This document shows, in pieces, positions 1-64,000 of a stretch of 64,000 nt of DNA (within the stretch, counting starts at the first letter, position 1; every line of letters begins with the position of its first letter). The DNA is from Tribonema minus (lineage: Eukaryota; Sar; Xanthophyceae; Tribonematales; Tribonemataceae), in the NCBI GenBank assembly GCA_017506865.1, contig JAFCMP010000549.1:545195-609194 (forward strand). The letters are read 5' to 3'. The translations under genes were made by a program, and so were the position numbers. A model generated the notes under the pieces. It was not told the DNA's origin and ran no database searches. It saw only the letters and a program-made list of their open reading frames with translations.

Positions 1-3000
1 TTTGAACTCATGTGCGGCTGGTCCAGTAGCTCCTGTGCAACAGCAATGTCACATAGCGCAGAGGTATGTAAGAATGTGCACGAGACACAGGTCAGCAGGG
101 TGTACAGCAGCCATGCGTATGACATTGCAAGCAATATGCAAGCGTGTAGCATCACATATGTTGCATGCACACGACACAAGAGGCCTGGCGCGCTATTGGC
201 AGAAGCATACGATGTAGAGCTCTTGTCGTGTTGGAAATGGTCAGCAATATGCAAACGCTTAACGGCGCTTGGCGTGACACATTGCATAAACATTCCACAA
301 CAGTCTGCTTGCAAATCAACGATGGGCAGGCTAGGGGCTGCCTGGTATGAGAATGGCAGCTGTGTGTGAAGTAGCCTGCAAGGAACCCCAGACCTGAGTA
401 TGGCGCTTGCTTTAGATGATGGCGGTTGTACCACCTGCATCATGGTCAGCTTCATCAATTGCATTTGTCATGGCTAGCCAATTACAAAATTCAGGAGATT
501 GTATTGTTGTGTTACTGTGTTCTGTCTTGTGTATTCAAAGTGTTCAGGCCTGACCCGTGCCAACACCGAGAAATGCCCAAATCTGCTGTCCGCAACCTAC
601 CTTAGGCACACGAGTGCCATGTACTCCACAATACTATATGTACACGATGGGATTGTGTCTGCCAATGGCCTGCTGGTTCAACAAGTGACAGCGACCCAAA
701 CACGTTGAAAGGCTGCCCTCATGGTGCACAGTCTTGCCCCAACACGTCTAACCTACAGGCTCATGGTATCAACTATCAGCCATTAGTAGGTCAAGACTCA
801 CCTGTACAATGTTCAGGTGCATCTCGGTGATCACACCCTGCAAAAGCGGCAGTCAAATGCGCAATCAAGTCATTTCCAATCAATGTGGAAGTGCCATGAT
901 GCTGTCAATGCAGCGTACAGAAAGAGCATTGAAGGTGTCAGGCGGCGAAAGTTTTATTGAGCACCTTCTAGCAATGATGCAAGAGCATCTCGACCCCTTT
1001 GCCAGCAAGTGCAACATGGCAGTTTCCGGGTACTGACGCTGCAACCACCAAAACTGCATTCAAGATTGTGCTCTTATGCGCTGATGCTTCATTCAATCAA
1101 GTTGCAACTGAGGATTATGCTGAGATGTAGCAATGATGCACCAACGCTGCACAACTAAGGTGTTTGGTGTGGTAATAATCCGAATGTTACACCTCAGGGA
1201 GCAGTGCAGGGGTCAAACAATTTAACTTGTTGCTCACCGCATTCTCGTCAAGCCAGATGGACTCATTGCTAACTGCACCTTCGACCAGATGACGGTGATT
1301 CGCCAACAGCACGTGAAGCTCCTGCGAGATACGTAGCAAAGTGCAAGTGCAACTTCGGACGTTGCTTTGCGGTGAGCACTGGCGCATTGTTGCAAAGTCA
1401 GTCCCACATACATTGTGCACAGCCGTGCTGCTGCTGTACTTCACGTATTGAAGTATGTCTGCAGTCGTCACTCTGTTCAAGAGGATGATGCATGCACCAT
1501 GAGCAAGCAAATGCACCAAATGTTGCACTGTGGAATGTCCAATCATCACCGCAGCATTGACCCTAGTCTCACGCCGCTTGACGCTTGTGCATGATTGCCC
1601 TGAACACGAATCGCGGAGGGCGAATGCACATGCAACAGGGACTATGCTGATGTTAGCTGTCGCTAATCCCCTTTCTAACTCATACATAGAGATGGCGGGC
1701 CAGTCACATTGCACGATTCAAGCATTGCTGGTACGTTAATTGGGGTTTGACATTGCGCGGTCACAGAAACCACTGTATGCAAATGGGGTGTTGATGATGG
1801 TCAGTTGCACGTCAGAAGCCATTCACGCACCTCTAAGACAGCTCGGCGCTCCGCTGAATCATCACACATCTTCAGCCTATCCTCCATAGCCGTCACGGCT
1901 GCCTCTGGGTCACCGAGGCGCAGCTGAACCGTAAACACTGCCCTGTGTGCGCACTGATGAAGGCGTTGCACGTACTAATATCGTAAGCAGCTATGTGCGC
2001 AAGCATGTCAGCAGGACTGCACAGAGGGCGCTGGTGGCAGGTGCTCGTAGTGCACAAGACAAGGCAGAGTGAGGCAATGCCGACCCTAACCCTAACCAAA
2101 AGCTTCAGCGGCTGTTTCAGCTTCGGCTGCATGGTCGTAGCAAACAGGGGCCTGCACAACGTCATGTGCGTGAGCTATCACAGCTACCGCAGATGATAGT
2201 GTGTATGATCATATTTCAAAGCATAATTGAGTCTGATGGTACTGTGGATGTGGACTGAAAAAACAAAGAAACAAAGATTTGTTAGGTCCAAAGGCGTTAG
2301 ACCAAATGTCCCAACGGCAAAGGGTATCATGGTATGTATACACCATGGGTAGGTAGCTAAAGGTGCAACCAGTACTCATTTGATACGGCGCGCTTTCTTC
2401 TGGAGCAATTGAATCCTGCCTCACTAGAGCATACACACCATTGATAACATAAGCAGCATGTCTCATCAGGTCAGCCCTAATCCTGATGCTTAGGTGTACA
2501 TACACTGTACATACACAAGATTGGCGGGCAAACCAACATCAACTTCATCATTCAACGCGCGCAACAGTACAAAGCGGCCTATTAACTCACTTTGATTCTC
2601 TCTCGCTCTGCTTGCTGCCGTAGCTTCTCTTGAACCTCCGCTTGCCGCTCAAGCTCCATGACGAGGGCCTGAATGATACAGGGCACAGCAAACGCGGTTA
2701 ACACCCCTACCCTAATCCTAACCCTAACCCTAACCCTCGTTGTCCACACCAAGGTGGGCTAGTTGAGCACTGCTTTTGTAAGCTTTAAGGGTTTGCATTA
2801 GGGCTTGATTGAAGTACACCATAGTTTCAAGGTATGCGCATGATGCAGATGCCAGCAGTAGCTCAGTTCCGTTTGTCAAAAACATCAGTGCCCTGAATTT
2901 ACTGCATGTCATGAGTATGAGCACAGCCTACCATACCTCTGGCTCACGGCCATTCGGCAGTAGCCCAGTCATGGATTCTAACCTACTGTGCTGTGAACGG

Positions 3001-5935
3001 ACACAGCTCGTATAAGTTTCTTTCACATGAGCAGAAATGACAGCGCAATCAATATCGACTGCTAAGCTGTGAAGATGTATTTTCTTCATGTCGCGCTTTG
3101 CACCACAAGTATCATGTACACAGACAATACACACTCACCTCTCTGGCAGCTGCGGTCATGATAGCCAGCTTCCTGGCCAGATTTGCGTCTGCTATCTTCT
3201 CCTCAGGCGTCTTGCGTTTTTTGCGTGGCGGCGACGCACGAGTGGCCAGGGTATAATACTTGAGTGCACCCTGAAACAGGTTTCCATGAAAGGCAGCAGT
3301 AACAGGAGTCGAGAGTGAAGAAGGTGATGTTGAAGTGAGGTGCCATGGCACTCGATGCCTGAGCAACCATGATGCCATCTCTCGGTTTGACTTCAATGCA
3401 TGCACTGCTACTGTACGTTGACTGCAAAGACATGAACATGCAGCACGACCAATGCAGATAGCACCTGGCAGCCGCCGAAAACATGTATTGGCCATCACAG
3501 AACGTCAAGTACACACTCCTGGAAGCGAATTGAAGGCATGGTGGCTTTGCTCTACTGGGGCAATGTAGTGGCTAGGTGTCTCTGCACGCGCCAGTTCTGA
3601 ATCCAAAACAAATGCACAAACATGCGTTGGAATGTTAAAGTTCTGGAGGCAGACAGACACATATTCTCTCTTTTGAGTTGCTTGAATATGTAGGCGGCAT
3701 GAACACGCTCAATCCCAAAACCAAATTGCACGAAATTCTGGTAGTTTGCCTCGGCAATCTGAGGAGTGTTCTGGCAAAGTGTGAAAGTTTCCCTGCACAT
3801 CGATTCCCTGCACATCGAGTTGTCACTCACACACATTCTTGACAGACTCAGTGTACAATCACAAGTCTGCAGCCCGCTGCAAGTGGTGTGCTGCGTTTTA
3901 CATTGGCTAATCTTCTCTGTGCCATTTGTACCATACGAGCACGCATGAAGTTACCACCTTGAATGCCATGATGACCCAAGAAGTACTTCTACAAAAAAAA
4001 AATAAGAAGCACGAATTTTTCTTGAACGTGATCCCCAAATTCCAATAATCAAAAATATTGGAATTAAAACACTTTCAAAAAGAATATAGAAGTATCAAAC
4101 TTCAAGATCTGACCTGCCAATCACAGAGCACATCATACGCCACTGCCATCTTGAAGCAGACACCATAGGGGTCTGTAGACTCCTTCGCCTCCTCCTTTAG
4201 CTGTGGCATCACCAGAGAGCGCACACGTTGTGCCTCAGCATGAGTGAAAATGCGCCATATGTCACAAATATATTTGCTGTGTGGGTGCTGTCGCTCCTTG
4301 CAGTGGGCCAATAACCATATTGATTAGATTTGAACTTCAGTGTCAAAACTGACTCCAAGACTTTTGGAACACTATGAAGTATATGAATCTAGCGATTCCT
4401 CCTCGGCAGTAGCAGTGTAACCCTGTGATATCCGAATGTGCCTATGCAGTGACATCACCTGCAGTGAATGGAGCTGCAGTCTCCCCATGTGACAACAGCT
4501 GTCGTGAGGTCACTATGCCCCTTCCTCCCATTCACCAGTACTCTGCCTGTCATTTTTCCTTGTGCACATGTGTGTACCTGCAATCCTGCAAAGCTTACAG
4601 CACAGCAGCACTCTCATCACACACTGGAAGTCAATACTGAGCATCCGTGTGCCAATGCGTAACTCCACTCCATTCCCCTCACCTGCTGTAGCTGCAGAGT
4701 CGCCATGGTTTTTGCTGCCATGTCGCCGCCTTGTACGGCAGGGTAGTACGCAGTGGCATCTGCTGCACGCCCCTTCTGTAAAGTGTTGCTGCTGCTCGTA
4801 CTGCTGCATTTGTTGAAGCGTGCACTGCGTCCACTTTTGGTGGCACCAGCCGATCTGAGACGCGTGGTAGCTACACTGGTGCCAGCAGCTGCTTGCGCAC
4901 CGGCAACTTGCTGGCTATGACGCTTGGTACTGCAGCTTATCACATCATTGATATGACCAGTTGAGGTGCCTGGCGTGTGTGCTGTACTGCCCTGACTGGC
5001 ATGTTTGACGCTCCTGAGGTCATCGCCATTTACGGCAACGGTGCCCCGCGCTGTTTCGAGCAGAGGCACCGCTGCTTTGTCAGTGCGACGCCCGGTGTTG
5101 ATGATAATCGTCCTTGCAGTGCATGCTTCCTTGGCGCTGCTGCTTTCGCAAGCATGCAGTGGAGGCAAACAGAAATGCGCAGTTCAAATCAGCTCCGCAG
5201 ACCGTTTGTGTAGTCAAAGCATAAGAAGGTGGTCGCAATGACATGACGCATTTTGTCGCAAGCCGTCCCTCGTTCAGAACATACCAAGCCTGTGTAAATA
5301 CATGTGAGTGGCACAGTACTGACAGAGTGATCACTTTCCCCCTGTTGGCGCTCTCTTTTCTACTGCGCCACTCTCAGCATATAGCTTGTTTGCGAATGCG
5401 GTTCACATCCTTCGGGCCCCTCACAAGTTGTCCACTTTGACGTACGACAGTGAGGCAGATGATGATATGGTGTACTACACAAAGGTGCTTGAGTAAGGCC
5501 TTTCCAATTTGATTGGACGAGCTTCACCTTTTGGGAAGCGATGTGCTGGAGGTATCGCAGTGTCGCTGTCGCCGCCACTCTTGGTCATTTGTCTGCAGCA
5601 TGGTAGCAGCAGGGAGTGAATGCAGTCGCAGCCTGGAGTTGCCAGGGCTAAAGGGATTGGCCTACCACATCATGTAAAGCGGATGCGGTCCAATCGTTCT
5701 GTGATACCTTGACAGCACCATCATGACCGTGCCAAGCCGTATTTGTCGTCAGTTCGACAGAGATGTGCGCGTGACATACCTCGCATCTGATCACTTGGAG
5801 AACGCTGTGAATGTATTGTTTGCGCTGCTGGTCCTGGAAAGCGGCTTCTTTCTGCTGCGTCGAATAGGCTTCAAGCACGGGCTGCAGCACCCGCTTGTGG
5901 GCTGCTGAATGAGCCTCATGCGATTCTTCAGACAT
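1..5935 (-). CDS. Unrecognised multi-exon gene with coiled coil (3' end off the window)
   Basis: I do not recognise this protein. Exons read on the minus strand: 5935-5780 (ATG at 5935), 5592-5528, 5139-4683, 4296-4114, 3758 to about 3661, 3270-3139, 2668-2591, 2151-2097, 1937-1831, 1321-1238, 837-802. Phases agree at every junction except 3661/3270, where the donor is uncertain or a small exon is missing. A possible further exon starts at 32 and runs off the left edge. The part read is about 480 residues. It is hydrophilic, with a Ser/Thr/Ala-rich stretch in exon 3 and a charged Glu/Gln/Arg helix across exons 3270-3139 and 2668-2591 that looks like a coiled coil. No signal peptide or membrane segment is seen. 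The donor of exon 2151-2097 lies inside a telomere-like tract. A flagellar or cytoskeletal role is possible, but this is only a guess from composition. Confidence 0.55.
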
Positions 5936-6196
5936 GCGCGTTCAATTGCTGATCATCGGCCTCGTTGAGCACAACGGGGCTATACAAGCTTCGTGGAGGA
6001 CACGAATGAATAGATGAAGCTGTATCAGCTTGACGTCGATGCCTAGCCGCCAACGCGCCTTCCTTCTCTCTACAGTAAGCTTAGAGAGGAGGCGTTTCGG
6101 GCACTTCAAGAGTGAACTTCTACTTCAAGCTGCAACCCTTTTCAAGCCTGTGGCTTCGACGAGGCTTGCAATTGAGGCTTTACTGGCTGCAGGAAG
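5936..6196. promoter_or_regulatory. Shared 261-bp divergent promoter region
   Basis: The start codons of the coiled-coil gene (5935, minus) and BMS1 (6197, plus) are only 261 bp apart and face away from each other, so both promoters and 5' UTRs must fit here. No clear TATA box is seen. A bidirectional promoter is inferred from geometry alone. Confidence 0.4.
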
Positions 6197-9100
6197 ATGG
6201 CCGATGCTCTGTTTTTGACCAAAGATACTCACAAGGCTCACAGGGTACGGAAGACAGGCGCAAAGGCCAATAAAAAGAAGGAGAAGGTGAGGATTGCTCT
6301 CCATTCACGATCGCCCACGCAGCTGCACATCCCGACGCCTGCGTGTATGGCAGTATCAGCAAAGGGTGCTACGTTCTAGATTTACCTGTAGACACTGCAT
6401 TGCATTGCCAAGCACACACTCTTTCTCAACACCAATGTTTCCTGGTTTTGACGGCGCCTCACTGCTGCTGCTGCTGCTGTTCTGCACCTGCTGCACCCGT
6501 TTCTGCAGGTCGAGCGGCATAACCCCAAGGCTTTCAGCGTCGCCAATGTCGGCCGCACCAAGCGCAATGTGCAGCGAAACCTCGACATCGCACAGCGCAA
6601 GGAGGTGGTGCCACAGATCGACAGAGCGGCGGAGGCAGTGGCGGCGCCGCCCGTCATGGTGGTAGTGATGGGACCCAAGGGCAGCGGCAAAAGCACCCTA
6701 ATCCGCAGCCTTGTCAAGTATTACAGCAACCGCAACCTCACCAAGGTGCTGGGCCCTATCACCGTGGTGAGCGGCAAGAAGCGGCGGCTAACTTTCTTCG
6801 AGTGCCCCTCCGACGACACATGCTCCATGATCGACCTCGCTAAAGTAGCGGATCTGGTGCTGCTCATGGTGGACGCGAGCTTCGGCTTCGAGATGGAGAC
6901 CTTTGAGTTCCTCAACGTCCTGCAGATCCACGGCTTCCCCAAGGTCATGGGCGTACTCACCCACCTGGACCAGTTCTCCAACGCCAAGGCCCTGCGCAAG
7001 ACGCGCAAACGCCTTAAGGCGCGCTTCTGGACGGAGATCTATCAGGGCGCCAAGATGTTCTACCTCAGCGGCGTGCTGGGGGGTCCAAAACCGGGGGGGA
7101 GCGGCGAGGAAGGGGGCGGGGGTGGGCCGCAGCGCACGGGCCTCGGCAAGTACCCGAAGGGCGAGATCCGCAACATGTGCCTGCACATCAGCAGGGTCAA
7201 GTTCCGGCCGCTGGTCTGGCGCAACACGCACCCGTACGTGGTCATCGACAGGTACGAGGACGTAACGGACCCCGCGGACGTGCAGGAGGACCCCGCCTGC
7301 GACCGCGATGTAACTGTCTACGGCTACGTGCGCGGCACGCACCTCAAGCCCGGCATGCGCGTCCACGTCATCGGCGCGGGCGACTACTCCATGAGCGAGG
7401 TGTCGCTGCTGCCGGACCCCTGCCCCCTGCCGGAGGCTCCCGAAGAGCGCGCCGCCGGCGCCAAGGGGGGGGCGCGCAAACGCACGAGTCTCAACTCCAA
7501 GCAGACGCTGCTCTACGCGCCCATGGCGGACGTGGGCTCCGTGCGCATAGACGCGGACGCCGTCTACATTGACGTCGGCAGCAAGCCTCTGTACACGCGC
7601 AGGCACATGCTGGAGCTGGGCGGCGGCGCGGGAGGGGACGAAGAGGGGGAAGAGGGGGACAGCGAGGGGGACGGCAGCGATGCGGGGGAGGCCGTGGAGC
7701 TCCTGCGCAGCCTGCAGGACGTGCGCGGCGGCGTGGACCAGAAGATGGGGGAGAGCAGGCTGCAGCTGTTCAAGGGCGGGCGCGCGGTGCGCGCGGGGGA
7801 CGTCGTGTCGTCTTCCGATCACGACAGCGATGGCGATGATGATCAGTCGGAGGAGGAGGAGGCAGGGGGCGCAGCGGGCAGTGATGGCGATGGCGGCGGC
7901 AGCACAGACGGCGAAGAGACGGAGGACGACGACAGCGGCAGCGGTGGCGGCAGCAGCGATGGCGACTCGTCGAGCGATGACGACGAGTCTGACTCAGAGT
8001 CGGCGGCGGACGGCGCGGTGCGCTGGAAGAGCGGCATGGCCGCCAAGGCCGCGGCGCGCTTCCTGGAGCGCGAGCAGACCAACATCAACCTCATGGAGGC
8101 GGTGTACGGCAGCAGCAGCGCTGCGGGGGGGGGAGCGGCGCAGGGGGGGGCGAATGGGGACGGGGGAGGGGGCAGCGATGAGTCCGGCGATGAGGAGCTC
8201 TTCAGGGTGAAGAGGCCCGTGGCGGGAGCGAAAGGGCAGGACGAACAGGCGCAGCTGCAGCGGGTAGACAGCTCCAAGGCGGCGGCGGCGGCGGCAGCAG
8301 CGGCAGTTGCCGCGGCGATGAACGGCGGCAGCAGCAGCAGCAACGGCGGTGCTGCGAATGGCGATGGCGGCGACGGCGCCGGCGGCGATGCCGTGCCAGC
8401 TGCGCGCTGGAGCGAGGAGCGCATTGAGAGCTTGCGCAACAAGTTTGTCACGGGGGATTGGGGGAAAGCCAATGGCAGCGCTGGCAGCGACGGCGGCGGC
8501 GATGACGATGTGGCGATGGGAGACTTTGAGGATCTGCTGACGGGCGCAAAGTTTGGGCCCAATGGGGAAGTGCTCTCGGACGAAAGCGATAGCGAGGGGG
8601 GCAGCGAGAGCGAAGGGGATGATCAGGGGGGTCTGACTGCGGAGGAGCGGGTGGCCAGGGAGAGGGAGAAGGTGGCACAGGCAAAAGCCAAGGTGAGGCA
8701 GATTGCTGTGTCTGAAAGCACTAGAGTACATGTCACCAAGTATGAGTTTGTACCGTTTGGTGGACATACTTCAAGTAGCATCAGTTTGTTTGTAGCAGCA
8801 TGTGTACAGATGCCGTTGAGGGCATCAAACTTCACACATTTATTGGTCGTGCACGCAATACAAACGTTGCCGCAGCAGTGCTATGATTGCATTATGCATA
8901 TGAATGAGTTCTTTAGTTTTTTTGTGATGAAGTGAAGCCTTCACTGAGAGGCCAGTCGCAGCGATGATTGGCAATCTTCAGCGCCATATTGCTGATCAAG
9001 ATGTATGAGAACCTGACGCCAAATGCTAAACCTCGTTTGAGTTTAGCTCAGTGAGGTAGGCTACGTGTGAAAGTTTACAACCAGACAGTGTTGCATGTTT

Positions 9101-12100
9101 GTCATAAGTTGCATCACCGCACCAACAAACAGCGGCAGTGTGGCAAGGCAGTTGCAGTGACAACGGCGCTAATGCCACCGGTCACAGCAAAGTGAGACAA
9201 AATGACGTCAACACAAGCACAACACAAGGACATTGATGCAAGTGCAGCCCAGTGTGCCATTTCGACAGCTAAGTATATGCCGTTATAATTATTAGCGGTC
9301 GTGTCACATGGCAGTTGCAGTCACAACAGCAGTAATGCCGCTGGTCACAGCAAAGTGAGACCCGATGGCGGTAATACAAGCACAATACAAAGACATCGAT
9401 GCAAGGGCAGCTGAGCGTGCAGTTGTGGCAGTCACGTATCTGGAAGGATGTGCTGCTGTTTGTTTCTATGGTTTAGGCATTGAAACACTTGAAAACTACA
9501 CACTTGAAGTATTTGAATATGTGCGTAGCAGCTCCACCCATATTATTACTGCGTGATGAAGATTTACGCATACTGCAACAGGGCAACTAGCGTAGGTTTG
9601 AGTAGAGTTATCGGAGCATCAGTGACGCTCCTGTCTTTAAATGTCGCTCAAAATTTGTATGTTTCATGGCGTTACTTGGCACAATTGGTGGCAGCATCAC
9701 ATGCAGTTTGTCACCCGAATAGCCGCCTTCATGTTGCCCTCTGCAAAGCTAGTTTCTCATGTCATTAGACATCAACATACCGCAAGCACATTGCTGCCCA
9801 TGTAGGCTGTTGCATCTTGGTGGAGTGGTCGAACCAAGGGTTAGGGTTAGGGTTAGGTCAACACAGATGCGCTATGGCATTGTAGAAGCATAGTTTGTGG
9901 CCTTATTGACCCCTTTGCCTCACCTCTTCTCACTTACTTGCCTAAAGGTCATGGCGACAAGGGGGGACGATGACGATGATGGGGCAGAAGGGGATGGGGA
10001 GCAGGGGGATAAAGAGGGGGGGAACGGCTCCGACACGGAATCGGTCAAGGCTTTCCTGCAGGAGGCCAAGCGGTTGCGTGAGGAGCAAATAGGAAAGAAT
10101 CGTGCGGAGTTTGCAGAGGAGGGCGTGGCTTCACGCATTCAGCTTGAGGGGCACAGGCAGGGGTGCTACGTGCGGATCAAGCTCAGGGGGCTTCCGTCTG
10201 AGGTGAGGGTTAGGGCTAGGGGTAACCCTGGGGTTTGGGCTAGTGTCAGTTCAGATGATGATATTCAATTGTGACAGGGGTGCTACGTGCAGAGCAAGCT
10301 TAGGGGGCTTCCGTCTGATGTGAGGGTTAGGGCTAGGGTTAGTGGTGTGTGCGGATCAACCTCGGGGGGCTTCCGTCTGAGGTGAGGATTAGGGTTAGGG
10401 TTGGTGTCAGCTCAGATGTTGAGAATCGTACCTGTGCTGCGCATTAGGGTTGGTGTCACACATTAGGGTTGGCGCTGAAGTTGAAGTTCAGGACTGGGGC
10501 TTGCTGAAGTTGAAGTTCAGGGCTGGGGCTCGGGTTTATGAGCGCTGTGCAGAGATGGGGTGAAGATATGTATGTGTTGGAGATGATCATAAAGCGCGTG
10601 ACAGCAGTAACCGCATTTTGAAGGGGCCGTTTTCAGAGCACTGATGCAAAGCATCACGTCCGCGATGCGTGTTTGTAGGATCTGTTTGTCAAGGGTCACA
10701 CCCTAAACCTAACCCGGAGCTCACAGTGTGGCACAACAGTCATGACAGCGGCTCACTACGGCCGCACGTGATTATGTCACATACGTACGTTGGCGCTGCG
10801 AAAGGCGCACCAATGCAAATGTGTGTGCGGCCCGACATCAGTTTGAAGCTCCTGCGACTGTATGTGTGCATACATTGTGCATACAAGTGAAAAGTGTGTA
10901 AAGTGAAATTGTGACAGTCACCTCACTTCAAGTGTTTGCTTCATTTGCTCCACGATATCAGGAGCTTGAGGGACATTTGCTGACGAGTCATGTAGCGAGT
11001 CCTGTTGTAAATGTCGATCTTTATGCTGTTCTGCTTGGTGAACATTCACAAGTCACATCCTGTTGCCATCATGGCACAAACGTAGTTCACATTCGGACTT
11101 CAGCTGACATTTGGTTATGCTTATTTAAGCATTCTTGCATTGCTGTGTTCATGTGCTGGACGTTGTCGTCGTGAGCTGCATTCATCTGCGATCATAACAT
11201 GGGCACAGATCAAAAGCCATTTCGACGATCATTTATCTATTTAGCCCAAAACCCAACCATAACGCCGCAATCATTTGCGCCTACACTTCATTGCCTTTTG
11301 ACTCTTGTCAGGTTTGTGCTCGTTTACGTTCAGCATTCCTCATGAATGGCTTTCCAGCTTCACCACAGTGATTGCATACTGTGACACACTCACAATGTGA
11401 TATTGCTTTGGGTGATACGATCGCCCTGCATTGTTGAAAGCGTTTCTGCACATGTACAATGCACAGGTAGTGGCCGTAACTGCCTTAGCTGGTCTTGGTT
11501 CTCAACATAGCCATACTCTGTCATAACTACAACAACCAGACAATGTAGCTAAAGCTGTCGGAGCCATCAAATACAACAACTCATCGCAGGCACCAACTTC
11601 AAGTTGAAGAGATGGTGGCACAGTAGCAGTGCATTTACAGTCTGTGCATTTGTCCCATGTGATGAGTCAGTCAGCTTTGTATCAATAGTCTGTTTGATCA
11701 CCACCACGAATGCTGACGCGTCCAATCACCCCCCTCTTTGCCGCAACCTCAACTTGTAGTTTGTCCTCAACTTCAAGCCGGAGCGTCCCGTCGTCGTGGG
11801 CGGCCTCGCGTCGCACGAGACGTCCCTGGGCCTGGTGCGGTGTCGCGTGAAACGGCACCGATGGCACGGCCGTGTGCTCAAGTCCAACGACCCGCTGGTC
11901 TTTAGCCTGGGGTGGCGGCGGTTTCAGAGCATGCCGCTGTATGCCATGGAGGATGAGAGCGCACACAGGCACCGCTTCCTCAAGTACACGCCGGAGCACA
12001 TGCACTGCGAGTGAGTCTGAGTCGCGAGTCAATCATCACACGCCACATGGCTTGTATGCATAAATCCAAATTGTACTTGAACTCGTGGTAGAGTACAGAG

Positions 12101-13967
12101 GTCGGAGCCATCCACTGCTAAATTAGTGACAATAGTATGGGCGACACTTGGTAGTGGGACTTGCAATAGAGAGTGACAATGCACGCTTAACTGCGACTCG
12201 ATGGCTGACCCTGACATGAACTAAAAGAATGCTGTGCAAATGGCCAATGACATCACAATGGTACATGAACGTTGTCATGGAATGTATGTACTTCCATGTC
12301 GTGTTGTGCTATCATCGCCTACACCAATGTGTAATGTACAGGTCCTTGATGTGAGTAGTGGAACATGCACTGGCCCCTTTCTTTCCATTGCTTCAGCAGG
12401 TCTGCTCACGCATCGAGCACACCGTGCGCATGATACTTGAATGAAGTACCACATGCTCAGGAAGGACAAGCTATAGAAAACTGCATGTTCAGATACTTCC
12501 CTTTACTCGGTTGATGGCGTCTCGCGTCACACACACAGACGCACACACACACGCATGCGCGCGTGCATGCTAATCTTCTTAGCACCTAGCCCTTATGTGC
12601 GCTCATCATGTACTAACGCTAACCCTCAGCCTAGTATGCTCTTGGGTTTACCGCCGGGAACAACCTGCAGGTACCGTTGAAAACCCTGTATTGCAGGAGA
12701 TCTACATTGAATTAGCTATGCCGTGTCTGCTTTTCTTTCAATGCAAACCGGTTGAAATCTTTGTCATGCCTTCAACTCAAAATTCAACGCATGCCCGCTG
12801 CACCTGCCTCGTGTCTTGCGCCAGCTGTCGCATGACCAACAAAGTTGAAGCTTTATCGATGCCTCATGTCACATGGACATTTCTGAATCCAGCGTGGCCA
12901 AACCTCGCCGTTAACTCCAACCCTAAACCTAAGTCTTGGTACACATCACGTTTGCCTGGTTGTCGCTCACTATTTCACTGCACCTGCGCCTTGCTGGCCT
13001 GCCCACCCACAGATGCGTATTCTACGGGCCCGTCTGCCCCCCCGGCACCGGCCTACTGGCCTTCCAGAGCCTCAAAGAGGGGGGCACGGGGTTTCGCGTG
13101 AGCCTCACAGGCACCGTCCTGGAGCTCGACGCCAGCTTTTCCGTCGTCAAGAAGTTGAAGTTGGTGGGTCACCCCGACAAAGTTCACAAGAAGACGGCCT
13201 TTATTAAGGGCATGTTCAGCAGCGACCTGGAGGTGGCGCGCTTCGAGGGCGCCTCGCTCAAAACGGTCAGCGGCATCCGCGGTCAGATCAAGAAAGCTGC
13301 CGGCAGCGGCAAGAAGGGCAGCGGGGGGAACAGCGAGGGGGGGCGCGGCCGATTCAGGGCCACGTTCGAGGACAAGATCCTTATGAGCGACACGGTCATC
13401 TGCCGGCTGTGGGCGCCTGTGGAGTCGAAGCGCTACTACAACCCCGTCACCAGTCTGTTGGACGGGGGGGGCGGGGGGTGGCAGGGGATGCGCACGACAG
13501 CCATGCTCAGGCGCGAACAGGCGCTCCCGGTGCCCGTCAACAAGGACTCCCTGTACAAGCCCATTGAGCGGCGGCCGCGCAAGTTCAACCCCATGCCGGT
13601 GCCCAAGTCGCTGCAGGCGGCGCTGCCGTTTAAGTCGAAGCCCAAGGACCGCAAGGCCCTGAGTAAGGGCGCGCGCAAGGGCTACCTGAAAAGCCGTGCT
13701 GTTGTGTTGGAGCCGCAGGAGCGCAAGAAGGCGGCGCTCATGGCAGCGCTCGGCACGATTAGAAACGAGAAGGTCGCTATTAGGCGCGCCGCCAACGCGC
13801 GCCGCCGCGCCGAGCACGAGAAAAAGCAGGCTAAGGTAGTGGAGGCGTTTGCGGACGTCAAGGCTGCGGAGCGCAAGCGCAAGTTTAGGGACATGGGGCA
13901 GAAGGAAGCGGCGCGCGCGGCGAAGGCGGCGCGCACTTCGGGCAAGGGCAAGGGCCGCGACGACTAG
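6197..13967 (+). CDS. BMS1: BMS1 ribosome biogenesis GTPase
   Basis: GTPase of the small-subunit processome that binds U3 snoRNP and Rcl1 and is needed for early 18S rRNA processing in the nucleolus. Exons: 6197-6286, 6509-8692, 9948-10202, 11760-12010, 13013-13967 (TAG). All phases agree, giving 1,244 aa, close to the roughly 1,200-1,280 aa usual for the family. The P-loop GPKGSGKST starts at residue 85, followed by a GKKRR motif and THLD (G4-like) at 181-184. Residues from about 380 to 740 form a long acidic Asp/Glu/Ser/Gly region. Exons 4-5 carry the conserved C-terminal block (AMED, LKYTPEHMHC, FEGASLKTVSGIRG, MSDTVICRLW), and the protein ends in a Lys/Arg-rich tail. Intron 3 begins with copies of the exon 3 end and telomere-like repeats. 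Coding GC is much higher than in the introns. Confidence 0.96.
9148..9411 (+). repeat. 101-bp direct duplication in BMS1 intron 2
   Basis: Positions 9148-9248 and 9311-9411 are about 85% alike, in direct orientation 163 bp apart. Both run from GCAGTTGCAGT through a shared CACAGCAAAGTGAGAC core to GATGCAAG. No coding content is evident. Confidence 0.75.
9838..9858 (+). repeat. Interstitial telomere-like tract in BMS1 intron 2
   Basis: Three TTAGGG units on the plus strand, about 90 bp upstream of the exon 3 acceptor. Confidence 0.85.
10155..10412 (+). repeat. Triplicated end of BMS1 exon 3 plus telomere-like donors
   Basis: The last roughly 45 bp of exon 3 (GGGTGCTACGTGCGGATC through CTTCCGTCTGAG) with the following GTGAGGGTTAGGG is repeated, diverged, at about 10276-10341 and 10348-10402 inside intron 3. 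Each copy ends with a GTGAG-like donor followed by TTAGGG variants. The first copy is the true exon end, because only it joins in frame to exon 4 at 11760. Confidence 0.8.
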
Positions 13968-15638
13968 CGCGTGGCAGTAGGTAGCGGTCGGCGTTGCGAG
14001 TGGGAGTGATGCAAATGTAACACTACATTGTCTGCGGCAGGGCATGGCATGAGTGGTGTCTGAGTGGCATGCTGAAACTGCCCGTGTTGGTCGGAATTGC
14101 CGACTTTGCTTGATATGCAAAGTTTGGCATGGGGTCGCTGTACATACATGCTACATACTTGGACGCACCAGCTTTGGGCTGAGCGCGCAGTGCACACCTA
14201 GCAGGCAAGCTTGCATCAGCGGAGTTCGCTTTGTATGAACAACATCACTCTGTGGTAGGTGCCTCTCGGCCAAACGCTCTCGTTTGTATGTGCGGCTGCA
14301 TACAGGCATAGCTCTTGCATTCTAGGTGGCCTGAAAAACCTCTATTTCTGAGCGCTCGACTTGCTGTCCTCTCTTGACATGACATGGTGTGACCTGCTCC
14401 ACCTCCTGCACAAGCGTACATCTGCCTTCTATTGCCGCAGATTGGTGGCATTTATTATACATGTACTTCGAAAGTATGTATGTGCGTATCCACAACGCAC
14501 TTGCGTTGACGAGGTAAGACTTCAAGTTGCTGTTTTCGCGTCACATCATCAGGCCTCTGTGGGCTGCACATAGTGTTGGCTGCCTTGCTTTGCCAAACGC
14601 TGGTGGCAGTTTCTTCCATCATCGACTGTATTCAGCACGCGTTAGGGGCTCTGACATATCTTGGTCAAGCCAGCATGGCACAGTAGTGTTGTGAGCATAC
14701 CTTGGTGTTGCAGGCGCAAATGAAAGCGATGCTTGAAACGGTCCACGCCGCTTGCAATGGCAGCGTGGCTTTGTCATGAAATGGCCTGGGCACAATTGTT
14801 GCAGCTCTTTTCCGTTTCAAGGAGAACAGCATCTTCCGCCAACTTGCCTCTGAATGTATGGCGCAGAATCGCTCACTGAATGCATGCTGCAAAGTTCGCT
14901 CAATGACTGCAGACAGACCAGCATGCGCACGGGAGCAGGACGTTCATAGCTGCAGCGCCAATGATGGCAGCAAAGTACAGGTGTGCAGACGAATGTGCGA
15001 GACTGCAGCAGACACAGTGCATGTGTACAAAGCAGACACTGTGCATTTGTACAGGGTGACTGATCCTGATTGATCCTGCAAGCAGCTGGATGCTGCTGCA
15101 GCGCAACCAGAAGCAACGAGCGGCAAGGAGGCAGAGGCAACGTCCAGAAGCAGGCCAGAAATGTAGCTGGAATTGAGTCAAGTTCATTGATTGGCTGCTC
15201 AACTCGCAAGTCTACTCAAGTACGAAATGGGAAATCCGGGCAATGAATGTCAGCTCCGGAGAACAGGAGCTAGCACTTGTGCCTGCAAGAGCGGCGAACC
15301 TGCTCTGAGCACTGGGCACTTGACGGCATGAAATACCGTGGCGGCAAGGGCAAATGATGACATGCCTGCTGCTCTGGTATGTACCGCTTGCTGCGCTGGA
15401 GGATTTGCCACGAACGTGAATTCGACGGGGCGCCAGACCCATCAGCTCAGGGTGCGACGTAGAGATGGATAGATCGTCGTGATCTATGACTGTGGTCATG
15501 AACATCATGACCTTCTAGAGGCACGCAGCGCAGAGGCACTGTTGACCCACTTGTAGTTGCACACAGCCAGCCACTGACACACATCGCACACCACGGTACA
15601 TACAGCAAAAACCAAATGCACGCTGCCTGACCATCAGG
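13968..15638. other. Intergenic region between convergent BMS1 and O-fucosyltransferase
   Basis: About 1.7 kb between two gene 3' ends. It should hold both 3' UTRs and polyadenylation sites. No open frame here has family motifs or splice-consistent structure. Confidence 0.6.
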
Positions 15639-18600
15639 CTAGCCTGGCCCCGGGGAGTTTCTCAAATGGGAGTACAAGCTGACCCCGTGACTGCCCTCCC
15701 CCTTCGAGTCCACAGCAGGAAACGTCGGGATCAGCTGATCGCACGACCGAAGAATCGTGTAGTCCAATAGCGTGAGCGACGGTGGCAAGAGCTGCGACTG
15801 CTCTTGGGGCGTCAGAAAGTAGTCGAGCGTGCGAACGTGGTATCGGGCGTTCAGACCGTCAAAGAAGTGCGGATCCTGCTCATTGGTGGCTATGTACAAC
15901 ATGGACTGCTCTGGCACAATTGGTCGCAGCGTGTCGAGTATGGCCTCCGCTGACGTTTGGACGTCCAGCCCTGGATACCTGCGTAACGGGGAACCCCAGA
16001 GGGGGTGTTGTTGTGAGTGGGCACAGTCAGAACTCACACTGCAGCAATGATTGTGCTCATGTCAGCGCACCGTCGAGTGCAAATTGCTCAATGACCATTT
16101 CAGGCAGGAGGCGGGTGTTGCGCTTCGGTGAATGCATGAGTGCGCTAAAGGACGGCTGACCTGGATTCAACACAGCAGTACGCTGTTGAGCCTGTAAGTG
16201 CGAGTGGCCAATCATGACCAGCCCAGGCAACGTGTACTCATTTGCTGATGGAACCCCTAAGTGTGACAAAGGCACCTATCGGGGGGTTAACAGGAGGCGT
16301 AGAGGTTCGCCCTTGCCTCTAGCGCTTTACTTTCCATACAGCCATTTGCTCAACGACAGTGTCAACAAGTGCAAACCTCGGAATTGCGCGTGATCTGACC
16401 ATGCTGTCTCGTGTTATGGTTAGAGTTAGGTCCCCTAGCCCTCATCCCGGCCCCAATCCTAACCATACCCCTACATACCCTGAGTGTGGTGCCCGCCTAC
16501 GTCGCAGACCATCATTCAAAGGTCATGAGAAACCAGCTGAAGGCCGTCAGGCAACACTGCTCAGGCAGGCAACACTGGTCACTCAGACGCCAATGCCCGC
16601 AGCAATGGAAGGATTGTGGTGGACACATGCGTAATCACGCGTCATGCGCCACTGGCAGAGGTTCAGGCACCATTAAATCAAGGCCCGTGTGCACATTGCC
16701 CATTAAATGAAGTGGGCGCGGCTGTCAGCCAGGAGGATATGGTCATCGACCGATCATTAGCGGTGAGAGGCATGCTGTATCTCCTTGTTTTGATCTAACA
16801 AAATACTGGAAAACATAGCACAAGCCACTCCTCACCTTTACCCCACACGTGGCACGTGTAACCCCTTAAATAGTAGGTGATAGGCACTCAAGTTCACTGT
16901 CATCAGCAAATGGACTAGAGCCACCTTATTCACTCCTGCATGGCGTTGTGCATTGATGCATCCATTCATGCATGGACATCGTCCTGCAAATGAATTCATG
17001 AATGGCAAGGCGCACCTGCTCCTCATGCTGGGTGTTATCACCAAGTCTCCGCGCCGCACTTGCACGCACACAATCTTGGAAGAGCCTGGCGTGGCTGCCA
17101 CTTCATCTGCACCCGCTCTGAGCTGTGCGACGATCTCGTTGGACTTGGCATACACCCAGTCTGCATAGATCCAGTCGCTGCCACTGCGATGGGAGCAGCA
17201 ACACCGGCAACGTGGATGTGAGGCTTGCGCACTTCAAATTGAAGTATCAAGAGGTCGAGGTCGAGTCAGAGGCCGGAGATTGAGGGCAAACAGGTTGGAC
17301 GTGAAGTCTGCAGCAGGCACACTGTAGCCAATGGTATTGCGTGCAGAGTGGAGGAAACAGGCGGAGCACATGTCAGTGTTGGGCTGGAGGTTGTCACCAC
17401 TCCTCAAAGCCTGAACGACTCCGACTCCGCTCCGCGGGGCCGTGACTCGTGGGCCTACCACTCCGACTCCACTCCAGGGAGCTGGCACCACTCGTCGTAC
17501 GACTCTGACTCCAACTCCTCCAAGGAGCAATGAGCCGGCCCGAACGACTTCGACTCCGCTCCGGCCGGAGCGGAGTCGGAGCGCGGCCGGAGCGGAGTCG
17601 GAGCGGAGTCACAGACAGACGACTCCGTTCCAACTCCAACGCCTTTTTGTAGTCATCACCACCCTCAAACTAAATATTCGTGTCTCTGAGCCACTTGCAG
17701 CCACATTCCAGCACTGCGTTGGACCGCATTGCACCGGATATGCGTGCTGCGCACATGCACGCATGCTCAACTTAGGGTTAGGTGACATCAGCGTTCATCC
17801 GGTATCAACCCTGACCCTAACCCTAGCTTCGTTTTGTCAGTAGAGCTGCCTCTGTATCATCAGCACACCAGTACAGAACACTACAGAGCACCCTCTCTCT
17901 GCTGCAACACATTCAGTGCACGACCCGTTTCCACTACCACAGAGCGCAACACGATGCGGCACATATTGAGGTACATTTGAAACAGTTATGTATGTATATA
18001 TATACTTCTATGTTCTTGGCTTATGATACTTACGTAATCTGAACGATCAAAGTGTAGGGTAAAGCTAGAAGATAAGTTTGTGTTCAATAAACTTTGCAGT
18101 CCCTCTGTGCAAAAATGCACCTATACACTTACGATATCTCCGCCGGCAGCGTGTAGTTGACGCCAGGCTCAAACACCGGCGAGGGCAGCTTCTCAGGGTG
18201 GCAGACTTCGAAGCCGTACTTGATGTACGGCTCCGCAGTTTCGCGAGAGAAGTCGCGTACCAGTAGTGGCACGTCTGCTGCGGCAACCATGTTTGCATGT
18301 GACGTGCCGGAAGGCACCACCAGTGCATCGCCATTGGCCTGCAGGGTGTGTGTGATGGCGGTGACAATGAGGTAAGGGTGGGTAGGTACTGTTGAAGACC
18401 TACAGAACAAGTGTGATTGTCCTGACGTGCCATTTTGCAGTTGAGCAAAGCTCAGCACATGTTGAGGTTTGGGTCCTTGGTGAGCACTGACGTGCCACCT
18501 CAGACAGGATTTGCATCGTGTTCCTAATTCACTTCTTCTGTAGCAACACATGCTCTCGTGAGTTGTGTCTGCTTGGCTGCTTGGTTGTCCACCTCTGGCA

Positions 18601-21600
18601 CGCTGTCAGCAGTGTGCTCAGCAGCGGTGCGGTTGTGGCACAGTGCTCAGCAAGGGTGTGCGTGCCCACGGTGGCGATACACGACTGCCCTGGAACATGC
18701 AGCAGAGCGCCGACACGCTGAACTGCAAGCTTTGACATGAGATGTAGCACTCTCAATTGAAAAGTAGGGTAGGCAACAGGTATGCAAGCGTCGCCATCAG
18801 AGTGTGGCATAGCAGTCACAGATGCAGTGAGTGTAGTGTGGCACTCTGCACGTGCTTCAACCAAACAAACAATGCATGGCTGCATTACAATGTGGATAAA
18901 GTAACATGCTGATACGTTACCCTCAGATCAATACGCCCTGTGTGTTCACAATCGAATCCCTGCACATAACATTATCAGAGTGAATAATGACCTCCGCAAC
19001 CACTGACACAGCTATTTACATGCACAAAAACAGCATACATGCACTTTGGCCAAGGCAATCGCTGGAAGTGTTGCCCTAACCTTCAGTCAGTGCATCCACA
19101 CTCAGTTGAAGGCTCATTGCTTTTACGAGCTCTTCTGTTGGACACTGCACATATTCGTTGTAGAAACAACATGCAATGCCAACTGAGCCCTCCATTTGGG
19201 TCTTGCAGGTGTGCGCGCGCTCTAGGGTTTGCGTTAAAGGGACAGCAACAACTGGCTTCAACAACTGGCTTCTGCATCAGTGTCTGTAGTTTGCAGTGTG
19301 GGGCATGGAATCACATGTATCTACATACCTCCTGCAAGACGCCCGGTGCGCCGCAGCCTTTGACAAAGTCGTGATAGAACATGCCCCCGCGCGGTAGCAG
19401 GTCAAACACCCTGTGGTTGTACCAGGAAGACCAGGGCACTTCCACATCGTACACACCTCCACAATGCACTCTGCAGATCAGCGCAAGATGCAGATACCAG
19501 CTTCTGATGAGTTTGCTAGCAAAACAACCATGCTTTGAAGTAGAAGGTGAATGAGAATACCTGATTATCCTCAACCTGACCTGCGTCAATGCATGTCATG
19601 TTATCAAGGCAGGAGGAGGCTGCACAGCGGTGCCAACATGAAGTGCGAGTGCTAGCAAGTGAGGTGAGACTGCAGAGGACATGGCCTGTCTTGCGGAGGT
19701 CACATGCTCATTGCCATTTGCACACTTGACGGTTACTGCAGCTACATTTGCCGGTACACAGACCATAAAACATTGTGTTCTAGCAGCACACGACTGGCGT
19801 CGATCTTCTGTTGCACTGGTCACTTTGATGTCTACCTCTGTCGGTGTGGAGCAACAAGCTAGTGAGCAGCAGCTCTCTACGTCGCAACAGTTGCGGTTTG
19901 TACCAGATACATGTTTAAGCGCTTGCGATCTTTCGATAACTTGACGTACTTCAAGAGGCCCTGCGCAATCATGGTGTGCGCAAGACACGATAACCCTAAC
20001 CTACCCTAACCCTGTGGACTCTACCTCGCGGTGCTTGTACAGCCTGTCTTTGAGCCTGCACAACAATACATAGAAAGCATGTACATGTCTGAAGAGCAAT
20101 GCCTGCTCAACCCGAAAACCAGTCTTTTGACATGAAAAACGCTCTGCAGAACGACGATCAACACCGGCAGGGCAGGACCGTGGACCTGCGGCACATTGCG
20201 TTAGGGTTAGGGTTTAGGGTTAGGGTTAGCGTCACAGCCACCAGTTCCCAAGCCGCATAACAAACCCACACGCCAGACTGATAACCGCATAGAGTACCGT
20301 ACTCCTGCGTGGACGCTGGCGCTGTAACTGCTGTAACTGTCGATAAGTGACAGTTTAACCAAAATCTGCCAGACAGTTGTGTAAAGAAATTAACGTAATA
20401 AGCGGTACTCACTTGTCCATGCCGACAAAGGAGTCCATGACCAGTGTGCGATTCAGCCTATATGCCTCCCACAGCGTGCAGCGTAGAGAGGCCCTGCAGA
20501 TGCAGCACAGATGTAGGTACCACCAAGACACGGCAGCATGGGCACATTGAACGTGAGCTCAGCCTTCAAGAACACACACGCAATGTGCACAGTTGCAGCC
20601 ATGATGAGGGCAAGACCATCCACTGCTCTCTCTCTGCTTTCACCAAGTGCACTGCGTGTTGTTTAAAATACAACATCGAACATGATGGTCTATAGCAGTG
20701 ACATTGTCAGAACACAAATGATGCTTTTTGTACAGAAATGGCCCATCAGCCACCACGGATGAGACTGTAACGTGCACTCTTACTGTAGGTTCTATGCAAC
20801 ACCATCTCGCCGTAAAGAAGTTGTGTTGTAATCAACTTGTATATACGGCACACGCACTTGCCAGCGCAAGCCGTGCATCTGTTTCTTTGACAGCGCTAGC
20901 ATGAGCCTAACCCTACCCTACTAACTTCATGAAAACACATAGGTATGTGCGTATGACCAGTTTGCATGCCCCTCGTCAGATGCACGCGGTCTGATTTACA
21001 TACTGTGCACGCTTGCTGATCTGAGTCTGACAGCTTCACTCAGCGCGTGTGATTGGAACTTCAACTTGACTGCCCTGCCGCAGTGTGTCTCGAGATTGAT
21101 GCCACAACAATAGGGACACGAGGCACTAGTAGCAGCAATCACACAAGCCCTCAAGAGCCCCGCAATATACTCCTGTATAGCGCTGTGAACGCTAACGCCT
21201 TTGAAAATATGTTACGGAATGCAACCAAGGCTGCATGCCACAGTTCTGCCTGCATGAAAACTATCATGCGGCCTATGGTCAGAACCGATGGCTGCACATC
21301 GGCTGTCCAGAGCACAAAGCAGGCTGCGAGGTGCACTTACCATTTGTGCTTGTGACCAGAGAAGAAGTCGTTCACATTGCGTGTCCACAGGAGGTACCGT
21401 TGCGCACGACATTCCTGCAAAGAGGAGGGTATGTAGAGGTATACATGAGCCATGAGTCAGCCATGACTCATGGGTCACATCGCACGAGTCTAGGTGACTC
21501 ACACAGCGATAACCGCGCGCACCCATTAGGGCAATGCTATGGTCTTGACACTGAGCAGTCTGTGGCCTCCCACCAAGTGGTTTTGCACACGCCATGTACC

Positions 21601-23106
21601 ATTTCGTTCTTGGTGAAGAGGGGACGGTGAGCTGCAGCAGCCAATCGCAGCGAGGGCAGGGCGATGACCTGCTCTTCAACTTCAACTTCAACAATTTCAA
21701 ACAGACGCCGATCGACAACAACACATGGTTGCCATGTCTATCAGATACTGCTGATTGTCGCAGGTCAGGCTGGAGTCAGTTAGAGAGATCGGGCTGACGG
21801 AAGCGACAATATCAGCCAGCAAAGCCACGTGCGTCCACATGCAGAGCGTGCATGACCATCAAAGCGCGCTGCCGCAAGGTGAAGTGGCACTTGAGATGTC
21901 GTGCACGCGAAGCGCAGGATCTTGAATTTGCAATGACAACAGACGGTCATTGAGGAATGTTGGTTACAGTGACAATTACTGGTGATGTGCAGTACCGCAG
22001 AGCGTGCCTGTCGTGAGCACAACATGATTCACTAGTGGATACCTGCTCCCTGACAGGCGTGGCACAGTGAGTATTTGGTTGCTGTGCATACCTTTGCTTC
22101 AAAGCACGTAGAAGACTCTTCGCTGTTGCGAGTTTTGTTCCAACGGCAGATAATGGCAAGCGTCACTGTAAGCCATCCTTTCAGCAATGCATCGACTACC
22201 CGTTTGACGTACTAATGTAGTGAGTTCATGCTGATTGAGCTATTATCTTGCCTTGGAAGAGATAACCATCAAGCAGCCGCCACTTTCAGAAACCCTCTAC
22301 CCAGTAGTCTTGTGTATCAAGTTTCTGTGAACGTGGTTCAAATTCAAGCGACTGCAACCCGAGAGCATGTTTGCAGATTATGAGCACCAGCAGTGAATCG
22401 TTGCCTCAATGTTCGAGCACATTGTCCAATGCAATTTGCTGCACCTCACCGAAGCAATCAAAACGCAATCTACATTGGATGCACAAGTAACATCAATGAC
22501 CAAACGTCTTGACCCATACTGGACAAGAGACTGAATTTCAGGTGCAACGGCGAGGCATTGAACGCCGCACATTTGCGTCAACTCAGGAAGCCCTGGGCAT
22601 CATTGGGCACTTAAGCAGACCTGGTTACACAATTCAAAAGCGTACAACGGCTTGTCGAGGTCGCTCATCAAAATTCATGAATAACCGGCACGGCTCACCT
22701 TTAACAGCGCTGGATTTTGAGTGCTCGCCGCTGGCTCCATCATACCTTCCTCTGCCATGTACCGCGAGTCAGCATACGGCCGCCCTGTGCAGTACAACTT
22801 CCCTGCCTCCGCCAGCAAGTGGTATTTCGTGTGAGACGCCACGCACGCTGGGGCATCAAGAACCTCATGTTTTCGGTCCATACAGGCTGCGGTGATGTTC
22901 GCATACACGACATCCCCTGATTGTGAGCCTTCAGCCAGTAGCTTCAGCACCTGTTGCTCGGCTTGCGCTCCGATGCTGTTTAAAATCTCAGAGTCGCAAC
23001 GCTTCAGGGCTGTGGCAGTATCCTCCGCAGCAGAGGACAGGTGCTCAACACCTGCGACGAGCTCCCACACCAGCAACACCAAGGTCAAGCACCATTGCGC
23101 CAGCAT
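15639..23106 (-). CDS. O-fucosyltransferase-family protein (GDP-fucose protein O-FucT-like)
   Basis: Predicted secretory-pathway glycosyltransferase of the GDP-fucose O-fucosyltransferase family. Exons on the minus strand: 23106-22699, 21414-21341, 20493-20413, 19470-19329, 18338-18133, 17183-17016, 15978-15639. All six junctions agree in phase, giving 472 aa. Residues 1 to about 19 form a signal peptide or anchor (MLAQW, then Leu/Val-rich). A LNRTLVM segment lies in exon 3. The family's sugar-nucleotide motif appears as VQVRRGD at residues 344-350. Exon 7 has RYPGLDVQTSAEAIL and LYIATNEQDPHFF, the typical C-terminal half of the fold. The acceptor protein or glycan cannot be told from sequence. 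Introns hold telomere-like tracts, a GACTCC-rich palindromic repeat and one copy of a dispersed Cys-rich element. Confidence 0.87.
17401..17645. repeat. GACTCCGCTCC-type repeat with large palindrome
   Basis: Degenerate units of GACTCCGACTCC and their inverse GGAGCGGAGTC. At about 17551-17576 the sequence forms an almost perfect inverted repeat with 13-bp arms (GACTCCGCTCCGG / CCGGAGCGGAGTC), followed by more inverse units. It lies upstream of the start of exon 17183-17016, in the intron before it. Confidence 0.8.
19697..19890 (-). repeat. Dispersed Cys-rich coding-like element, copy 1
   Basis: About 190 bp matching 58138-58335 in inverted orientation, roughly 80% identical by eye. Read on the minus strand it stays open and encodes a Cys-rich segment with TEVDIKVT, CAAR, VCVPA and AVTVKC blocks shared with the other copy. 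It sits in an intron of the O-fucosyltransferase gene. Confidence 0.65.
20201..20229 (+). repeat. Interstitial telomere-like tract
   Basis: Four TTAGGG units plus one TTTAGGG variant, in the intron between exons 20493-20413 and 19470-19329 of the O-fucosyltransferase gene. Confidence 0.85.
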
Positions 23107-25208
23107 CGCAACGGATGTCGCTGAGATAGGTACTTCAACTATGCTACTTCAAATCGTCGTGCGCGGGACGCGTGGTGCAAATTGTGGCACCCTCGAGGGT
23201 GAGCCGGGGCACTGGCGGCATTTCCAGTCGCGGCACGCAGCCGCGTCCTGGAGGACGCCCGCTACTTGACCTTCACACAGATAGCTATGTGCCTACAGCA
23301 GCTGCGCAGCGGCGGCCTTGCACACAGCTCCGCCCTCGGTCTGGTACCGGGACTGGCGCCAGGACGACAGCGCATGCCAGAGGTGCAGGTGCGCATAGTT
23401 CAGTCATGATGGAATGAGGGTACGATCGGGCTAATACATATGATCAAGTGCTGACCCTACTGCTTCATCATCACTGCCACAGCAGAGCGCTAACGGCAGC
23501 AACAAGAAGAAGACCGCCATCAATCATATCAACCACCGCAGTGCCGCTGCAAGATCAGGTTCCGGTCAAGGCTGTCTGGGCTGAGGCGCCACACGAGCGG
23601 GTGCACGGACCGGCACGCGTACACCAGAATGTAGGGGCCACCGCAAAGACCTGCAACCTCACAAATGAAAGAAAATGGCGGCGTACCACCCCACACATGC
23701 TGCGCAGGCAGCGACGAGCAGCGGTGGAGCAGTCGCGAGCATCCGGCTCTCCGTCGCCGCCACAACACTGCGAGCAGCAGAGCGTGCGCAGCGCACACAG
23801 CACAGCTCACACGCAGACGCGACAGAATTGCGTCCAGACAGGGTGTCGCAGGCAGACAGCCACATCCATCCCTTCTCCCCCACTGCCTCTTCGAACCCTG
23901 ATCCCCAACCCTAGACGGGGGCGAAGTGCCCCGCGCAGCACACGCAGCGCGCATCGCTTGTCTGAGCGTTGCTGATGATGCTGCAGGAGATGATTCACAT
24001 GTTTGCTTGATTCTGTCGGTCGAAAATCACCACACGGCGAGTAATCTTGACGGCTAGTATGTTAGTTGAATCGACATCAGGCCGGTGTGCGACCAAAACA
24101 CGATGATGCGAGCGTGCTGAGCGCCTCGCTGTAGCTGCAACGTCCACTATGCAAGGGAGACGACGCAAGAAAATTGCTTGCATCACGCCATTGGTCGGCA
24201 AGCCTTGAATTATAAATGCGGCGACGTTCATGACTGATTTGAGGTGCTGCTACCACTGGCTGAGGCGGTGCCGCTGCCGCTATCTCCAAGTAATTTCAAG
24301 TCCGTCGGGCAAAATGCCATTGCGCATTAACAGGGAACCCCTATGCTTCTGAAGATCTACGGCAAGCAGTGAAGGTCCCCGCTGGACAGTCGGGCATATT
24401 GTGTAAGTGTGTCGCATGTCGTGAAAGGAGAGAGACCGGCTGCGCACTGAGCGAAACCCCTCCCCTGGACGCGGGGGGGGGGGGGGGGGGGGGGGGGAAT
24501 CTACGGTAAGGCATGGCCAATCTTGTGCAAGTTATTGGTGGTTATGTGTGTGGATGAGAACAGGTGCTGCTTCTGAGTCAGAATTTCGGGACATTGTGCA
24601 AAAGAACCTCCTTAGGGAAGAGCACAATCATTCGGTAGAATCTAAAGTTGAAGTCACTTCTAACCCTAACCCTATCATGCCAGGTGTGCGAGTTCTGAGG
24701 CCCTGCGAAAACACCACAAGCTTGTCAACATCATGTGAAAGCTCAGCGGAATCAATCACTGTAGACGCATCGGATTCCATGCACAGTGATTGTGCATGGA
24801 GCTGGCAGCAGGCATATATTGCAGCTTCATTCATCAGGCAACATTTGGCTCTGTGAATTTGCATTTGGTACAACACAAGGTCGAACGTGAGATGGGCCCT
24901 GGCAAACACTGCATGACGTCTGCTGTGACTTCTTGCTCATGTATGGATTGTGCATGGTGATGCATTGCTCAGAAGGAGGCCTGCTTGAATAGGCAGGGAA
25001 TCGTGACTCTAAAGCACTGTAGCAGTGCATGCCCAGCACATTGGCTCAGGAACTGGTGTGCGAGTGGCTCGGTATTGCCTTTTTTCAAACGCCATCTGAT
25101 ACTCTTGGTGCATCTGACCGTCAAGGGCGTACCCCTGGCAGGGAAGTATTGCAGTGCCCTGCACACGATCCATGCGGCTCACTGCTGGACAGGATGATCA
25201 TCATCACA
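23107..25208. other. Intergenic region with 25-nt G run
   Basis: About 2.1 kb between the 5' end of the O-fucosyltransferase gene and the 3' end of the ADCK2-like gene. It includes an uninterrupted run of 25 G at 24473-24497 and a short CCCTAA tract at 24660-24675. The open frames around 23450-23975 show mutually overlapping low-quality translations on both strands and no family motif, so I do not call a gene. Confidence 0.55.
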
Positions 25209-28200
25209 TCAGACGTTGCCCCTCATCTTTGCTTGCACGAGCACAGGCAGTGCAGCCTTGAGGATGTTGATCTCAGGGTCCAGAGCCCTGCCCACGCCTT
25301 CTAGGACGCCAATGGCAATCACGACGCTCACAAAGTTGCTCTCCAGCTTGACGCGGTGCTGCGCACAGAGGCTCAGCACTGTGCCTATCAGCTGCAGCAA
25401 AGGAACACAAAGCGCAGAAGCGGTGGCAGGGGAGACATGAGCACGCATGATACACAGTACTTTGTGACACCAATACATTCTAGCGAAGTACATACAAGTC
25501 ACACTTCTGCGGTCTTGCGCAGACGTCATGAGATGGCTGACATTGCATATACACATTGGTGGTGTGCAGTTGATGGGCGTTGTGTAAGTGCTGCATGCCA
25601 GCTGTGTCAAATCACTCAATTAGGTATAGGTGAGCCAGGAACGTCATATGAAACCCTTCCCAGTCCAACGTAGGTTTTGCATTGTGAAGCACGATGTTAC
25701 CGTACATTGTGAAGCACGATGTTACTGTACATAAGGCAAGATGTAATTACAGTCTTACACTCGTTAGCACCACGCCTTGTAGGGAGCACAGCCCCCCAAG
25801 GCTTGCAGAGCTGAGTCATAATGATGCAGCTATGACAAGTTGCGATGCTAGATTTCGCAGCCAATGGTGCATTGCAAATCAGTCAACTGAGTCATGACAT
25901 ACTTCAAATGTGTCAACAGGTGAGGGTGCTGACTACACGATGGACACGATTGCGCTTGCAGATCACAGGCTGCAGACAGATGACATCTTGACCGCCACAA
26001 GCTCAGGTCGTGAAAGCGACAGCACGAGCGCGTGAGTAGCATTAGTATTGGCCTTACCTGCCCCACATGCACTTTGCTAAGCGTCAGCCCACTGGACAGA
26101 GCCTCGGAGACCAGCTTGTCAACAGCATCCACAAATGCCTTCGGGTCCTCACATTGATTTGACCGCGACTGTGCACACAGGCAAGTCACAGCGCCAGACA
26201 CGTCAGTATGGTGGTGCTTCACAATTGAAGTAGTGCCGCACAGCACAAAGCAAGGTGCACTGTCGGGCACAGGATATGGCATAGTTCGTCGTGGTGGGAC
26301 AATACAAAAATATGTGTGAGGCACAGTTGCAACTCTAGCTGAGAAGTGGAGTCAGAACCGGCAAACATGTCAACTTTGATTGATGAGTATTGGTGAGAAT
26401 GATAAATTGGCATACCGCTCAAAGTTATAATCTGACATACCACATGCAGATGTCACAACATGAGGATGTCACAGTCGCTCAACAGATTGTTTTGCTTACG
26501 ATGGTGACAGCCACATGTCGGGCTGCTATTGCAATTGTTTTGTGTCGATGCCTTGACTCATCACTGCACAACCTGGTTGATCTGATTTGGGTCAGGTTTG
26601 CTAACACATCAGCTATGCAGCAAGCAACAAGTGGTAGACAAGCCAAGCGCACCTCTTTCAGGACCAACAATAGTATATGTATATGGCCTGTGCCACATTT
26701 CAACTTGCAGCATTCAAGGCCGAGCGCCATCGCACTGTTCCCAGAAGTCCACAACACGGTCAGGACACAAATGCTTCACGATTATCATGCACGTATGCAC
26801 AGAGTAATATCAAGGCTCACCCTCGCTATCAGCAAGTTGCCTGCCTCTCGCCCATTGCCAGTGGCTATGGCGTGGAACAGGTCAATGAAGTTGCGCCTGC
26901 AACGCAAATGGCGAGGTAGATGATGCGCAGATGATGGCGTCACGTCACTCAAGCAATTATGCAGCAAAATGCAGTGAGGGCGGTCATACGATACAACTGG
27001 GTGGACTGTACTCAGCATCGGATGATGCAAATGCTGACGTGTTATTTGACAATCATTGCAATGCTTTCAACCACGATGCAAGCCATGCAGCAGCAATAGC
27101 AGCCTTACAAGTCAGCACCACCCGTGGCAATATCAGATCGCTACTCTAAACCAAATCGATGACTTGCACAAACCTGCCCTGAGAGGCCCCTTGGACGCGA
27201 GCAGAGTACCTAACCCTAACCCTAACGCCAGCCTCATGCCACATAAGACGCATGTATCAAGGCATTGTGTTTGCTGATAGCACCAAGCGTGCACACATGG
27301 TCATCGTCGCCCTTGGAAGTGCATCGCCAATGCCGTGCAGTCTGCAATGTATCAATGCCGCTCGCGACGGAGCTTTGACTTCTACTCTACTAGTATCTGC
27401 TACTCCTGGTAGTAGTTACTGCTTAAACTGCAAGTGCGACAAAGGCGTAAGTGGAGTACAGCGAGATGAGCGCTTAGTGGCAAAAATGGCACTAATCCTA
27501 AGCAATGGCCAAGGTGCTTGACCCAGCCTGCCGTCACTCACCGATCAGATCTGCTGAGTTCTGTGACAATGCCTGCGTCCAGGAACATGAGCATGGGCTC
27601 CTTGCGACCACCTCTGCCTTCCCTCTCTCCTATCAGGATGTTCCCTGGTGCATAAGAAACACCCGCAGCATATAATCACATCAGTCTGCTGTTATCATAT
27701 TAGCCTGCTCTGGCAGTGCATGTCGGGTTGTTCAGAGCATGCAATTCCTATCATCGACTGTACGTTAAGTGACCAGACAAAGAGATATCGACGCGGCGAA
27801 TGCGTTTATGAACCTCAAGCGCCGTGCTGCAAGTAGTACATCGTGGTGCACATGCGAAATAAAGCATGCACAAGTCCGCTGCAAGTCTCATCACGCTATG
27901 CACCTCACAGCAGCTGGATCAAGCCTGAAACTGTAGCAGTGCTGTTGGTGAGTGACTCTATTACGCCGGAGTGTCAGAAGCTTCAGAATAGTACTTCTGC
28001 TGCTGCTGATTATGTACGAACAGTAGACCTTGATGTACATGTAATTCAAACGCCTGTTGCAATCTTCGTTAGTCATGGATGTGTTACTTGCGCCTCAAGT
28101 CCCACACAACTGAAAAAGTGCTTAATGTGTTCACTGTGGTAGCAGAGCGAGACAAAGTGCGAGGACCGTTGCTCACTGACTCTTGTCTCGCTGCTTGCGG

Positions 28201-31200
28201 CTGTTGTTTCAAATTAGGCACTCCGTGTACATAGAGGATGCAGTGGCAATCGAATCGCTTGATACAGATGCGCAACACCATTTGGGCCTGCGTGACAATA
28301 TGCCACAGGTGCAACTTGGGGTTAGGGTTAAGGTTAGGAGCACTGCAGGCACTTTATGCAAATCACGCAGGACTTCAATGAAACATATGTCGCAGTTGAA
28401 TCAAGGTAAAGTCGTCTCGCATGTGTGCATGACTTATACGCGACATATATGTATGAGAGCTTTGGTAAACATCTGCAAACTACTCAACAAACCGCATTGA
28501 ATGGTGACAGCACCTTTCCATTCTGGTCGATTGAAAGGTCCATTGAATGTCCAAAAAGAAGACGCATTGGCCCTGAAGATAGCGCAGCGCAATGGGGCAT
28601 GACCTGTGCTGCCCTATTTCATGACAGCAGACTATCAGTCTACTATGCACAGCTTGGCATTGACCGTCACTGGTTTCGAGTCTCTCAAAGAAGTGTGGTC
28701 TGTGTGTGTACATAACATGAACATACCTGGGTGCAGATCGCCATGCACAAAGTTGTCCTGCATCACAGCGGCAACGACGCAGGCAGCCTATGAGTGCTGG
28801 TGCCTTGTTACAGGATCGCTTGGTCCGTGTCAAAGCCTTGAAAGCACAATGCAGCAAGCGCCATTTGATCGTGCTCGACAGCAGCTGAATTAGCGCGGAA
28901 ATCACAGATATGAAGGCAAAGTGCACGAACCCGGACAATCATGGCAGCCAAGACAACCATTAACAGATCTCGCAATCGACGCCTGCAGAGATCATAATGC
29001 TAACCCCGACACAAGGTTAACCCTCACCCGAACTCCAAACACCATCAACAGACGGCCTAACCCTAACCCTAACCCTTGGCCAAAAAGCGCATGGCACATG
29101 TAGCGCGGATCTTTGTAGACCCTAACCTTAACCCTAACCCTTGCACACCCGGCCAGCTCTTGTGCAAATCAAGATTCGTACAAGTGGGCACATGAGCGCA
29201 AGATGAGTGCCACGAGCCTATTCAACCCTAGCCCTAATCACAGTAGTCCACCGGTCATCGCTGCAAGTGAAGCGCGACTCCTCATCGGTAGATTGCCGTA
29301 GCAATCTTGCGACAAAGCCCAAAGCCCAAAGCACCTCACTGCATCCCGTCAGGATGTGATACAGCGGGCATGAATCTTACCAGAAAAAGCATCTTCAGAA
29401 AGGCTTTGAGTCCCACGTTCGCCAGTGCCTTCCTGTGGCGTGGGTCTATGTCTGCCAGCCCGCCGCTGTTGTGCTTGTTGCCGGCCACCAACTCGCCCAT
29501 AGGCTGCAAGCACAAATGAGGGGACAAGAGAGGGTAAGAGATAGGCTATCCAGGACAAATACAGTTGTGATTTCCATCCTGACCAGACGTCAAAAGAGCT
29601 GCCGCAGTATTGATAAAACGTGATGATGAAACGGCTGTTTGCCATGTCTTGCAACTCTACCTCAAGTACACACGAAGTCCCGGCTGGGAGCTGCGCATCT
29701 CGCAGCTGCACTGCCACAGTTATAAGTCATGTCGCCCAGTCGTGCATTGCGCGCCAGCGCCACATCTGCAAGCCATGGTGACACTGCCAGCCAAACTTCC
29801 CTTACTTAGTACTTGGATGTGTGCAAGTCTCTGAAGATCACGCTGATGATGCATGCTGTGTAACATTACAAAGCGACATGATGCATGCAGTGACCATAGA
29901 CAAGACATCGCTGAAACTACACTGCCACCACTATCACCATCATGCCATTCTCCTAAGCATAGGAACTCTCATTGGCTTTGCATGAATCTCCACTTGCCTG
30001 TCCAACGAGCAGAGACTCTACGAGCACCAGCTCGTTGACCTTGCCTTGCACGGGCTTTGGGAAGCCAATGCTGGGGTCGTTTGCAAAGTTGGCTATGAAT
30101 CTGTCCAAGGATCTGGCCTCCACCCTTAGGTCCAGCTGAGGTCGCAGGATACAAAGCGGGCATGCAGATGAAATAACACATTGGTGACCGAGGACCACAT
30201 CAATTTGACTTGGCGCATCCAGCTCATCATCATCATCATCGTTGCCCTCACCTAACCTCACCATCTGGGCGAAAGCACGCGCTTGATGGAAGTATGAGGC
30301 AAAAACATAGTACGCTTCACGCAATTAAGCACAACATCATTGCTTTGCGACAAAGGCTTGTACAGTTGTAGAGCTACTGTACTTCAGCACCAAGGTTTGC
30401 AATTCCACATCGCTGTTCATGCCATGCACGTCCTAGACATCTTGACAGACCCGTATCACAGATATTGCAAAGTTGTGCTGCCCAAGCAGCACCTCGCATC
30501 ACTTCTGCCAGCACACAAGAGGAGTAAAGAAAAATTCGGTGTACTACCTACGTACCACACAGCGACGGAGCACTGCTCACTCTTGCGAACATAGGGGTTT
30601 TAGTACATTGCAAGTGCGATGACAACAGTGACTAGAGGCTGCAAGGTGCATGTTAGAGTACTTGTGCAGTTTGCTTGCCTGCTTGGTCATGAGCTGAGCA
30701 AACTCGTCGACGCTCTCGCAAAGGCTGAGCCAGGCTGCAAACCAAACGCGAACACGCAACCACCATCGCAAGCGAGGAATGAGATACGAAGAGCGATGCA
30801 ATGACAACAGTGCAACTGTCATACTCCTACCAAGCGTGAAATGTGACTCTGAAGTTGCAGCGAGTTTCACAGAGTGCGGACCGGTAAGGCATGTGCATAT
30901 AAATCAATGTACATCCACCAACAGGTAACATTCATGAGTAGACCATACTGAACTCAGTCAAACCCTGTGCCCCACTATCGACGACAGTATTGCTGAAACG
31001 AAGAAACGCCCTTGCTCTACATACACTTCCCTATCATTCTTAACCCCACCCCTATTCCCATGTTGCTAATCTTACCCCGTGCAGTGGTTGGGCATACTAG
31101 GATGTCATTGGTTGTTGAATTGACAGCTGTCGTGGCAGCACGGTTGCTGCAGCTTCAAAAGCTTCATATTGTGCTGACTGATGTCACATTGCTGACATGA

Positions 31201-34200
31201 ACGAAACCCACGAACAATGTGTGTGTGTGGCAACAGGATCATGATGCAACGCACACGGTCGACGAAACAATTTGCTGAGCCAAGTCTGCCGATCAGATGT
31301 GTCTCAATGTTGCAGTTGTCCAAAGAAAGCATACATGCCTGCTGCACGTGGCCATTGCTGACCCTGTTATATGATCTGCAGCCTGCCTTCATGTAGCTGT
31401 AAGATGGCTGTGGTTAGGGTTAGGGTTGCGGTTAATACATACTGCTAACATGTGTCCGCTTGTGTACAACACATGAGCGGGCCTGTTTACGCAATTGCCA
31501 TTCAGAGCAGAACGCACCTGCCCGAGGGACCAGCGCCTCAACCACAGCAGCCACTCCCCTCATTATGTCCACATCCATCTCTATCTGGGCCTTCACCGCC
31601 GGGTGTATGACCTGAAAACAATACGGCAGGGGGATCAAAGAACTCATCAGTTGCTGAGGCAGAAACTGACTTGTTCCCGCTGCACTCATGCTCTATTTCA
31701 ATGCTGCGATTTGAGTACTGGAAGGTCCACCTCATACCATACTGGAACAACTCTATCCAACAGCTGCAACAGTCCCATTTAAAGTCACAGCCGCACAGTT
31801 TCTGAGCTGTATACGCTGCATCAAACACATGATGAAAATCACACTGATGAGCCAATGCAATACTCTGTCTGGCAAGGGCAGCGATGGTCACCTTGACGGC
31901 AACCGGCATGTCTCCGTTGTTTACACTGATGAGCCAATGCAATACTCTGTCTGGCAAGGGCAGCGATGCTCACCTTGACGGCAACCGGCATGTCTCCGTT
32001 GGCGGTCTTGACGACTCCCTTGTAGACCTGTAGAGTGCATGCGATGCAGCACACGCCTACTGAGACATCGTCTGAGGCTATGGTGTGCTGCTTGGTGACA
32101 ATATAAGCTGCAACAAGGACTCAATGAGGACAGGGCTGAAGGTTGCTGTGATGATACCCCAAAGAGTGTCAAAATGTATGCAGATGCAGATGGTCATGGT
32201 CAACTGTGACCTATGCTCCAGCAGCAACCTGTGGGCCGTATCATAATCAGTGCAGTTCCAGCGCAGGTTCCCTGGAACCCAGCAGCACTTACGGAAACGG
32301 ATTTGCAAAGTGCTCAAGTAGGCTAATGAGTGCACTGGCTGCAGTCATGACTACTATGTGCGCAGTGGTGATGTGGAATGCAATTATTCTTGCTTGGAGC
32401 CAGCATGTTCATGATGCTACGGAAAGCATTTCGTGGCTGCTTATTGAACTCAGTCATTCTCAGCACGTGGTTGTCATTTTGATGGCTGAGCTGTGAGCAT
32501 TTTGAACACGGTGGCGCATGCTGCTGAAAATAGCCTTGTGCAAAGTTGCTTTCGTCAAGTGCACTCTTCAACTGCCAGAGCGCCCATGCATTTGGTCCGC
32601 GAGCACAGCCATTGCTAAATGGGCATAGACGCACAGGAGGTTGCGTGGCGCAGTGCAGAGTGCTCTACAGTTACACTATTGGCTCAGCAAACCAGTATAG
32701 CTGCTGCGTTACCTGCGCCACGCAGCCCGAGCCTATGGGTTTGGTGTCAGGCACGTCAAAGCTATCCCGCCACTGCGGACCAAAGGCACGGTCCAGCGCT
32801 TTAACAGTGCTGCGCCAGCTGTGAGGCGTAGTGTTGGCGTGGAGCTTGCCAAGTCTGCAGCGACCAGCAGCCAGCACACGGCTCAGCTGCAATACAAATA
32901 TGCCAGTTGTAGAAATGGCCCATTGGCATGCCAGCGCATTCAATGTGGCACACTGGTAAGGCGGGGCTCATTGTCATGGGGCAGTGCACACAAATTCAAC
33001 AAGCATAACGTTTTGACAAGCGCGAGCACGCCTAGCGCGACCCTAACCCTAACCCTAACCCTAACCCTAACCCTAAAAAGAACGGAGAGCGAGCTAGGTT
33101 AGAGACACTAGGTTTAGCGTTAGGATTAAAAGTAGGTTACACGGATGCCACATGCCATGATTCATGTGCTCCGCTGCTTAGCACAGGCACAACACATTTG
33201 AAGTAATGCTGCAATCCGTATTGTCAGTGTGTGCAAGCTAGGTTGCACTCCAAGATACACTCAAAAGTTGCTTGTGAAGCGGTTACTTCAACAAAGACTG
33301 CATTATCCAGTTTGATCATGTATAAATTGCACCAATGCTCTGCCAATTATTGTCTAGGCTTCCCGCAGGGGACTGCTGGCCACTAGCGGTCATGGTTGCC
33401 AGCATGTCCAAGACTGCTGCAGACTGGTGCGGCCATGCAAAATGTTTGCGCTTAAAATGCCGCAGCGCACGGGCAACTGCACAGCAGACATGACCTCGTA
33501 CGCGACGCCTGCTGCTCTTGCATTACCTGCACCGACCCTGAACAATTCAGCAGGCATGCTAATGTATCATCAGACGCGCCACGGTGGCATAACTGTTGAG
33601 CGCTGTTGCAGTTCTGCACCACTTGCCTGGTGCACACGTCACGCGGAAACAGGTCCGGCCTGCTGCTCGCCCACTGCACTAGCTTGATGTACGCTGGCCC
33701 AGTCATCTCCACCGCCCATAGGGCTGCGACCACAAGCACATCATCAAGTCAGTAACAGGCACAAACATGTGGTTCTTGCACAAACAACACAAGTCTCAAG
33801 CCACCATCAAAGGATTCCGTTGGCATACATACACGCTGCCACAGCGCTGGCAAGCTTGCTGTGCCGCAGGTCTTTCCGAAGTTGGTGGTGCATGCATTCA
33901 GCACTGCGATACACATCAGAACATGGCACGCGCATCACTCACCCAATGACCACCAGCCATCGATCAGTGACTGTGGCGCCAGCCGCAACTTGTTAAGCAG
34001 CGCCACACTTGCTCCAGCTGCCACGATTGGTGACCATCCAAGGAGGGTCAAGACCGATCTCAACAGTGCTCTGCAGACGAGCCACAGATGCAGAAAATGG
34101 GATAATGAACACTCGACACAGAAGAAAAGTAGCACTGCACCTTTGAAGGCACAAGTATAGAACCAGAACAGTGGCAAGCGTACTGCAGTACCCGAAAGGC

Positions 34201-34781
34201 ACTGTGCAACATGAGAATAACGCTCGTGTTAGCTGATCATCAAGTATGCAATACTGCAATGCCAGCATGGCGTTTTGCTGCACGCAACCACAATCTCTAG
34301 TATGCTTGCAATCTGTATGCTGTGCCACGGCAGAAAAAGAAGACGCTCGCATTCCACGATCAACAACTGCTGATTACTGTCCCAGTGACAGTGCGACAGG
34401 AGCTTCTGCCAGTGTTTTGATCGCTGCAGGCATACTTCGTGAGTGATTTCAAAGCAATACTGCATACCTGCAGACCCGGTACCATTTGTGCAGAGTGCCT
34501 TTGGTTTGCGAGGACTCGGCAATCGCAGATGACAGGGCCACGATCCTTTTGGGCTGCAGTTGCTGCTCACGCATGTCATGGGCAGGACCGCCATGGGCCT
34601 GCCAGATGAGCTTGTGGTGCAGCTGCAGCGATCCGACTGTGAGAGTTCGGGCTTGGCTGAGTGCCAAGGCCTCGCTGCGCTTCACAGAACAACCCCAGTT
34701 GCGGGGTCCGCTTGTATGTCCCTGATGCTGGCTTCGCAGATGTCTTGCTACTCCTCGCCTGCAACAAAGGGATGCGCGCAT
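25209..34781 (-). CDS. ADCK2-like atypical kinase (ABC1/UbiB family)
   Basis: UbiB-family protein kinase-like ATPase, probably organellar and linked to quinone or lipid metabolism. Exons on the minus strand: 34781-34468, 34070-33943, 33723-33627, 32854-32713, 32027-31974, 31611-31518, 30734-30679, 30135-29998, 29503-29381, 28757-28727, 27644-27542, 26896-26821, 26168-26058, 25391-25209. All 13 junctions agree in phase (549 aa). The N-terminus (MRASLCCRRGVARH) is Arg-rich like a mitochondrial presequence. A hydrophobic stretch lies near residues 108-130. Then come the KxGQ-position motif as KLVQ (161-164), the ADCK2-type loop IGSGCVAQ (220-227), VAVK Lys245, the catalytic loop DNFVHGDLHPGN (383-394) and DAG (415-417) in place of DFG. 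The donors after 33627, 30679 and 29998 are GC, each CAG|GCAAG. The glycine of KxGQ is replaced by Val. The SGC loop and overall pattern favour ADCK2 over COQ8. Confidence 0.93.
25681..25730 (+). repeat. 25-bp tandem duplication
   Basis: Two adjacent copies of ATTGTGAAGCACGATGTTAC plus GTAC context, differing at one base. It lies in the last intron of the ADCK2-like gene. Confidence 0.9.
29055..29143 (-). repeat. Two interstitial telomere-like tracts
   Basis: CCCTAA runs at about 29055-29080 and 29119-29143, with further degenerate units at 29031 and 29225. All lie in the intron between exons 29503-29381 and 28757-28727 of the ADCK2-like gene. Confidence 0.8.
31841..32001 (-). repeat. 79-bp tandem duplication spanning an exon end and splice donor
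   Basis: 31841-31919 and 31923-32001 are nearly identical. On the minus strand each carries the last codons of ADCK2-like exon 5 (the VAVK lysine included), the donor GTGAGC or GTGACC, and the start of the intron. Only the upstream copy follows the exon 5 acceptor at 32028. Confidence 0.92.
33041..33076 (-). repeat. Longest interstitial telomere tract (six CCCTAA units)
   Basis: Six perfect CCCTAA units in the intron between exons 33723-33627 and 32854-32713 of the ADCK2-like gene, followed by degenerate TTAG-type sequence near 33105-33130. Confidence 0.92.
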
Positions 34782-37282
34782 TCTGACGTCCTGGCTCTGA
34801 AAGCCAGCTGAGAGGAAAAGAAAGAAAGGCTCTTTAGAAAGTGTGAGAACGAGACACGAACTTCAAGATCGCTCACCTTCAACTTCAACATGAAACGCCA
34901 AATCTTTGAACAGAGAATAATACGACGATGACGACGACGACGACGACAGCCTGGGTACGTTAGTACTCAGGTCTTAGGGTCCCTGAGTTATGAATTGTGA
35001 AGCAAAGTGAGGTCGAGCTGTCGACGAAAGTACAGAGCTCTACACAGCGCGGTGGAAGTTAGCTGGAAGCAAGGCCACATGGCCTTTTTACCTTCCGTGC
35101 TCACATCATTCATCATCATCCGAAGAGGTGCATCAGAACATACAGTTTTGCAAAGGCCGAAAGACCCAGCAAATCTGGCCCAGATTTGGACAAGGCTTTC
35201 GGTCCGGATTCCGGGTGGAACGCCTGACATGTTGGGGTCACAGAGTACTACAGTTGGGGATGATACTGCTTGTGTGCGTGCGCTGCGGTGCGCGTCCTGC
35301 GGCTCTGCAGCTACTGCCGTGCTGACGGCACGGCACCAGCCACTTTCACTTTTTATCTACTGCACGCGCGAGCAAACTGACAGCTGTTATCAGGTCGGTC
35401 TGCTCTAGAAACCTTGTGACACGACCGGCATGAAGCGCCGTGCTGTAGCCATGGCGCTGTCCAAGAGAGGTGCACAAGAACCCTACATGGCCTGTGAGAA
35501 TGAAGTGCGAACTACATCACGCCGTCGGTCGGCAAGTTTACAAGCTGCAGCGGCGCTAGTGATTGATTTGCGCTATGATGCGCCCGCCCTTGGCTGATGC
35601 AGCACCGCTGTCTTGCTAACACCATGGCGCTGCTCATAGGTCTCCGCGAAAATTTGCGATGGACGAAAACAAACGCCATCTTTCGCAAGAACAGGGGATT
35701 GCGTCGTATTGCTGCACGCGCGACCGCATCCTTCTGGCAGTCCATGCAGCAAGTGGTGAAGCTCCCTGCTGCACCATCACGCGTCTCATCTCAGTGTGTG
35801 TCAGGCGCAGTCTGTGAGAGTGCGCGCTAGCGAGACGGAGGGAAGGGCCCCCCGGAGGGCATGTTGGCCAACTTCGGGCTGCTGGGTTGGCCAACGGTGC
35901 ACTGCAATCGCGCAGCACTTTGCATGTATGTTTGTGGGCGACAGCAGGGGCTGCTTTTTGTTTTCTTATTGTCATTTTGCCTTTGGGGATTATCCCCCAG
36001 AACTTGAAGTTGCTTTAGCGACTGGCTGGACGGTCAGGTTTTTGAAGTACAGCGCGGGGGGGGGGGATGTAATCGGCAGGTGCTGTTCACCACGCATTTT
36101 CCGATGTCCATGTTCATAGACAAATGAAATTATGAGCACCCTTGCATCTTGTTGTCTACGGTTGTTGTTTGAAATTTGAACATGTCCTTCAAATGTAAAT
36201 ACAGGCTCCGCACATCTAGGTGCAGATCTGGTCGTCAGGCGCAGTCTGTGAGACCATGTCTGCGTGCGATGCCCCCCCCCCGCCCCGTCCCGGAGGGGCG
36301 GGAAGGGGGGGCAAACCTAGTATACTATAGTTACCAGTAGGCCCCGCACAGCACATCTGACTTTACGGGGCTAACGGTTTGAGCGGTCAAGCACGCATTC
36401 ATCTGAAATCTGTGTTTGTGGATACGAGCAGTGCTGCTGTTGTACAGGCCGTGGCTGTGCGCGAAGCGAGACGCCCCCCCCCTCCGGGGGGGAGGCATTC
36501 TACTAGGCAGGGTCCGACTGGCACGGCAAACCTTATTCTTGTCAGCTCATTGGTGGATAACATATATTTAGTTTCAGGTAAAGCGCATGCGAGCTAAGTT
36601 AACGCCCCCCCCCCCCCCGTCCCGGAGGGGGGGAGGGGGGGGGTGCATGAGCGGTGCAGATGCTGCAAATCACGAGTTTACGGTGAATCAACTACGTGAG
36701 CGAATGAAGGTGCTGCTTGGTACATCACCCAAGCGTAAATCACATTGCTGTGTGTGAAGTTGCATCTCGCACGTTCACGTCCGTTCACGTACCCAGGACT
36801 CGACCCACTCGCAGTGGGTCCTCTCCCGATGTTGCATTGAAGTTGTTCTCTATGTTGCATTGAAGTTGCGACTGGCCAGGTCAAGCTCGTGTTACCCCAG
36901 GCCACCCCTGCATGTTTTGCCCGCTTGAATGTCCTGTTATATGAGTGCTTTCGCAGCAGTGACCCAAAGACTGTGCGCGATTGCATTCGTTGTACCATAA
37001 TATATGCAGGATTGGGGTTTACACCTCATACCCAGATGCCACTGGCCTTGGCATGCGCTTTACAAAGTCGCACAGGTGTCCCCAGACCTGAGCGAGGCCA
37101 TGCTCAAGCTTAACCTTGTGCAATTACAAGATGCTTTGTTTTACACTTCACTTGAAAGTGGTGGTGGCGACACCGCGCTTCTTCAAAGAAGAGGGAGGTG
37201 AGCAGCCGGAGCAGCCGGAGCCGGAGCTGCAGGAGCTGGCGCTACAGCCAAGGCGTCAACGCTTTGCACTCTGCGCACTGGA
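34782..37282. other. Gene-poor accessory stretch
   Basis: No gene is supported. Contents: a region at 34843-34905 resembling 41474-41536, a (GAC)n run near 34925-34955, the repeat GTCAGGCGCAGTCTGTGAG at 35800-35818 and again at 36234-36252, and a set of C-run/G-run hairpins (separate entry). The C/G hairpins resemble those in intergenic DNA of some algal organelles, so an organelle-derived insert is possible but not shown. Confidence 0.5.
35847..36645. repeat. Family of C-run/G-run hairpin repeats
   Basis: Several short inverted repeats share the core CCCGTCCCGGAGGGG flanked by C runs on the left and G runs on the right: about 36271-36312, 36474-36494 and 36604-36643, with a smaller form at 35848-35862 and a G run at 36056-36066. 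Each could fold into a GC hairpin. Confidence 0.75.
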
Positions 37283-38430
37283 GTGTACCCGAACGGCGTG
37301 TGGGATAGCTGCGCGTTGCTCTTGGCACAGCAAACCGGTGAGCGTATCAAAACCGAGAACTGTGAAAGCAGCGAGCAAGAAGTAGGCACGTCAACCTACA
37401 GCCTGTTCAATGAACTTCAACTTCAATCCCTCACGCAAGAAACCTCAGAACACTCTGAGGATCTCGCAGGAAGAAACCCAGGTCAGCCCGTAATGCTTGA
37501 GCGCGGCAAGTTTGTGCAATGGCAAGGGCGTGACTCTTTCTGCATGGCTGTGAAGAATAGCTTAGGAACGCAATGAACCTACTGTGCCAAACTCGCAAAG
37601 TTCATACCCCAGAACCAAGAATTCTTCATGCCAGAGCCTGATGGCCGTGCACTTTGCAGCCAGTCGTCCCAAGAGGGAAACTCAAAGTTCTGATCACTAG
37701 TGGGTCACCCCTGAGGCGCTGAAGCCCTTGGTGCTACGCCGTAGTGCGCATGTGTCACGACAACGGCAGTGCTCAGCATCCATCGACCGCCGCCACGCAC
37801 GCCGAGATGTTTGAGGACTTCTGTTGGCGCGGCATGGGAGCTGATACCCACGACTACGTGCACAGTTGCATAGCATGCCAAAGACCAGACCACAGACTTC
37901 AAATTGAAGTTGTGATGTCAGTGCTCAATGGCAGAATCTGTCATAGGCGAGGCGTTAAGCTCCAGGGCTGAGCGCATCCAAGCTCGTAACGACAAGATTC
38001 AACGCACCCTGCATGTAAGTGTAAGCGACTACGTATGGGTCAGAAAAGCCACCCTCTGAAGGACGCACGAGTGGCCTAGAGCGCTTCACCGGACCCTGGA
38101 GGCTGATATCACAGTGACTCAAGGCTGTCATTTCAATGTCAACTCAATGGCACGCGTGTGCGGCTCCATGATGCACACGTGGAAATCATGAAGCCGCATC
38201 ACCCTAGGCCTGCTAGACTGGTCAGCGACGGAGTGCATACCGCCGTAGACCCAGAGCAGCTGACAAGTGGCTGGCACGCGACGGTACCTCGTCTGAGTGG
38301 GTTCATGAGAGGGAGTTTGCAGAAAGCCGCTTCGTAGTGCCACCCTGGGTGCTAGATAGAAGTACTTTTTATGCCCCTATGAGATCCAACACGAAGGTCA
38401 CGTGCGTCGTACGCAGAGCGTCCTAGCCCA
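37283..38430 (+). mobile_element. Decayed Ty3/gypsy-like retrotransposon pol fragment
   Basis: Shreds of a retroelement polyprotein in the order expected for Ty3/gypsy. There is a QxxD-type spacer upstream of integrase (FVQWQGRDSFCMAV, near 37520-37560). Next comes an HHCC zinc-binding domain (H in CHDNGSAQHPS, Cys pair in CIACQR, 37750-37890). Then follow an integrase C-terminal SDYVWVRK segment (about 38018-38045) and FTGPW (38085-38095). Last is a segment like the end of pol or a chromodomain (HDAHVEIMKPHHPR, about 38170-38215). Frames change and stops interrupt. The catalytic DDE core that should follow the HHCC domain is missing. No LTRs were recognised. It is non-functional. Confidence 0.7.
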
Positions 38431-39063
38431 CGTGAGGACCGCTCCCTACCCGAAGGTTAAGCGTTGAAGCGCTCCCCTTGTGGCACTCAGGTGGTAAGGC
38501 AAATTTCAGGTGCTGATTCCACGACCACTGAGTACGTTTGGGGTCAAGTGCGCGACTTCGTACGATCTAGGTGGCGAGTGCGCTACACTGATGGAATTGG
38601 GAGGATCTAACATCGACACAGGTACGCTCGGGGAAGTCACTGTCACAAGGTGTGCGAGACAGGCTACGCAGGCTGGCTGGCGTGAACAAGCTGGCTTTAT
38701 TAAGGGCAGCACACCACCCGAGACCTCGCAAATCTCAGGCGTGTGATCAGAGCTGTGCTTCGACTCCCATCTGAAAGTGCTTCCACACCACTCGCCAGGA
38801 AATACCTCTGGGCCCCCATAGTTGCTGCAAAGAGGGGTTCCCGACCATAACTCAGCGACTCAACCCCCCCGCATGGCAAAATGTCGTATGGACATGCCTG
38901 ACAGTTTTGTGTACTACTGACTGCCACTGCTGCTGCTACACTGCCCCCTCCAACCGACCATGCGAATGCTGCATGGCAGTCAGCCAGCCCCCCCCCCCTA
39001 CTCCTCCCCCTACCCCCCACCCCCCAAGGCCTGGCTGCCCCCCTGCCCCCATCATGCTTGACA

Positions 39064-39065
<2 letters not shown>

Positions 39066-39101
<36 letters not shown>
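39066..39101 (+). repeat. (CAG)12 microsatellite
   Basis: Twelve perfect CAG units, preceded at 38990-39030 by C-rich low-complexity sequence. It lies just past the stop codon of the Fanzor fragment, in what would be its 3' UTR. Confidence 0.95.
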
Positions 39102-39102
<1 letters not shown>

Positions 39103-39119
39103 TGCAGCGCAGCAAGGCG

Positions 39120-41210
39120 CTAGCCGCCCCCAGGACGCCAGATATGCGCCTCTGAGGCCTGCCTGCCCATACCAGGGCCCCGGCAAAACTCGGGAGGACG
39201 CACCCCATACAGCATCTCCTCCACGCCGCACATGACAATGTTGGCGGCGCCGGAGTGATCGCGGTCAATGGCGCGCACATTGCACTGCGACTCAACGGGA
39301 ACCTCGGGTCGCGCGTTTGCACAACAAAAGACCCGAGATCCCAAGGCGAGGCGGTGCAGGGGTGCCCTATCCTGGGGGCACGTAATGGACGTTCGATGTT
39401 CATTGGTGAGGACCACAGGCGCCAGGGAGGCGAGGTGCCGGATCAGGCGCTTGCGCGGTATGGGCCCGCGGGAGCCACTGCCAAACTCCGCCTTGCCGAA
39501 GAAGACCACCTTCCGCACACTGGGGTCGGGTGGCCCCAGAATATCACGGGCCACCCATGCCACCGCCCGCTCCCTGGCGCGGTAGGCGTCAAACGTGCGT
39601 ATGCGGCGCGTATGGCTGAGGTAGTGGCGCGCGCGCACGGACAACGTCTGGTATGTCACCGTGGCATAGTTGGCGGCAGGTGCTCCGGGCCTGCGCAGGG
39701 AGGTCTCCGGCGTGAAAAGATTCTCCGCCGCGTCCAGCTGCGGGTCTCGCTTCCGGCACATCTTCCAATAGCGCTGCGAGTTCTTGGCGAGCGCCTCGTA
39801 CCTGGACGGCAAGGCAAGGGGCGGAGGGGCAGGGGGGCGGGGGGGATGAGCACCGCTTCATGATTGCTAAACTGGAACAGCACACCGCCAAGCTACTGAA
39901 AATCATACACACGCGTCATGCAAAATATCACTTCATGTTGCATCAGTCCGACCAGCTGCATCAGTGCATGCCATGCTGTTTACAGTAGCTGAGGGTGCGA
40001 TCTGTCCTCCCCAAGATGCATGAATACCATGTCACGCAAGTAGGTGTTGGCGCTGTGTTTGCTATATGCATCCATAATGCCCCGTGACTTGAACTTGCAA
40101 CAGCGCAGCGCAACATGACGTGCGTACATGTTTGCTGTGAATGCCGTGTATCTGTGACCGTAGCTGACTGCTGCACAACCACCCAAGTATCTGTAGCAGC
40201 ACATATCCGACGCTATGCATCGGCCAAGACTGCAGACCCCCTCAAGCAAGTGTCAAGTCAGTGCTCAACTTGAACTTCAGGTTCATGAAGAGGCAACCTT
40301 AGCACCTGCGCTGCTGCATGCCCCAAACCGCGATGGACCAGTGGAGGTAAAGAATGTTGATGGTGATCGGTCAACACTCACTTGAAGTCGGCTGTTTTGG
40401 TGTCCACAGCCGTGCGCTTCAAGTCTGCGGCCGTCAAGTCCGGGCTGACGCGCGCTCGCACGCTCACGGCGATGGACTTCTGCCCGGGGTCGACGCCGAT
40501 GGCCACGATGGTGGGACCATGCGGACCATAGGCTCTGCAGAGGGCAAAGCGTGCAACCATCTTTTAGTGCGTATCATCATCAGCATTAACAGACCTGCGT
40601 GAGTGCCAACCTTACCCCTACCCCTAGCCCTAACCCTAACCCTAACCCTATTCTTAATCCTGATTGCAAACCCAACCTATTACCATGCGTGCAGCAGCGG
40701 GTGGCTACAACGATCACTTGAGTGACAAGTTGAGTCATGTGTTCAAGCAACCAGGGTTACAATACCTGCCCACATACATTGCGCAATCATGCGACGGCAG
40801 CAATTGCCCCACAAAATTCAATGCAGATGCCACCGCAACTGTTTCAACATGCAAGCGTGTTACAGTCGCAGCTAGCATCACTGCGCCCACAGGCCAGCCT
40901 CACTGCAGCCATGGGATGCACAAAGTGTACAGCATACGCGTTGCATGAAGCGACCCACCAGTCACACACATTTGCCTCTTAAAGATTGAGTGCCATGCAC
41001 TCACCCTCCTGCCTGCTGGTCACGCTGGTCTTGGAGCAGCCAGTCAGGCAGCTGATGGACGCCGTCGAACAGGCCGCGCTCGTCCTGCAGGAGGTCCAGC
41101 TTCTCCGTCACGCTGCGGTACCCGCGCTTGCGCAGCTCCGCGACGCCTGTTGGCAGGCTGCCACCCTTGCCGTTCCGCCCCTTGACGGTCGCTACCAAGC
41201 CGACGCAGAC
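39120..41210 (-). CDS. Fanzor (eukaryotic TnpB-like RNA-guided nuclease), apparently 5'-truncated
   Basis: Exons on the minus strand: 41210-41005 (preceded by an acceptor), 40534-40382, 39801-39120 (TAG). Phases agree, giving about 346 residues. The RuvC-I motif is AIGVDPGQKS (Asp codon at 40489-40491). Downstream come the family's YxxLxKxSxRYW-like segment, KVVFFGKAEFGSGSRG, and NEHRTS at about 39390-39405, whose Glu sits at the alternative RuvC-II position described for Fanzors. RuvC-III is AIDRDHSGAANI (Asp codon at 39264-39266). Zinc-ribbon cysteines are irregular: the first pair reads CPQD, not CxxC. Known Fanzors carry several hundred residues before RuvC-I; here only about 80 are found and the LRR gene begins 500 bp away, so the N-terminal half is probably lost. 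It may be a pseudogene. Fanzors derive from transposons and use a guide RNA encoded beside the gene; none was identified. Confidence 0.8.
40617..40650 (-). repeat. Interstitial telomere-like tract next to a Fanzor exon
   Basis: Degenerate then perfect CCCTAA units in the intron between Fanzor exons 41210-41005 and 40534-40382. Confidence 0.85.
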
Positions 41211-41391
41211 CTGCAATGACGATTGGCGGAGCGCGCAATAAAGATCAACAGAGGTGAGCCCTGCTGAGCGGTGTGCGACGTGATGCTGGTGCACTACGTG
41301 CAAGATGCGCACGCGCACGCGCGGAACTGCTGGATACCATCGTTTTTGAATGCCCATGAACTACCAGCAGACAGCGGCAGAGCACAAATCT

Positions 41392-41394
<3 letters not shown>

Positions 41395-41423
<29 letters not shown>
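41395..41423 (+). repeat. 29-nt G run
   Basis: Uninterrupted run of 29 G about 185 bp upstream (on the minus strand) of the first readable Fanzor exon. It may mark a truncation point, or be a hard-to-sequence tract of uncertain true length. Confidence 0.9.
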
Positions 41424-41710
41424 TGGTATGGTGATCCTGCTTCAAGTGGCAAAACATACACGCTCGTGATTAAAGCTTGTGAGAATCGGGAACACGAACT
41501 TCCTCTTCAACTTCAACACGAAACGCCAGAACAAAGTGATATATCTAGATATACAGTGCTGGTTCGCTGGCAGTGCGCTGCTCGTCGCTGGTCCGCAGCG
41601 CCTGGCAGCTACCGCTCAGCGCCTCTTATCACGCTCAGAGCTCAACTCACATGCAGCCTGACAGCAGAGATTCTTCATAGTCTTTACTGACAGGTACTGG
41701 GCGCGGTGGC

Positions 41711-44700
41711 ATGCCAGGCATGGGGCAACTTTGTGGCCTAGATCCAGACGGCAACTTGCTGTCTGCTGTGGACAACAGAATTATACGCGGCGCGTGGAGG
41801 ACACTTGGCCCACTTCCTGATGGAGTCGGCAAATGCTACAGCATGGACCTGCACCACAAGCATTTGACCACGTTTACTGCCGAGGCATGCGAGTTCGATA
41901 GGGGCGAGGCTTCTGCGCCTGTTGGGCACATGGAACATATTATATACTTAAACCTCAGTCTTAACAGGCTCACGTCGTTGCAGTCCCTCGTGCAGCAGCC
42001 GCCGCTCGAATTTATGCTTGCTTTAGACTGCAGGGACAACATGCTGACGTCATTGTCAGGTGTGTCCAGCCTACGCCACCTGCAGTCTCTGAACGCCTGC
42101 AACAACAGCATTACCTCTATTGATGACACATGGGATCTGCCTGGAGCGTCAGACAGCAGCAGCCTGACGTGTCTGGACCTCAGGTACGATGGCCAAAGTG
42201 AACTCTCTAATTTCCCGCCCTAGTCTTTTGGCTGTGCAACATTGCATGACTTGTTGCACCGCAAACATCAATTTCTTTGATTCCTTACCGCTGTCTTCAA
42301 ATTGCTGCTTGGTTGTTGATGCAGCGAGAACAACTTGCAGACGCTGGACGGGCTGTGCAGCCCTGCGCTCGCCCGCCTGCGGTGCCTGAGTGTGCGGCAC
42401 AATGAGCTTTGCACTCTGCCGCCAACTTTCGGGGACCTCGATGTATTGGAGGAATTGGATGTGTCTGAGAATGCCATCACATCCGTGGCTGCCACTTACA
42501 AGATGCAGCATCTCAGAGTCCTCAACTGTGAGCACAACCGGTACGTCGAACGCTTGATCCTGAAAATGGGTTCACTTGCCGCTTGATATGCATATGCAGG
42601 TGCGATTCACATGCTATGTTCACTGCATCCCTCAAGCAAATAACCTCTGTGATGGAGTGCCACTAGCTCGATCAAAGTCCATTCATGTTTGGACATACTC
42701 CAAAGTACGCATTTCTTGATTTTGAGCCAGCACAGTGACTTCCAGCGCGCAGTGGCTTCATGTCATTGGAAATATTGGGGCACCCTTAGCTGTACCAAAG
42801 AAGAAATGCACACTACCTGTCTTACTCTCTCAACCAGGTAGCTAGTTGCCTCACATGCATTTATGCCTCCTTCACACTGTCATCATCAGTTCATGAGCCG
42901 TGTTGGGAAAGTGGCCACATGAGTCCAAGCTGTGCCAACGAAGACAATTTGAAAGGCTCGTGCCTAGCAAAGAATACTCAGGCTGGTCACTGAGCGGGAT
43001 GCTGAAGCCAGAGGCAATGTCCTGCTCCTCCCTCTGCAGCATGGCCGACCTGCAGGAGCTGATGTGCACCGTTGCCAGCATGCCTCAGCTGCAAACCCTG
43101 TCCACCACTGGCAACCCAGCAACATTGCCACCCGGCTTTGGTCACAAGCAGCATCTGCAGTTCATCGTCAACTGCGCGAGCTTGAGGACGCTTGATGGCC
43201 GGCCAGTCGATCGCGCTGCAACAGAGAAAACTGCCAGCGTGCTGTTGCGCGAACAGGCGATGGTCGATCTGGCGCAGAGCGTAGCCAAAGACTATCTTAG
43301 CGTGGTCAAGCAGGAGACACAAGCGTTGGAGCGGCGCCTGGTACTGCCAGTCAAAGAGCAAGCTGAGCTTCGAGCGGCCTATGAAAGGGTGTGCAGGAAG
43401 GCACAGGATGATTTAGGTGAGCTTTTCGGAACTGCTTGCGTGTCTTTCAATTGCATGTGCATATCATGCTTTGTTAAGTTGCCTTGCCTGTGAATGATCA
43501 CCAACCACGCATTGACTTCAAGACAAGATGAACTGTCCAAAGACTATTTCAAGGTGCCATACCGTAGCCAAAGTTTAATGCCCAGGTACAGCAGGCAGCT
43601 GTCATTGATGCGTTGCGCACATGCAATGTATCGGGGTGAAAAGCAGCATGCGCAGTGACCATAAACTGCATCACCAATGCACAGTGCTCCGACTGATGGT
43701 TCCATGTGCAATCTTCATGACTTCAATTGTCACAAACCGGCATGTCAGGCCTGCAGCCGCCGCAATGTATGGCTCAGTCAGCTTCAGAAGGCAAGCAGCA
43801 GAACACAACTTGAGCGACATGATTGCATGGTCCTGCAGAGTGGGGCCTGTGGGCATTGCGAAGCAGTCACATGTATTGCTTCTGAAGATGATACTAAGGC
43901 TACATTTCACTGCAAGGGGAAGGTATTTGTTGCACGCAGTGATACTAAGGCTAACATTTCACTGCAAGGGGAAGGTATTTGTTGCACGCAGGATTTTTTC
44001 CTCGGATCTTCTTATCTCCACACTGAAGTGCACACCTGCCTTGACATTATGCTACGTCGATCACGCTGTGCCGAGCGAAGCTGCTCGCTCATGTTGGCAA
44101 GCGGTGCGCAGGTCAAATCTATATAGTGTTGTGTTGTGCTTGTGAGCTCTAGGCGTTTTCTTGATTGATCAGGTGTGGTCTCAAAATGCTGCATAAAAAC
44201 ATCATAGGTAGTCCACATCTGTACATCGACAAGCAGCCTCTAACCGCATCTCGTCCCCAATGCCCCCCCCAGTAGCAGCTTCCAAGTAGCACCAACTGCC
44301 ATTTCTGAGTGACAGCGCGCACTGAGGAATCTGTTGTCATGAAATGCCTGAAATTGCACTATACCTGCTGACAGTTCGGATTTGAGTTGATTAAATTTGT
44401 CAAATGCATACATTGTCATCGCAACATACTGACTCTGTGGTGTGTCGTGTTGCTCGACTGTAGAGCAAACGCTCGCCCTCGCAGCAGAGGCAGCTGTGGT
44501 GCCCAGATCTGCAACCGCTGAGGCACACAAGCTGCCAGCAGACTCAAGGGCACCCCTCCAGCAGGCTGGGTCTAATGAGGTGACGTTGGCAAGCAAACCT
44601 GCGGTGCACCTGAAGCTGTCACCAGAAGCGGTCACCAGTTTTGAAAGGAAGCTGGCACAGCAACACATACCCCTGCATCGGCGACATGAGGTCGAAGATG

Positions 44701-46159
44701 CCACGCCACGACCGCGCAGCAGTGCAGTAGCAGAGGCGCGCACAGCCATTTATATGTCCGCGGAGCACAGAAAGCCAGAGGACTCCATGCAGCGAGACAA
44801 CACGCCAGATGAGCGGGACTCTGAAGAAGACATTGATCCTAATATGCATGGCAGACACCGAACCAGCAACGACAGCAGCAGTACTGGCACATCGACTGCT
44901 AGTCACCAAGTTGTCAAGACCTCTTTGAGTGCAACACAGCCTGTGAGAAGCCATCGAGAGTTTAAGCTGCTAGGCTGGACATGGGGGGGTAAGCGCGACC
45001 CGGCAGCACAATCACAACGTGGCACATTAATCATAATTTAATATGCAAGGCAGCGAACAGTTGTACATACATGTCAATTGCTTCATTGTTGACGTGTCTG
45101 GCATCAGGCTGGGCCTTGCACAGCGCAGCGCCATGACGACCGTGCGGGTGCAGCTGTTTACGCCTGTGTGCCTTGCCCAAAGGAGGAAGGGAATGTGGTG
45201 CAAAGCAGCTGGCCTCTATTGGGGCATGCACAATGCTTCAAACTGCACGTCCATTGCCACATAGCATGTCAAATGCTTGATTCCAGCGTGCTCATGACTG
45301 ACATCACAGTCAGTGACTGACGCCGCAACGCCGTAGGCCGGTGCTGCTTCAGCATCTGGTTTTGATGTGGTCCTGTTACAGCTGCAATCGCTGATTGGAC
45401 CACTGCAGAGTCGAGTGGACAAATGCAGCAAAGGTGTTCCTCTTCAGGTCACATCTCAAAACTTGCCAACCATTGTGGTGTCCGACACTTGTGACTGTGT
45501 ATGTATGCCCCTCAGCCCATCTTGTGGGATATCATTACCCTTGTTCTGATAAGTTGCCGCCACTACCAGTCCAGGGCCTGATACCCTTAAACATACGACT
45601 CCTCACCTGCGCGTTGATGTCAGAAGGATAATTAGAATGAGCAGCTTGAACGCTTCAGCCCTGACTACACTAGTGCGCAGAGCTTCTAGTTCATTGAATC
45701 TGCACACACACGCTATTTGCATCAATATTGTGTGAATGCACAATAATGAGAGCGCCAAGCGCTTCCGCCAAGATAGTATTCTGTCAATCAACCCACCGAC
45801 CTTAGCCGGCGCTGCCAGCGGCACTTCCATCGCTATTTCTCAGCACCACCAGTCACTGCAACTCACATTATGCAGCATCGTCACGCCGCCGTCGCACGCA
45901 GCCGCCACGCTGCCATGCGCCGCAGCCGCTGACACAGCTGGCACAGCAGGCACTGCTGCCCATAGGAGCAGCAGCAGCAGCTGCCGTAGTAGCTGAACCA
46001 CACTCACCTCGGCACCACCGCAGGTATGACCACGTGTCACAACACGATGCACACTTGGACCACATTATCTGCCCCCTCCTTGCTTCCACTTCGCTCGGCT
46101 TGCGGATGCACGCCGGACACAGCCCGGGCAACATTAAGAGGAAGGACGTCACCGGCTAA
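41711..46159 (+). CDS. Leucine-rich-repeat protein, 3' end unresolved
   Basis: Well-supported exons: 41711-42183, 42325-42540, 43040-43416, 44464-44988, with matching phases (530 residues). Residues about 70-290 hold LRRs of the LxxLxLxxNxLxxL type (YLNLSLNRLTSL, LDCRDNMLTSLSG, CLDLSENNLQTL, ELDVSENAITS), then an LRR-cap-like NCASLRTLDGRPV. A Glu/Gln/Lys-rich helical segment follows, then a Ser/Thr/Asp-rich disordered region. No signal peptide or membrane helix is seen, so it is probably cytosolic or cytoskeletal, as for dynein-regulatory LRR proteins, though this is inference. Candidate later exons are 45382-45447, from 45575, and a terminal exon 46024-46159 whose TAA stop is the first TAA of a CCCTAA tract. 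These are less certain. The ATG at 41711 may be internal to an earlier exon. Confidence 0.75.
43890..43991 (+). repeat. 50-bp tandem duplication
   Basis: 43890-43939 and 43941-43991 are identical apart from one inserted A. Both run from GATACTAAGGCT to TTTGTTGCACGCAG. It lies in the LRR gene intron between 43416 and 44464. Each copy ends in an acceptor-like GCACGCAG. Confidence 0.93.
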
Positions 46160-46184
46160 CCCTAACCCTAACCCTAACCCTAAA
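46156..46184 (-). repeat. Interstitial telomere-like tract at the LRR gene 3' end
   Basis: Four perfect CCCTAA units directly after the ACCGGC of the candidate terminal LRR exon; the first TAA is in frame and would be its stop codon. Confidence 0.85.
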
Positions 46185-47210
46185 GGCGCAGGCCATTGCG
46201 TTTGACAGCGCTACTGCTCGTGTCTTGAAGCATCAATGTCGAATTTGCGGCAATAATGACAAGCACGCTGCTTAACCCTTGCGTTGCCTCAGGCATGGAC
46301 TCCAAGGGTAATTGATACCTTGAACATTGAGAAATAAGGGCATGATGATAAAGTCCCCAAGGGGCACATCAGCTCAGCGGTTGCCAGGCACTGCTGCGCT
46401 GTGCCGCCGCACTGCGCGCCCGCTCTGTGACGCACTTGTGCAATAACAGATTCTGCAAGGTATGCGGTTTTGTTGCGATGCCCATGCTGCCTGCGGGCTG
46501 CAGACAGTGTCATCAGCTACTGTGCACCTAGCGCCTGTGGGCCGCTAGAAGATTATCTGACCTTCAGTGCAGAGATGCAGCCAGCTGCGCTGCCGCTTTG
46601 GTCGTTGTAGAGCGCGTATGTCGCCATTGGTTACATTGCTATGGAAAGCTAGACTCTTTTGTGAACTGATACACTATATCAACGAAGTCCAACGCTGCCA
46701 GCGCCTGGTTCAAGGGGTGTGTGCGAAAATCTGCCTTTATGGGGTTGGCGCCAACTCGAATCGGGGGTCACCTTCATGTTTTGTGTGGGGTTGTGTTCTC
46801 ATTACCAAGTGGAGTGCCACCTCCACCAATGCGAGCTGTCAGCTGAGCCTGGCGCCATGGCAACCAGCAAGCACCTTTTTTTACTCAATCGCTCCTGAAG
46901 GTTCAACTTGAAAAACATCGCTGCCAAGCAGCGGAACTCAGCACTTTTGGCACCGCAACTTCGGTCAACAGCTCGGAATGCACTTTGTATTAATTCTCGC
47001 CTACGGCGCGAATCCCAGATGACCTTCTGCAGCTGACTGCAGCTGGCGAGGCGATGCCTTTCATGACGAAAAAAAATGAATGCGCATACATTGCTTTTCA
47101 AAAAGAAAAAACATACGTAGAAAGCTTGAAAAAAAACACAGCCGTTGCTCTGGCAGATCACTGGATCTAGCACGCGCGGAGGGGTCTGGTGCCTCCCAGC
47201 GCAGCAGCGC
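46185..47210. other. Intergenic region between the LRR and amine oxidase genes
   Basis: About 1 kb with no supported gene. It should contain the amine oxidase promoter. An A/T-rich stretch with poly-A runs lies at 47070-47135, just before the ATG at 47211. Confidence 0.55.
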
Positions 47211-50200
47211 ATGGGTGAGAATAGGCGGGTCATCGTTGTGGGCGCAGGCATCAGTGGTCTTGCTGCTGCTCGCGAGCTCACCCAGCGGGGCTATGAGGTT
47301 ACTGTGTTGGAGGGCCGAGACAGGCCAGGCGGACGCACTGTATCTGTGGACATGGGAGGATCCATGGTTGATCTTGGAGCCGCATTCATTCACGGTGAGC
47401 GACAAGTAAGCTGCCAGTTCCACGCACACACCTTCCAATCAAAGTTGAAGTTGCTGATTTTTGCCGTGCTTGAGGCCTGCCTAGCTGTGTGTGATAAGCC
47501 GTGCAGTATGAGTTTATATTCACGAGTTTTTATGTTGCTGAAGGTTCTAGTCAGCTGCGATCTGGTTGACGTCGATCGCGTGGTCGTCAATCACGGATTT
47601 CATTCCTGTGTCTCTCCGGCGACGTGAGGACCTGGGGATGCAATGCTAGGCAGCACTATTGCTCACGCCTGGAAGTATTAATGTCAGAATCTGAGGCATT
47701 AATGACGGGCGCTGCTTACCACTTGCCTTGCCTCAGGCGTGGAGGGCAATCCCTTGAGCGCCATCGTCAAAGAAATGGGTTTGACACCGGTACCATTTGA
47801 GCAGTGCACACTCTATCAGTCAGACGGCTGGCCCGCCGACATCAGAGAAGACAGGCGTGTGGAGCGCATCTTCAATGATGTGCTCGAAAGATGTCACCAG
47901 GCAGCGGTGCAGCACTTGGAGCAGCGGGGGAGGAGTTTCTCAGACGCCACGGCCGCCAGCCGTGAACCAGCGCCTGGCCTCAGCAACACCATCGGTTCTG
48001 GTGGCAGTAGGCGCAGGCCTGCGTCAACACTCAAGCCGTCTGCTGGTGCCACAGCCGCCACAGCTGCAGCAGCTGGTGCCGCTTCAACCCCCAGCGGCAA
48101 TGGCGCAGCTGCGGATGGCGCTGTCGACAGCCGCAACGGTGTACACAGTACTGTCGCAGCAGCAACTGGCGCCGCTGCTGGTGTCGAACCAGCGCAGCCG
48201 CAGCGGATCCTGCCGGGCCGCTTGGACGAGCTGCTAGCGCAGGAAGGCAAGTCACTGCTCAGTGGTCTTTCCAAGGGCGAGCAGCAGCTCTTCAACTGGC
48301 ACAGGGGGAACCTGGAGATTGCATGCGGCGCGGATCTCAGCGAGCTGAGCGCTGTGCACTGGAACCAGGACGATCGGTACCAGTACGAGGGGGACCACGT
48401 GATGCTGAGGGAGGGGTATGGGTGCTTGGTGAAGGCGCTATCCAAGCGCTTGGACATTCGATACCAGGTATGGAACTAGCTGGTCATACATCCTTGTTTT
48501 CATTAGTGAAGGTGCATGGTGTGAGTCTATCAACAATGATCAGTACGGGTTCTGACCTGCAGATTGGGCCGTCGCCATATGTGCATGCACACAGCTCTGA
48601 GCAAGCTTTTCAACAAAACATGTGGGCTCTGCCATCGCAGAATACGTTTCACCTCACACAAGTCGTGTATACATACCAGGCTGTTTCTGTCGTGACTGTC
48701 GTCATGGTGGATTATCCGCAATCTGGTATGGTTGCAATTTTTGCACATGCCGCCTGCGTTGGAATTGAAACCCAATTCGCCATTCATTGCAGTTTACCAA
48801 AGCAGTGGTCTACAGCTGTGCATCGGGTGCGAGTATCAATGTAGCTAGCTCAGCAATGATTCAATCTTTGGGCAGATCTTTATCGGAATGTAGACGACTG
48901 CGCGCTTGCAAGTATGAATTCTGCCAGTTGCAGCGCTCAACCGCTGCTGAATGGCTATGTTGCAGCACGTAGAGGCAGCCTCACAATGGCAAGTCCTCTG
49001 CACCCTGATGTAAATACACTGTCCTTCAAATTGCAAGACAGAAGAGAAAGTGTTGCGCCGGACAAGTACTTGTAGTACTGCTGCGAGACACGACTCGTGA
49101 CTACATGACAGTTGCAGACTCGCACACTAGCTTTGGCTGCTGGTCATTGGCGGCATGCTCGTCAGTCATTGGCCACGTGAATTCATGAACTTGCATCAGC
49201 TTAGACTTTGGTGGACCATGTGATCCCCCTGTAGGCAACGCGCACCTTGAAGGTGGACTCCGTCTGTTTGGTCCATAGTCAGGTTGATGACAACCAGCAC
49301 AATGCTTGCTCATAATGAAGACCTGCAATAGGGTTTTACAAGTCACCCTTCAGGCAGGTGGACTACTTTGTATCGTCTATTTACGCTGATCAAGTGTCAA
49401 TTCACACAGCACGCAGTCACTTGATAATCAGGCGCGTCACCCGTTGGTGATGCTGCCTGTTGGTGATGCGAGCAGCTACATACCATCGCATGCACTGTGC
49501 AGTGCCTCAAAGTATGAATGGCACTGGAGGAAGATCAATAGCAGTCTGGTCTGTAAGATAATACATCCTTCAAACATCTGTCATGAGTGGTCATTTCGTG
49601 CACCGCAACTGTACATGCGCAGAATGTTGCAAACACCTGACTGTGTGCAACCTGCATCAATGCTGAGTCGGCTTGGCGACTTTGCACCGTTTTGGCAACC
49701 CTAACCCTAATTTTCACCCTAACCTGACCCTAATCCCCACGTCTACGAACCAACTCTAACCTCACTCTGAACCCTAAGGTTTGAGATAAAAAGTGTATGG
49801 TTTCTAGAGTAAGGCATCAATTGCAATCATGACGCGTCGCCACTGTTTCTTCTCTCCAGGCGGAGGTTAAAGTCATCAAACTGGACACCACGGCTGTCAA
49901 GGGCGTGCAAGCCACCACAGCAGACGGCCGCACCTTCGACGCTGACTTCCTGGTGTGCACGCTGCCGCTGGGAGTGCTCAAGGCACGCGCAGTGCGATTT
50001 GATCCCGTGCTGCCGCAAGCGAAGACTGACAGCATCCGCGCCCTGGGGTTCGGGTGTCTCAACAAGGTCGTCATGCTGTTTCCTACCGTGTTCTGGGACA
50101 CTATGGACTTCATTGGCCATGCGGCGGACACGCGAGGGCAGTGGGTACTGTTTGCTGACCTGAGCAGGTGAGAATGCCACTATAGGTACAAGCAGTTGCA

Positions 50201-53200
50201 CTAAAATCCACGTGTGTACCACGACTTGCAGATTACACTGTCGTAATGCGCATAGATTCACTCCCAGCTTTTGAAGGGTCGGGGCGAGGGTTGAGAGGTT
50301 CAAGGGTCAAGCGCTGATGCACGCATACTTGTACCACATGAACGTGTCAGGACAGCCATTTGCTAGTGCAACTACTCTAGGCCGATCCGTTCTGAAGTGC
50401 AATTTGTGCTTGACTGCATGGCTTTGGTTTGCCAACAGCGATGACCAGTACGGTGACAAACTTTTCTCACGTATCAATTGATGTACTCTGCAGCAAGATA
50501 TGCACGTAAATTACCTCTGTGTTGATTCTTTAGGCAGTTGGCGTTAAATTGACGTCTTGGGTGTGACGATGGTTGCGCGCACGATTTTAGTTCAAAGTAT
50601 ACAATTAATGAACACCTTTGAACTACGGTATGGCGAAGAAGGCATACACTGAGTTTCAATGAGAGTTGTAAGGTCACCTACACTGGCAGGCTCATGGCCT
50701 CAACATTGCGCGCGGCGTGTTGAAGTTTTCTCATCATGTGCTGCGTTGAAGTTGACGCATCAGGAGGCATGTTGCGTGGCGTTGTGGCCTTTTGTTGCTG
50801 TAATCTCGTTCACTGTGGTGGTAGTTGTTGATATGCAATTCCTTGTGGACCAGCATGAGACTGTAGATGCCGAACATACTTTTCAGCCCTTCCCACCATA
50901 TTCCTGTCGTAATTCTTACACCTCCCATGTGCATATCCAGCATGCACACAAGCGGCGAATCGCGTTCAAGTGTCTCGTGTAGTGCACTCTGTGTGGTTGG
51001 CTTGTTGCCGTGCATACTAATTTGCAGGGCACAACGCTGTCCTTCATGACAGAGGAGCACTTTTGCCCACTGGAAGGTGAACTTTTACACATGTTGCCAT
51101 GATCTATGGCTTTCACCCCGCCCATTGCGCATGGGTCTTCGATGCAGCACCCTGTTGAGCAAGTGCTGGTCATGAAGCATGCGCTTGGAGTGCTGGTCAT
51201 GTTGCCTGACCATATGCACAGATAGCCAACCCTTTAACCTCGAATTACAAATGTTACTATAAAGGCGACTCCACACATGCGCCCGACAAATATTCTGGCA
51301 TTGTTTCATGTGCTGCCTGACGCTGCAGGATGACTGGGCAGGCGGTGCTGGTGGCCATGACTGGCGGCCCATTCGCAACATCAATCGAGCGGCTCTCTGA
51401 CAGTGGCATCCTACAGCAGATCATGGCCGTGCTCAAACGCATCTATCACAAGGTGCCGGAGCCCGTCAAGGTGGAGATCAGCCGTTGGAAGAGCGACCGG
51501 TTTGCCAGGGGTTCATTCAGCTTCATTGCACCGGATGCCACAGCAAAAGGTGAGAGACTAGGCACGTGATTATCGCAGTAGTCTGACCAGTATCGTGTTG
51601 GAGGTGACCTGGCAGACTGCAATCAGCACAATTCACTGCTGAATACAACTGGACTGCTGAATACAACTGGATCGATTATCGCAAGGCTATTGTTTCATAC
51701 TGGTATCCAACAAATCATGGATGGTGGTCGTGTCGGCCATGTGTCTGGCGGTAGAGCTGCTCACGATCTCTGCTTTGACGATGCCAACCAATCTGCCTGC
51801 ACAACACACGCAGCTTCGTGCCGCATGCCAATTTCTGCACAACAAGCCCACTAGCGGTTACGCTGTCCTTTTTGACACCTGTGTGAATCAGGTGACCAGA
51901 AGGCAGAGCTTTGGTGCATTAACATTGCCAATTACGTTGGCAGCTTCATACTATGTGTGCTGTTGGCAGCGTGAACACTTAGTTTTGGTTCACCACTATT
52001 GCATTTAGTGACACATAGAGCACATGGACGCGTGCGCACCTTGAGCACCAACCTGCAGCAGCAATCAGCAAACCTGCTGATGACCAATGAAATGCTTTAA
52101 CGGCTTATATGAAGTGATTTTTTATCGGCTTATGTGCTGCTGTCCTTTTCTTCACCTTGCTTGCAGACTACGACACCCTGTCAGAGCCTCTGTGCGACGG
52201 GTTCGGAGTCCCGCGCGTCCTCTTTGCGGGCGAGGCCACCACCCGCTACCACCCCTCCACCACCACTGGCGCCTGGCTCAGCGGCCTGAGGGAGGCCATG
52301 CGCATTGACATGCTGGTCCGTCCCACCAAGCACAAGGAGCCGTTTGATCCAGACTGCGTCTACGACTGCTCCATCCGCTTCCCGCGAGTGCCACACAGCG
52401 AGCGGTCGCCCTTCACCGGCGCGCCATCTCCATGTGAGTTGAAGTTGACAGCCACGTAGAAGGCTTGAAATTAGATGGCCCAAGTTTCGATTTATAAACG
52501 ATATCATCTACTTTGCAGCGCGAGTGCAGCGTGAGTGATATCCCCAAAGTTGATGCTAGCCTCCATTTTTCTTAGCCTGAGGCTAGGTTTAGTTATGATG
52601 GACATGCTCACTTGTAGGCTTTAGGTTAGCAAACCTGTAGCGACACTGCGTTGGGCTGCGGCTTGACTTTTGCTGCCTCTTCAGGCAGACCACTGCTGAT
52701 GGTTTCACACAAACTTGCCAAAAATTCCACCTGATAGAGTCCTGTGGCTTTTTGTCTTTCCTGTACCACACGGAGTGCTCATCAAGTACTATAGTCGACC
52801 AGAGCCCTCGACAAATGCAGCTGGGCGACACTGTCAGACATGCCACAAGACCAATCGTGATGCGATTGACTGAGAGCGGTGGTGCTGATGTTGATCAAGC
52901 ATTGAGATGTTGGGGATCGTACAAGTGCAGACGCCGCAGTGCCAGCTGCTGGTGCTGCTGCTGTTACTAGTGGTGTAAGCTTTAAGAGATTCAAAATGCT
53001 GTGGCACAGCAGCATTTTGGCATGCACGCTCGTTGCATGAGCGGTGGTGCCGCCTGTGGCCCACATAGTTAGCCCAAGTCGTGTTGCGTGAACACTTTTT
53101 TAAGCACGAAAAGCTGTGCAATGTGGACCTCGCCTTTGTCATGGCGAGCACGGGCTAGCAGCTTTGACAGAAACACTGATTTAGCTGCATAACTTTCCTG

Positions 53201-54581
53201 TCGTCAATGCTATTGTTCGCCCAGTATGGCTTGCCAACGCAACTAAAGGCACATATAGCTACATCAGCTTACCCTTGACGCCCCCCCCCCCCCCCCCTGA
53301 CCCCCCCCTCACCCTCCCCACCACCCGCCTGTCTCCCTGTTGGTTACAGCTCTCAGTACACGGGTTGGCCTGCGCACCACCAACTCTACCCACTCTCGCC
53401 TGCACTCCGCCAACTCTAGAATGGCAGCAGCGAGCCCGGCTGTGGGGTCAATTCGGCGGCGGCGCTCAGCAGATGCACCCCCTCGATTCAGGCAGGACGG
53501 TTCGCCGGGTTATGTGGCAGCCAAGTATGGCGCGCGCGCAGTGACGCTGCAGGCGCAAGCGCAGGCCAACGGTGCGGCAGCGCACACGCCAGTCAAAGAG
53601 AACGGGCATGGCGGAGGCAGCAGCAACGGTGGCGGCAGCATGGGAGCGCAGCGCCGGCAGCTGGCTGTGCACGGCAGCAGCACGGGCGTAGCTTCGGGGC
53701 GGTGCCCTGTGCGACTGACACGAAGCACTGCAGCATCCAGTGCAGGCGCGCCACTGACACCACTAGCGCCAGCGCCGCCGCACCAGCCGTCCATGCCGCT
53801 GCAAACCTCAGCAGGGGCAGCAGCAGCAGCAGCACCAGGCGCAGCTGTGGGTGACACGGATTCAGCGCGCCGTGGCAAGCGCACTCGCCAGTCAGCAGCA
53901 GCAGCAGCAGCAGCATCAGCAGCGCCAGAGGCCGGTGACCCTGCGGCGGGGCCAGGTGACAGCGCAAGCACAGACGACGTGCCACTGGCCAGGCGCAGGC
54001 CACACCGGCTGTTGACGCCGCCGCAAGCGGCAGCAGCAGTAGCAGTGGCAGCCACACTAGCGGCAGGACCTGCAGCTGTGCTCGAGCCAACTCAGAATGG
54101 CGCGACCAGCAATGGCACATCGCCAGCTCAACGCAAGCTCAGAGCCGCTTCGGCCCGAACAATGCCCTCCATGGCAGCACCGGCAGCATCAGAGATGAAG
54201 CAGGCAGCAGTTGTGCCAGTGACATCGTCGGCGATCTCACCGGCAAAGACAGCGCATGAGATCACGGCAGCGCAACAGAGCAGTGGTAGTGCGGAGGAGT
54301 TGCCACGGGCAAAGCGCAAGCGCGTATTTGCATCTCTGCGCCCTGAAGCGGCACCCATGTCGGCTGTTGTTCTCGCCTGCCAGTCCACACCTGCCACCGC
54401 CGCAGCCACTGTTGCTGGCAGCGCGGCCGCTGCTGCCGCCGTTACAACGGCCACACACACAGAGGCCGTGGCTGCAGTGCCTGCCTCTGCTGGACAGCCA
54501 CAACAGTCGCCATGCAAGTCTGTGCCTCCCGCTGACGACAAGCAGTTAGCCAGTCCTGATCTAGTGGTGACTTCAAACTGA
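47211..54581 (+). CDS. LSD1/polyamine-oxidase-like flavin amine oxidase with Ala-rich tail
   Basis: FAD-dependent amine oxidase, either a histone lysine demethylase-like (KDM1/LDL) enzyme or a polyamine oxidase. Exons: 47211-47394, 47737-48467, 49860-50167, 51329-51549, 52167-52433, 53350-54581 (TGA). All phases agree (980 aa). The dinucleotide fold GAGISGL is at residues 11-17, then [11 protein letters not shown] and FIHGVEGNPL. The LSD-type block [10 protein letters not shown] / [11 protein letters not shown] ends exon 2. Substrate-domain motifs are [18 protein letters not shown] and VFWD. The FAD-closing motif is [11 protein letters not shown] (Glu about 504), followed by [11 protein letters not shown]. 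Exon 2 has an Ala/Gly-rich insert near residues 130-175, and residues 571-980 form an Ala/Pro/Ser-rich tail with basic patches (IRRRR, AKRKR). No SWIRM domain is seen at the N-terminus. The HWNQDD/GDH block favours the LSD-like branch; basic patches suggest a nuclear site. Confidence 0.92.
49696..49735 (-). repeat. Degenerate interstitial telomere-like tract
   Basis: CCCTAA units and variants about 125-165 bp upstream of amine oxidase exon 49860-50167; further degenerate units extend to about 49780. Confidence 0.75.
53281..53297 (+). repeat. 17-nt C run before the last amine oxidase exon
   Basis: A C run followed by a C-rich pyrimidine tract that leads to the acceptor TTACAG at 53349. It probably serves as a long polypyrimidine tract. 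Confidence 0.85.
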
Positions 54582-55900
54582 GATGCCAGTCCTCAGCCTG
54601 TGTTGTAGCTTTCATTCAGTCATGTCTGCTGGGGTCGTGGGGACTGTTGATACGTGCGTATAGACAGGGTCAGTTGCAGCCAAGGCTCTGCAGCGTCATG
54701 ACAAGTGTGAGTGTGGCACGCACACTGCCAACACGTGGGCACAGCCTTGAGGCACAGCCTCGAGGCACTACAAAACAACACAGCGCGAACCTCGCCAGCA
54801 TGTCAGAGAAAGCATGCCATTGCTGCTCGTGTTTGCTCGCAAGATTTTTCTTTGCATTCTTGGATTCTTCAGAAGTTTAAGGGCAAAGCAATGCTTGCGG
54901 TTGTCAGCAAGGTGAGTATGCTACAGCCATGCTGTTACTGTGGGGATGCACAGCAGTAGTACTGCACGTAGCGCGCCTGGTATGCACTCTCATCTTCGCC
55001 CTCAAACGCAGCTGCCCTCTCCTGCATTATGATGGTCACTGTTATACGCCTGTTATCGCAGCACGTGCATATGCACGCTTGCCATCCTTGCTGCCCTCTC
55101 CTGCAGGGGCACTGTTACACTGATACTATCGCACAACTATCATTACACCGGTACCAATTGGTCAACTCCTTTCAAGTCGATTCCATTGTTGGGTCACCTT
55201 TCAGAGAAGAACAAGAGAGCATGAGGATCCGGAGCAGAATCGAGTCATTGCAAACAACAAGTTGTTCATCACTAGGCTCTTGTTCACGGCACTTCAAGCA
55301 AAGACTTGCGCGTCATCAAGGGAGGGGGTAGGTCCCTGAATCAGTCAACAAAGCCGAAGCTGCTTAATCGTGAAAGTTTGCTGCATAAGCAGGGAGGGGC
55401 TCAGCTTGGCAGTAGCGTCGGAGGTCGGCATCTTGCAGCAGCGGCGGCAGCACGTCAAGGACAGGGCATGAGCTGATTACCGCAGCAGCGCAGGCTGCAG
55501 GCAGAGCGCCGGTGCAGCACACATCCGCTGAGCGCCAGACATCAGGCACACGCAACCTAGGGGGGTGGGGGTTGCCGTGCACCATCTGGCAGCAATTTCA
55601 TCGATGGCGATGCCAGTTTCATGCCCCAGCAGTGCCAGCTGCAGCGCCTGCTGCGCGCCAGCATCCGGCGGCGCCAACTTCAGCGCCTGCAGGCATGCCG
55701 TGCACCTTACAGTGGCGCCAATGTCAACACGCTTTCGCCCACTGGCAAATTAATAAGAAGTGTATATATCATATTCAAAATATGCATGGGCGCACGACGT
55801 GCACGCAGTACGCAGCAGAGACGCCGGCGGGGCACTGCCGCACTGCCACCTAGCACGCACAGCACCACTGACGCTCACCTGGCACGTACGTCGGGCTGAA
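54582..55900. other. Intergenic or unresolved region
   Basis: About 1.3 kb after the amine oxidase stop. No family motif is found. A small open frame around 55480-55680 is Ala/Gln-rich on one strand and Cys-rich on the other, with no way to choose between them. Confidence 0.45.
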
Positions 55901-56038
55901 GGGGAGCCAATGCAGGCGCAGCCATGGAGGCAGCAGGCGCTGCGGCAGCTGGCACCTCACGGCACAGCGGCGGTAGGTGGCAGTGTATGGCACGCGTTTC
56001 TGCATGGCGCGCATGCATGACCTCACCCGGCGTTATCT

Positions 56039-57660
56039 CTAACCCTCAGCGACATCGACCTCAAACCAGCTTCACATACTTCCAGCACATGCCTTCAGCG
56101 CTGTACTGCAAGAAGCTGCTCGACCGCTGGCAGGGCCCCTATGTAGATATCCTGCAGCAGCTAGCCTGAGGTCCCCGCTGTCGGCCCAGGCGTCTTTAGC
56201 GACAAGCCGGTGCAGTCCAGCGTGCTGGTCAGCGGCATGAAGGAGGACAACACGTGCATCAAACGCCACCTGGTCAAGCTGGCCGTTGATGACAGCAAGG
56301 AAACGCCCGGCCCGCTGCCCCTCTCGCTGCAGCCGGCCGCTTTTGCCCACATTGGTGGCACAGCCGGCTCACGACTGACTCACTGCCGTTAACGTCATTG
56401 CAGGCTTGTGTCGTGTCAGTAACTACACGTAGTGAAGTCATTGTTGCTTCCTGTTGTCGGGCTTAGCAAAGCCTATGTGCCCAGGGGGCCCGACTCATTT
56501 GGGGTTAGGATTTGGGTTAGGGTTAGGGTTCTTCTTGGGGTAGGGTTAGTTCCCGGCTTCAAGTTCAAGTTGGCAGTTTCAGATCATGGATTTATGCGTG
56601 CGATGCAACTTGCATCACCCAGGCGGAGGTAAGCCCCTGACTCGTGCAGACTGGCACTGCACGTCTGTGCGCTGCAGCCGCTGTGGCTGCGGGCGTCGGC
56701 ATCTATCTAGGCACCAAAAAAAGCAGCCCTGGTGATTCTGGCAACCTCAAGGGCACCGCAAGTACAACGGCGGAAGCAGCGCTGGCGGTGCCAGTGCACA
56801 GGATACAACTCCCGCCAGCAGAGGAGACTGCAGTGCCATTAACGTGTTCAGCACTGCCACACGCACAATCCTTGACGGTGAGTGCAAGCCATGTCGATCT
56901 GCACGAGCAAGCGAATCTCGGATGCGCACGATCGACCTGACCTCATGGTGTAGTGTACTTCATGATTCAGAAGGATATCCTACAAGCGCATTGAAGGTCC
57001 GCCGAGCAGGTAGCCTCAATAATAGACACCGTGTCAGCGCCTACACCACTGCAGCAGCTGCGGCTCTCTCCGTTCAGAAGAATATGCTCTGTCAACTGAA
57101 GTGCTGTAACAGTAAAGTGTGAAGAAATTCTGGCCTGTTCTGATTCAGTGTACTTAGGAGTGATTGGCGTTTTGAATCCATCCTGCACTCTGTCTTTGCA
57201 GGTGCACCAACAAATGCTATGTTTCCAGCACCGCCGTCACTCACTCACGACTGCGTTCTGCCCGCATTCATATCCACCGATGCTCTCGTGTAGTACACAC
57301 AAGATACTTTCAGAAGTCACACGACACGCAGATTCCGTAAAGCAGCATCAAGTTAGACCATAATCTGGGCTTTTTTGCGCCCTGAGCAAGAATTAATAAA
57401 AAGTACACACAAACACACACTCTGTTTTACTTGCAGGAACGAGTGCGCTTGCCGCATTTGGCTATGGCCCGACCGCTCTGGCGTGCTGTTTGCTGCTCGA
57501 CTGTCCCTACGCGTCTGTGGCAATGTACACGTGTGAGCACGGCACTGCTTTCGAGATCAGCTGCTGTGCCACTTGAACCTGAGGCGAAGCAGGATGTCGC
57601 ACGCAGCACAAGGTGCGCGCGCCGCGCAATCCTTGAACTGCGAATGCCACAGCAGTAGCT
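56039..57660 (+). CDS. Candidate exons of an unrecognised Cys-containing protein
   Basis: Several splice-bounded segments look coding but could not be joined into one model. One is 56053 to about 56160 (a FTYFQHMPSALYCKKLL segment after an acceptor). Another is about 56174-56392 (VFSDKPVQSSVLVSGMK, TAA at the end). A third ends at 56877 (CSAINVFSTATRTILDG), which joins in phase to 57202-57293 (APTNAMFPAPPSL, then TAG). A fourth starts at about 57437. I do not recognise a family. They could be the 5' part of the EGF-like gene to the right, or a decayed gene; the frame changes between adjacent segments make decay possible. Confidence 0.35.
56502..56549 (+). repeat. Interstitial telomere-like tract
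   Basis: TTAGGG units and variants (GGGTTAGGATTTGGGTTAGGG and onward), broken by a short non-repeat segment. Confidence 0.8.
56992..57075 (+). repeat. GCATTGAAGGTCC repeat, copy 1
   Basis: First of three dispersed roughly 80-bp copies on the plus strand. It starts with GCATTGAAGGTCC, continues with GCCTCAATA and GCCTACACCACT, and ends in GCTGCGGCTC. Confidence 0.8.
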
Positions 57661-58137
57661 TGTACATACTGTGATGCTGTCAGCCTGAATTCCATATGGT
57701 TGCTGTTATCGCTTGGATTCTCATACTGCTATGGCTGCTGACTCTGTTGCACTGACCAGCTCCTCTACGCAGCTGTTACTAAGTATCACAACGAGTTGGA
57801 GCTGCATGCAGCATGATATCATTGACGGCAGCATGCGCATCGTGCTGATGTTTTTTTGCTATTGTGCGCAGCTGCCAAGGCCCCCATTTTCGTGCCGTCG
57901 TACCTGCTCCGACGACCTTGCGATCAACAGCAGAGGTCGCAAAACCCTTGGCTGCCACCTGCACGCTGACAGAGCGCGTTGTGACAGCTTGCAGGTCAGT
58001 GGGCAAACCTGGTTTCCTATACACACAAAAAAGGAGAGTATGTGATGCGGTGTTGTCCTGATACTGTGTAAGGTTTTACTTGCCAAACACTGAACCAGAA
58101 ATGGGAATACGGGACCAAGCAACATACCATCGGTACT

Positions 58138-58335
58138 TTGTGTTGCAACTTAGCGCGCTGCTGCTCCCTAGCCTGTTGCTCCGCACCGACAGAAGTAGAC
58201 ATCAAGGTGACTAATGCAACAGGCGACCAACACCAGTTGTGTGCTGCTAGAAGTGACTGTTTTGTAGTCTGTGTACCGGCAAGTTCATCTGCCGTAACTG
58301 TCAAGTGTGTGAACGGCATGAGCATGCAACTGCCA
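58138..58335 (+). repeat. Dispersed Cys-rich coding-like element, copy 2
   Basis: Inverted relative to the copy at 19697-19890. On the plus strand it is open and encodes a Cys-rich segment with EVDIKVT, CAAR, VCVPA and AVTVKC. It lies between candidate exons of the Cys-rich/EGF locus and may itself be an exon. A splice-bounded open segment at about 57880-57994 (PTTLRSTAEVAKPLAATC) precedes it. Confidence 0.65.
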
Positions 58336-58908
58336 TATGTATGCTCCAATACTTTGCAGTAGCCAAGTCTGTCCAAACCCTTTCAGCATTTGCTGCTGCG
58401 TTTCAACATAATGCTGTGTTAGTGAGGTGAATACACCGGTGTTGAAGATGGTTGGCATCCTATGATGAGCACTGAGCACTTTCAAATTCTGCAATTTGGG
58501 GTTGGAGTTACCTACTTGGGGCAACAGTTCTGTTGAGGCTAGTGTCCACGACAAGTTCATAATGGGAATTACCCTAACCCCTAAGTTTCTCGGCATAGGA
58601 ACAAGAGCATTATCGCTACATTTTTTTCAAGGCATGACTTTTACACCCATATCATCACAACTGAGCACAAGTTTATTCAAAGGGTCCACACCTTTGGGTC
58701 CACTGTGCTATTCAGATCCCGTTGCTTGCAATGCCAATCTTATAGTCACAAGTGAAAGAAAAATAACCAGAGAAAAATATAGAGCAGAAGAGTATTTGTA
58801 ACAGTCGATATCCTCAAAAGGAAACAGATGCTGAGTGAAAACAAACCAGAGAAGAGGGAATAGAGAATAGGAGGATGCAAAGCTTCTACTGCTGTATGTA
58901 CAGAGGCA

Positions 58909-58993
58909 TTGAAGGTCCCCCGAGGAGGTAGCCTCAATAGCTGAGACTGCGTCTGCATCTACGCCACTCTGTTGCTGCTGCGGCTCACCTCAG
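58909..58993 (+). repeat. GCATTGAAGGTCC repeat, copy 2
   Basis: Second copy; its 3' end (GCTGCGGCTCACCTCAG) serves as the splice acceptor of the Pro-rich exon beginning at 58994. Confidence 0.8.
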
Positions 58994-61666
58994 AATACAC
59001 GCTGCGCTTTGCACATGTTTCGTGCACATCGCGCGACTGTTTGTGGTGCTGCATGCGATGGCATGCACTAGCACGTCCCCACCCCAGGGCAGCATCACAG
59101 CACTGCCGGTGAGGGACGGTGATGGACTTGCTACGCCGCCGCCGCCACCAGATGACGGAGCCGCCGTTATTGCATCGCCACCGCCAGAGACAAAGCCGCC
59201 GCTGCCACCAGAAAACGGAGCCGCTGATGCTACGACTCCACCGTCAAAGACAGAGGCACCGATTGGCAACTCTACTGATCTGCCAACTCAAGCGGTGCCA
59301 CCTACCGGTACGTACACACACACACACCTGCAGTGCCCACATATGTGCTTGGGCATTTCCGTTACAATCATGTGTGGTTGCTCATTGGGGATGCCTGACG
59401 GTAATTGTGAGGGCAGGCTTCTAAGTAGGTCTGTCTATGGCACAGCAACAAATAATACCTGCGCAACTTCATACTTGTCGCGGCGCTAATACCATCGTGT
59501 CCCCACTGGCATGCCGTGTGCAGAGGGTAGCGGCTTTATCTGCAATGGAGTGCTGTCGTCACTCACGTCACAGACGTCCACCCTCAAGATCTGCTTGCCT
59601 ACGGTACGTGTCAGCGCGGTGCATGCATTCTCAACAGATCATGAACTCAAAGCATATGCATCTGTGTAGTATCAGCACACAGTATACATGTACGAATTGA
59701 TGAGTGCCAGCGCAAGTGACATTGCGGCATCGCCTTGTCAAGTCACAAGCGCCAGAGACAGTACAGTCGGCGCATGCCGTGTCGCAGCACTGAGGCGGCT
59801 GACCCGCACTTCAGTCCACGCACCTGCTTGTCTCGCGCAGCCATGCCTGAGCTCTCGCACTTGTCAACGCGCATGCGCCGCAGGTGTCCTGAACTCGCTG
59901 TCATTAGCCGGGACGCGCCGCACTGCTTCACGCCGACCTTCGACTACGAGTGCTGTGACGCGGCCCTCCCGGACCGATCAAACAGCACGTTTGAGTGCGG
60001 CCGGAGTGCCGCTGCCGTGCGTCATGCCGCAGACGGCGTCACGATGCCGTGCGGCCACAACGCACTTTGCACCTCCAGCCTGAATTCAATCACATACTAC
60101 TGGGAGAGGCAGTGTCGCTGCACCTGGCATGACATTGGCCAGTTCTGTGAGGGGACATGCGCTGACGACCAGCAGGCGTGCGGGTGGAAATACGACACCA
60201 GCACCGACCACTGGATCAACGCTTACAACACCAAGTGAGTGGTCCGCGTGCCTGGCACTGAAGTGTTTACGCAAGCAACGTGAGCATGATCAGGCCGGCA
60301 TGCTTACGCTCACACTACTCGTCAACGGCTGCATAGCATAAGCAAGCGGACCATGGATCATAACTATGTCAGGAAAGAGAAGGCACTTGAGGCCACATCA
60401 GACCGCGAATTATCAAAGCCTTTCCTCCGCAACATGTCACAGTGTGCACATACACGTAAACAGTATATGCAATGCATGTACCTATATCGAGGCCCCACTG
60501 ATTCACTGGCACAACAAGCAGCTGACAGCCAACGCTATCGAACCATCGCCGTTGCGCGGCTTTAACGCACGTGCACTTTGAATTGGAAACGAGGAACGCC
60601 ACAGTCATCATGCGTGACTGACACCACACCGCACTGTATGCTGCACGAACACTTGACACGCAGATGTTGCCCCTCGGACATGATGTGTGGCCTTGAGAGT
60701 CAACCTCGCGGCTGGGGCTATGGCTGCCACTACAAAAACCAACCCCAGGGCTGCTCACCGGAGCTCGACACATGCAAGAACGGGAGCGTGTGCTCGAGTG
60801 ACAGAGGTTAGAATTACAAGTGCACGTGCTCGGAAGGCTTTTTGGGCAGCCGGTGCGAAGTAGCTCTTGTTCACGCGTAGAATGCACCTGGCTTCGACCT
60901 TGCCAGTGCGTGGACCATCACAATCGTGACGCATACAAGAAGGTTCACACATTAGTATACTTGATGGCCATACAAGCTGTGTATTGGGGCAAAGTAGCAA
61001 AAATCGACACAAGCACCAGCAAACGTGGAGCTGGTCAGTGCAACAACGGTTACGAGTATCGCGGTTAGTAGTAAAGCAGAGGTCTATTAGGGGCATCGAA
61101 GGTCCCCCCGAGGGGGTCATTTCAATAGCTGAGACCGCGCCTGCGCCTACACCACTAGGTGGTTTAGGCTGTTGCGGATCTCTCAAAATGATATGTTGCC
61201 CCCCCCAAGTGTTTAGAGATCGGGTAACGCGGAAACGCACTGCCAGTGCGTGTCGTCCCCCAATGGCAAGGTGTCATGAAGTACACGCCGTTTTATGTGT
61301 GTGGAGAATACTACTGCTGCTGCTGCTGATGGTTCCGCTGCTGCTGGTGCTGCTGGTGCTGCTGCTGCTGTGCTACGTACTGGCTACGTACAGAGTCATG
61401 TCACAGTGTGCACATACACTTGTGTTGCTGGAGATAGCACTTCAAGAGGCGTCATACGATAGATGTGCATACATGTCACAAATCGCACATGCAAACACAT
61501 ATTGGTAGATGCACCAGATGTAGATGCACGTGCAGCACATGCAGCAAAGATTCAGCGTTCGAGCAGTCAGGAGGGCAGCGCGGGCATCATAACAATACAC
61601 CCATTGGCAAATACATGTCCGAGTTCATGGCATTCATGGTATGTCTACCGTAGATCACGGGTATAA
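58994..61666 (+). CDS. Putative EGF-like membrane protein (partial model)
   Basis: Exons in matching phase: 58994-59307, 59524-59603, 59756-60234 and 60664 to about 60870. The first encodes a Pro-rich stretch (PPPPPDDGAAV, PPPETKPPLPP) typical of extracellular hinges. The third ends with an EGF-like module (CGHNALC, QCRCTWHDIGQFC). The fourth has another (CSPELDTCKNGSVC, then YKCTCSEGFLGSRCE), but an in-frame TAG at 60809-60811 separates its halves. A Leu-rich helix encoded by CTG repeats at about 61308-61390 (LLLLLLMVPLLLVLLVLLLL) would be the membrane span. A short Ala/Ser tail at about 61500-61600 could be cytosolic. The overall picture is a single-pass cell-surface or matrix protein. The ligand and the 5' end are unknown. 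Confidence 0.55.
61092..61182 (+). repeat. GCATTGAAGGTCC repeat, copy 3
   Basis: Third copy (GCATCGAAGGTCC, TCAATAGCTGAGACCGCG, GCCTACACCACTA), in DNA between the EGF modules and the Leu-rich membrane segment. Confidence 0.8.
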
Positions 61667-61669
61667 AAC

Positions 61670-63328
61670 TCCCCGTCTAGTCGCGCTGCGAGGCCCATGT
61701 AGAGCCAACCAAGGGGGGGCCTTAAACAACGTACCCCCCGTCTTGCACGCGCGTGGGTGGCTGCTGTCGCATACCGTACATCGCATGACGAATACTGCAG
61801 CAGTTCCGCTGCTGCAAAGCAGGCCATTGAATGGACGTTCTGCAGCTCCTGCTCAAGCACGCCTGATTCAATGGCATCATTATGATGATGCCAGCAAAAA
61901 ATCAAGAATGCAAAGCTTTGGTAGCGACGGTCGGACCGGTCCCTTCTCCAAGAGGGGACCAGCTGGATCAAGAGTGAGTGCTGCAATATTGCGCAATCTC
62001 TTTATGAATCCAGGTCGAAATCTGCCAGTGAGTCATGGTTGCCACCAAATACTACGGTCGCCCCCCACCCCGTGCGCCCCCCCTCAGGCTGATCAGTCCG
62101 CGGACAGCACGTGCCACTGGCTGAGCTAAAAAAGCGCTTCAAGCCTTTGCAAGGTGCAATCCCAGGCACCAGTCCATGTGCACAGAGTGGTGCTGGCAGG
62201 TTCTTCTTGCTTTAGAAAAGTATCAGCCCAAGGCAAAGAGTGAGGGATGCCTTGAAGTTCCTTGGGCAAGTACTACTAGTAGATCGATCCTACAAATCTT
62301 ATATTATTGCTGCTGTCCACCAGGTCGGTGCATTCAGCTTGCACGCTTGAGATCTGCGATGACATAGCAGCAGGCCGCCGGAGTGCTGGCGTTCATGGTA
62401 CCAGTTGCCACACAATGCCTGTCGCTCATTGACGGTGTAGGGCCGGAGTGGTGCGAGGCGATCCCTTCCGCTGTGCTATAGTGCAGTGTTTGCGCTGGGC
62501 AAGTTGCAGGTTGAAAGGCATCCATGTGTGCTTGATCGTTGCACTACTAGTACAACAGAAGACTAGAGATGATTGGGCATAAACTATCTACGGCATGTCT
62601 ACGCACAAGTGCCACCTGTGTGCGTTCAAAGTGAAAACCTAACCCTAAACTCTTTCGCTGGCAATTCCAGCTGCAGCCGTCCTGCCGAGCCCGGCAGCGC
62701 GTACACGTAACCACGCCTGTCCGACAACATCACGACAACATCATACGACAACATCATAGCTCCTGCCTAGTCCTGCAGGGCAGCTGATTGCCACGAACAG
62801 AACATCAACTTCCAGCGGCCAGTTACATAACATTCTTAGAACTGTCCTCGGTCAACTCCACAGCGCGCAACAGCCGATCCTATCTCTGCTCACACAGCCT
62901 TCACACAACCCACTGCAGCAAAACTGTGCACCTAGTGCTTGTCTCGCACATCGGAGGTAAGAGCACGCTGGGCCATCAGGGCATTGATTGGCCTGCTCTC
63001 GATGTCAGTGATGCAGCAGCGAAATCTGCGTGCATCCTCATCCCTTGCCCTCGACCTCCCTCTTGCGCTGCCACGCCAGGTTGCAGATGGAGAGCGCAGC
63101 TGCACGAGAGCGAATCGCGCTGCCAGCAAGCGATGCCAACCGGACAAACGAGCTGCAATCAGACGCCGCAGCGGTACCCTCGCTGGCATTCAAAGGTCAG
63201 CCCCTGCTCGAAAACTCTTGTAATGAAGACCCTCGCAGGCTGTCTGCTAGTGTCACGTGACAAATGCGGCTTGTACAAAGCTGCAACAAGGTTAGTGCTT
63301 GTTGATGCTCGGTCGTGATCGCTTAGTT
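61670..63328. other. Subtelomeric region
   Basis: About 1.65 kb before the telomere. One splice-bounded open segment is visible at about 63086-63199 (MESAAARERIALPASDAN), with a preceding CAG and a following GTCAGC, but no family or gene model. A short CCCTAA tract lies at 62638-62650. Nothing else is supported. Confidence 0.45.
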
Positions 63329-64000
63329 TGGGGTAGGGTTAGGTTAGGGGTTAGGGTTAGGGTTAGGGTTAGGGTTAGGGTTAGGTTATAGGGTTAGGGT
63401 TAGGGTTAGGGTTAGGTTATAGGTGTAGGGTTAGGGTTTTAGGGTTAGGGTTAGGGTTAGGGTTAGGGTTAGGGTTAGGGTTAGGGTTAGGGTTAGGGTT
63501 AGGGTTAGGGTTAGGGTTAGGGTTAGGGTTAGGGTTAGGGTTAGGGTTAGGGTTAGGGTTAGGGTTAGGGTTAGGGTTAGGGTTAGGGTTAGGGTTAGGG
63601 TTAGGGTTAGGGTTAGGGTTAGGGTTAGGGTTAGGGTTAGGGTTAGGGTTAGGGTTAGGGTTAGGGTTAGGGTTAGGGTTAGGGTTAGGGTTAGGGTTAG
63701 GGTTAGGGTTAGGGTTAGGGTTAGGGTTAGGGTTAGGGTTAGGGTTAGGGTTAGGGTTAGGGTTAGGGTTAGGGTTAGGGTTAGGGTTAGGGTTAGGGTT
63801 AGGGTTAGGGTTAGGGTTAGGGTTAGGGTTAGGGTTAGGGTTAGGGTTAGGGTTAGGGTTAGGGTTAGGGTTAGGGTTAGGGTTAGGTTAGGGTTAGGGT
63901 TAGGGTTAGGTTAGGGTTAGGTTAGGGTTAGGGTTAGGGTAGGGTTAGGGTTGGTCTAGGGTTAGGTTAGGGTTAGGTTAGGGTTAGGGGTTAGGGTAGG
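63329..64000 (+). repeat. Terminal telomere array, TTAGGG type
   Basis: About 110 tandem TTAGGG units reaching the end of the window, with the G-rich strand toward the end. The proximal 110 bp and the distal 120 bp hold variants (TTAGG, TTAGGGG, TTATAGGG, TAGGG); the middle, about 63441-63880, is almost perfect. Confidence 0.98.

Follow-up and report, generated by a model that had tools for sequence, protein, structure and literature searches.

The window, a stretch of 64,000 nucleotides, carries on its minus strand what is very probably a member of a nuclear mobile element family with a spliced Fanzor1-like gene, truncated at its 5' side and most likely dead. Fanzors are eukaryotic proteins related to the enzymes with which bacteria cut DNA under RNA guidance. 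On its own, this copy is an ordinary broken member of its family. The wider interest lies in the genome around it, since this single genome has intronless Fanzors on contigs that also carry viral capsid genes and, separately, a spliced, mobile and truncating family with a defined right end. This opens two questions to testing. One is a possible origin of nuclear Fanzors in endogenous viruses, the other how widely Fanzor1 elements spread one-endedly from their right end, as has been described in a green alga. Published work (PMC3627910) already covers algal and viral Fanzors, Fanzor genes with introns and elements that move in the one-ended manner, and what is new here is the family itself, within an already known kind of element; a literature search joining Fanzor with cryptophyte returned nothing.

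Gene model and catalytic motifs

The gene is read from three exons, designated A, B and C in the sense direction (Table 1). Predicted GT-AG joining of these exons yields a single open frame of 346 residues plus a stop, in which the phases agree. This bears out the three phase-consistent exons of the first-pass annotation at the level of the splice sites, their joining in RNA being a prediction. On the minus strand, with the splice border marked by a slash, exon A lies between the acceptor CATTGCAG/GTCTGC and the donor GG/GTGAGT, exon B lies between CTCTGCAG/AGCC and AA/GTGAGT, and exon C runs from CCGTCCAG/GTACG to the stop codon TAG. Two acceptors were tried for exon B, and an open join came from only one of them. 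Along the joined reading follow GVDPG (D84), NEHRTS (E254), the zinc-site residue C261 and DRDHSGAAN (D301), so that RuvC-I, the rearranged Glu and RuvC-III do appear in the order and spacing of Fanzor proteins, as first claimed. All three catalytic acids are retained, and all three exons are without stops.

Table 1. Features of the Fanzor copy and its immediate flank, in window coordinates
Feature	Position	Strand	Remarks
High-copy repeat	37422-38690		Cut off; 7 bp separate it from the right end of the element
3' noncoding part of element	38698..39119	minus	CTG/G-rich tract at 39066-39114; right end at 38698, sense ..GTGTGCTGCCCTTAATA
Subterminal hairpin	38710..38745	minus	Adjoins the right end; z -1.72 in the window copy
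Exon C	39120..39801	minus	Remaining RuvC with rearranged Glu (NEHRTS), zinc site (CPQD..C..C) and RuvC-III (DRDHSGAAN)
Stop codon TAG of exon C	39120-39122	minus	
Intron B/C	39802..40381	minus	DNA matches to C86b, C93 and C528
Exon B	40382..40534	minus	RuvC-I, GVDPGQKS with catalytic Asp and DPG signature; splice model
Intron A/B	40535..41004	minus	Intron DNA matched also in C93 and C528
Exon A	41005..41210	minus	Just N-terminal of RuvC-I, reads ..LPTGVAELRKRGYRSV..DERGLF..; splice model
Upstream intron remnant	41211..41475	minus	Homology to C528 fades near 41475, the approximate 5' break

We compared the joined reading with two published descriptions, each taken from an excerpt of its source. 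Bao and Jurka (2013, PMC3627910) give the motif of the Fanzor/TnpB superfamily as D-X(125,275)-[TS][TS], with a C4 zinc finger after [TS][TS]-X-X and then X(5,50)-RD. In the window copy, X is 172, from the Asp of GVDPG to the TS pair in NEHRTS, and six residues separate the last zinc-site Cys from RD; the C4 zinc finger is not there, its first part reading CPQD. Yoon et al. (2023) distinguish Fanzor from TnpB by DPG at RuvC-I and a Glu six residues ahead of the zinc-site Cys, and the window copy has both, with six residues between E254 and C261. Their search expression also demands CxxC and 120-160 residues from DPG to E; here CxxC is absent and the D to E spacing is 169 residues. Since the other motif features and the homology hold despite the failure of the zinc finger, we class the gene as a Fanzor homologue whose zinc site is altered.

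The alteration is common to the spliced lineage. After repeated rows and rows without that site were excluded, the second zinc-site Cys was absent in all 17 distinct spliced-lineage copies, being replaced by Asp in 15 (the window copy included), by Val in L062 and by Glu in L059, and it was present in all five intronless sequences. At two places beside the catalytic Glu, N134 and H136 in the numbering of exon C, the window copy departs from the other 11 aligned rows, which carry D and F/Y there. An N at the first of these two places is also found in the intronless L037, and N134 therefore need not signify loss.

A family of relatives in the same genome

Relatives were sought in the window's own genome (158 Mb, 554 contigs), from which every relative described here comes. 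Exon C has at least 125 matches there (150 of 161 candidates scored), and the closest other copy among those scored is stop-free and 86% identical over the whole query. Exons A and B together have 18 matches, counting the window's own; exon B is matched at near-equal limits (query residues 67-76 to 118-119 of 119) in four further contigs, C93, C86, C246 and C51. At the DNA level, exon A together with its upstream sequence is 98% identical to C479 and 79% identical to C528.

The genome also holds four intronless ORFs of 943, 983, 922 and 938 aa, measured from stop to stop (L039, L041, L042 and L043), that match exons A, B and C in order at 34-51% identity. Their matches to exon C have E-values of 1e-25 to 2e-31, and those to exons A and B are weak (E 3e-5 to 0.5); exon A, for instance, corresponds to residues 588-627 of the 943-aa ORF with an E-value of 0.014.

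Comparison with protein families and structures gave weaker signals. The first-pass annotation had proposed a profile search, and it turned out in two ways: a single-sequence search with exon C gave a weak match to Pfam PF07282 under the cut-off (E 0.0038) and no match in the PDB, whereas a profile of 12 relatives led to eight PDB sequences at E≤1, all weak, the best with an E-value of 0.0085. By name, seven of these eight are TnpB, Fanzor or Cas12f, and one is a 'Transposase'. When the profile was built from the four full-length intronless ORFs, two of its four PDB matches were TnpB-like, and L041, one of three intronless ORFs scanned, passed the cut-off of Pfam TNB (27.2 vs 26.3 bits). To judge by these alignments, we regard the PDB profile matches as individually weak and jointly convincing for Fanzor homology. 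Motifs, genome-wide family, intronless ORFs and TnpB-like profile matches all agree with the Fanzor identity first proposed, which we consider supported at the sequence level, and length and setting suggest Fanzor1 instead of Fanzor2.

Three Fanzor1 proteins of solved structure are among the weak matches of the family profile: GtFz1 of Guillardia theta (9cer, E 0.02), PpFz1 of Parasitella (9cf0, E 0.43) and SpuFz1 of Spizellomyces (8gkh, E 0.64). Like them, the window copy shows RuvC with a rearranged Glu and an RD motif. According to excerpts of the respective sources, the zinc finger of SpuFz1 is of the CCCC type (PMC10432273), unlike the family copies here, which are without one Cys, and the third catalytic Asp of GtFz1 is replaced by Asn (PMC11423790), unlike that of the window copy, which is retained.

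Loss of the N-terminal half

The window copy has only intron sequence upstream of exon A, shared with C528 up to about position 41475. No upstream coding exon or start was found for it, and its reading opens at a splice acceptor inside an intron of the element. By comparison with the intronless ORFs, the N-terminal half of a Fanzor was not found in the window, as had been noted before, and this half turned up at a sister locus on C86. Here, colinear blocks match residues ~91-486 of the 943-aa ORF and extend up to residue 636 of the 983-aa ORF. The blocks lie in order upstream of the RuvC exons and are stop-free; singly, they are short and mostly weak (E 0.1 to about 1e-8). The search for full-length relatives recommended by the first-pass annotation was thus productive on two counts, with four long intronless ORFs (922-983 aa) and, at C86, stretches of the missing half. 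Because C86 has the missing half and the window copy runs only into intron, we take the window copy to be 5'-truncated; that it is a naturally short Fanzor is ruled out by the N-terminal half at C86.

Right end and copy types

On the other side, the element has a defined terminus. The right end of the window copy, at 38698, agrees with a family terminus, ..TGCCCTTAATA, with the hairpin inside it. Five copies end in this way, which we call type II: the window copy, C86b, C86c, C513 and the C4 copy at 45.6 kb. Another 13 copies (type I) have the common right end ..ATGCCCTT(A/G)ATA, whose terminal bases are common with type II: C86a, C544, C108, C521, C335, C161, C1, C4 (at 7.6 kb), C54, C126, C379, C516 and C539. 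We had also considered that 38698-39119 might be part of another element only, and rejected this because types I and II have in common both their terminal bases and the CAG/C-rich tract next to the Fanzor stop. The exact right-end pattern occurs 15 times in the genome, versus none for a reversed control; the right ends of C528 and C93 deviate.

In the 13 type I copies the 5' starts differ, save in C126 and C539, which have common flanks and are probably one insertion; in both, an unrelated stretch sits between two homologous pieces. The start of C521 falls at or past the edge of the piece that was read. Candidate target duplications of 9-14 bp were found in five of the 13 (C161, C544, C54 and C126/C539), probably representing four insertions. 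All of them start with ATA and lie at the 5' truncation point or at most about 15 bp from it, and for the remaining eight none was found at that point. Because the right end closes with the same ATA with which the duplications open, its exact position may be off by up to 3 bases. The type II copy on C4 has a candidate duplication of 10 bp. None is convincing for C86a or for the window copy, where the best candidate, at 42025, is off the break and contains one mismatch.

Folded as DNA, the last 55 bases of type I form a hairpin of ten pairs (z -3.10 in C86a and -1.56 in a second copy), and those of type II form a different one (z -1.72 in the window copy and -0.57 in a second copy). Folded as RNA, the right ends gave a consensus of 16 pairs, three of them changed on both sides, at an energy of -7.5, a signal not strong enough for a guide RNA to be proposed. 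In the search for the left end of a full-length element, C516 and C2 came up, as did shorter parts of the C86 stretch, with no start in common, and the other end of the element has no convincing copy that would make a terminal inverted repeat.

As a separate observation, two of the type II copies, C86c and C513, have the Fanzor replaced by an antisense ORF, at C86:56485-56915 (L047) and C513:760560-761731 (L048, L050). This ORF begins at the CAG repeat and has, by eye, a coiled-coil look; C86 and C513 are 79% identical here over 885 bp.

A proposed mode of spread

Extrapolating from the family, we propose that a parent of full length, for which C86a would be an example if it is intact, would encode an RNA-guided nuclease, the guide RNA of which would derive from the right end of the element, as in studied Fanzors and TnpBs. 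Copying would begin at the right end and would often stop short; many copies, including that in the window, would therefore be without the N-terminal RNA-binding half and unable to act as nucleases. The best analogue is the one-ended rolling-circle (Helitron2-like) transposition proposed for CRe-1, CRe-2 and CRe-3. In these Fanzor1 elements of Chlamydomonas reinhardtii, as described in PMC3627910, the genes are spliced, the 3' ends are intact and bear a hairpin, the 5' sides are often truncated and the target duplications vary in length; this set of traits is explained there by transposition of this kind. The present family likewise consists of spliced nuclear Fanzors in an alga, with truncated 5' sides, an intact 3' end, variable duplications and a 3' hairpin, so that the fixed 3' end, the 3' hairpin and the 5' truncation of a Helitron2-type Fanzor1 are all found here.

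There are also differences. The right end here is ..CCCTTAATA, unlike that of CRe-1 to CRe-3; the four duplications begin with ATA and are without a preceding TTTT, whereas TTTT stands before the duplication in the CRe elements as described in that excerpt. The host is probably of another algal group, and the likeness set out here is one between features of the elements. Also unlike the situation for CRe-1 to CRe-3, a link to a Helitron was not found: the genome has 15 matches to Helitron Rep domains, and eight stretches around five Rep loci, in which the Helitron ends themselves are unmapped, contained no convincing copy of the Fanzor right end, the nearest being a single loose match in L069, two edits away, and short matches of low score in L070. 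For the window copy in particular, the search for a target duplication was negative, and the window does not contain the far half of the repeat interrupted at the copy's right end. The 5' part may hence have been lost in a later deletion instead of through one-ended transposition; we consider such a deletion on the 5' side likely.

As a side observation, the Helitrons include a family whose Rep-bearing ORFs reach 2373 aa and lie on C104, C26, C19, C111, C342, C138 and C519, several of them near contig ends; C104 matches C26 at 99% identity over 3.3 kb.

Weighing of alternative explanations

That the ORF arose by chance, or that a gene of another kind was mistaken for a Fanzor, would fit the weak or empty single-sequence searches of Pfam and the PDB, yet this has practically no probability, having already been refuted by the family evidence: the relatives across the genome, the exon B limits repeated in four other contigs, the exon-by-exon agreement with four long intronless ORFs, the TnpB-like profile matches and a dN/dS of 0.23-0.31 in all eight comparisons of the window's exon C with relatives. 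The first-pass annotation had left the choice between a dead copy and a domesticated short form, and of these the dead copy fits better and the domesticated form less well. In the latter case, a host promoter would drive a short Fanzor whose RuvC and zinc-site half was kept for a new role, which would agree with the open state of exons A, B and C and the three catalytic acids. It would also agree with the changes in exon C since C86b: polarised with the type I copy C86a as outgroup, 13 changes fall on the window branch, nine synonymous and four nonsynonymous (P 0.001 under neutrality), a degree of constraint that argues against the dead copy in that it is unexpected if the copy has long been dead. 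However, this branch covers time in an active ancestor, and the C86b branch is similar (13 synonymous and 11 nonsynonymous of 24 changes, P 0.003). Read from substitution counts, the two branches point to constraint on the lineage, part of it presumably exerted in active ancestors. The comparison with C479, in which five of six differences over exon A and its upstream sequence fall inside the exon, does not suggest constraint. Considering also that no upstream exon or start was found for the domesticated form, which would have to be read from an acceptor in an element intron, we deem it quite improbable. We prefer the dead copy because N-terminal stretches are present at C86, because the family combines variable 5' cuts with a constant 3' end, and because no upstream coding exon was found for the window copy, which is cut inside an intron.

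For the spread of the family, the main rival to one-ended transposition is LINE-type copying, in which unspliced Fanzor transcripts would be reverse-transcribed. A fixed 3' end, 5' truncation and short duplications are marks of target-primed reverse transcription as well, and both the truncations and duplications varying from 9 to 14 bp are observed here. Yet the copies retain their introns, in the copies inspected the common end passes into the flank without an evident A-rich or microsatellite tail, and the terminal hairpin is a better fit to rolling-circle ends. We therefore rate LINE-type copying as an unlikely alternative to one-ended transposition.

Intronless relatives and giant-virus DNA

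The intronless Fanzors on C90, C179, C112 and C346 have the same order of the three stretches as the window copy and are 34-40% identical to its exon C. Unlike the window copy, they have a matched ORF without introns, all four zinc-site Cys and about 30-40 more residues ahead of the VVFFG motif; unlike the copies with an exact right end, which cluster near contig ends, they are located inside contigs. Matches to the major capsid protein of NCLDV, found in ten places in all, are present on the intronless Fanzor contigs C90, C179, C112 and C21 and were not found on C346 and C68. Since capsid genes thus accompany some of these Fanzors but not others, viral descent of the nuclear Fanzors is only suggested; the long intronless ORFs on all six contigs likewise suggest integrated giant-virus DNA with many Fanzors. 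Relatives in viral contigs of IMG/VR were sought with two alignments, which gave 14 and 41 pattern matches, none of them confirmed.

One joint reading of these data would be that the spliced Fanzor lineage of this probable chlorophyll a/c alga came from giant-virus Fanzors that are still there, in intronless form, in its genome, gained introns, exchanged a zinc-site Cys for Asp and spread through subtelomeres in a one-ended manner from the guide-RNA end, some truncated copies perhaps being kept as short proteins. We offer this as speculation and consider it unlikely.

Genomic setting and host

As first annotated, the gene lies about 23 kb from a telomere: a telomere array occupies 63326-63997, 22-24 kb away. 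Telomere-like (AACCCT)n sequence also occurs as a tract at 40608-40650, within intron A/B, and again at 2705, 20200, 33040 and 46156. Copies with an exact right end cluster near contig ends. The median distance of the 15 such right ends from the contig end is 36 kb, and their mean normalised end distance is smaller than in all of 100,000 uniform draws; with one copy per contig (13), it falls below all of 200,000 draws. In reading these figures, it should be considered that some contig ends are possibly assembly breaks (round sizes such as 750000), that the window's contig ends in a real telomere array, and that the contrast set consists of 10 intronless positions picked by hand from the matches.

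The transposon surroundings described earlier are confirmed by the high-copy repeat that abuts the element, which by eye is perhaps a gypsy-like retroelement. In C442 and C35 the repeat runs on past the point of the cut and must thus be interrupted in the window, within which its far half was not found. Just past the 5' break, at 41681-43493 on the plus strand, lie frames that by eye resemble leucine-rich repeats.

The algal host that had been supposed agrees with 92 light-harvesting matches in the genome. One light-harvesting exon is closest to ACP/CAC chains and another to FCP chains (long 9vfj chains with non-passing single stretches were set aside), which we take to be cryptophyte and diatom chlorophyll a/c proteins, respectively; the host is probably a chlorophyll a/c alga, not a green one.

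Finally, C-terminal Fanzor fragments occur in this genome as convergent inverted pairs, about 15-32 bases apart, at C108:243707-244986, C289:21394-22673, C356:13529-14806, C124:39655-40632 and C546:533436-534136. The same pair recurs in three contigs, and fold-back deletion or palindromic insertion are possible origins.
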